Assembly: GCA_005791255.1 (NCBI GenBank)
Contig: SXXK01000481.1
Span: 1-37,034, forward strand
Length of the DNA: 37,034 nucleotides
Direction of reading: 5' to 3'
Source of the DNA: Planctomyces sp.
GTDB taxonomy: Bacteria > Planctomycetota > Planctomycetia > Planctomycetales > Planctomycetaceae
The notes below the pieces were generated by a model. The model did not search any database. It was not told the DNA's origin and saw nothing but the letters and a program-made list of their open reading frames with translations. This document shows, in pieces, positions 1 to 37,034 of this stretch. Numbering within the stretch: position 1 is the stretch's first letter; each line of letters begins with the position of its first letter. The position numbers and the translations under genes are program-made.

Positions 1-2
1 GA

Positions 3-278
3 CTGGCCTGCTCAAGCCTCAGTGCAGACCAGAAGCAGCTGTTTCTGGACACCATGAAACGCATGCTGGCGATGTTCCGTGCAGACGACGTCGTGGCCAC
101 CATGCAGACCATTCAGGAACGCGGTCTGGTGGATCAGCTGCATGTTTCCTGGTTTGCCGGTCGCTATGACATCGGCAACGATCGGGTGTGGGACACGTGG
201 CAGATTGAAAGCCCCGAAATGGTCTGGTATTTCCGCGGCCAGCCACACATTCACGCTTACTTCCACTTAAAAAAGTGA
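3..278 (+). CDS. C-terminal fragment of a DUF3500-like protein
   Basis: The reading frame is open from the window edge to the TGA at 276-278, so this is the last 91 residues of a gene that begins upstream. What is visible is a short helical part, then LHVSWFAG, a DIGNDRVWDTW segment, and the ending PEMVWYFRGQPHIHAYFH. The order W-x-G, aromatic residues, P-x-x-x-W and a final H-I-H resembles the end of DUF3500 proteins, which planctomycetes carry in numbers and whose function is not established. I recognise the family only by this layout, so the name is tentative. An internal ATG at 54 is unlikely to be the true start because the frame continues upstream without a stop. The next gene follows on the same strand after 66 bases. 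Confidence 0.45.
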   Translation: MACSSLSADQKQLFLDTMKRMLAMFRADDVVATMQTIQERGLVDQLHVSWFAGRYDIGNDRVWDTWQIESPEMVWYFRGQPHIHAYFHLKK

Positions 279-344
279 ACGGTCACGCCACGCAATCTGT
301 TGTGACCGACTGACATTCTTCCCGACTGCTGAAAGCTTCCCGCC

Positions 345-1466
345 ATGACATCCAGCCGCGCAATCCTGACGTCACTTGCCCTGCTCTGCCTGCTCCCTGC
401 TGCTCCGCCTGCGGTGGTGGCTCAGGACGGCTTTCAGCCGTTGTTCAACGGGCGTGATTTGTCAGGCTGGGTGCTGGTAAATACGCCGCGGGACACCTGG
501 AGCATACGGGAGGGGATGCTGGTGTGCAGCGGCCGGCCGACGGGCGAGCTGCGTACGGAGCGAATGTACCAGAATTTTATTCTTGAGGTTGAGTGGCGGC
601 ACATGGTGCCGGGCGGGAACGCCGGTATTTTTGTGTGGGCAGACGACATCACGTCGAAGGGCGTACCGTTTCATCGCAGCATTGAAGTGCAGGTGCTGGA
701 TCATGGGTATGGACAGGGTAAGGGACACACCACTCACGGGGACATCTTTCCGATTCACGGAGCGACGATGACTCCGGTGAATGGGCGTGGTGGCAGTCGC
801 GCGTTTCCAACCGAGGAGCGAGCGAAGGCGTCTCCTGAGTGGAATCATTATCGGATTGAGTGTCGTGACGGGGCGATCAGTCTGGCGGTGAACGGCAAAG
901 TCGTGACTCGCGGTACGGACGCCAGTCCGCGGAAGGGTTACATCTGCATTGAATCGGAAGGTGGTACGGTGCAGTACCGCAACCTGCGGATTCAGGAACT
1001 GCCGGAGACTCCGGTAGCGGCTGAGCACGTGGCGGTGGCATCGCGAGGTTTTCGCAGTATTTACACGGGATTGAATCTGCGTGGCTGGTTGCCGACGGCT
1101 GCCGGGGCTCAGCACTGGCAGGCGCACGACTGGACGCTCAATTACGACGGTCGCGCAACTGTCGCAGCGGACACTGTGCTGCTCAGTCAGGAAGCGATTG
1201 CCGAGCGAACATTTCTTGTGGATGTACGACCGGGTGACGGCTGTCAGTCGGTGACGGTTGCCGGCCAGCAGTTGTCGCCCGAGCAACTGGGTGGCCGCGA
1301 CTGGGCACGCATCCAGCTGCAGGTGAAGTCCGGTCGTGTGTCGATCGAGGTGAATGGCAAAACGGTGCTGGCGGATGCTGCGGCGACGCAAACCGCGTTT
1401 TCACTGTCAGCGGCCGGTCCTGCTCAGTTTGCAAACATCTACGTTCGCGCCAACTCTGCTCCGTAA
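345..1466 (+). CDS. Exported DUF1080 (3-keto-disaccharide hydrolase-like) protein
   Basis: A 373-residue protein. It starts with a clear signal peptide (Arg near the start, LTSLALLCLLPAAPP core, cleavage near VVAQ). Residues about 30-218 form a DUF1080 domain, the jelly-roll, concanavalin-like fold related to 3-keto-glycoside hydrolases: opening FQPLFNGRDLSGW, then YQNFILEVEWR, PGGNAGIFVWAD, EVQVLDHG, WNHYRIECRDG and a closing YICIESEGGTVQYRNLRIQEL. Family members act outside the cytoplasm in sugar breakdown, but many have no tested activity. Residues about 235-370 repeat the theme weakly (FRSIYTGLNLRGW, then a beta-rich region), so the protein probably holds a second, degenerate copy. It shares strand and spacing with the VOC and GNAT genes that follow, but no common pathway is evident. 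Confidence 0.88.
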   Translation: MTSSRAILTSLALLCLLPAAPPAVVAQDGFQPLFNGRDLSGWVLVNTPRDTWSIREGMLVCSGRPTGELRTERMYQNFILEVEWRHMVPGGNAGIFVWADDITSKGVPFHRSIEVQVLDHGYGQGKGHTTHGDIFPIHGATMTPVNGRGGSRAFPTEERAKASPEWNHYRIECRDGAISLAVNGKVVTRGTDASPRKGYICIESEGGTVQYRNLRIQELPETPVAAEHVAVASRGFRSIYTGLNLRGWLPTAAGAQHWQAHDWTLNYDGRATVAADTVLLSQEAIAERTFLVDVRPGDGCQSVTVAGQQLSPEQLGGRDWARIQLQVKSGRVSIEVNGKTVLADAAATQTAFSLSAAGPAQFANIYVRANSAP

Positions 1467-1518
1467 TTTCCGCGGGTTGTCTTCCCGGAAGTTCGACTCC
1501 CAGCACAGGAACCCGTCA

Positions 1519-1926
1519 ATGCCGGCCTCTGTCGTCACAGTACTGCGGCTTGATCACGTCACATTCGTTGTCAGGGATCTTGCCAGCAGTCGCCGCTTTT
1601 ACGTGGATGTGCTCGGCATGCAGGAAGTGCCGCGACCAGCCTTCAGTTTCGCCGGCTGCTGGTTTCAGGCCGGCGCCACACTGATCCATCTGATCCTGGA
1701 ACATGATCTCAGTGGCCCGGCCGGCTTCCCGGTCGAAGTTCTGCAGCGCAGCACTCGAAACCACCACGTCGCGTTTGCCGTGCCTGATGCGCGAACCGCA
1801 GCGGCTCAGTTGAAGGCCGCAGGCGTTCCACTGATGGACGACGCCAAACTCAGACCTGATGGTGCCGTGCAGGTGTTTCTGCTCGATCCCGACAACCACG
1901 TCATCGAACTGTGCTCAGGACCCTGA
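1519..1926 (+). CDS. VOC-superfamily (glyoxalase/dioxygenase fold) protein
   Basis: A 135-residue single VOC protein. It shows the paired beta-alpha-beta-beta-beta modules: LDHVTFVVRDLASSRRFYVD, a middle HHVAFAVPDARTAAAQL, and the ending VFLLDPDNHVIEL. The expected metal ligands are present: His in LDHVTF, His in HHVAF and Glu in HVIEL. Members include glyoxalase I, fosfomycin-resistance and extradiol dioxygenase types; the substrate cannot be read from sequence. The ATG at 1519 is chosen because the frame opens much earlier only by overlapping the DUF1080 gene, and the domain begins right after this ATG. The GNAT gene starts two bases after this stop, so the two are very likely co-transcribed. 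Confidence 0.85.
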   Translation: MPASVVTVLRLDHVTFVVRDLASSRRFYVDVLGMQEVPRPAFSFAGCWFQAGATLIHLILEHDLSGPAGFPVEVLQRSTRNHHVAFAVPDARTAAAQLKAAGVPLMDDAKLRPDGAVQVFLLDPDNHVIELCSGP

Positions 1927-1928
1927 CC

Positions 1929-2396
1929 ATGGAATTCAGATTCCGAACGGCTGATTTCAGCGACGCCGCAATCCTCGCCGAGTTCAACTGCCGACTCGCG
2001 TGGGAAACTGAACAGCGACAGCTCGATCGGGACCTGGTGCTGGCCGGAGTGCAGGGAGGTCTGCAGCGGTACCCTGAAGTCCGCTACTTCGTTGCCGAAA
2101 CTGACGAACTGGTCATCGGCCAACTGATGCTGACTCGCGAATGGAGCGACTGGCGGAATGGCTGGATGATCTGGCTGCAGAGCGTCTATGTGCAGTCAGA
2201 CTGCCGCCGCCGGAAGGTCTTCCAGCGGCTGCTGCAATTCGCAACGGCAGTGGTGCAGCAGGAAGACAATCCGGTGTGTCTGCGACTGTACGTGGAACAC
2301 AGCAATGCGGCGGCGCAGGAGTGCTACCGAAACCTGGGTTTCCGGGATGCCGGCTATCTGGTGATGGAGCAGCCTTTGAGGCCAGCAGCCCACTGA
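1929..2396 (+). CDS. GNAT-family N-acetyltransferase
   Basis: A 155-residue protein with the GNAT layout: MEFRFRTADFSDAAILAEF (beta1-alpha1), YFVAETDELVIGQLML (motif D), WLQSVYVQSDCRRRKVFQRL (motif A, with QSDCRRRKV standing where the acetyl-CoA loop Q/RxxGxG/A is expected), and LYVEHSNAAAQECYRNLGF (motif B). The pyrophosphate loop is unusual: arginines and lysine replace the normal glycines, so CoA binding may be altered. I start at the ATG at 1929, two bases after the VOC stop; a GTG at 1911 would add six residues and overlap that gene. The stop codon directly abuts that of the convergent zinc-ribbon gene, both lying within one TGATCA. Confidence 0.85.
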   Translation: MEFRFRTADFSDAAILAEFNCRLAWETEQRQLDRDLVLAGVQGGLQRYPEVRYFVAETDELVIGQLMLTREWSDWRNGWMIWLQSVYVQSDCRRRKVFQRLLQFATAVVQQEDNPVCLRLYVEHSNAAAQECYRNLGFRDAGYLVMEQPLRPAAH

Positions 2397-4088
2397 TCAC
2401 TCGGCCGCTGGCTTTTCAGCAGCTTTCTTCAGACGGAACAACTTCTCTTCACCCATTTTGCCGCTGCACTTTGGGCATTTCGCTTTGGCGATCCCGCTGC
2501 CATTGGCACCACCCAGTTTGTTCTTCTTCCGCCCTTCTTCGCTGACCACGGCTCCACAGGCCGTGCAGCGAAACCCGGACAGTTCCAGCTCAAATCCGGA
2601 ATCCTGCTGGTAATACACCACGTTCCTGATGCATTCCACCTTCGATTGATTCACGAAGCAGCTGTGGGTATCGGATTTTTCAGCCTCCGGAACACCATTT
2701 TCAGCTGTCGGCAGTTCGAGCGAAAACAGTTCCTTCAATCGGGCTGCCAGAATCCGCCAGCCGGAGATCGTAAAGGAGCAGTAAGCCTGCTGCCCCTGCT
2801 CGCGGGCAATCGGCAGAAAGACGGCGATGCGGCCTTCTCCGAAAATCGGAACGCCCGCAAACATGGATTCCTGAACCTTCACGATCGGCTGCACAAGCTT
2901 CAGCGAGCGAATGTCATCGACACCGATGCTGCGGACGTCACAGCCGGTCAGTCCCGCCAGCTGGCCTGTTGCGGCAATCTGGTCCCGCACCTGCCTGCGG
3001 TGAGCCGTCCGGTCCTGCTTCTTGTCCGAAGAGCCAAAGCTGAGCAGGGACTTCTTTTTCTTCTCACCGCTTTCAAAGGCGATGATGTGTACGCCCGTGT
3101 CGGTGATGGCAATGTCCGCTTCCGTGTGCTGTGCCGCAGCACTGCCCGGCTTCAGCACAACGCTGGTCGGCGTCAATACGTGGAACCAGACGTCGTTAAC
3201 CCATGTGACGTCCAGTTTTGGAACTGTGGATTCTTCCTTCTTCTCGGTCACGCGGCGACGGATTTCAGGCACCTGGACAGGTTGCCGACACTGACGGCAA
3301 CGCACCACCTTGCCCGCCATTTCGTCCGTCACTCGCACCCACGCACCGCACTTGCAAGGCAGCAGCATCTGACGCTTCGCACGCTCTGCCTGTCGCTCAT
3401 TGCGGCGACGCCGGTCTTCACGCTGTTCCTGCATGGCAATCGAAAACAGATCATCCGTGCCACCACTGCCAGACTTTGCTGACGCCCCGTCAGCAGACTT
3501 CTCGGCAGCAGCACCGGGCCTGTCGCCAGTTCCGGCAGACTTGTCCGCTGAGGAAGAGTCGGAAACCAGAGCATCAGCAATGACACCCTTGCCGCCGGGA
3601 GTCGTGGACTGAGGACGATCAGGCGATGCGGCAAGGTCGGCGATCGGAGCACTCGCGGAGGTCGCCGGCTGCGCAAAGCCACTGCCCTGAACAGAATCCG
3701 ACAACACGTCGTCGGCCAGAGTAAACCCGTCACTGTCGTCATTTGCCTGGCCAGCACGAGCTGGCAGATAGTCCGTACGCTCCTCCAGAGGAATCATACT
3801 GTAGATGATCTTCTGAGGATTCGTCGTCAGGTCAGCGTAACGGGCGGCAATCTCTTCCTTCATGAATCCGTTGCAGTTCCAGCAACGCACCAGACCCGCA
3901 CGCACCATTTCGCCGCAGTGCGGACACCCCACCCGAACTTCCGTCGTCCCGCGACGAACCTGCGGTGTCGTGGGCTGAACATCACTGCCACGCCGCTGGT
4001 AAAACGTATGCCCACACTGCGGACACTCGTCGGTGTCCGACAGAATCATCGACTGGCAGCCCGGGCAGGTTCGAAACGTCGTTGACAT
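2397..4088 (-). CDS. Multi-zinc-ribbon protein of unknown function
   Basis: A 563-residue cytoplasmic protein without signal peptide. It starts with two zinc ribbons (CPGCQS...CPQCGH, then CPHCGE...CWNCNG), followed by about 130 residues rich in Ser, Ala, Asp and Gly that are probably disordered. A charged EQREDRRRRNERQAERAKR helix leads into a third ribbon (CKCGAWVRV...CRQCRQPV). The middle is a compact alpha/beta domain I do not recognise (about residues 290-470). The last ribbon (CTACGAVV...CPKCSGKM) sits near the C-terminus in a Lys-rich tail. Such architecture is common in planctomycetes and unassigned. The start is the ATG at 4088, immediately before the first ribbon; the frame is open 37 residues further up, but that stretch has no domain character. 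Confidence 0.75.
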   Translation of the reverse strand: MSTTFRTCPGCQSMILSDTDECPQCGHTFYQRRGSDVQPTTPQVRRGTTEVRVGCPHCGEMVRAGLVRCWNCNGFMKEEIAARYADLTTNPQKIIYSMIPLEERTDYLPARAGQANDDSDGFTLADDVLSDSVQGSGFAQPATSASAPIADLAASPDRPQSTTPGGKGVIADALVSDSSSADKSAGTGDRPGAAAEKSADGASAKSGSGGTDDLFSIAMQEQREDRRRRNERQAERAKRQMLLPCKCGAWVRVTDEMAGKVVRCRQCRQPVQVPEIRRRVTEKKEESTVPKLDVTWVNDVWFHVLTPTSVVLKPGSAAAQHTEADIAITDTGVHIIAFESGEKKKKSLLSFGSSDKKQDRTAHRRQVRDQIAATGQLAGLTGCDVRSIGVDDIRSLKLVQPIVKVQESMFAGVPIFGEGRIAVFLPIAREQGQQAYCSFTISGWRILAARLKELFSLELPTAENGVPEAEKSDTHSCFVNQSKVECIRNVVYYQQDSGFELELSGFRCTACGAVVSEEGRKKNKLGGANGSGIAKAKCPKCSGKMGEEKLFRLKKAAEKPAAE

Positions 4089-4454
4089 GTCAATTGCGCC
4101 GCTGCTGCCTCGCCGAATCTGTTCCGGCCCGCAGCAAGCCCTGTTGGTGGATTTCTGGAAACCCCTGCACCGCCAGACACCGACCACCCTGGAGAACACC
4201 GCAGGCGCAGAATTACCCCAGGACGGCCGAAACAGCGCAGTTTCTGATGAACCTACTTACTCCACAGTTTCCGCGTTTGAAAGAACGGAATCCAGTCCGG
4301 CGTTCGCTTTCGTCAAGATTCGCAAGTTTATCTGTTCGCCCGTACACTTCCGCTGCGGAGTCGGCAAGATTTTTTACGGCGTGACCGCCAGATTCCCTGT
4401 CCCGGGCAAAGTCCGGAAATACCTGCTGATCGACACAGCCGAACCGCGTCCGAG
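4089..4454. other. Spacer between HtrA-type gene and zinc-ribbon gene
   Basis: About 366 bases between two minus-strand genes. Overlapping open frames exist on both strands but show no domain, no start-site support and Ser/Arg/Pro-rich composition typical of shadow frames. No convincing terminator or promoter was found; a short GGCG-TGAC-CGCC palindrome near 4379 lacks a T-tract on the strand that would matter. It probably holds the 5' region of the zinc-ribbon gene. Confidence 0.4.
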
Positions 4455-5924
4455 TCATCGGTTGAGGTGCAGCAGGCCTTCCAGCGGACTGCCGCCCTTC
4501 CGGTAGTACTGACACTTCATCCCCGACAATGTGGCGACTCGACCTTCGCCAAGAATGAAACCCAGATTTCCCGAACTGACAGTCTCATAGCCATCCAGGC
4601 CCAGCAGCACATCTCCCTCGCGCAGCAGGCTTGCTCCTACACTGTCGGGCCGCACGCTGGTGATCTTCATCCCGCCATTGTAGCGAACCGGGCCCCGCGC
4701 ACCTGGAAATGACCTGCCTGTCACTTCCAGCCGTTCAGTCTCATTCAGCGGGCGCAGGCGAATCCCCAGCACGGCCCAGGCGCGATCGAGTCCGGCATCG
4801 ACGGCGGGAGTCGGAGCATCGACCACGGCGGGCTCGGACTTTTTCTGGACTGAGGCTGGTCGGGCCGCCACTCGCTGGCCTTCAGGCTTTTCGCGAGGCT
4901 CGACAGCCGCCACATTTGCAGCAGCCGGTGCTGCCGCATCCAGCTGCAGCTGACGAGTCAGTGGGCGTCCGTCCCGCAGTACGACCACATCGACGGACTT
5001 GCCCCGCGCCTCACCCAATAACGCTCGCTCAAGGTCCACGCCGTCCAGCACTGTGATATCGCGGACTTTTGTGATCACATCACCGGCCTGCAGGCCGGCC
5101 ACCTGGGCCGGGCTTTCCGGGGCCACGGAACGCACCACCAGCTTGCACTCGTCCGCCGTCTTCACATCCTCCGCCACCACTCCATGGCTCAGTCCGCTCA
5201 GTTTTTCGGAGCTCAGCAGGCGGGCGATCGTCCTCCGCGCGTCGTCGATCGGGATGGCAAACCCGATCCGTTGTGCTCCTGACCGAATGGCCACATTGAT
5301 GCCAATGACTTCACCATCAAGGTTCAGCAGCGGTCCACCGCTGTTGCCCGGGTTGATGCTGGCATCCGTCTGGATCAGATTCTCGTAGGACTGCACTTCA
5401 TCAACTTCCACATCTCGGTGCAGAGCGCTGATGATCCCGGAAGTGACTGTGTCTTCGTAACCGAAGGCATTGCCCACGGCGTAGACATTTTCGGCCACCA
5501 TCAGATCGCTCGAAGTTCCGATGGGCAGTACCTGCATCGGCTCATCAGGCTCAATTCGAATGATGGCCAGGTCCTGCCGCCGATCGTATGAGATCACCTG
5601 AGCGTCATAGCTGCTGCCATTGAACAGGGTGACTGTGACCAGGTCAACATCCTGAATGACATGATAGTTGGTGACGATGTAGCCACGTTCGTCAAGCACA
5701 ATTCCGGTGCCCATGCCGGTCACTTTGCGTGACCGGGGATTGAAGAAGCGGGCATCCTTTTCCTCGGCTGCCGTCTTTTCCGTGTGGATGTTCACGACTG
5801 CATGCCGCGACTGCTGCACCGCGCGGACGAGGGGCGTCTGGCGACGACCACTTTCTTCAGCCCTGGCACCAGAAAACAATCCAGCAGCCGTCAGTACGAC
5901 AGCCAGAAGCTTTCGCAGCGTCAT
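4455..5924 (-). CDS. HtrA/DegP-type trypsin-like serine protease with two PDZ domains
   Basis: A 489-residue exported protein. Signal peptide TLRKLLAVVLTAAGLFSGA precedes a trypsin-fold domain (about 30-240) with a complete triad: His88 in TNYHVI, Asp118 in RRQDLAII and Ser195 in NPGNSGGP. The first PDZ domain (about 250-335) includes VRSVAPESPAQVAGLQAGDVI. An Ala/Pro-rich linker leads to a second PDZ-like domain (about 385-485; ITSVRPDSVGASLLREGDVLLGL). This is the periplasmic quality-control protease/chaperone layout, although the second PDZ is diverged. I choose the ATG at 5924, with AGGA eight bases upstream and the signal peptide directly following; ATGs at 5933, 5948 and 5984 are in frame too. 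It is transcribed alone, divergent from the TPR gene. Confidence 0.9.
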   Translation of the reverse strand: MTLRKLLAVVLTAAGLFSGARAEESGRRQTPLVRAVQQSRHAVVNIHTEKTAAEEKDARFFNPRSRKVTGMGTGIVLDERGYIVTNYHVIQDVDLVTVTLFNGSSYDAQVISYDRRQDLAIIRIEPDEPMQVLPIGTSSDLMVAENVYAVGNAFGYEDTVTSGIISALHRDVEVDEVQSYENLIQTDASINPGNSGGPLLNLDGEVIGINVAIRSGAQRIGFAIPIDDARRTIARLLSSEKLSGLSHGVVAEDVKTADECKLVVRSVAPESPAQVAGLQAGDVITKVRDITVLDGVDLERALLGEARGKSVDVVVLRDGRPLTRQLQLDAAAPAAANVAAVEPREKPEGQRVAARPASVQKKSEPAVVDAPTPAVDAGLDRAWAVLGIRLRPLNETERLEVTGRSFPGARGPVRYNGGMKITSVRPDSVGASLLREGDVLLGLDGYETVSSGNLGFILGEGRVATLSGMKCQYYRKGGSPLEGLLHLNR

Positions 5925-6085
5925 TCCGGACATCCTGTACCTGCGCATTCCATAATTCGAGCGACATTTCGGAAACGCTCCCACGGCGAGTCGCGCTTCC
6001 GCTGCTCTCGATCGGCGGACCTGGATTTGCCGCTTGAAACATGAAATCTCTCGCCGCGCTGTCTTTCCCTGTTTGACATTGGCAA

Positions 6086-6123
6086 GCCGGGAAAGATCTT
6101 CGGCCTGCTTTTCCGGCTTTTTT
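6086..6123 (+). terminator. Rho-independent terminator-like hairpin in divergent spacer
   Basis: GCCGGGAAAG (6086-6095) pairs with CTTTTCCGGC (6108-6117), ten pairs including one G-U, around a 12-base loop, and is followed at once by six T (6118-6123). The two A before the stem can extend it into the T-run. The T-run lies on the plus strand only, so it would stop plus-strand transcripts, yet no plus-strand gene ends here. Confidence 0.6.
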
Positions 6124-6159
6124 GGAAAACCGAGATTCCTTCCGGGTCCCCCGCAACCG

Positions 6160-6165
6160 TATAAT
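6160..6165 (+). promoter_or_regulatory. Candidate -10 box for the TPR gene
   Basis: TATAAT matches the sigma-70-type -10 consensus exactly, in an otherwise GC-rich spacer, 189 bases before the TPR gene's ATG. The -35 region is poor: TTCCTT at 6136-6141 shares only the first two bases with TTGACA. It lies just after the terminator-like hairpin, which fits insulation of this promoter from upstream transcripts. Confidence 0.35.
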
Positions 6166-6353
6166 CACGCTGACGTCTGGCAGCTGTCGCTGCATGCGCC
6201 ACCCCAGCCACGCCGGCAGTGGCAATCCCTGCCTCCCCGCCGACAACCACGCAGAAATCACCGAATCACTCCCTCCCCACAACGATCCGGTTGAACTCGC
6301 CCGCCGGATTTCCCGGCTTTCCTCAATTTCCCACCCACCTGAAGGGATCGGAA

Positions 6354-7280
6354 ATGAATTCACCAAATCCGTTGGCCGCACAGTTGCAGCAGGCACGCGG
6401 TCTGATTCGCAGCAGGCAGATTCAGCAGGCAATTGATCTGCTGCAGAATCTGCCGGAACTCAGCAAAAACGAAGATGGCCTGCTGCTGCATGGCACCGCC
6501 TGCTTTCGTGCCGGCCAGCTGGAGGCCGCCCGCACGTCCTTCGAAACGCTGACTCGCGATTTCCCTCAGTGCATTGCCGGCTGGGTCAATCTGGGCGCGG
6601 CACTCAATAAACTGGGTGAACACAAAAAGGCCATCGAGATCTTCCGACGGGCAGTACAGAAGGACCGTCGCTGCGCTGACGCATGGTACAACATGGGGAT
6701 CGCCCAGCGGGCACTCAAAATGCAGACCATGGCCATCTCTGCGTGGAAAGAGGCCCTCAAAATCAACCCGGATTTCGCGGATGCCCACCTGCAACTGGCT
6801 CGCACGTACTGGGATATGAAGAATCTGGGACTCGCGCAGAAGTGCCTGCACGACGTTTTGCGACTGCAGCCTGAATCTGCTCGCGCCAAAGCCATGCTGG
6901 CCGAAATTCAGGGTGCTCAGAAAGTCGCCCGCAGCAGCTCGTCACCTTTCGGACGACTGGTCGATCTCGAAGCCCTGCAACAGAAAGCCAGCACCGCCCC
7001 CCGCGTGCTGACTCCGCCCGCTCGCGATGCCGAACGCGAAATGTTGCAGAACCTGACAAAACCCGTCCGCCAGGCCGCTCGTGACCTCGCACCCCTGCTC
7101 GCTGAATCGCTCCAGCAGAAACTGCACAAACTCGAACGCATCATCGTCGACACAGCAAACCGCAGTCACTCCCCCGAAGCCCTCGAGGAACTCGCACAGC
7201 AGACTCAGGAAATCCACGACCTGCTCACCAGCATTTCCTCCGCCGCCAGTCAGGTCCGCAAACACCTCGGGCAGGCCTGA
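6354..7280 (+). CDS. Tetratricopeptide-repeat protein
   Basis: A 308-residue protein without signal peptide or membrane segment. About four TPR units are visible: residues about 41-74 (GLLLHGTACFRAGQLEAAR), 75-108 (GWVNLGAALNKLGEHKKAI), 109-142 (AWYNMGIAQRALKMQTMAI) and 143-176 (AHLQLARTYWDMKNLGLAQ). The C-terminal part (about 225-308) is a Leu/Gln/Glu-rich helical region that may form a coiled coil. TPR proteins act as scaffolds for protein-protein contacts; the partner is unknown. I start at the ATG at 6354, with GGGATCGGA just upstream and the helical domain beginning immediately; an earlier in-frame ATG at 6219 would add 45 residues with no conserved character. It converges with the flavoprotein gene, whose stop is eight bases away. 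Confidence 0.85.
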   Translation: MNSPNPLAAQLQQARGLIRSRQIQQAIDLLQNLPELSKNEDGLLLHGTACFRAGQLEAARTSFETLTRDFPQCIAGWVNLGAALNKLGEHKKAIEIFRRAVQKDRRCADAWYNMGIAQRALKMQTMAISAWKEALKINPDFADAHLQLARTYWDMKNLGLAQKCLHDVLRLQPESARAKAMLAEIQGAQKVARSSSSPFGRLVDLEALQQKASTAPRVLTPPARDAEREMLQNLTKPVRQAARDLAPLLAESLQQKLHKLERIIVDTANRSHSPEALEELAQQTQEIHDLLTSISSAASQVRKHLGQA

Positions 7281-7288
7281 GCCCGCTG

Positions 7289-9085
7289 TCAATCTCCGGG
7301 GCCTGTGCGGCTCACCGGAGCATCGACCGGAATCCACTGCACGGCATCGGCGATCACATATTTTCCGGTGGTGTCATCATTCGCGATGCGAACCCAGTGC
7401 TGACTGCCGGCGGTAAAGCGAAAACGTCCCAGTGTGCGGAACAGTTGTGCGTGTTCCGGAGCGAGCTGCTGATTCAGTCGCAGGCTGGTGTGACCGTCGG
7501 CATGACTGATGGTAATCAGCGTGCTGGTCGAACGTCGGATATTGCGACAGTGGGACAGCCGAACTTCGTACCAGCCGTCGGTCGGCAGGTGCGGGCGATA
7601 AGTGGCGGATTTCTTGCCTTTGCCTGCGTTCATGTCGTGCAGATAGCCGCGTCCGACATATGGCGGTGTGTGGGTTGAGTACTGCCAGTCTCCCTGCAGC
7701 TCCGCATCGCAGTCATCAACCACGATACCCGGCAGCATGTCAGCATTTCGAATCACCAGAGCTGCCAGCTGCTGATTATCGACTTCGCCGGGGGGGTGAG
7801 TCCCGGGCAGAGCAGCCGGGTTAATTCGCGGAGCCGCGTGAGGCGATGTTGAGCGAGCGAACTGTGCCGGCGGAATGCGCATGGCAGTCGACCACGCGTG
7901 GCGGATGAAGTCACCGCGAGTGGTGGCGGGAGTGGCCGCGAGCAATTGCTGCGGCGGAACGCCGGCGATCACAGCGATGGTCTGCCAGCGTTTTGCCAGT
8001 GCCGGTGACAGGGTGTGATCGAGCCGGGCAGCATGGTCGGGGCTGTCAGCGACGGACTGGTTTGAGTGCATATCAGGAAGCTGGAATGGAACGGGAGTTC
8101 TGTGCAGACCGTGGAATCCCCCCTGCAGTCCCCACCACTGCACGGCGGCAAAGTCAGGATGGTTCGGGGGCACATCACTGACATGGGTCAGTGAGCAGCC
8201 GGCCGCGATCAGCTGCTGCTGCAGGGCGGGAACATACAATTGCTGGACAGAGGTCTGCTCCCGCAGGGCCTGTGCTGCTGCGAAGCCCGCCGCTTTCCCG
8301 AGTGAGCTGAAGCCACACGGAACCAGCAGGTTTTTCAGGTGTCGCGGAACAATCAGATCCGAGGGGATCTGAATAAAGGTAGCAGGCCGCGGGGGCCTGA
8401 AGGCGACACCGCGGCCCTGCCCCGGAGCGCTGACGGTGTGTTCCGGTTCGATCGCTGGAATGCGGCAGGCTATGGAGTCTGCGTGCAGCAGCGTACGGGC
8501 TTCCCCAGGGATTGGTTCGCTGATTGCATCAGTCAACCGGTCCGCAGCGTTTGGCTGCAGGAGTGCGACGGCCAGTGACTGTCGAAATGGACGGCCGGGA
8601 ATCGGATCGCAGCGCCTGGCCTCACCACACAATTCCAGCAGGTCACCTGTGTCCGAGGCATCGATGACGATGCCGCAGTTCAGCGTCTGTCGATCATTGG
8701 CGGCGGTATTGGGCTGCGTGGTGGATTGCAGTGTGATGCCAGTGATGCGGTCGGTGCCCGGGGGACGGTGGACGAGGACAATCTCTGTCTGCTGGCGGAT
8801 GGTGATGTTTGGCAAATCGGCCGCCGGCAGTGCAGCCACGAGTGCTGGATCGGCCAGCAGCACGGAGCAGCCCTCGGAGGCTGCGGCAACGGCCGCCGCC
8901 ATTCCCGCCGGGCCGGCGTGGTACACAACCACGTCGAAATGGCAGTTCGGAGCGGTAAAAGTGCCAGTCGGTAACTGGGCCAGAATCAAAGTTCCACGCA
9001 ACGCTGACAGTGAGGCAGCGATCAGCAGAAGTGCGAAAGCACACCGGCTGATCAGGATTCGTGGCTGGTGAGGATCGCGACTCAT
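7289..9085 (-). CDS. Exported FAD-dependent oxidoreductase-like protein with golvesin-C domain
   Basis: A 598-residue protein. Signal-anchor region CAFALLLIAASLSALRG is followed by a Rossmann-type start, DVVVYHAGPAGMAAAVAAAS (51-70), resembling planctomycete 'FAD-dependent oxidoreductase' proteins that normally begin VVVYGGTPAG. Here His-Ala replaces Gly-Gly, and the usual HLGGM substrate/FAD segment after the second strand is missing. Later parts still match (IVIDASDTGDLLELCG, then LLVPCGFSSLGKAAGFAAAQAL). The C-terminal about 150 residues (IVVDDCDAELQGDWQ to YVIADAVQWIPVD) form a golvesin-C/xanthan-lyase-like carbohydrate-binding fold. It may be a non-enzymatic or altered relative. Start ATG at 9085 has AGGGGA four bases upstream. 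Confidence 0.8.
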   Translation of the reverse strand: MSRDPHQPRILISRCAFALLLIAASLSALRGTLILAQLPTGTFTAPNCHFDVVVYHAGPAGMAAAVAAASEGCSVLLADPALVAALPAADLPNITIRQQTEIVLVHRPPGTDRITGITLQSTTQPNTAANDRQTLNCGIVIDASDTGDLLELCGEARRCDPIPGRPFRQSLAVALLQPNAADRLTDAISEPIPGEARTLLHADSIACRIPAIEPEHTVSAPGQGRGVAFRPPRPATFIQIPSDLIVPRHLKNLLVPCGFSSLGKAAGFAAAQALREQTSVQQLYVPALQQQLIAAGCSLTHVSDVPPNHPDFAAVQWWGLQGGFHGLHRTPVPFQLPDMHSNQSVADSPDHAARLDHTLSPALAKRWQTIAVIAGVPPQQLLAATPATTRGDFIRHAWSTAMRIPPAQFARSTSPHAAPRINPAALPGTHPPGEVDNQQLAALVIRNADMLPGIVVDDCDAELQGDWQYSTHTPPYVGRGYLHDMNAGKGKKSATYRPHLPTDGWYEVRLSHCRNIRRSTSTLITISHADGHTSLRLNQQLAPEHAQLFRTLGRFRFTAGSQHWVRIANDDTTGKYVIADAVQWIPVDAPVSRTGPGD

Positions 9086-9125
9086 CGTGTCCCCTGGGGC
9101 AGAACTTCAATGCACTTGAACGCAG

Positions 9126-9962
9126 CTATTCAGCGTCTGAAACTTCAGATGCTTCGAGCCACTCCAGCGGCGTTTCGACTTCGCTCTGGTCTGTCCATTC
9201 GGCGGCTTCCGTGGTGGTTGCTGATACTTGTTGGCTGTCTGCTTCCGAGCTGTCGGTCTCCGGTACTGGCTGGCGTGCGGGTACATCAGGATCGCGGAAC
9301 CGGACTCGGCTGGCCAGCGTCAGCCCGAAGAACGTGTAATCTTCGTCGCGACCGGAGGTGGAGAAATGGTGCTGGACACTGAGCGTCGCGCGGGACCGGG
9401 AACTCAGCCACCAGCTGACTCCGACTTCAGGATACACCGCAGCATACAGCTTGCTGTGCTTCGCTGTTTCTCCGTCCTCGTCGGTACTGTGGTCACGGTC
9501 GTTGTCAATGTTGTCGTCTTCGGCCGGTGTTCTGGAAGTTGATCCTCCGGCAAAAACTCCAACTCCGACAAATGGCGAGAGGCGCGTGGGCAGATGAAAA
9601 CGCAGGCCTGTGTCAAGGCCGGTCAGCAGGTCCTTTTCCCCGGTCCCCGCCAGGCCGCGCAGTCCAAATCGCTGTTCGATGGAATCGCTGGAGAATCTGA
9701 GCAGGCCGATATCTGCTCCGAGTGTGAACGGAGCATCGCTGGCTCCGGCACCGACATAGAGTGCAGCGGAATCCGCCACATGGCGGGCATCGGACGACTG
9801 TTTCAGCTTCCGTCCCAGTTTTTTCAAGTCATTTCCGGGATACGGCCTGCTGTATCGGCTGGCGTATTCACTGTCATCCATGGCCCAGCGGGACGACAGG
9901 TCGGACGAGCAGCCACAACTGAGGGTTGCCAGCAGAAACAGAATCGAAGTCTGCAGCTTCAT
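9126..9962 (-). CDS. Exported outer-membrane-type beta-barrel protein, possible lipoprotein
   Basis: A 278-residue protein. The N-terminus KLQTSILFLLATLSCGCSS is a secretion signal with cysteines where a lipobox would be, though it is not canonical (T-L-S-C, or S-C-G-C). The mature part alternates short beta strands with Gly-rich turns (ALYVGAGASDAPFTLGADIG, LRGLAGTGEKDLLTGLDTG, LSPFVGVGVFAGG, YPEVGVSWWLS, ATLSVQHHFS), typical of small outer-membrane barrels of the OmpA-beta-barrel type. An acidic loop (EDDNIDNDRDHSTDEDGE) could bind Ca2+. The C-terminal 45 residues are Glu/Ser/Thr-rich and low in complexity. The start ATG at 9962 is chosen because the signal peptide begins there; the frame extends 48 residues upstream without recognisable content. 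No strong ribosome-binding site is seen. Confidence 0.7.
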   Translation of the reverse strand: MKLQTSILFLLATLSCGCSSDLSSRWAMDDSEYASRYSRPYPGNDLKKLGRKLKQSSDARHVADSAALYVGAGASDAPFTLGADIGLLRFSSDSIEQRFGLRGLAGTGEKDLLTGLDTGLRFHLPTRLSPFVGVGVFAGGSTSRTPAEDDNIDNDRDHSTDEDGETAKHSKLYAAVYPEVGVSWWLSSRSRATLSVQHHFSTSGRDEDYTFFGLTLASRVRFRDPDVPARQPVPETDSSEADSQQVSATTTEAAEWTDQSEVETPLEWLEASEVSDAE

Positions 9963-10156
9963 GGGAGCGCCCGAAAGGTTCCGAGATTTCAGATTGCGGG
10001 GAAAGTCGCTGGCAGGAATGACGAAGCTGCGTTTTGTTCCCGGTAACACTGCCGCCATCGGGCAGGCTGTGTGAATGATGTGCTGGCCGCATTGCTGCGT
10101 GTGCAACAGACAGTGTAGAGTGACCCTGGTTGCGGGTCCAGAGGGAGTTGTAAGGG

Positions 10157-10729
10157 TCAGTGGAGGCCGCTTGCCTGCCAGTCACGAATGGCTTCAACAG
10201 GCGACAGCAGCATCACGACATTCAGTGTCAGGCAGTCCCGAATCCAGAACAGCAGCAGCAGTTCGACAATGGCAAACAGCAGCAGTGAGCGTTTGAGCCC
10301 GAGTCGTTCCGCCAGCAAAAAGCCGGCCATGCAGGCACCCAGGTCGCCGATGGAATTGATGACCGAGTCGCCGTAGTAGTCCCGGGAGATTGTGGCGGTG
10401 CGGTAGCGTTCGATGACAATCGGGGAATTCTCCAGTATTTCCCAGGCTGCCTCCAGCAGACTTGCGAGGGCAAAACGCCAGGCGGGCGTGCAGCAGCCCC
10501 GCAGCAGCCAGAGCAGACCGGCCAGCGCGACACCATGCAGCACGTGGGTCAAAGCGTAGGGATCCAGCAGGTGCTGCGAATTGTGGCTGGAAACAACGTT
10601 ACCCGACCAGACTGCGCCGCTGCCGCACCGGCAGAACCAGGGCTGCCCTGCTGCCCGCAGCGCCAGCATCTGCAGTATCACCATCAGTGTGCAGACCACC
10701 AGCCGGAAACTCGCAGTTTCAGTTTTCAT
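10157..10729 (-). CDS. UPF0314/DUF2585 membrane protein
   Basis: A 190-residue protein with about four to five membrane segments. The family signature is plain: WSGNVVSSHNSQHLLDPYAL, then THVLHGVALAGLLWLL, LEAAWEILENSPIVIERYR, and TATISRDYYGDSVINSIGDL. Conserved His, Glu, Asn, Arg, Tyr and Asp residues inside or next to membrane segments look like an active or metal site, but the function of UPF0314 is unknown; most members I know of are alphaproteobacterial. The ATG at 10729 is chosen over one at 10759 because GGAG lies eight bases upstream. The gene is divergent from the VIT/VWA gene. Confidence 0.85.
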   Translation of the reverse strand: MKTETASFRLVVCTLMVILQMLALRAAGQPWFCRCGSGAVWSGNVVSSHNSQHLLDPYALTHVLHGVALAGLLWLLRGCCTPAWRFALASLLEAAWEILENSPIVIERYRTATISRDYYGDSVINSIGDLGACMAGFLLAERLGLKRSLLLFAIVELLLLFWIRDCLTLNVVMLLSPVEAIRDWQASGLH

Positions 10730-10940
10730 ATCTGCAACTCCGGACAATTTGGGTGGCATTAAATGAGCACCGGACTGGCGTTTTTTGCCATGCAGTGCTG
10801 ACTAATGATCCTGGGAATGCAGAAAACACGAGAGAAAAGCCTGTTTTCAGCCGTTGCCGCCGGATGTTTCTGAACGGCACCAAAAGTGCATTCTCGTTCA
10901 GACAGTGCTTTTGTGCAACTTCTGTTCAGGGAGACGAGCT

Positions 10941-13160
10941 ATGAAACGTTGGTCAGATCCAGGTAAGACAGCTTGGGGTGTGGCAGTACTGCTGGCGGGA
11001 GTGCTGCTGACGGTGAACGGCGATGAAAAAGCCAGGGCTTCCGGCCTGCTGATCGCGGACGGTGGCCTGGGCGGAGTGCTGAAGATTGAACAGCACGATG
11101 TGAGTGTGGTGATCAACAACGGGATTGCGGTGACGACTGTGCATCAGGTGTTCCGCAACACCGAGCAGCGAGTGGTGGAGGCTTTGTATACCTTTCCGGT
11201 GCCGGCCGGGGCCAGTGTCAGCAATTTCCGCATGATGATCGGCGGCCGGGAAATGACAGGCGAGGTTGTTGAGAAAAAGCGGGCTCGTGAGATTTACAAC
11301 AGCTACAAAGCTGTGAAGCGCGATCCGGGCCTGCTTGAACAGACGGACTTTCGCACGTTTGAGCTGCGGATCTTTCCGATTGCTGCGGGGGCTGAGCAGG
11401 AAATCTGGCTGACATGGCAGCAGGAGCTGGCTTTTGAACATGACACGGCGACCTATGTGTACCCGCTGGCCACCACGACCCGACCGGGCATCGACGCCAA
11501 AGTGCACGGTCGATTTTCAATGACGGTCGATGTGAAGAGCGAGATTCCGGTGCAGAAGCTGTTCAGTCCTTCGCACAACGACGAATTTGTCATGACGAAG
11601 CATTCCCCCGAATACGTGCGTGCCAGCCTTGAGACGGCCGGTGGAAGCCTGGAACGGGATGTGGTGCTGGGTTTTGACATTGAGCGTCCGCGGACGGGGA
11701 TCGACCTGATCACCTCGAAACAGCCCGGGTCTGACGGCTATTTCCTGATGACAATGACAGCGGGGACGGAGCTGGAGTCGACGGCAGGTGGGATGGACTA
11801 TGTGTTTCTGGTGGACATTTCCGGCAGCATGGCGGCTGAGGGCAAGCTGGTGCAGTCTCGCGCCACGGTGGAGTCGTTTCTGGATGCCCTGGGAGACGAG
11901 GACCGCTTTGAAGTGCTGACGTTCAGCAGCGATCCCAAACTGCATTTCGGCACTCTGACCCCTGTTTCGGATGCGACTCGGGCATCTGCTCGTGAGTATC
12001 TGGGGTCGCAGCGGGCGCGAGGTGGCACTGTGCTGCGGCCGGCTCTGCAGACGGCCTACAAGTTTCGGGATGCGGATCGACCACTCAACGTGGTGCTGCT
12101 GTCTGATGGGATGACCGAGGCTCGTGAGCAGGCGGAGCTGGTGCAGCTGATTGAGCAGGCTCCGGACAACGTGCGGGTGTTCTGCGTCGGGATTGGCAAT
12201 GAGGTCAATCGACCGCTGCTGAAGCAGATGGCAGAAGGGGCAGGCGGGCTGGCTGCCTTCGTCTCGCAGGAAGACGATTTTGCCCGGCAGGCGCAGTTGT
12301 TTCGACGCAAGCTGATGCGTCCGGCTGCGATTGATGTGAAGATTGAGCTCGAGGGTGCGGACGTGTTTGACGTGACTCCGCGCCAACTGCCCGACCTGTT
12401 TCACGGTGCTCCGCTGCGAATCTACGGTCGTTATCGCAAATCCGGTCCGGCAAAAGTCACTGTGTCGGCAACGATTCTTGGTCAGCCGATGAATCAGTCG
12501 CTGGATGTGGAGTTGCCGGAGCGGGACGACCGCAACCCCGAGATTGAGCGGATGTGGGCTTACGAGCAGGTGCAGCAGAAGATGGGTGAGATTCGTCGTT
12601 CCGGCGAAACGCCTCAGCTGACAGCCGACATTGTTTCGCTGTGCGAGGGTTATTCGATCGTCAGTGAATATGCGTCCTTTCTGGTGCTGGAGAATGATTC
12701 TGAGTTTCAGCGGTGGCAGATTGCCCGTCGCAATGCGACTCGGTTTCAGCGTGATGATGCGGCCCGAGTTCAGTTGGCGCAGCAGCTGGAAATGCTGCGT
12801 GATGCAGCACTGGCTCGCACAGGGCCGACGCCAAACGGTGACCAGCAGACCGCAACCGCAGCCGTTCCAGCGGATGCAGCCGCGGGGCAGCCGACGAATT
12901 CGGTCGACACCACAACTCAGGCCGCAGCCCCGCCGTCAGTGCAGCCGGGTGACCTGGTGTGGAACAATTCGCCAGGTGCACCATCAACGTCCTCGAGTGC
13001 CCCGTTTGTTTCAGCGCCGAACGGCGGCAGCAATGTCCGCTTTCACGGTGGTGGTGGCGGCGGAGCGATTGATCCGCTGTCGGCACTGGCGGCACTGGGG
13101 TTCGCAGGAGCAGCGTGGGCTGCTCGACGACGAAGCGTTCGTGGTTCTGAGCAGGTCTGA
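10941..13160 (+). CDS. VIT and VWA domain protein with GlyGly-CTERM-like tail
   Basis: A 739-residue exported protein. A signal peptide (AWGVAVLLAGVLLTVNG, about 11-27) precedes a VIT domain (about 45-175: VVINNGIAVTTVHQVFRN, ALYTFPVPAGASVSNFRM, EVVEKKRAREIYN). The VWA domain follows (about 285-460) with an intact MIDAS (DISGS near residue 294). After a beta-rich region comes a Pro/Ala/Thr-rich linker. The last about 37 residues are a sorting-type tail: six glycines, a hydrophobic segment (PLSALAALGFAGAAWAA) and RRR. This is the GlyGly-CTERM pattern recognised by rhombosortase, which is encoded 16 bases downstream. The start at 10941 has GGGAG upstream; an earlier in-frame start lacks support. 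Related VIT/VWA proteins in marine proteobacteria are paired with a sortase instead. Confidence 0.9.
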   Translation: MKRWSDPGKTAWGVAVLLAGVLLTVNGDEKARASGLLIADGGLGGVLKIEQHDVSVVINNGIAVTTVHQVFRNTEQRVVEALYTFPVPAGASVSNFRMMIGGREMTGEVVEKKRAREIYNSYKAVKRDPGLLEQTDFRTFELRIFPIAAGAEQEIWLTWQQELAFEHDTATYVYPLATTTRPGIDAKVHGRFSMTVDVKSEIPVQKLFSPSHNDEFVMTKHSPEYVRASLETAGGSLERDVVLGFDIERPRTGIDLITSKQPGSDGYFLMTMTAGTELESTAGGMDYVFLVDISGSMAAEGKLVQSRATVESFLDALGDEDRFEVLTFSSDPKLHFGTLTPVSDATRASAREYLGSQRARGGTVLRPALQTAYKFRDADRPLNVVLLSDGMTEAREQAELVQLIEQAPDNVRVFCVGIGNEVNRPLLKQMAEGAGGLAAFVSQEDDFARQAQLFRRKLMRPAAIDVKIELEGADVFDVTPRQLPDLFHGAPLRIYGRYRKSGPAKVTVSATILGQPMNQSLDVELPERDDRNPEIERMWAYEQVQQKMGEIRRSGETPQLTADIVSLCEGYSIVSEYASFLVLENDSEFQRWQIARRNATRFQRDDAARVQLAQQLEMLRDAALARTGPTPNGDQQTATAAVPADAAAGQPTNSVDTTTQAAAPPSVQPGDLVWNNSPGAPSTSSSAPFVSAPNGGSNVRFHGGGGGGAIDPLSALAALGFAGAAWAARRRSVRGSEQV

Positions 13161-13176
13161 GTGAAGGACTGAAACG

Positions 13177-13878
13177 ATGAGCGCGATGGGGACCTGCGGC
13201 GACCGTGACCATAACGGTCGCCGCTTTATTGATACGGCGGCGGCACTGGCCGCAGATCTGCATGCGGGGTTTGCTGCGGCACCGACCATCCTGCTGCTGG
13301 GGGCGCTCGCCATTCTGCTGCAGCTTAGTCCGACACTGCAGTCTCTGCTGGAGCTGCGGTTTGCCGACCTGATGTGCGGCTCGTTGTGGCGACTGGCATC
13401 CAGTCACCTGCTGCACTGGTCCTGGAACCACTGCCTGTGGGATGCGGTGGTGTTTCTTTCGGCCGGTGGGATGTGCGAGAGCCGCTGGCCGGGAGCCTGT
13501 CGACGGGTGCTGTTCTGGTCCGCTGGCCTGATCCCGCTGGTCGTGATGGTGGCGGCGCCCGAACTGCAATGCTATCGAGGGCTGAGCGGAGTTGACTCGG
13601 CACTGTTTGCTCTGGCTGCCGCCATGCTGCTGCAGGAGGAGTGGAGCAGCGGGAGGCGGGTCATTGCGTCCGTCGCGGGACTGGCGGTCGTCTGTCAGTT
13701 TCTGAAGATTGCCGCTGAGATCCATGCGGGGCAGACGTTGTTCGTCAGCGACCGATCGTTTGTTCCCGTGCCACTGGCTCATCTTACCGGAGCTGCGGTG
13801 GGCAGTGCCGTGGCAGCATGCTGTGCAGTGAAGCAGCACTGGGGCCCGAGTCGGACTGACAACAGGGAGCAGACGTAG
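13177..13878 (+). CDS. Rhombosortase (rhomboid-family intramembrane serine protease)
   Basis: A 233-residue protein with about six membrane segments. Rhomboid features are present: WRLASSHLLHWSWNH (71-85), the catalytic GLSG with Ser137, and a late HLTGA with His202 as the dyad base. The form YRGLSGVDSALFAL is typical of rhombosortases (usually YxGLSGxLhGL), which cleave GlyGly-CTERM tails in the membrane, rather than of housekeeping GlpG. The 'WNHCLWD' segment has Asp where many rhomboids have Asn (HLxxN). AAGGA lies eight bases before the ATG. Its position directly after a VIT/VWA gene with a GlyGly-CTERM-like tail makes that protein the likely substrate. Confidence 0.82.
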   Translation: MSAMGTCGDRDHNGRRFIDTAAALAADLHAGFAAAPTILLLGALAILLQLSPTLQSLLELRFADLMCGSLWRLASSHLLHWSWNHCLWDAVVFLSAGGMCESRWPGACRRVLFWSAGLIPLVVMVAAPELQCYRGLSGVDSALFALAAAMLLQEEWSSGRRVIASVAGLAVVCQFLKIAAEIHAGQTLFVSDRSFVPVPLAHLTGAAVGSAVAACCAVKQHWGPSRTDNREQT

Positions 13879-13898
13879 CTCGGGCTTTCCAGCCCGAG
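13879..13898. terminator. Palindromic hairpin after rhombosortase gene
   Basis: CTCGGGCT (13879-13886) and AGCCCGAG (13891-13898) form a perfect eight-pair stem around TTCC, starting on the base after the TAG stop. No T-run follows directly, so it may be a stabilising or dispersed palindrome rather than a classic terminator; similar short GGGCT-TTCC-AGCCC elements are, to my knowledge, common between planctomycete genes. Confidence 0.5.
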
Positions 13899-13935
13899 AT
13901 CTGCCCTAAAAAAACACACCTTTTTCTGCGTTCCA

Positions 13936-13958
13936 AATGTGCCGTCTCACGGCACATT
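13936..13958. terminator. Second hairpin between convergent genes
   Basis: AATGTGCCGT (13936-13945) and ACGGCACATT (13949-13958) form a perfect ten-pair stem around CTC. CTTTT follows at 13963 on the plus strand, and a TTTTT lies at 13921-13925. Together with the preceding hairpin it separates the plus-strand rhombosortase operon from the minus-strand genes, so a bidirectional terminator role is likely. Confidence 0.55.
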
Positions 13959-13990
13959 CCCACTTTTGTCTTCGGCGCATCATTACTGAG

Positions 13991-15070
13991 TTACTCGCAC
14001 AACCAGCGCAGCAGGTTTTCAATCGTCGGGACGCGGTGTCGCTCCACTCGCAGCAGCAGCCGGTCGCAGATCAGCAAAAACAGCATTGACAGAAAAAATG
14101 CGGGCCACCACGAAAGTGCCTGCCCCCAGTACGCTGTGGGTTCTCCGGTCTGCCAAAGTCCGTACAGCCAGAGCGGCCAGAGATGTACAACGTGGTGCAG
14201 CAGATAGATGGACAGTGAAAATCGACTGAAACGCTGAGCGCCAGACATCAGCCACTCCGGAATTCGCCAGGCCTGCCGCTGATCAATCCGGTTGTGCAGT
14301 CCGGCCAGCAGCAGGACCACGATGCCGAGGGCTGCTGACATGTACGTGAGCGAGGCGGGGAACATGGTCCAGGCCGGCAGCCACAGTCGGCCCCAGGCCG
14401 TGGTCCATCGCAGCGTCAGCACCAGAGCGACCAGCACGGTCAGTGAAAGGCACGTCAGCAGCCAGTATTTCCCCGCTTTCGACCCGGTACCCTGCGGATT
14501 CAGCAGCGCTGGCGCAGACATAAAACCAGCCAGTGGCAGCGCGATCCAAGGAAAAACTGGAAAGTAACCGGTGACCAGAAAGCCCGTCAGCAGCTCGGAC
14601 AGAGTCTGTTCGGTTTCGAAGTATCCATTCAGCCACCAGGCACTATAATCGGCAAGTTTCTGCATGACAGGGCTGAGCAGGACTGACAGGACGATGGTCA
14701 GCAGCAGCGCCGGTGCGGGCATGCGGCGGGCGACATTCAGCACGAGCATGCTGCTGCCAAGGAACGTCAGAACGTCCCACGTCAACAGGTCTTCGGGCAG
14801 CCACACAAGGGCATTGAAGACGAACCCCAGCCCGATCAGAAACAGCCCGCGCCGCATGGTTTCTCTGGATATCCGGTCAGCCGAACAGCCACGCTGCTGA
14901 CGGCTGGCCAGCCACAGGTGGTAGCTGACTCCGCTGAGAAAGGCGAAGATCGGGGCTCCGAATCCGTCGGGGCTCCAGTCCCGTGTGCCGGACAGATTCT
15001 CAAGAAAATGCACCATGACCATCACGGCGATTGCATAGGCTCGCAGCAGATCGATGGAACGATAACGCAT
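13991..15070 (-). CDS. Membrane acyltransferase of the DUF1624/HGSNAT type
   Basis: A 359-residue polytopic membrane protein with about nine to ten membrane segments. The N-terminus RYRSIDLLRAYAIAVMVMVH and the following GFGAPIFAFLSGVSYHLWL match the heparan-alpha-glucosaminide N-acetyltransferase/DUF1624 group, where an early Arg-Asp pair and His in the first membrane helix are characteristic. Such enzymes move acyl groups across or within the membrane onto sugars; the substrate here is unknown. Acyltransferase family 3 is a less likely alternative. The ATG at 15070 is chosen because the domain starts there; a GTG at 15094 is possible. No clear Shine-Dalgarno. It is the third gene of a minus-strand run with the RMD1-like and flavoprotein genes (gaps 57 and 62 bases). 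Confidence 0.75.
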   Translation of the reverse strand: MRYRSIDLLRAYAIAVMVMVHFLENLSGTRDWSPDGFGAPIFAFLSGVSYHLWLASRQQRGCSADRISRETMRRGLFLIGLGFVFNALVWLPEDLLTWDVLTFLGSSMLVLNVARRMPAPALLLTIVLSVLLSPVMQKLADYSAWWLNGYFETEQTLSELLTGFLVTGYFPVFPWIALPLAGFMSAPALLNPQGTGSKAGKYWLLTCLSLTVLVALVLTLRWTTAWGRLWLPAWTMFPASLTYMSAALGIVVLLLAGLHNRIDQRQAWRIPEWLMSGAQRFSRFSLSIYLLHHVVHLWPLWLYGLWQTGEPTAYWGQALSWWPAFFLSMLFLLICDRLLLRVERHRVPTIENLLRWLCE

Positions 15071-15127
15071 CGGTAAGAACCATCTGAAAAACACGGGGTG
15101 AAGCTGGGGCGATTGACGGCCTGCCGG

Positions 15128-16024
15128 TCAGGTGCCTGCAGACAGGCTGCTGAGCAGGTCCACAACCAGCAGCAGCGTTTCAAAGGCCAGCAGCACGATG
15201 ATGACCCATTCCAGTGTGTGGCTTTTGCGACTGCTGAGGAAATCGCTGATTCGCTGTCCGCAGGGTTCGTAGACTCGTTCAAACACTTCCAGTTGATCAC
15301 GCAGAAACTGCAGTCGGTCCGACAGACGCGATTTTTCACGCAGTCGTTCGGCTGCCTGAGTGGTCAGAGTGGGCGGCCAGACGGCCGGGCAGTCGATCAG
15401 CGGAGCCAGTCGGGCAAGCAGGGCTTTGGCGGCGATCATCTGCCGGAATCTGTCCTGCAGCTGCTGGCGACGGTCCAGCATGGGTTCAGTCAGTTCAAAG
15501 GCGGCCGGAGTGTCTTCATCGAGCTCGTGCCAGCGTTCGGAAATTTGCTGCTCAAGACGCAGCATTTGTGCCTGCAGCCAGCAGTGTTCCAGCACACTGC
15601 CGCTCACGGCCTGAATGCGGTCAGGAGTTCCTGAAATGGCGGCGCGGGAACTGCCCACACACATCAGGACGCCCTGCAACTGAATCAACACACATGGTCC
15701 GTCGTCAATGGAATCCCCGGCAGCCACCCAGATTCTCAGAGCATCGGTCTGCGGCTGATTCAGTGAGAAGTCAGCAGCCGGAGTGAGGTCGGGGAGTGTC
15801 AGCAGCAGCAGGGTATGGCCCCGATCCTGCCGAGCTGTCCCGTCAGTCGTCAGTTGCTCCGGTGCCGCAAAGCCGACACTGGTGTGCTGACGAAAAATGC
15901 GGGATCCCAGCTTTGCCGGTTGCCAGCCGGCAGGCAGATGTTCGGCCAGCAGCACGGCCTGCACAGTGGATCCGGGAATCGACGCATGGTTTTCCGCGGG
16001 GAAACTTGAATCTGCGTGTGACAC
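15128..16024 (-). CDS. Possible RMD1/DUF155-like protein with C-terminal membrane anchor
   Basis: A 298-residue protein. The N-terminal half is a mixed alpha/beta region (VQAVLLAEHLPAGW, HTLLLLTLPDL, ALRIWVAAGDS). The C-terminal half is long and helical (ERWHELDEDTPAAFELTEPM, LREKSRLSDRLQFLRDQLEV) and ends in a membrane segment introduced by KSHTLEWVIIVLLAFETLLL. That helix plus 'LEWxIIxLIxxE' ending is the pattern of RMD1/Sif2 (DUF155) proteins, known in yeast mitochondria for meiotic nuclear division and respiratory supercomplexes. The N-terminal half is not clearly recognisable, so the assignment rests on the end of the protein. Start is a GTG at 16024 with a weak GGA upstream; no in-frame ATG would retain the first domain. 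Confidence 0.5.
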   Translation of the reverse strand: MSHADSSFPAENHASIPGSTVQAVLLAEHLPAGWQPAKLGSRIFRQHTSVGFAAPEQLTTDGTARQDRGHTLLLLTLPDLTPAADFSLNQPQTDALRIWVAAGDSIDDGPCVLIQLQGVLMCVGSSRAAISGTPDRIQAVSGSVLEHCWLQAQMLRLEQQISERWHELDEDTPAAFELTEPMLDRRQQLQDRFRQMIAAKALLARLAPLIDCPAVWPPTLTTQAAERLREKSRLSDRLQFLRDQLEVFERVYEPCGQRISDFLSSRKSHTLEWVIIVLLAFETLLLVVDLLSSLSAGT

Positions 16025-16066
16025 TTGAAATTCCAGAAGTTTTCGGGGTTCAGGTTCGAAGCTGGG

Positions 16067-16098
16067 CAGTTGTCAGTTGTCAGTTGTCAGTTGTCAGT
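16067..16098. repeat. Heptanucleotide tandem repeat (CAGTTGT)n
   Basis: Four exact copies of CAGTTGT (16067-16094) followed by CAGT (16095-16098), 4.6 units in all. The repeat straddles the 3' end of the flavoprotein gene: its stop codon (16087-16089, minus) and its last codons are made of repeat sequence. Copy-number change by slippage would shift or extend the end of the protein. Confidence 0.92.
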
Positions 16099-17493
16099 CG
16101 CGATTTCCTGTGCGGGTGGCCGGCTGTCTCGTTCCAGCTCCGCAGCAATCCAGCCGGCAACGCACTCGGCCGAATCAAGGACTCCGTTGAGAGTGGAATC
16201 GAACAGGTAGTCGCCCACGAGGACCAGTCCGGGGTGTTCAATCGGATCCGGCTGGTGTCGCAGATCCAGCCGTGTCGCCTGCTCACCCCCAGGCATGGCA
16301 CTGACAGCTTCGATCCAGCGATGCACGTGGCCTTCCAGCAGCAACTGGTCCGCTTCCGGCTGTCCGTGGGGCAGGGTTTTTAAAGCGGTGCGAATCAGTT
16401 CGGCGTCACTGAGCTGGCTGAGTTCGACGGCAGCATCGCCTCCGAACAGCCAGCCAAGGATTCCGCAGACAGAATCCGGCTGCCGGGAAGTTTCATCGTA
16501 CAGGCAGCAGCCGCCCCACGCATCCAGCATGCACCACGAATCGGCCAGCCAGCCTTGCCAGAATGGCTGCTGAAACAGCAGCGTGACACGCAGGTAGTGT
16601 GCGGGATGATCAAACTGTCTGAAGTGACGCTGCATGGCCTGCGTCAGCCGGGGGCCGAGGAAACGGACGGATCGCAGCGGCCGGATGGGCAGGCAAAGCA
16701 CGGCGAAGTCGAAATCCTGTTCCGTGAGCGAGTCCTGGTGGCTGATCTGCAGACGGATTTTCTGAGTCTCTGCCCGACTGACGGCCAGCACGCTGTGGTT
16801 TAACTGCACATTCATGGGCGTCAGTTGCCGCAGTCGCTGCACGAGCTGCTCGTTGCCACCAGCGATGCTGTAGAGACGCATGTAATCCGGGTGATTCATC
16901 AGGTAGTTCTGCAGACCATAAGCGACGTCCGTCTGCGTCCACTCGGTGGCCAGGTCACTGTGAATCATGGTTTCCAGAAAATTCTGCAGTGCTGGTGCCT
17001 GCAGTCGATCGCGGATGGTGCTGAAGCGGACTGCCGGCTGAATCGACGGTGCGGCTGTGGCGAGGGGGCCGGGGTCCGAATTGTCAGATTCGTAGAATTC
17101 TCGGGGGCTGATGCTGGCGCGCGACTGTTCGTGGAAGGTCAGCCAGTTCTGACGCACCGCAGGGCCCAGTCCGGTGGCCACATCGTCTGTGGTGGCATAG
17201 CGGCGACGGTCTATGAAGACCGAGTTTCCGCCCATCGGTGTGATGGACAGGCCCAGTTCGTGGATCAGCGACTTCAACGGATCGTGATCGATGGGTGAAT
17301 AGTCGTAGAACTCGGCAGCGCCCGCTTCGTAACTGACGGGCAGGCTCTGAAATCGGGGTGTATGAATTTTTCCGCCCGTGCGATGGCTGGCTTCAAACAG
17401 CGTCAGTTCAATCGGCTGATTGGCGAGTCTGCTGAGCAGCCAGGCTGTCATCAGGCCCCCGGGGCCTCCACCGACGATTGCGATTCTGGTCAC
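16087..17493 (-). CDS. Amine-oxidase/phytoene-desaturase-like FAD oxidoreductase
   Basis: A 468-residue protein. It opens TRIAIVGGGPGGLMTAWLL, the dinucleotide-binding motif (GGGPGG, 8-13), followed by LTLFEASHRTGGKIHT, the second FAD contact of the NAD(P)-binding-like/amine oxidase group. A substrate-domain segment (YLMNHPDYMRLYSIAGGNEQ) resembles the GGxxxL motif of that group. The C-terminus GLVLVGDYLFDSTLNGVLDS is the last FAD-binding motif. Known relatives act on amines, carotenoid precursors or porphyrinogens; this one's substrate is unclear. Start is a GTG at 17493, directly before the motif, with AGGA ten bases upstream; the frame is open far beyond, but that stretch has no conserved character. 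It heads a minus-strand three-gene run. The stop is inside the heptanucleotide repeat. Confidence 0.83.
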   Translation of the reverse strand: MTRIAIVGGGPGGLMTAWLLSRLANQPIELTLFEASHRTGGKIHTPRFQSLPVSYEAGAAEFYDYSPIDHDPLKSLIHELGLSITPMGGNSVFIDRRRYATTDDVATGLGPAVRQNWLTFHEQSRASISPREFYESDNSDPGPLATAAPSIQPAVRFSTIRDRLQAPALQNFLETMIHSDLATEWTQTDVAYGLQNYLMNHPDYMRLYSIAGGNEQLVQRLRQLTPMNVQLNHSVLAVSRAETQKIRLQISHQDSLTEQDFDFAVLCLPIRPLRSVRFLGPRLTQAMQRHFRQFDHPAHYLRVTLLFQQPFWQGWLADSWCMLDAWGGCCLYDETSRQPDSVCGILGWLFGGDAAVELSQLSDAELIRTALKTLPHGQPEADQLLLEGHVHRWIEAVSAMPGGEQATRLDLRHQPDPIEHPGLVLVGDYLFDSTLNGVLDSAECVAGWIAAELERDSRPPAQEIATDN

Positions 17494-17718
17494 GGCGAAA
17501 AGTTCCTGCAAAGTGAAGGGGCAGAGTGTAACGGGGCAACCTGAAGGCAGCGTGAAGACGACCGACGTTCTCAGAGTCAGGTGGGGCAGAGCGGGGCCGG
17601 GATGTGAGGGAGATGGCGGGCCTTCCGGTTTGTGCCCTCGGTGCAGTTCGTTACAGTAGTCACCTGCAGTCATCCGAAAAGACTGCTTCAGTACACCCCT
17701 GCCTGTTGGAAACAGTCG

Positions 17719-20700
17719 ATGCGATCCATACTGATGTGCCTTGCGTTGCTCCTGCTGAACTGCTGCAGAGTGGCTGCAGCCGATCCGACTCAGTTGCCTG
17801 TGTGGCAGGACCGGGTGGTCGAGGGGTGGACTCTGCACATCAGCCAGCGATTGCTGGACGAGGAGGCTGAGGCCACGACGAAGGCGGTGGAGCTGCTGAC
17901 ACTGCAGCTGCAGGAGATTGTGCGAGTGGTGCCGGCGGCTGCAGTCGTGGAATTGCGAAAGGTGCCGCTCTGGTTTTCTCCGGAATATCCCGGCGTGACT
18001 CCGCGGGCAGAATATCATCCCGGAGCCGGCTGGCTGCGGGACAACGGGCGTGATCCCGCGATGGTGAAGGGCGTGGAGTTCACGGACATTCGGGATTTCG
18101 AGCAAGAATCGCGGCGGATGCCGAATTTCACGCTGCACGAGCTGGCACATGCCTGGCACGATCGTGTGCTGCCGAACGGTTTCGGCAATGAGGCATTGCA
18201 GGGGGCTTACGAGCGTGCCAGGGCTGCGGGGATTTATGAGCGGGTGGAGCAGCGATTCGGTGACGGCCGGTCTGCACAGGTTCGGGCCTATGCCATGTCG
18301 AGTCCGATGGAGTATTTTGCAGAAAGCTCAGAAGCGTTTTTTTCCACCAACGATTTCTTCCCTTTCAATGCTGAGGAACTGCGGCAGCATGACCCGGCGA
18401 TGTTTGCACTGCTGCAATCACTGTGGGGACTGCCGCAGGCGGCGCCCGTCACGGGCCCCGTGCCAGCCGACTGGCAGGCCTGGCAGCATTCGGGATCGCT
18501 GTGGATTCTGACAACGGCGGACGGAGTTGAGTTGCCGGAGGGCGTGCGTGTGGAGCAGTTTCCGCTGCTGGTGCGACTGCACCGCGACCTGTTTGATTTC
18601 TCTCAGGCGGCTGCCGATGGGGCGGATCTGCGATTTGCCACGGCCAGCGGTGAATCACTCAGGTATCAGATCGAACACTGGGATGCCAAATCCGGTTATG
18701 CCAGTATCTGGGTACGCATTCCGGAGATCCGGGGGGCAGCGCGGCAGGAACTGCGGATGTACTGGGGCAACCCGGCAGCGAAGAGCGAATCGGACGGAAC
18801 CGCTGTTTTCAACGAAGCCAACGGATATCGCGGTGTCTGGCACATGCATGATGCGGTGCGTGATGACACCGGAGCAATCAGCAGCAGTGACACAGGGACA
18901 ACAGGTGTCGCTGGCGTGATTGGGGGAGCGCGTCATTTTGACGAGGGACGCGGAGTGTCCGGCGGGGAAGAGATTGCCACACTGCCGATGGGGGCAGAGG
19001 ATCACAGCACAGAGTTGTGGGTTCGCGCCGAACGGATGAACTCCACGCTGATCGGCTGGGGGAATGAGCAGGGACAGGGCAAGGTGGTGATGCAGTTCCG
19101 CAGTCCGCCGCACATTCGTATGGACTGCTATTTTTCCGGCGGAAATGTGGACGGTAAGCAACGACTGGTGCCTGGCGAGTGGACTCAGGTGGTGCATACT
19201 TATCGTCGCGGTGAGGCACGGCTGTATATTAATGGTGTGCTGGATGCGGAGAACCTCGATCGGGGCAGTCCATTGAATATCAGGGTACCGGCTCGGCTTT
19301 ATCTGGGGGGCTGGTACAACAACTATGATTTTCAGGGTGACCTCGATGAGGTGCGTGTATCCTCGGTCGTGAGGTCTCCGGAGTGGGTACGGTTGCAGTA
19401 TGAGAATCAGAAGCCAGGGCAGCTGCTTGTCGGCGGCCCGGTGCAGGCGGGCAGTGAGTTTTCTGTGACTCCGGAGCGGCTGGTAGTTGCAGAGAACGCC
19501 AGGGTGATGGTCACTGCCAAGGCCGGCGGTGCCGACAAGGTGCTCTGGCTGCTGCGACGAGACGGTGCCGAACGGGTGGTGGCGGCTGATCAGTTGTCGT
19601 GGGAGTTTGCGGCGGGGCGTGTGGCCGCGGGGAATGTGGCCGGCGGTGACTCGCAAAATTCTGCCGATCCGTTGCGGGCGACGCTGCTTTTAAAAGCCAG
19701 TTACGGTGGCGAAGTCCGCACCAGGGAAGTGGCGATCACGATCCAGGACAGTGTTCCGGAGCCGGTCTTTCAACTGATCGGCCCGGCTCGCTGGGATGGC
19801 AGATCTCGGATTGAGATTGTGCCTGAGGTGCAAAATCTGGTGCAGATGCAGGCGCAGGGGGCCGGTACGCTGAATGTCCGCTGGGTGCTGGATGATGTGG
19901 CCACGATTTCCGCTGAGGAGTCTGGAAAGCTGGTGCTGCAGCGGGCGCAGGGCAGTGGCAGGCTGAAGGTCACAGCCGAACTGGACAATGGCGGAGCCGT
20001 TGTGCGGCAGTCGTTGATGATTGAAGTCCAGGAACCACCGCGTGAACAGGAAGCCTGGGTTCCGCGACCGATCGCGGAGGCGGAGCAGCCGGTGGATGGT
20101 CAGTTTATCGGGCGCGAGGCTGTGGGGGCAGACGGCCAGTGGTGGGGACAACTGGTGCATGCCGGACAACTGACGGAGCCTGCCGATACGGTCTTTGTCA
20201 GGGTCTATGCGGATGAGAAGTTGTATGCCGAAGAGACGGCGCAGCCGGATGTTGAGGGCCGGTATCGACTTACCACGAGGTTGAAGCCCGGGCTGATACG
20301 GTATCGCAGTGAGTTTGGCAGCCGCCGGGGCGGTGTTGAGAATGTACTGCAACGGGCTGCCAACCTGGTTTGTGGCGATGTTTTTTTGATCATTGGTCAA
20401 TCGAACGCAGTTGCCACGGATTTTGGCAAAGAGAATCCGTTTAAACCAAATGAGTGGGTACGGACATACGGTGCAACGGCGGGCGATCCGAACGGTGCAC
20501 GTTTGAAATTGTGGGCTCCGGCCGAGGCACGCAGCCCGGGCGGTCGCTCTGAGATTGGTTACTGGGGTATGGAGCTGGGCCGTCGGTTGGTTGAGAGTGA
20601 AGGCATGCCCATCTGCATCATTAACGGGGCCGTGGGGGGAACGCGAATTGATCAGCATCAGCGCGATGAATCAGACCCGACGGATGTGGGGACGATCTAC

Positions 20701-21444
20701 GGACGCATGCTGTGGCGCGTGCAGCAGGCCGGGCTGACGCATGCCGTGCGGGCCGTCATCTGGCACCAGGGTGAGAACGATCAGGGGGCGGACGGGCCGA
20801 CGGGTGGATTTGGATATGAGACTTATCGCCGGTTCTTTGTGACTCTGGCGGCAGCCTGGAAGCGTGATTATCCGAATGTGCAGCAGTATTATGCTTTCCA
20901 GATCTGGCCAAAGTCGTGCGCGATGGGGGTTGATGGTTCGGACAATCGGCTGCGTGAAGTTCAGCGGACGCTGCCTCGGTTGTTTTCGAATCTGAGTGTG
21001 ATTGCGACACTGGGCGTGAAGCCTCCGGGCGGCTGCCATTTCCCGGCGGAAGGATATGCGAAGTTCGCGGAGTACCTGCAGCCGATGCTGCAGCATCACC
21101 TGTACGGCAAGCCGCGGACGCAGTTTGATTCGCCGAATCTGCAGCGCGCATCGTTTACGGATGCAAATCGCAATGAGGTGGTACTGGAGTTTGATCAGCC
21201 GATGCGCTGGGATGCCGAGCTGATCAGCCAATTCTATCTGAATGGAAAAAACGAACAGCTGCTGTCGGGGTCTGTGAATACGGCAGCTGACGGACGGCAG
21301 GTGAGACTGAAACTGAAGCCAGGTACGCAGGCGGATCGGATCACTTATCTGGACAGTGCCCGTTGGAATCCGGAAAACCTGCTGTATGGTCAGAACGGCC
21401 TCGCGGCGCTCACGTTCTGTGACGTGCCGATTGAATTGCCGTGA
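17719..21444 (+). CDS. Exported metallopeptidase/DUF2341/LamG/sialate O-acetylesterase fusion
   Basis: A 1241-residue secreted multidomain protein. Signal peptide RSILMCLALLLLNCCRVAAA is followed by a zincin domain (about 25-245) with HELAH at 140-144 and, later, SSPMEYFAESSEAFFS, likely carrying the third zinc ligand, as in anthrax-lethal-factor-like gluzincins. A DUF2341 segment (about 285-360; FPLLVRLHRDLFDFSQ) leads to a LamG/concanavalin domain (about 380-575; VHTYRRGEARLYINGVLD). Ig-like and beta-rich parts follow. The last about 360 residues are a SASA/SGNH esterase: FLIIGQSN near 890, INGAVGGTRID, AVIWHQGEND near 1013 and GCHFPAEGY near 1105. This combines protein cutting and glycan deacetylation in one chain. 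The ATG at 17719 is chosen for the signal peptide. Confidence 0.85.
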   Translation: MRSILMCLALLLLNCCRVAAADPTQLPVWQDRVVEGWTLHISQRLLDEEAEATTKAVELLTLQLQEIVRVVPAAAVVELRKVPLWFSPEYPGVTPRAEYHPGAGWLRDNGRDPAMVKGVEFTDIRDFEQESRRMPNFTLHELAHAWHDRVLPNGFGNEALQGAYERARAAGIYERVEQRFGDGRSAQVRAYAMSSPMEYFAESSEAFFSTNDFFPFNAEELRQHDPAMFALLQSLWGLPQAAPVTGPVPADWQAWQHSGSLWILTTADGVELPEGVRVEQFPLLVRLHRDLFDFSQAAADGADLRFATASGESLRYQIEHWDAKSGYASIWVRIPEIRGAARQELRMYWGNPAAKSESDGTAVFNEANGYRGVWHMHDAVRDDTGAISSSDTGTTGVAGVIGGARHFDEGRGVSGGEEIATLPMGAEDHSTELWVRAERMNSTLIGWGNEQGQGKVVMQFRSPPHIRMDCYFSGGNVDGKQRLVPGEWTQVVHTYRRGEARLYINGVLDAENLDRGSPLNIRVPARLYLGGWYNNYDFQGDLDEVRVSSVVRSPEWVRLQYENQKPGQLLVGGPVQAGSEFSVTPERLVVAENARVMVTAKAGGADKVLWLLRRDGAERVVAADQLSWEFAAGRVAAGNVAGGDSQNSADPLRATLLLKASYGGEVRTREVAITIQDSVPEPVFQLIGPARWDGRSRIEIVPEVQNLVQMQAQGAGTLNVRWVLDDVATISAEESGKLVLQRAQGSGRLKVTAELDNGGAVVRQSLMIEVQEPPREQEAWVPRPIAEAEQPVDGQFIGREAVGADGQWWGQLVHAGQLTEPADTVFVRVYADEKLYAEETAQPDVEGRYRLTTRLKPGLIRYRSEFGSRRGGVENVLQRAANLVCGDVFLIIGQSNAVATDFGKENPFKPNEWVRTYGATAGDPNGARLKLWAPAEARSPGGRSEIGYWGMELGRRLVESEGMPICIINGAVGGTRIDQHQRDESDPTDVGTIYGRMLWRVQQAGLTHAVRAVIWHQGENDQGADGPTGGFGYETYRRFFVTLAAAWKRDYPNVQQYYAFQIWPKSCAMGVDGSDNRLREVQRTLPRLFSNLSVIATLGVKPPGGCHFPAEGYAKFAEYLQPMLQHHLYGKPRTQFDSPNLQRASFTDANRNEVVLEFDQPMRWDAELISQFYLNGKNEQLLSGSVNTAADGRQVRLKLKPGTQADRITYLDSARWNPENLLYGQNGLAALTFCDVPIELP

Positions 21445-21487
21445 AATGCCAGGGGAGATAACACTGGCCTGCCGCCGGCGAGCATCG

Positions 21488-21951
21488 TGTTGACAGCGAA
21501 TCCGGGTGACTTCAGACACTGTAAACGGCGGCGAGAAACCGTGGCGCTCGGCGGGTGCGTGGCGGGCGGTAGAATCGTGCAGCGCCCAAATGTTCAGTTG
21601 TTGACTTCGTGATTCGTTGGAAGGCCGTCATCATGGCGGGTTTCCGGGTGAACGATCCGGAGGAGACAAGTGACGCGGGTGTTCACCAATATGGAGATTT
21701 GGGTTGAAGTGCGCCGTCGCGTTTTGACGGGCGAGTTGAGTAAACGAGCGGCGTGTCGGGAATACAAAATTCACTGGCAGACGCTCGAAAACATTCTCGG
21801 CCATTCCGAGCCGCCGGGGTATCAAAAAACGAAGCCACGGTCGTCGATCGTGGATGCGTTTGAGCCGATCATTGAGGAGATTCTCAAGAGCGACCGGCAG
21901 GTTCACCGCAAGCAGCGTCACACGGCTCGACGGATCTTTGAGCGGCTGAGG
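21488..21951 (+). mobile_element. Remnant of an IS21-family insertion sequence (left end plus istA start)
   Basis: The first about 94 codons of the gene at 21670 encode the N-terminus of an IS21-family transposase IstA: a helix-turn-helix type region (EIWVEVRRRVLTGELSKRAA) and then HSEPPGYQKTKPRSS and DRQVHRKQRHTARRIFERLR. After that the similarity stops and a glycosyltransferase begins; the rest of istA, istB and the right end are absent. The 180 bases upstream look like the IS leader with its own ribosome-binding site. The left boundary is a guess: TGTTGACAGCG at 21488 starts with TG as IS21 ends often do, and CCGGGTGA recurs at about 21502 and 21647, as internal end-repeats might. Confidence 0.7.
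21659..21665 (+). promoter_or_regulatory. Strong Shine-Dalgarno of transposon origin
   Basis: GGAGGAG lies four bases before the GTG at 21670. It belongs to the IS21 leader, so the glycosyltransferase is now translated from the transposase's start signals. Most genes around have weaker sites. Confidence 0.7.
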
Positions 21952-24189
21952 GTCGCGCAGGTGATCACCAGCCTGCAGCGCGGCGGCGCTGAGCGGCTGG
22001 CGCTGGACCTGCACAGCGAGTGGCTGGCAGATACAGAGCTGAATCCGTTGCTGCTGTCCCTCGCTGCGCCGGGAAGAACGGCCTTTCCAGTGCCCGACAG
22101 GTGCCTGGTACTGCCGCCACAGCCCGCTCGGTACGAACGCGTGCCTGCTGCTGTCAAGGTGCTGGAGCGTTACTGTGTCGATCTTGTGCACTGTCATTTG
22201 CTGGATCAGTCGGAACTGCGGCAGTTGGCCACTCTCGGGGTCCCGCGGATGCTCACTGTGCACAATGCTCGACAGGGCTGGACGAGCGGAACGGAATCAC
22301 TGACGTCGGAGGACGTAAGCCTGCTGATTGGCTGTTCCATGTGTGTGACGGCAGAGCTCGGGCAGTGTGCTGGACGAGTGCCCGTGCGGACGATCTGGAA
22401 CGGCATTCGTGAATCGGGCGGTGCACTGTCGCGACAGGCAGCCGGTGAGCGGAACGCGCGGGAACAGGCTGGCCGGCAGAAGCTGCGCAGGGAATTGGCG
22501 ATTCCGCCGGATGCGATCGTCATAGTGGCAGTTGCCAATATACGGCCGCAAAAGCGTCTGGAACGATTGCCAGCGGTCCTTGGGGAGCTGCAGGCATTGC
22601 TTAAGCAGGAGGCGGAGGATCGCCCTGTGCACCTGATTCTGGCAGGAGAACGTTCGTCACAGCATGAGCAATCCATGCAGGCTGATGCCCTTCTGGACAG
22701 TGCGATTACGGAATATGCTGTTGCCGAGTACGTGCATCGAATTGGCAGCGTGGAAGACACCAGGGCCCTGCTGTCATGCTGCGATGCACTGGTTAGTGTC
22801 AGTGACTATGAAGGTTTGAGTCTTGTGCATCTGGAAGCTCTCGCGGCAGGCATTCCGGTGATTGCCACTGCCGTTGGCGGGACGCCGGAGATTGCTGCCG
22901 CGAGTCCTGCTGTGGAAGTCCTGCCTCCGGAATTGACGGCGGCTGAGTTTGCTGAAACGGTGTGGCGAGTGTTGAAAAAGTCAGGTGGCATGACAATTAA
23001 ACTGCCGGAGGTATTTTCACTGCGGGCCATGTCCGTGCGATACCGGCAGTTCTTTCCGCGACTGGTCGGCTGCGATGTCCGGCAGGCGTGCAGGGGGCTG
23101 CTGCTGGTCATCAATAATCTGTCGACGGGTGGCGCGCAAACCAGCGCCAGACGACTGCTGAAGGAATTGCGGCGCCGCGGAGTCCCTGTGCGAGCCGTAG
23201 TGCTGCAGGAGGTGCCGGAGTACCCGACTCCGGGTCGTCTGGATTTGCTGGCGGTCGGTATTCCGGTGATGGTGCTGCCGCTGGCTGGCAGGACGGCGTC
23301 GCTGGCCGCAATGCACCCGCTGCTGTTGGAACTTGATCGGGAGCAACCAGCGGCAGTGGCGTTCTGGAATGTGATGCCGGCGGTGAAGATGCTGCTGGCG
23401 GATGCGCTGCCGGGAATTCACAAGTTCGACGTCAGTCCCGGTGAAATGAATTTTGAATCGCTGGAGCGGTACTTTGCGAGGCCGCGAGCTGATCTGCCGA
23501 TTCGCAGCTCGAGGGATTACGGACGGCTGCTGGCCGGTGCTGTGGTGAAATATGGCAGACAGCGTGCGGTGGCTGCTGCTCAGTTGCAAACAGAAATGCA
23601 CGTGATCCCGAACGGTGTCGATTTGCCGGCACGAGTGAGGGAGCACGGGCCGCGTGAACGAGTGATCCTGGGGACTTCAGCACGCATCAGTCCGCAGAAG
23701 AAGCTTGAACAGTCGCTCGGAGCATTGCGTCTGGCGTTGCCGCAGCTGCCGGATTGTGAGTTATGGATCGCAGGGGCACCCGACCGCGACTGCGAAGCGT
23801 ATGCGCAGGATTTGCGGCGGCTGGCAGCCGGACTGCCGGTGATCTGGCTGGGCGAAGTTCAGGACGTTGGCAGCTTTCTGCAGCAGCTGGATGTCTTTGT
23901 GATGATTTCGCATCCGGCGGGATGTCCGAATGCGTCACTCGAGGCCCTCGCTGCGGGGTTGCCGGTCATTGCGACGGATTACGGAGGCGTGCATGAACAG
24001 GTACTGGATGGTGTGAACGGAAAGCTTGTGCCGGACGGAGCGGAATCGGAGTTTGCCAGTGCGATGATTCTGCTGGCGCAGGATGCGGCGCTGCGGAGCG
24101 AGTGGGGACGCAACGCCAGGACGCATGCGGAGGCCCATTTCAGGATGGACCGGATGGTGGCTGGTTATGTTGAGGCTCTGGGTTTGTGA
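21670..24189 (+). CDS. IS21 IstA N-terminus fused to a tandem GT4 glycosyltransferase
   Basis: An 839-residue open frame. Residues 1-94 are IstA-type transposase sequence. From about 95 (RVAQVITSLQRGGAERLAL) a GT4 glycosyltransferase begins exactly as GT4 enzymes usually do, with DLVHCHLLDQSEL, NIRPQKRLERLP, and the EX7E motif intact (Glu381, Glu389 in YEGLSLVHLEALAAG). A second GT4 module starts near 475 (LLVINNLSTGGAQTSARRLL) with HVIPNGVDLPA and ISPQKKLEQS; its EX7E has Ala750 in place of the first Glu (HPAGCPNASLEALAAG, Glu758). GT4 enzymes transfer sugars from nucleotide donors, in cell-envelope or exopolysaccharide assembly. The start is the IS-derived GTG. The native GT start codon and any of its residues before the joint have been lost. 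Confidence 0.85.
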   Translation: MTRVFTNMEIWVEVRRRVLTGELSKRAACREYKIHWQTLENILGHSEPPGYQKTKPRSSIVDAFEPIIEEILKSDRQVHRKQRHTARRIFERLRVAQVITSLQRGGAERLALDLHSEWLADTELNPLLLSLAAPGRTAFPVPDRCLVLPPQPARYERVPAAVKVLERYCVDLVHCHLLDQSELRQLATLGVPRMLTVHNARQGWTSGTESLTSEDVSLLIGCSMCVTAELGQCAGRVPVRTIWNGIRESGGALSRQAAGERNAREQAGRQKLRRELAIPPDAIVIVAVANIRPQKRLERLPAVLGELQALLKQEAEDRPVHLILAGERSSQHEQSMQADALLDSAITEYAVAEYVHRIGSVEDTRALLSCCDALVSVSDYEGLSLVHLEALAAGIPVIATAVGGTPEIAAASPAVEVLPPELTAAEFAETVWRVLKKSGGMTIKLPEVFSLRAMSVRYRQFFPRLVGCDVRQACRGLLLVINNLSTGGAQTSARRLLKELRRRGVPVRAVVLQEVPEYPTPGRLDLLAVGIPVMVLPLAGRTASLAAMHPLLLELDREQPAAVAFWNVMPAVKMLLADALPGIHKFDVSPGEMNFESLERYFARPRADLPIRSSRDYGRLLAGAVVKYGRQRAVAAAQLQTEMHVIPNGVDLPARVREHGPRERVILGTSARISPQKKLEQSLGALRLALPQLPDCELWIAGAPDRDCEAYAQDLRRLAAGLPVIWLGEVQDVGSFLQQLDVFVMISHPAGCPNASLEALAAGLPVIATDYGGVHEQVLDGVNGKLVPDGAESEFASAMILLAQDAALRSEWGRNARTHAEAHFRMDRMVAGYVEALGL

Positions 24190-24346
24190 GCTGATCGTTG
24201 ACAGCCGCAGCCGTTGGTTTGGCAGGTTTTTACAGCGTCGGGTATCGGAAATTTCATGGTATCATATGCCGGTATTCTCTTGTAACGTGGCACCTGGACG
24301 TCTTGAGTGTTCTCCTGAGGGAAGTGGTATAAAGGGGTACTGAAAC

Positions 24347-25393
24347 ATGGGTGTGACTCGGAAGCCAATGCGGGAATCGGCAGAAGCTGATTGGCGTGGC
24401 GGGTGCGATGCCGGACGTGGCATCGGTGCTGTCGGTCGGCGGTTCTTTTGGTTGCTGTTCCTCGGGCTGTGTTTCGCGCGCGGACCTGCGGAGGCTCGGG
24501 CGCAGGAAACGGAGACAGCCGCGGCGCCCGGTTCGGTGATCGCAGAACTGGCAAAAGAGGCTGCGAAGGTTCAGCCGTTTTTGCAGGGCAAATGGACCAA
24601 GCAGTGGGCTGAGCAGGCAGGTAAGCTTGAGCCTGTTCGTCCGCGCCGAATCATGTCGGGGCAGCGGGAAGTGCTGGTGGATGAGTCATTTTTCTATGCG
24701 GGTCGGTATGGATCGCCACTGACGTACGGGCGTGTTCTTGATCTGGCTGAGAAGCATGGATTTTCGCCATCGGCGGGGGCTCGAGTGTTTGATTTCGGTT
24801 ACGGCAGTATTGGGCATTTACGAATGCTGGCTCAATCGGGGCTGCAGGTGACTGGCGTGGACGTGGATGAATTGCTGCCGGTGATGTACGAGAAGTGTTC
24901 GGGGCCGTGCGGCAGTGGCAGTGTGCTGCTGCTGAATGGTCGCTTTCCGGCCGAGGAAGAGCTCGTGCAGAAAGCGGGTACGGGATATGACTTGTTCCTC
25001 TCGAAAAACACATTGAAGCGCGGTTACATTCATCCGGCTCGTGAGCCTGCCAGTCCTCGCCATGTAATCCGGCTGGGTGTTTCGGACGAAAAATATCTGC
25101 AGCAGGTATTTGATATGCTGAAGCCCGGCGGTTTGTTCTGCATTTACAACTTTTGCCCGGCGAAGGCAGCAGACGATAAACCGTACATCACCTGGGCCGA
25201 CGGTGAATCTCCTTTTTCGAAGGAACAGTTTGAAGCGGCGGGTTTTGAGGTGCTTGAATTTGACGTGGTCGATGATCAGCCGGCTCGGGAACTGGGGCAT
25301 CTGCTGGGGTGGGACGCCGAGGGCGGGATGCAGCTGCAGACTGATTTGTTTGCGTGGTATTCAATAGCAAGGAAGCGACCGAGCGTTCCATAG
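24347..25393 (+). CDS. Exported class I SAM-methyltransferase-like protein
   Basis: A 348-residue protein. A long charged N-region is followed by GRRFFWLLFLGLCFARGPAE and an AxA-type cleavage site near EARAQ, so the protein appears to be exported or membrane-anchored. The rest is a Rossmann-like methyltransferase: VFDFGYGSIGHLRMLAQSG (motif I in the form DFGYGSxG), VTGVDVDELLPVMYEK (acidic loop), YDLFLSKNTLKRGYIHP, QVFDMLKPGGLFCIYNFCP (post-motif) and a closing alpha/beta part. SAM is cytoplasmic, so export of an active enzyme would be odd; it may be anchored with the domain inside. Start ATG at 24347, with AAAGGGG at longer spacing. It precedes the Tes-like operon on the same strand, 169 bases away. 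Confidence 0.75.
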   Translation: MGVTRKPMRESAEADWRGGCDAGRGIGAVGRRFFWLLFLGLCFARGPAEARAQETETAAAPGSVIAELAKEAAKVQPFLQGKWTKQWAEQAGKLEPVRPRRIMSGQREVLVDESFFYAGRYGSPLTYGRVLDLAEKHGFSPSAGARVFDFGYGSIGHLRMLAQSGLQVTGVDVDELLPVMYEKCSGPCGSGSVLLLNGRFPAEEELVQKAGTGYDLFLSKNTLKRGYIHPAREPASPRHVIRLGVSDEKYLQQVFDMLKPGGLFCIYNFCPAKAADDKPYITWADGESPFSKEQFEAAGFEVLEFDVVDDQPARELGHLLGWDAEGGMQLQTDLFAWYSIARKRPSVP

Positions 25394-25562
25394 CGGGCAA
25401 CCATGTCAGGCTGATGACTGTCGCGACTGCAGCCGGAGGTCCTCGCAGCCGTTTCTGTACGGCATCTTTCAGCGGTATCCGGCTTGCGGTCCGCCTGTAT
25501 TCCTGGTAGGGTTTCTGCTGCTGTAATTGCGGACAGTTCACGCCTTCTTCAGGCAGGTGCCC

Positions 25563-26252
25563 ATGCGTGGTCGAATTCAGCCATTGATGTCAGCGGACGC
25601 GTCCGAGTCTGCGTGGTATGTCCTTTGTCGCTGGCGGCAGTACGTTGCCGAGCAGCGAGTGAATGTGCTCAGAATCTGCACGATCGCCCTGTTTTATCTG
25701 GTGCACCTGCTGCGGTATCAGGCGGGGGCAGGCACGAGCTGGCTGGGTTTTCTCCAGGAAGGTGGTGCCGGCGGGATTTCATTTCAGCGTCATCTGGCCA
25801 TCACAGTCGTGGTTGCCGGCTGGGTGCTATGGAGTCTGACAGTGCATGTGCTGCTGCTGGATCGAGTTTTTCCGCAGCGTCTGCCATTGGTCTCGATCTG
25901 CCTCGACTGTGCTTTTCTGACGGCAGTGCTGGTGTGCAGTTCGGGAGCTGCCAGTCCCCTTGTGTGTGGTTATTTTTTGATTGTGATGATGGCGGGGCTG
26001 CGTTTGAATCTGGCGTGGGTGCGAGCAGCGGCAGGCTGTTCACTGGCAGGCTATTTGATACTGCTGGGCTGCAGTCGCTGGCCGATGGGAATGCTGCTGG
26101 CCGACCCGTTGCCAGTTATTCCACGCTATCATCAGATCGTGGTGGGGCTGGCAATCGTGTTTTCCGGTGTGATTGTGGGGCAGATTGTCCGGCATGTGCG
26201 ACAGATGGCTGAATCGCTGATGATGGGTTCTCTGCGGGAGCGTCAATCATGA
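25563..26252 (+). CDS. Polytopic membrane protein of unknown function
   Basis: A 229-residue protein with about six membrane segments: VLRICTIALFYLVHLL, HLAITVVVAGWVLWSLTVHV, LVSICLDCAFLTAVLVC, LVCGYFLIVMMAGLRL, AAAGCSLAGYLILLGC and IVVGLAIVFSGVIVGQIV. The layout resembles the sensory membrane part of histidine kinases or cyclases, but no output domain follows. I do not recognise a family. The ATG at 25563 has AGGTG just upstream; ATGs at 25527 and 25587 are alternatives. The gene overlaps the next by four bases (ATGA), so both are translationally coupled in the operon leading to the radical SAM gene. Confidence 0.7.
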   Translation: MRGRIQPLMSADASESAWYVLCRWRQYVAEQRVNVLRICTIALFYLVHLLRYQAGAGTSWLGFLQEGGAGGISFQRHLAITVVVAGWVLWSLTVHVLLLDRVFPQRLPLVSICLDCAFLTAVLVCSSGAASPLVCGYFLIVMMAGLRLNLAWVRAAAGCSLAGYLILLGCSRWPMGMLLADPLPVIPRYHQIVVGLAIVFSGVIVGQIVRHVRQMAESLMMGSLRERQS

Positions 26253-26917
26253 GTGCTGCTCCGTCCGGCTCGCGATGCAGTCGCTGTGGCGCTTCACGGA
26301 AACAGGGAGATTCATTCTGCTGGCTATGTTTTTCGCCGCTGGAGACTGCCGTTGCGGCACAGGAGCAGGCGTCTTCGTCGACCGTGCGGACGGTTCGTTC
26401 CTCTTCGGCTGTCCCTGCAGAGATTGAGACAGAGAGCTCGGTGAGCAATCCATTCCAGCTGGACGCCTCTGTATCCGAATCCGTCAGTGCCGGCTCCGGG
26501 GCAGCACTGGCGGTTTTGCTGCTGCTGCTGTTTGTGATTTTTCTTGTGACGCTGGTGCTTTTTCAGACCATGCCGGGTGTTGCGATTCTGTTTGGATTGT
26601 TTGTCGTGGTGCCGCTGTTTCGGACGCTGATTGTGTCCTCGCACCGGGCCCGGCGCGGTAAGCCCGTCAGCGTGGCTCGCAGGATCGAAATGTTTCTTGC
26701 ATCGTTGGCAGTGATGGTGGGGCTGGTGCTGTTGTGGGGATTGAGTGCAGTTATTGGTCTTGTGGTGCTGTGTTTTACCGCTGCCGGTGCAAGTCAGGGT
26801 GGCAGCGATCCGACACCGCTGATTGTGTTGGTCGGAGCGGGTATTGTGGGGGTGGTGCTGGTACTGACATCAATGGTGGTGTGGTCGCGATTTCGGAAAG
26901 ACGTAGACAGGGACTAA
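26249..26917 (+). CDS. Zinc-ribbon membrane protein
   Basis: A 222-residue protein. The N-terminus has a zinc ribbon: Cys10 and Cys13 (CSRCG), Cys24 and Cys27 (CWLCF). A Ser/Thr/Val-rich linker follows, then about four to five membrane segments (ALAVLLLLLFVIFLVTLVLF, GVAILFGLFVVVPLF, MFLASLAVMVGLVLLWGL, LIVLVGAGIVGVVLVLTSMV) and a short charged tail. The pattern zinc ribbon plus membrane segments is frequent in planctomycetes and has no fixed role. It overlaps the upstream gene by four bases and is ten bases before the radical SAM gene, so a joint function with these is likely. Confidence 0.75.
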   Translation: MSAAPSGSRCSRCGASRKQGDSFCWLCFSPLETAVAAQEQASSSTVRTVRSSSAVPAEIETESSVSNPFQLDASVSESVSAGSGAALAVLLLLLFVIFLVTLVLFQTMPGVAILFGLFVVVPLFRTLIVSSHRARRGKPVSVARRIEMFLASLAVMVGLVLLWGLSAVIGLVVLCFTAAGASQGGSDPTPLIVLVGAGIVGVVLVLTSMVVWSRFRKDVDRD

Positions 26918-26927
26918 CGGTGCTGAC

Positions 26928-28475
26928 ATGTCCGGGCTGAAACTGCGCGATCATCGTTTTCTCGGGGCCACATCCAGCATGTGTCCGCAGTGCCTTGCGG
27001 TGGTGCCGGCAAAGATTGTGTCGCGAAACGGCCGGGTGTATTTTCGCAAGCAGTGCCCGCAGCATGGAGTTCGCGAGGATTTTGTCTGCAGTGATGATCG
27101 CTGGTTTGATCGGATGGAGTACAGTCTGCCGGGGAAGGTTCCGGCCTCCTTCGCAGTAACTCCGCAGCGCGGCTGCCCTTACGACTGCGGTCTGTGCACG
27201 GAGCACGAACAGCATACCTGCGTGGCAGTGCTGGAAATTTCAACCTCCTGCAATCTGACGTGTCCCCTGTGCTACGCATCGAGTCGGCCGGGCGGAGTGC
27301 ACCTGCCGGTGGCGGAGTGTCAGCGAGCCATCGATTTTCTGGTGCGATATGAGGGGCGTCCGGAGATTCTGCAACTGTCAGGTGGTGAGCCCACCATTCA
27401 TCCGCAGTTTGTTGAAATCCTGGATTACGCGTGTCGACAGCCGATCGACATTGTGATGATCAATACCAATGGAGTGCGACTGGCGTCGGATCAGAGGCTG
27501 CTGGATGAACTGGCGCAGCGGAATCGGCGTTGCGAGGTGTATCTGCAGTTTGATGGGCTGGATGAGGCCAGCAGTCAGACGCTGCGAGGTGAGCCGCTGC
27601 TGGAAACGAAGCTGCGGGCGATCGAAGAGCTGGGGCGCCGCGATATTCGGACGATCCTGGTCTGCACGGTGGAAACCGACGTGAACACGGCTCAGCTGGG
27701 AGACATTGTGCGATTCGGGGCCGAACGCCCGTGGATTACTGGCGTGAGCTTTCAGCCCGCAACCTACGTGGGGCGATGTCCGCTGCCTGAGACGCTGGAG
27801 CGGCGGGTGACATTCCCGGACATTATCAAGGGGCTGGCCGATCAGTCGCAGGGCATCTGGCGACAGGCGGATTTTCTCCCGCTGCCCTGTGCCCATCCCA
27901 ACGCTCATTCCCTCGCCTATGCCTACCGGGAACAGGGCCGACTGACTCCGCTGACACGATTCATCGATATCCAGAATCATCTGGATCTGCTGGCCAACGG
28001 AATTACTTTCAATCGGACCAGTGCGCAGGAACTGATTGCGAAGTTTATCTCGCGACAGGGGTGTGGCTGTGCGGGGGATTGTGGTGAGTCTGTGGCAGCC
28101 AGCGGGCCCGGCTTTTCAAATGTTTTGCAGGGCGGTCCGACCGGCGGTCCGATGCGAGGCAGTTCGGGGGATGTGCCGCTGGATCCCGAAACGGAACGCA
28201 TGGCCATGTCGTTCTTTCGGCGAGTGCTCAGTCAGGATCTTTCGCCGTCCGACGTGTTCCGCATCACGACGACCAGTTTCATGGATGCATACAATTTTGA
28301 TATCCGGCAACTGATGAAGGGTTGCGTGCATCATTTGCTGCCCAGTGGTCATCTGATTCCATTCTGTGCTTACAATCTGCTGTATCGTGACGGGCATGTG
28401 CCGTTGCCGCCCCTCTCGGCGTCGGCCGGCCACCCTGCGGATCGTGAACTTGTCACATTGGAAGTTCCGGGCTGA
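26928..28475 (+). CDS. Radical SAM protein of the tetraether lipid synthase (Tes/MJ0619) type
   Basis: A 515-residue protein. The N-terminal part has Cys19/Cys22 (CPQC) and CPQHG at 43-47, a rubredoxin-like site, then GCPYDCGLCTEHEQHTC (82-98), a signature of the MJ0619 family, with Cys83, Cys87 and Cys90. The radical SAM cluster site is CNLTCPLC (Cys108, Cys112, Cys115), followed by LSGGEPTIHP. Later come GCGCAGDCG and the closing CVHHLLPSGHLIPFCAYN. In archaea Tes (MJ0619) couples two lipid tails through an unactivated carbon-carbon bond to give membrane-spanning tetraether lipids; bacterial homologues are candidates for membrane-spanning lipid synthesis but are mostly untested. The cysteine count supports several iron-sulphur clusters. 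The next gene starts inside this stop codon (TGATG). Confidence 0.85.
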   Translation: MSGLKLRDHRFLGATSSMCPQCLAVVPAKIVSRNGRVYFRKQCPQHGVREDFVCSDDRWFDRMEYSLPGKVPASFAVTPQRGCPYDCGLCTEHEQHTCVAVLEISTSCNLTCPLCYASSRPGGVHLPVAECQRAIDFLVRYEGRPEILQLSGGEPTIHPQFVEILDYACRQPIDIVMINTNGVRLASDQRLLDELAQRNRRCEVYLQFDGLDEASSQTLRGEPLLETKLRAIEELGRRDIRTILVCTVETDVNTAQLGDIVRFGAERPWITGVSFQPATYVGRCPLPETLERRVTFPDIIKGLADQSQGIWRQADFLPLPCAHPNAHSLAYAYREQGRLTPLTRFIDIQNHLDLLANGITFNRTSAQELIAKFISRQGCGCAGDCGESVAASGPGFSNVLQGGPTGGPMRGSSGDVPLDPETERMAMSFFRRVLSQDLSPSDVFRITTTSFMDAYNFDIRQLMKGCVHHLLPSGHLIPFCAYNLLYRDGHVPLPPLSASAGHPADRELVTLEVPG

Positions 28476-29158
28476 TGTGGGCTTACACGGCAATCATGTG
28501 TCTGGCTGTGGGTGTGGCGTTTGTGCTGTCTCGTCGTACGCAGCGCGGGCTGGGACTGGCGCCGGCTGAGCGACTGGGTGTGGGACTGGGGGCATTCTGC
28601 GGAGCGATGATCGGGGCGAAGCTGCCATTTGTGTTTTCGGACTGGCAGGCGTTTTTGAGCGGTGCAGCCTGGTTTTCTGACGGTAAAACAATCCTGCTGG
28701 GTATGGCGGGCGGATATCTGGGTGTCGAAGCGGCGAAGTGGAGTCTGGGCGTCAGGACTCGGACCGGGGACAGCTTTGCATTGCCGGTGGCTGCTGCGAT
28801 CGCGATTGGCCGAATTGGCTGTTTCGTGGGCGGGTGCTGCTTTGGCACGCCGACGAGTCTGCCGTGGGGTGTGGTGTTTCCGCAGGTTGATCAGCTGCCC
28901 CGGCATCCGGTGCAATTGTACGAAGCGGCATTTCATACTGTCGCCGCCCTCCTGCTGAGCGCAGCTCTGCAGCGGCAGTGGTGTCGCGGTCAGCTGATCA
29001 AGATTTACGTCGTCGTGTACGCAGGCTGGCGATTTCTGACGGAGTTCATCCGCCCTGAAATTCGCCTGCTGGCCGGCCTGACCTGGTACCAGTGGGCCAG
29101 TGTGGTCCTGATGGCCGGATTCGGCTGGCTTTGGTATCACGACTCCAGAAAGCGTTAA
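28475..29158 (+). CDS. Lgt-like prolipoprotein diacylglyceryl transferase family protein
   Basis: A 227-residue membrane protein. It has the Lgt motifs in modified form: IGRIGCFVGGCCFG (111-124) in place of the Arg-x-Gly-Asn motif of Lgt, HPVQLYE (144-150), and WRFLTEFIRPE (185-195) carrying an Arg and Glu like those essential in E. coli Lgt. It is shorter than housekeeping Lgt (about 280-300 residues) and has Cys-rich replacements, so it may act on another acceptor. Lgt moves diacylglyceryl from phosphatidylglycerol to a lipoprotein cysteine. Its coupling to a Tes-like gene suggests work on the same lipids. It overlaps the radical SAM stop and converges with DUF1501, both stops overlapping within TTAA. 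Confidence 0.82.
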   Translation: MWAYTAIMCLAVGVAFVLSRRTQRGLGLAPAERLGVGLGAFCGAMIGAKLPFVFSDWQAFLSGAAWFSDGKTILLGMAGGYLGVEAAKWSLGVRTRTGDSFALPVAAAIAIGRIGCFVGGCCFGTPTSLPWGVVFPQVDQLPRHPVQLYEAAFHTVAALLLSAALQRQWCRGQLIKIYVVVYAGWRFLTEFIRPEIRLLAGLTWYQWASVVLMAGFGWLWYHDSRKR

Positions 29159-30558
29159 CCAAACAGATCCATGATGGGTTTTCCGGTGGTCAGGGTGCGA
29201 AACATGCCGGTAGCATCAATTGGGTTGTTGATGGGAATGTCGAGTGCGTGATAGATGGTCGCAGCCAGTTCTTCCGGGCGAACGGCATTGTGCGTGGGGA
29301 ATTCGCCATAGCGGTTGGATTTGCCGTAAACCTGTCCGCCTTTGATGCCGGCACCGGCAAGGATGGTTGAAAAGCATTGTGGCCAGTGCTGGCGTCCCGG
29401 AGGGTCCTGTTTCAGGACATACGGTGTGCGCCCAAACTCCCCTGTCACGACAACCAGAGTATTCTTTAGCAGGCCGGACTGCTGAAGATCGGTCAGCAGT
29501 GCTGACAGTGCCTGATCAAGACGCGGCAGGCAGAATCCCATGCCATACGAGCCGTCGCCGAAGGCGTTGCCCATGCCCATGTTTCCGCCATGCATGTCCC
29601 AGCTGCTGCTGGGGGGGCCGCTTTTGTCGTGAGTGGCCTGTCCGGCCCAGCCATTGACCGTAATGAAGCGAACGCCGGCTTCCACCATGCGTCGAGCCAG
29701 CAGCAGGTTTTGCCCCAGCGGGTGCATGCCGTAGCGATTGCGGACTGCATCCGGCTCGCGGTGCAGTTCGAAAGCGGCGCGGCCTTCGGTGCGAGTCATG
29801 GCGTCGTAGGTCTTGGCTCGCAGGTCCGACCAGTCCTTAACCTGCTTGTCACGGTCATAGCGAGCAGATTCCAGCTGCGCAAGCAGGCCGCGACGATCAC
29901 CGAAACGACTTTCATCCACCGGCGCGTAGATTTCAGGGGCCTGAAAGGTCGGCATGGCCGGATGATTTTCAGCCGAACCTACGAAGACCGGGGCGTAGGC
30001 GGAACCGAGGTAGCCACCGATTCCGATGTTCGGAGCACAGAACACCGGAGGTCCGACGCACTTGATCAGCCAGGCGTTGGAGACGAAGTTGCGGGTGCTG
30101 GGTTTGTGGCGGGCAACAATCGAGCCCAGATAGGGCTGATCGTTCAGAATGCCCTCCTGAACTCGTTTGGTGGACTGCCCGCTGAGCAGGTTGTGCATCG
30201 CATCAAAATGGTTGCTGATCGATCCCGGGTGGTGCATGGAGTTGATCAGGGTGAACTGGTCGGCCACCTTTGCCAGCTCTGTGTGCATTTCATTGATCAG
30301 CATACCGGGCACGCGGGTTTCGATGGGCGTATAGGGCCCACGATAATCCACCGGGGCATCGGGTTTCATGTCCCAGGTATCGACGTGGCTGGGGCCGCCG
30401 CACAGCAAAATGAAGATGCACGACTTTTCAGCCCGCACCGCCTGTCCGGCGTCATTGACTTCATCGCTGCCCATGACAACACCCGGCATGCTCATGCTGA
30501 GTGTGCCCAGTCCACCGGCCAGCATTGCCTGGCGACGATTGAATTGCAGATCTTTCAT
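29155..30558 (-). CDS. DUF1501 protein with Tat-like signal
   Basis: A 467-residue exported protein. The N-terminus FNRRQAMLAGGLGTLSMSMP has a twin-arginine-like signal. The domain follows the DUF1501 pattern: FILLCGGPSHVDTWDMKPDA, PVDYRGPYTPIETRVPGM, TLINSMHHPGSISNHFDAM, LLLARRMVEAGVRFITVNGW, WDMHGGNMGMGNAFG and VVVTGEFGRTPYV. DUF1501 is an alkaline-phosphatase/sulfatase-related fold very common in planctomycetes; it usually sits next to a DUF1549/DUF1553 cytochrome-type gene, which is not adjacent here. The ATG at 30558 is chosen because the signal starts there; the frame continues upstream without domain content. Confidence 0.88.
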   Translation of the reverse strand: MKDLQFNRRQAMLAGGLGTLSMSMPGVVMGSDEVNDAGQAVRAEKSCIFILLCGGPSHVDTWDMKPDAPVDYRGPYTPIETRVPGMLINEMHTELAKVADQFTLINSMHHPGSISNHFDAMHNLLSGQSTKRVQEGILNDQPYLGSIVARHKPSTRNFVSNAWLIKCVGPPVFCAPNIGIGGYLGSAYAPVFVGSAENHPAMPTFQAPEIYAPVDESRFGDRRGLLAQLESARYDRDKQVKDWSDLRAKTYDAMTRTEGRAAFELHREPDAVRNRYGMHPLGQNLLLARRMVEAGVRFITVNGWAGQATHDKSGPPSSSWDMHGGNMGMGNAFGDGSYGMGFCLPRLDQALSALLTDLQQSGLLKNTLVVVTGEFGRTPYVLKQDPPGRQHWPQCFSTILAGAGIKGGQVYGKSNRYGEFPTHNAVRPEELAATIYHALDIPINNPIDATGMFRTLTTGKPIMDLFG

Positions 30559-31005
30559 TACCCGACCACTTTCCTGACTGGTGGCGCTGGTTGACGGACT
30601 ACGCCGCGAAAGGCCACTGGGGAGCATGGCGAATACCCGGTTCAATAGCAAGTCTTGTCGGCGGCAATAGCGGTTACGATGGACACCATGAAGCGTTTTT
30701 TACAGATTTACGGGTTTACCAGCCGCCGGCAGAACACTCGACCAGGGCTGGCCGGCACAAGGATCGACCAGCAGTACGAACAGACTTGGCAGACTACTGG
30801 GAACAGCATGTCTGCAGGGTAGGAAATCCACGCATTCCAGCAAATCAGGTCGCTGTCCGCCACGACTCGCTGACGATTGTTCCGTGCTGAATGATTCGAG
30901 AGCAGGGTTGCTGCAGTGATTTCTGCGGCAGAATCTTGACCACGGGGCCTGATGCCAGCAGCATCTTCGCAGGTCTGCTGCTTCAATATCCTTTGGAGAT
31001 TCCCA
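30559..31005. other. Divergent spacer between DUF1501 and SUMF1 genes
   Basis: About 447 bases without a supported gene. A 44-codon frame beginning ATGAAGCGTTTT at 30688 and ending TAG at 30820-30822 is the only one with a natural-looking start, but it lacks a ribosome-binding site and any domain. No strong promoter pair or hairpin was found. A GGAG at 30995-30998 belongs to the SUMF1 gene. Confidence 0.4.
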
Positions 31006-32013
31006 GTGCGGTCTCGGCTGTTGTTTTGGCTTTTGCTCGCGTGCCCTTTTGCCACCGCTGACGAAAAGGGCGTGCCCAGGCGTCCGTTCCACTCGGAACT
31101 GGGTATGACCTTTGTGCGTATTCCGGCTGGTCAGTTTCTGATGGGCAGCGACGAGTCCGCGTCGGATCTGCGTAAGGCCGGGTTCGCACCGCCGGAGGAC
31201 GTTGATTTCAGTAACGAAAGCCCGGCCCACCCTGTCGTGCTTAGCCGATTCGGGATGCTGACCACAGAAGTGACTCGTGCACAGTTTGCTGCCTTTGTGA
31301 AGGCCACCAGTTATGTGACCGACGCTGAGAAAGATGGTCGGGGCGGGCACGGATACAATCCCCAGACACAGGCGGCTCAGCAGGATCCGCGATTTTCCTG
31401 GCGCAGGACCGGGTTTCCGCAAAGTGACAACCACCCGGTGGTGAATGTGTCGTGGAATGACGCTGAGACCTTCTGCCGCTGGCTGACGCAGTAATCAGTG
31501 GATCGTGGTGAAACATATTCTTATCTGCTGCCGACCGAAGCTCAGTGGGAGTACGCCGCTCGTGCCAGAAGTCGCACCAGATTCGCCAGCGGCGACGATC
31601 CACTCAGCCTGCACGAGTTTGGAAATGTGCAGGATGCCAGTTTCGAGGTGAAATTCACAAAGATCAATTTTGAAAAGCATCCCGGTTTTGGTTTCATCGA
31701 CGGAAACGTGTTCACAGCAGTTTGCGGGGCATACAGGCCCAACGCTTTTGGTCTGCATGACATGCATGGTAATGTCTGGGAGTGGTGTCGTGATCGGCAC
31801 GACAGCCAGTACTACGCTCGGTCTCCCAGGTTGGATCCGCCAGGTCCAGACTCTGGTGACACCAGAGTTCTGCGGGGCGGGTCGTGGAACGATGCTCCGC
31901 ACTTTGTACGAAGTGCGTTTCGGATCAGCCGACCTCCCGATGGTCGATGCAACCTGGCGGGCTTTCGGGTGGTCCTGCAGGAAGGCTCTGAAGCCGACCG
32001 GCCCGGCCGTTGA
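31006..32013 (+). pseudogene. Exported SUMF1 (formylglycine-generating-enzyme fold) gene with in-frame TAA
   Basis: The frame begins at a GTG (31006) with GGAG seven bases before it and a signal peptide (RSRLLFWLLLACPFATA). The FGE-sulfatase fold is clear: GMTFVRIPAGQFLMGSDES, TEVTRAQFAAFVKAT, HPVVNVSWNDAETFCRWLTQ. Then TAA (31492-31494, codon 163) interrupts, and the same frame continues with SYLLPTEAQWEYAARARS, NAFGLHDMHGNVWEWCRDRH and TRVLRGGSWNDAPHFVRSAF to a TGA at 32011. The parts are contiguous in an intact member, so one base change could have caused the stop. The SUMF1 fold includes true formylglycine enzymes and many non-catalytic relatives. The C-terminal Cys pair of true enzymes is not seen. 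Confidence 0.8.
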
Positions 32014-32040
32014 CGACCCGCTGAGACGGGGCCGTCAACG
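32008..32040. terminator. Hairpin between convergent broken genes
   Basis: CGTTGACG (32008-32015) pairs with CGTCAACG (32033-32040), and CCCG (32017-32020) with CGGG (32027-32030), around a CTGAGA loop, with a small internal bulge. The TGA stop of the SUMF1 gene is within the left arm. There is no T-run on either side, so termination, if any, would be weak; the stem could serve both strands. Confidence 0.45.
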
Positions 32041-32066
32041 ACCTGCGGTGCACAGCCCTCAAGGCT

Positions 32067-34462
32067 TCAGACGCTCCGATCCAGTTCGGCAATCGCCTGC
32101 AGAATAGCATCACCCACCAGTTCCACGTCCATCGTGGCTCATGTTCAATCTGCTGTTCGCCCACCTTCGTGAAATAACCCGCCGCATTTGCTGTACGGAA
32201 CTCAAAGAAGGTGCTGAGAACATAACTGGACAAAACAACCATATCAGGCCCGGCGCCGTTCAGATCACCCACTGACAATTGTGCCGTCCCGGAATGGTAA
32301 TACAGCATCACTTCAGGGGGCGTAAAATTGCCGCCACCAGGTCCATTGGAAATCAGCACTTCCCTGTTTTCTGTCATTACAGGAATGTCAGGAATGCCGT
32401 CCTGATTCATGTCGTCCACAATCAGATTGTGCAGACCCGCGGAGTAAAACAGCGTTGCTCCGGGCTGCAGGCCGCCAGAACTTCCCAGCAGCACGTGTAC
32501 AGAGCCCTGTGTGGCACTGCCCACGACCAGATCGGCCAGCCCGTCGCCGTTATAATCGGCCGCTGTGACCGCCGATACCCAGGCACCAACGGCAAGGTCG
32601 CTGTCGCGCTGCAGCACTCCGTTTCCCATGTTCTTCAGGAATGTCAGGGTGCCATCAACCGAATTGGCCGTGACGGCATCCTGCAGTCCGTCGTGGTTGA
32701 ATTCCAGCGTTGCCACACCGATCGCACCCTCGCCAACCGAAAACCTCTGCGTGGGCAGAAAAGGTCCGTTCCCAAGGCCGCGACTGATCGTGGCTCGAAC
32801 GGGATCTCCACTTTGCTGTGCCGGGTTCCGCGGCAGCAGAGTAAGCCCCGTGTTGTCCAGCGATCCATAGGGGCTGTCTCCGACAAAAACAGTGTCGGTG
32901 ATGCCATCGCCGTCGAAATCACCATCCGCGGTTTGATTAATTCGTCCCGGCAGACTCAGTATCTCACTGCCTGATAACTGACCTGTTGGCGAGATACCAA
33001 GCCACTGAAGGAGAATCGAAATCTGGTCGGTCGATTTATCATACCTGCTCACACGCAGTTCCAGCCCGTGCTGACTGCTCAGGCGTGACTGCAGCCCCGT
33101 GCGATTCAGCGGCACAACCGAGCCTGCGACATCCAGCTGCGATGCAAGCTGATACTGTCCAGCAGCATTCTGCTGGAACAGGGTCACTCGAGTGACATCC
33201 TGTTGATACCCCGAAACCGGATCAATAGCGGTGGAAAACAGCAGCAGGTTGGAAGTTGCATCACCATCACTGGTAATCACAATCTCGAAGGGATTGATCC
33301 GCACACGGTCGCTGCCATCGAAACCAACTGGAATTGGGGCGGCAAATGTTCCGTCACCGTTACCGGGTAAACGCACAGCCCGAGATCCCGGTTCGTCGTC
33401 ATCAGGTCAGGATTCAGGTCGCCATCCATGTCGAACAGGCGAGTAATGCCACCGTTATTCTCTGGCTCTTCAAAGAAGACACCGGTGTCAACCAGTTCGC
33501 CTGGAATCGTTCCCAGCATCACATGTCCGCGATAGTTGATAATGCCGTCATCCGTCCTGCTCGTTTCGCGGACCAACAGGTCATTACGGCCGTCCTTGTT
33601 GACATCACCCGCCAGCAGATCCTGGACAGGAGCAAAGATGGAATTCGGAAGATCAATCAGCTGCCGAGGAAAAAACTGCCCCTCATTATTGCCGGTCAGA
33701 ATCCGCAGGCTGCGGGTACCGTAATTGTCGTACTCCAGCGCCAGGTCCAGCAGGCCGTCATTATTAAATTCCGAGAACACTGCGTCACCCGGGCCGTACC
33801 AGACTGGTTTGCCCTCAATGCCATTCAGATCTGTCGCAGACAGCAATGTCGAAGTGCCTTCTTCGGCCAGGCTATGAACTGACAGCATGCCAGTGTATTC
33901 CACCACCAGCAGCTCCGGTCGCCCATCGCCAGTAACGTCCTGCGCCATAACTCGCAGCGGCGCCGCGGTGCTGTCTGTGAGCGAAATGGATGACTGCGTC
34001 GTTGTGCCGTCAGTGGCAACATCGAGCCGTGTCACTGTCCAGGGGCGTCTGTCGGCCGGTGATTCAGCAAACACCACTTCAGACCGGCCGTCGCCGTCAA
34101 AATCCGCAGTCAGCAGGTTTTCGTAATGCAGGGCAGCACCCGGGGCCCGCAATTGTAATGACTCGAGAATCGCCGCTGCCACGAACATCAATTGACTGCC
34201 ACGTCACGCCGGCGTCCGGCGTCACCTGGAAATCGGTCATGTCCACTCCCGTCACAGGTTCACTGAACTGCAGGTTCCACGTGGCAGAAGTCTTCGCTTC
34301 AAAATCCACGGCCGACAGCGACTGAACTCGCGGAGCAGCCGACAGCAAACGCCGCTGCTCCAGTGATTCCCCAACGCTGCACCGCGAACGACGCGGACGG
34401 CGATTTGCTGCCAGATCACCGTGAAAAAGCCGGGAAATTCGATTGATCAGTGGATTGGCCAT
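32067..34462 (-). pseudogene. FG-GAP/VCBS repeat protein gene with multiple frameshifts
   Basis: Starts at the ATG at 34462, with GAAGGA seven bases upstream. The beginning GESLEQRRLLSA matches the LEPR-XLL type N-terminus of large planctomycete surface proteins, then a Big-like part (SATWNLQFSEPVTGVDMTDF). Near 34140 the frame changes and FG-GAP repeats run in a second frame (LLTADFDGDGRSEVVF, AQDVTGDGRPELLV, GDVNKDGRNDLLV, LFDMDGDLNPDLM). Near 33378 another shift leads into LPGNGDGTFAAPIPV and more repeats (ADGDFDGDGITDTVF, AADYNGDGLADLVV, DDMNQDGIPDIPV). Near 32135 a third shift restores MDVELVGDAILQAIAELDRS and a TGA at 32067. Intact forms are Ca2+-binding beta-propeller proteins. Either decayed or mis-sequenced; each piece alone lacks the full fold. 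Confidence 0.75.
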
Positions 34463-34768
34463 GCCTGTGTCCTTCGCAGAAATGACGAGCTACTTCGCAA
34501 AACTCTCCACCGTGCCTGGTGGCTGCTTCTGCTACTTACGAAAGACAACTCAGATGTTCCGCCACGATTTTTTTGAAATTTTTTGGGGCACTCCAGCACA
34601 TCAGAAAAACGTTCATCATTCCTGCATTCAGGCCGGAACCCCGCAAGCGGATCCCGCACGTGGCGACGACGTCACCAGGCCCGCCATGCTCGAGTTGCTT
34701 ACGCCGAAATGTTAAAACAGGAAGCCCCCGAGGAAACGGTCACAAGCAAACTGCCATCATTCGGTCGC
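34463..34768. other. Spacer between cytochrome/WD40 gene and FG-GAP gene
   Basis: About 306 bases between two minus-strand genes. It includes an AT-rich stretch around 34566-34584 (TTTTTTT, then TTTTTT) unusual for the region, and the ribosome-binding site of the FG-GAP gene. No terminator stem or promoter pair could be confirmed. Confidence 0.4.
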
Positions 34769-37034
34769 TCAGTCAGCTTGGTTCGGTTGTGCCTCACGTG
34801 GCCGCAACTCGGCCGACTGCACGTCCTGGTCCCACGTGTTGGACCAGCCATCCCAGTGAATGCGGATTGTCCTGTCGGCATTGGTACACAGAACCGTCAC
34901 CGGGGCCCAACTTGCGCCGTAGCGAATCTCTGCCTTTTCCCCATCTCTCCACCTTCGCCTGAAACTCGCCGCTGGATTGTTGCCGCCACCCTCTGCGACA
35001 TTGCCAGTCTGAGCCGTCAGGTGCATCAGATGAATCGCCGTACTCTCTATGCCTTCAACATCAAGCCAGGCAACAATGTCATTGTCCGCTGCAGTGTACA
35101 GCCTGCTCTGACGACTGAAGTTGACTGTGTCAGGCAGGTTGAGCAACGTCTGGTCTGCCAGGTCCCACACCTGTGTTCGCCCGAAGCCGTGCAGCAGCAG
35201 CGTGTTTCCTGCATTACACAGCAGTATGGAATTGAAGGGCAGATTGCCGGCGGAATTGAGCGTGGCAACCGACTTACCCGTGTCGGAATCAATCAACGCA
35301 ATGGTTCTGTTGCCGACAATGTCGGTCATCAACAGCTTTCCGTTGGCAGAAAAGACCGCTTGTCCCGGGTGACTGTCCGTCACCTTCACCAGTTGCAGTG
35401 GGCGAGTACCGCGACTGGAGCCACTGGCGGTATTTCGCCCCGTGGAAAGCCGAAAATCCCGGCCGTCAGAAGACAGCCAGGCAGCCAGAATCTCACCCAT
35501 CAACGGGTCAGTCAGTTCACGCAGTGTTCGTCGCGTTCGAGGATTCCAGATGTGTACTCTGCGATACGTGCAGACAGACAGCACCGCAGTTCCATCGCGA
35601 CTGATCAGCAACTGATGTATTCGCGTATTCCCGGGTGGGATCACATGGCCGTCATAATCCCACACCAGATTCATTCTGCCATCATTTGCAACATCAAACA
35701 CGCAGATCTGCCCGTTGCCCGTGGCCGCAACAATCGTTCTGCCGTCTGCCGAAAAGCAAATCGACTTATCGAAAACGCGGCCTGTCAGAGGCTGGGATGT
35801 GGAAATGATCTTACCGGTGCGAGTATCCGCCAGCACAAGCGTTCCGGTTTGAGTCGCCACCACCACGCGACTGCCGTTTGGCTGGAACGCCATGCCCAAC
35901 ACAGTAACCTGGTCAAGTGCGATGCGCGGCACAATCGCCTGGGCAGCAGCAATCCGCTGAATCGCCCCCTCGGACGTCGGGTCAATTTTGAGCATCGCGG
36001 CAGCCTCACGGTACACCTCGGTGAACGAGTCTCGTTTCATGGTGCCGCCAGGAACACGCAGGGCTCCCAGAGATCTCGGCAGGTCGGGCAGCCGACTCAT
36101 ACGGTCCAGAAACTGAGCTTTTGTCAGCCCGAACTCCGCAGCCGCCATGGCTGTCGAAACCTCCGCCTGAAAACGCTGAGACATGCTGGAAATTGGCTCG
36201 CCCGCCCGACTGGTGTTGATTATCCCCAGCTGCTTAACGGCCTTCAGCCACGCTTCGGCGTCGGCCACATAATGCTGATCCAGCTGCTCCTGTCCCGGAT
36301 AAATCGACTTCAGGAACTCAGCGTTGGCAAAGGACGCCGCATTGACCTCCAGAAAAGGCCGAATCTCATCCGTTTTGCGGATGATCCCCGAAAAATGGCA
36401 CGAAAAGCAGGACACGCCATTAATCACAGTGCGATCATGCGTGGCAGGGTCGCTGACAATGGCCGTCGGACCACTGTCAAGGCGAGCTCCCTGGCCATCC
36501 ACCAGCATGTAGGCGTGCAGCCCGTTGGGAAGCGAAAAAATGAATTCGCCTCCGTCGTGCTTGAACGCATCCGGACCGACCGGTCCCTGCGGAAAATCGA
36601 ACAGGTTCTGCCGTCCCGTATTCGCCGCAAAATCATAGCTTTTCCAGTATGCCCCATAACTAATGTTGTGACGTTCGATCAGGCGATTGTTCCGGGATAC
36701 CCCCGAACGATTGAAGCCCGCTCGAACAACCTGCTCCTGGTCGATGCTCGTCTGCGCCTCCACATGCAGCATCTGCTCAAGTTCCTGTTCGGTCTCGGGA
36801 ATCCGCAGCACGGTGTGATAAAGCGGTGGCTGAGATGCTTTGAATACGAACCAGTCGGCCCGGATCCACGGCTGAAACGTGCCGCACTGCTCGGTACAAA
36901 CCTGCGTCTCCGGCAGGTCAGGCTCGAAAGGATACGGGTTCACCCCCGCAATCTGGTCCCACGTGTCAGCAGACCAGGTCAGATCGCGGATGTCCAGCCG
37001 CAGAATCGTACCATGTTCGTCAACCTGGTACGGC
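34769..37034 (-). CDS. c-type cytochrome/WD40 repeat protein, 5' part outside window
   Basis: The frame is open to the window edge; 754 residues are visible. The N-terminal half is a planctomycete cytochrome-type region (ADTWDQIAGVNPYPFEPDLP, DWFVFKASQPPLYHTVLRIP, FDFPQGPVGPDAFKHDGGEF) with one haem-binding site, CFSCH (Cys209, Cys212, His213 in the visible part), just after a ThrValIleAsnGlyVal segment. A helical linker follows, then WD40-type repeats from about 380 (LGMAFQPNGSRVVVATQTGT, ICFSADGRTIVAATGNGQIC, LLISRDGTAVLSVCTYRRVH, AVFSANGKLLMTDIVG). The last about 80 residues form a small beta-rich domain. Such proteins are exported and thought to join electron transfer with a propeller platform. 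A GTG at 36943 is in frame but inside the conserved region, so it is not the start. Confidence 0.82.
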   Translation of the reverse strand, partial: PYQVDEHGTILRLDIRDLTWSADTWDQIAGVNPYPFEPDLPETQVCTEQCGTFQPWIRADWFVFKASQPPLYHTVLRIPETEQELEQMLHVEAQTSIDQEQVVRAGFNRSGVSRNNRLIERHNISYGAYWKSYDFAANTGRQNLFDFPQGPVGPDAFKHDGGEFIFSLPNGLHAYMLVDGQGARLDSGPTAIVSDPATHDRTVINGVSCFSCHFSGIIRKTDEIRPFLEVNAASFANAEFLKSIYPGQEQLDQHYVADAEAWLKAVKQLGIINTSRAGEPISSMSQRFQAEVSTAMAAAEFGLTKAQFLDRMSRLPDLPRSLGALRVPGGTMKRDSFTEVYREAAAMLKIDPTSEGAIQRIAAAQAIVPRIALDQVTVLGMAFQPNGSRVVVATQTGTLVLADTRTGKIISTSQPLTGRVFDKSICFSADGRTIVAATGNGQICVFDVANDGRMNLVWDYDGHVIPPGNTRIHQLLISRDGTAVLSVCTYRRVHIWNPRTRRTLRELTDPLMGEILAAWLSSDGRDFRLSTGRNTASGSSRGTRPLQLVKVTDSHPGQAVFSANGKLLMTDIVGNRTIALIDSDTGKSVATLNSAGNLPFNSILLCNAGNTLLLHGFGRTQVWDLADQTLLNLPDTVNFSRQSRLYTAADNDIVAWLDVEGIESTAIHLMHLTAQTGNVAEGGGNNPAASFRRRWRDGEKAEIRYGASWAPVTVLCTNADRTIRIHWDGWSNTWDQDVQSAELRPREAQPNQAD

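Follow-up and report, generated by a model that had tools for sequence, protein, structure and literature searches.

A tetraether synthase-like radical SAM gene is coupled to an Lgt-like gene in a planctomycete and in several other bacterial phyla

We analysed a 37,034-nucleotide stretch of DNA from Planctomyces sp. (contig SXXK01000481.1 of assembly GCA_005791255.1; hereafter the window), in which two adjacent forward-strand genes encode a radical SAM enzyme of the Tes/TrsS superfamily (rSAM; 26928-28475, 515 aa) and an Lgt-like membrane protein with seven helices (28475-29158, 227 aa). Both reading frames could be placed exactly, and the overlap of stop and start codons described in the initial annotation is real: the two genes share the A of TGATG, a one-base overlap. 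Two probable operon members lie upstream on the same strand. The gene nearer to rSAM (26249..26917) overlaps the preceding gene by 4 bases, ends 10 bases before rSAM and encodes a small membrane protein whose N-terminal region has zinc-ribbon-like CxxC pairs; the protein also contains an NPF motif. The other (25527..26252), which has an uncertain TTG start codon, encodes a membrane protein with several transmembrane helices. Neither protein had a Pfam match. No tRNA was found in the window, and Rfam gave no match at gathering scores in the window or in four other loci.

The rSAM protein matched the Pfam families PF23545 (6.5e-18) and PF04055 (6.9e-17). The signature cysteine motifs named for it in the initial annotation were present: GCPYDCGLC provides C83/C87/C90 of the N-terminal cluster site, together with H93; CNLTCPLC (C108/C112/C115) is the RS motif; and the CPxHG element, here CPQHG, provides C43/H46 of a rubredoxin-like site (C19/C22/C43/H46). 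These residues match the ligands given for the corresponding sites in the Tes study, namely rubredoxin-like C9/C12/C33/H36, [Fe4S4]N C73/C77/C80 with a His, and the RS CX3CX2C motif (PMC9433317). A further Cys-rich loop lies around C379/C385. The closest solved relative by sequence was the M. jannaschii tetraether synthase 7tol (7.9e-72), and the modelled fold was that of GDGT-MAS over its full length (7tol, E 5.5e-36, TM 0.72/0.75; TM 0.72-0.76 over about 508 columns against 7tol/7tom), in a structure model that is weak at 375-406 and 491-513.

The rSAM protein therefore has the whole Tes fold and keeps the RS, rubredoxin-like and N-terminal cluster sites of Tes/GDGT-MAS (MJ0619, 7tol, NF045702), but it is not Tes. 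It scored 289.3 bits with the NCBIfam Tes model (NF045702) and missed the cut-off of 450, which two planctomycete proteins used as positive controls passed (L093, 576.6 bits; L095, 576.4 bits). The best-scoring curated NCBIfam model was TrsS (NF045646) at 340.8 bits, far under its cut-off of 490 bits; because none of 149 planctomycete genomes had a protein over that cut-off, a TrsS branch is absent from our trees. In the unrooted rSAM tree, the Tes clade (five rows) and clade A, which includes the window protein, were supported at 100/100 and 100/98, respectively, and the branch uniting them at only 76/76. The window protein thus lay apart from MJ0619 and from the two planctomycete proteins that passed the Tes cut-off. 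Met439 and Tyr459 of Tes, which do not vary across 1,000 archaeal homologues, are replaced by T449 and H469, although this is a weak test of membership, since M439A, Y459F and Y459L variants are still active according to the Tes study (PMC9433317). The cysteines of the Tes C-terminal auxiliary cluster, which we took from conservation to be C338, C455 and C470, were kept in 4, 4 and 4 of four Tes rows, in 7, 6 and 10 of 20 clade A rows and in 22, 0 and 0 of 58 clade B rows; the window protein has A326, G465 and C480 and so keeps one of the three. The initial assignment to the Tes clade is therefore not supported by score, tree position or residues. Another related system is the bacterial membrane-spanning lipid synthase Mss, which a 2026 paper describes as sharing the catalytic architecture of Tes (PMC13274423).

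The window rSAM also differs from Tes in carrying an extra cysteine triad, C98/C321/C466. These cysteines were found in 20, 20 and 19 of 20 clade A rows, in 57, 58 and 57 of 58 clade B rows and in all seven rows of clade C (7/7/7), as against 0, 1 and 0 of the four planctomycete rows of the Tes clade; MJ0619 has only the last (C456, at C466). The triad tracks clades and not linkage to an Lgt-like gene, as five rows of a partner-less subclade keep all three cysteines, which are also found together in 9 of 22 unlinked clade U rows. Monophyly of the linked clades A, B and C was absent from the free tree and was not rejected by the data (p-AU 0.384; 0.113 for A+B). A TGA codon lies at a Cys position in a clade A relative; a candidate Sec codon is present in L107.

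The Lgt-like protein matched PF01790 (LGT) at 7e-31 with 107.8 bits, well over the 24.9 required. Its closest solved relative by sequence was E. coli Lgt (5azb; 6.2e-7), with which it shares the fold (E 5.4e-6, TM 0.66). The initial reading of the pair as a Tes-superfamily radical SAM gene coupled to an Lgt-family gene is supported. However, the Lgt-like protein reached only 53.5 of the 118.9 bits of TIGR00544 and 86.8 of the 334 bits of PRK00052, and fell short with all six of the NCBIfam Lgt models that it matched. In the Lgt tree, 66 partners and 21 canonical Lgts lay on opposite sides of a 99% branch. Treatment of the partners as a separate family rests on this tree, because the Lgt profile used to find neighbours is unspecific (it gives 97-160 bits for canonical planctomycete Lgts). 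The Lgt tree mirrors the rSAM tree only in part: five clade B partners group with clade C partners, and the L162 partner, whose rSAM belongs to clade B, groups with those of clade A.

Two arginines essential in Lgt, R143 and R239 (PMC4728403), correspond to R113, found in all 66 partners, and R186, found in 65 with one gap. The window protein keeps D99, Y182 and E190, and the equivalents of E. coli D129, Y235, E243 and G154 are retained. Other positions differ from E. coli Lgt. Essential H103, which is His, Tyr, Trp or Phe in other Lgts (PMC13251419), aligns with L74 of the window protein and with Val (36), Leu (16), Met (7), Thr (5) or Ile (2) across the 66 partners, compared with His (15) or Tyr (6) in the 21 canonical Lgts. 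Essential N146 is replaced by C116 in all 66 partners; Cys occurs here in some distant Lgts, one of them partly functional in E. coli (PMC13251419). E85 and K88 were likewise found in 66 of 66 partners and, with K71-T72, are the partner-specific residues of the window protein.

The altered motif GRIGCF, which the initial annotation had singled out, is present in the Lgt-like protein but was rejected as a marker of this gene: it recurs in the second LGT protein of the window's genome (L038), and GRxGC occurs in 12 of 18 planctomycete Lgt homologues without rSAM alongside, making it a lineage trait. The useful mark is instead the pair E85 and K88, which follows a GKT/GKS-like turn. Both were present in two of 20 Lgt-homologue loci then without a known rSAM neighbour; a fragment of rSAM adjoins one of these (L229), and no rSAM was found at the other (L228). 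Position 85 was a letter in 15 of the remaining 18 loci, Glu in none of them, and a gap in three, and none of these 18 loci had rSAM. At least one further LGT protein was present in each of 22 linked genomes (24 named rSAM genomes were searched). The partners thus form a paralogue family of their own, with the Lgt fold and the PG-handling arginines kept, for which the alignment points to invariant E85/K88 and the loss of His103 as distinguishing features.

The main finding of this work is that the coupling of rSAM to the Lgt-like gene is far beyond chance. Conserved linkage, one of the tests proposed at the outset, holds across several phyla, the pair recurring in Planctomycetota, Bacteroidota, Bacillota, Acidobacteriota, Cyanobacteria and Proteobacteria. 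Among 155 distinct rSAM homologues, 108 were linked, all on the same strand and 104 within 1.5 kb; no locus had an Lgt-like gene on the opposite strand only. An Lgt-like gene lay within 6 kb of rSAM on the same strand in 70 of 80 named loci, one of these 70 (L159) being interrupted by stops. The partner was downstream at 14 clade A loci, upstream at 82 and downstream at six clade B loci, and downstream at five and upstream at one in clade C, and this occurrence of both gene orders indicates that the bond survives rearrangement. Both genes were present in 16 of 198 Bacteroidota genomes, rSAM only in two, the Lgt-like gene only in one and neither in 179 (p 1.8e-20). The 18 genomes of the window's genus comprised ten with both genes (in four of which the partner is on another contig), one with rSAM only and seven with neither. 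Exceptions were G014, with rSAM and no partner found; G506, with rSAM and, in place of a partner, a distant 31% match; and G457, with a partner and no rSAM. Absences in the 392-genome rSAM search are lower bounds, as at most three candidates were scored per genome. Carriers include Flavobacteriaceae and Paenibacillaceae; among the cultured ones are, for example, strains of Paenibacillus, Chitinophaga, Mucilaginibacter and Maribacter.

The Lgt partner is not obligatory, as no Lgt-like gene stands next to rSAM in one subclade with good support, that of Shewanella and relatives. Members of this subclade have a methyltransferase gene alongside and mostly also one for a DUF547 protein (over the Pfam cut-off in both of the two proteins tested). 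Three of these methyltransferases scored highest with the DVU_1556 model, at 152.8, 141.6 and 129.4 bits (all short of its cut-off of 155), and each had an arsenite methyltransferase model as second match.

No third specific gene recurred across phyla among the top 40 neighbour clusters listed for the 80 loci, several large clusters being shadow frames of the rSAM and Lgt-like genes. The next real neighbour family, an ABC-transporter ATPase, was found at 12 of 80 loci in scattered places and on both strands. Small membrane proteins recurred at six Bacillota and six Sphingobacteriaceae loci, and runs of them adjoin several clade A pairs. Small membrane proteins related to that encoded by 26249..26917 lie upstream of rSAM in clade A (open reading frames at 11 of 20 loci, plus a weak match in L028), and the 25527..26252 gene is present at 10 of the 20. 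A link between the upstream methyltransferase gene (24347-25390) and DVU_1556/TrsM was considered and rejected: the initial match was weak (0.0046), no family matched at 0.001, and of the 20 clade A loci, G010 alone has this gene next to the pair.

We propose, with a probability of about 0.5, that the pair is a dedicated two-enzyme membrane module in which both proteins act on one lipid or anchor product. The module is accessory and sporadic, and a role on membrane lipids is our best guess. The Lgt-like protein has probably retained the ability to bind a diacylglycerol phospholipid, for example phosphatidylglycerol. The loss of His103, the new Glu/Lys pair and the presence of another Lgt in the genome suggest that the acceptor to which it transfers or presents the glyceryl part is not a lipobox cysteine. 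This acceptor could still be a protein, since proteins are the substrates of the housekeeping Lgt. The rSAM protein would form a 5'-deoxyadenosyl radical and direct it at an unactivated C-H, either in that lipid or in its acceptor. A radical or sulfur step would take place at an auxiliary site made up of C98/C321/C466, which would replace the C-terminal cluster of Tes. The expected product is a membrane lipid or lipid anchor that is modified or bridged. Membrane-spanning lipids are a possible product, not favoured over other C-H chemistry, and neither they nor the ether-type lipids suggested initially have specific support.

The Lgt-like protein could alternatively lipidate a dedicated protein or peptide at a cysteine outside a lipobox, with rSAM modifying the peptide or its anchor. 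Lgt itself lipidates proteins, several clade A pairs have runs of small membrane proteins beside them, and one study of MYXO-CTERM proteins has proposed an Lgt-like transferase that acts on non-lipobox cysteines (PMC11980579). We nevertheless consider this unlikely, given the lack of a specific third gene across phyla among the listed clusters and the wide margin by which GDGT-MAS exceeds a peptide maturase (1.3e-11) as the best structural match to rSAM.

Slightly less probable is a bacterial tetraether or membrane-spanning lipid synthase, in which rSAM would couple lipid tails end to end, like Tes, with lipids supplied or loaded by the Lgt-like protein. The Tes fold and three of four metal sites are kept; bacterial Tes homologues have been proposed for brGDGTs (Zeng 2022, PMC8941075) and were reported from 110 of 684 Planctomycetota MAGs in a Black Sea study (PMC11868695). 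However, the window rSAM lies under the Tes cut-off and in its own clade, and the two proteins that pass, L093 and L095, have no Lgt-like gene in the stretch examined, of which only 1.7 kb is visible downstream of L093. Radical storage at the C-terminal cluster, described as central to the Tes mechanism in the Tes study (PMC9433317), sits poorly with the loss of presumed C455 and C470 from every row of clade B, the widest linked clade. The carriers, moreover, include ordinary Flavobacteriaceae and Paenibacillaceae. We know of no tetraether or membrane-spanning lipids in these families.

A small-molecule or metalloid pathway, in which rSAM would have a thiolated or arsenic-type metabolite as its substrate and the Lgt-like protein would serve only for anchoring or export, would accord with the TrsS score, the candidate Sec codon of L107 and the DVU_1556/arsenite methyltransferase-like and DUF547 neighbours of the partner-less subclade, but is improbable, as those neighbours are seen in that subclade only, the window has neither, and a transferase paralogue with kept catalytic arginines would be an odd anchor.

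A long shot would be that the pair builds a bridged glycerolipid new to science, thioether-bridged and possibly membrane-spanning, in ordinary soil and marine bacteria. Lgt joins a diacylglyceryl group to a thiol. Tes supplied with only about one equivalent of SAM accumulates its lipid with an added sulfur atom (PMC9433317). An rSAM with a rewired C-terminal cluster might stop at an acyl chain bearing reactive sulfur or another group, which the Lgt-like protein might then cap with a second diacylglyceryl from phosphatidylglycerol.

We found no description of the pair in print. A two-gene module that spans several phyla and combines a duplicate of a lipid transferase with a radical enzyme that has been rewired points to an apparently undescribed membrane modification. 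Bacterial Tes homologues are counted by BLAST in lipid geochemistry to name makers of branched tetraethers. The Lgt-linked group may account for many of these homologues, both inside and outside the planctomycetes, and as the presumed C-terminal cluster is replaced in that group, such counts could mislead. The presence of the pair in cultured strains makes its function directly testable.

The radical SAM gene and the Lgt-like gene of the window belong to a two-gene module conserved across phyla, which joins an Lgt paralogue to a radical SAM enzyme of the tetraether lipid synthase (Tes) superfamily with sequence marks of its own. The radical SAM ORF (26928-28475; 515 aa; Pfam PF23545 and PF04055) and the Lgt-like ORF (28475-29158; 227 aa; Pfam LGT) have one base in common, confirming the stop/start overlap reported in the initial annotation. 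Two membrane-protein ORFs (25527-26252 and 26249-26917) are located tightly upstream, overlapping each other by 4 bases and leaving a 10-base gap to the radical SAM gene. This spacing suggests that the four genes likely form one operon, outside which lies a convergent minus-strand DUF1501 gene (29155-30651). The source genome comprises 542 contigs and 5.58 Mb. A long ORF at 21670-24189 has two glycosyltransferase-like halves, and its translation opens with a stretch resembling a transposase N-terminus; its true start probably lies further in.

We identified radical SAM matches at 1e-30 or better in 58 of 392 Planctomycetota genomes. By hand count from coordinates, in 40 of these 58 the contig with the radical SAM gene also carried an Lgt-like match, at a distance of about 1.5 kb or less with the sole exception of G243 (3.8 kb). 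Among the remaining 18, twelve had only enzymes of an unlinked clade or of the Tes clade, three (G186, G260, G279) had the radical SAM gene on a short contig or close to a contig end, two (G101, G160) belonged to a subclade with a different neighbour, and in G081 no Lgt-like neighbour was found in the 3.7 kb visible on either side. The only Lgt-like match better than 1e-25 in the 334 radical SAM-negative genomes, in G307, adjoined a radical SAM fragment at a contig end. Within the window's genus (18 genomes), ten had both genes, one (G014) the radical SAM gene only and seven neither; in G003, G006, G008 and G016 the two genes were on different contigs.

The same association was observed in other phyla. 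Alignment A1 was used to scan named genomes, and the best 80 of 568 relatives, selected solely by radical SAM similarity, were kept; 70 of these 80 loci had a same-strand Lgt-like gene within 6 kb, usually directly upstream. Linked titles among these 80 included Flavobacterium, Maribacter, Mucilaginibacter, Chitinophaga, Paenibacillus and Brevibacillus, as well as Acidobacteria, Cylindrospermum, Burkholderiales and Elusimicrobia. Half of the ten loci lacking Lgt (L138, L140, L180, L185, L204) had the radical SAM gene about 320 bases or less from one contig end. After the Lgt-like gene, the most frequent real neighbour family was an ABC-transporter ATPase, which occurred at 12 of the 80 loci, in scattered places. 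Of 198 Bacteroidota genomes, 18 had the radical SAM gene (1e-40 or better), 17 the Lgt-like gene (below 1e-30), 16 both and 179 neither (p = 1.8e-20); the two genes were on separate contigs in G474, and G536, scored as radical SAM only, had a weaker match to Lgt at a distance of 0.5 kb. Overall we collected 155 distinct radical SAM proteins, of which 108 were linked; of the unlinked ones, 24 had over 3 kb of visible sequence on each side and 23 lay nearer a contig end. At none of these loci was Lgt present solely on the opposite strand. Gene order varied from clade to clade. The proposed coupling of the two genes is borne out in Planctomycetota, Bacteroidota and the named loci. In a Flavobacterium MAG (L159, 922-1668) the Lgt-like gene is broken by stops and the radical SAM frame is open. 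Runs of small multi-TM proteins, uncounted because the matches include overlapping frames, lie upstream of the pair at three loci (L033 3736-8893, L110 2464-6258, L111 7509-10841); several of the proteins have NPY/NPF-SP-like N-termini.

The Lgt-like protein passed the Pfam LGT cut-off and fell under every NCBIfam Lgt cut-off, and a second LGT protein elsewhere in the genome scored higher (178.7 vs 108.5 bits). Of 24 named radical SAM genomes examined, all 22 linked ones carried at least one additional LGT protein each, and the two partner-less ones carried two (G423) and one (G436). The AlphaFold2 model of the partner (mean pLDDT 91.6, pTM 0.88) had a single PDB match below 0.001, 5azb. A tree of 87 LGT proteins, built with a quick method and SH-aLRT support only, split 66 partners from 21 canonical Lgts at a 99% branch. 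E85, K88, D99, G112, R113, C116, G120 and Y182 were invariant in all 66 partners, and R186 was present in 65, with a gap in the other. R113 and R186 correspond in the alignment to R143 and R239 of E. coli Lgt, which are essential in that enzyme (PMC4728403). The C116 column holds N in 17, C in three and S in one of the canonical Lgts; N146C is also known from other distant Lgts (PMC13251419). At the H103 position all 66 partners have V, L, M, T or I and all 21 canonical Lgts have H or Y; the motif containing this residue has been proposed to bind the lipobox peptide (PMC4728403). We infer that the partner and the radical SAM enzyme act jointly on a membrane-lipid product.

The initial annotation had described the radical SAM protein as Tes-like, with the signature cysteines of that family. 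Its place in the Tes superfamily is supported: the AlphaFold2 model (mean pLDDT 81.5, pTM 0.84; weak at 375-406 and 491-513) resembles Tes of M. jannaschii (MJ0619; 7tol/7tom) along its entire length, with TM 0.72-0.76, well above any listed peptide maturase. Membership of the Tes clade itself is not supported, since the protein missed the NCBIfam cut-offs of both Tes (289.3 bits; cut-off 450) and the higher-scoring model TrsS (340.8; cut-off 490), and fell in a clade separate from that of MJ0619. None of five linked and five unlinked relatives exceeded any NCBIfam cut-off; for three of the unlinked five, Tes was the highest score or tied within 0.1 bit. Two planctomycete proteins (L093 3721-5361, L095 3296-5026) did pass the Tes cut-off, at 576 bits each, showing that the model is able to detect Tes in Planctomycetota. 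Two long frames, of 1100 aa (L101, 3465-6767) and 811 aa (L102, 3233-5668) stop to stop, have a Tes-like C-terminal part and lack the N-terminal cluster cysteines.

A careful tree built from 51 selected rows separated five clades, all at 100% bootstrap: Tes with MJ0619 (5 rows), A with the window protein (12), the widespread B (19), C (4) and the unlinked U (11). The trees did not settle the branching order among them. A larger tree drew on 112 of 157 rows; roughly every third named locus was used, but nine named loci, unlinked ones among them, were deliberately retained, which lowered the linked share of B. Linked rows in this tree numbered 15/20 in A, 45/58 in B, 6/7 in C, 0/22 in U and 0/4 among Tes-clade planctomycetes. 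The partner tree departs from this one in places: the clade B partners of L071, L073, L075, L116 and L120 group with the clade C partners, and the L162 partner falls with those of A. In clade U, Tes-like radical SAM genes occur as neighbouring pairs with no Lgt partner in planctomycete L037, L074, L081 and L096; they retain the cysteines presumed to bind the Tes C-terminal cluster, and G006, a member of the window's genus, carries one such pair.

Our literature search, which covered open-licence papers other than preprints, found no description of the radical SAM-Lgt pair, and 'Lgt' is absent from the main texts of PMC8941075, PMC11868695 and PMC13274423. Zeng 2022 (PMC8941075) used BLAST to tally Tes homologues in bacteria (E below 1e-50, more than 20% identity). 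Since the window protein matches 7tol at 7.9e-72 (phmmer, PDB), that count may well include similar proteins.

One subclade of B has no Lgt-like neighbour: L164 (Shewanella canadensis), L185, L191 and planctomycete L082 and L106. Downstream of the radical SAM gene, four of these five (L164 7493-9213, L191 7428-9145, L106, L082) have a DUF547-type ORF followed by a methyltransferase; L185 has the methyltransferase (1796-2587) and no DUF547. The methyltransferase is DVU_1556-like; Pfam and NCBIfam were run for the neighbours of L164, L185 and L191. The role of the Lgt-like partner is replaceable or dispensable in this subclade.

Clades A and B retain the rubredoxin-like, N-terminal and RS cysteines (112-row tree). 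Equivalents of MJ0619 C338, C455 and C470, taken as presumed C-terminal cluster ligands from their clade conservation, are present in 4, 4 and 4 of 4 Tes rows, 7, 7 and 7 in C, and 22, 21 and 21 of 22 in U, and are mostly gone from A (7, 6, 10 of 20) and B (22, 0, 0 of 58). In Tes, the first radical is held by a C-S bond to an iron-sulfur cluster (PMC9433317). Together these observations suggest that A and B enzymes probably use a different auxiliary site from Tes, and Tes-type C-C coupling should not be assumed for them. A second set, C98, C321 and C466, is common to the clades with linked members (A 20, 20, 19 of 20; B 57, 58, 57 of 58; C 7, 7, 7), so that clade C has both sets. In U these cysteines occur singly in 10, 11 and 14 of 22 rows and all together in nine; the Tes rows have one, in L093 only, and MJ0619 has I88, S313 and C456. 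All five partner-less B rows retain this triad, indicating that it marks clades and not linkage. In the Cys-rich loop of one clade A protein (L107 6396-6398; genome G144, contig C293) there is an in-frame TGA (CCAPGES*G), where the neighbouring sequence L113 has Cys (CCGPGESCG). SelB was found over cut-off in G144 and not in the window's own genome; the TGA is a candidate selenocysteine codon.
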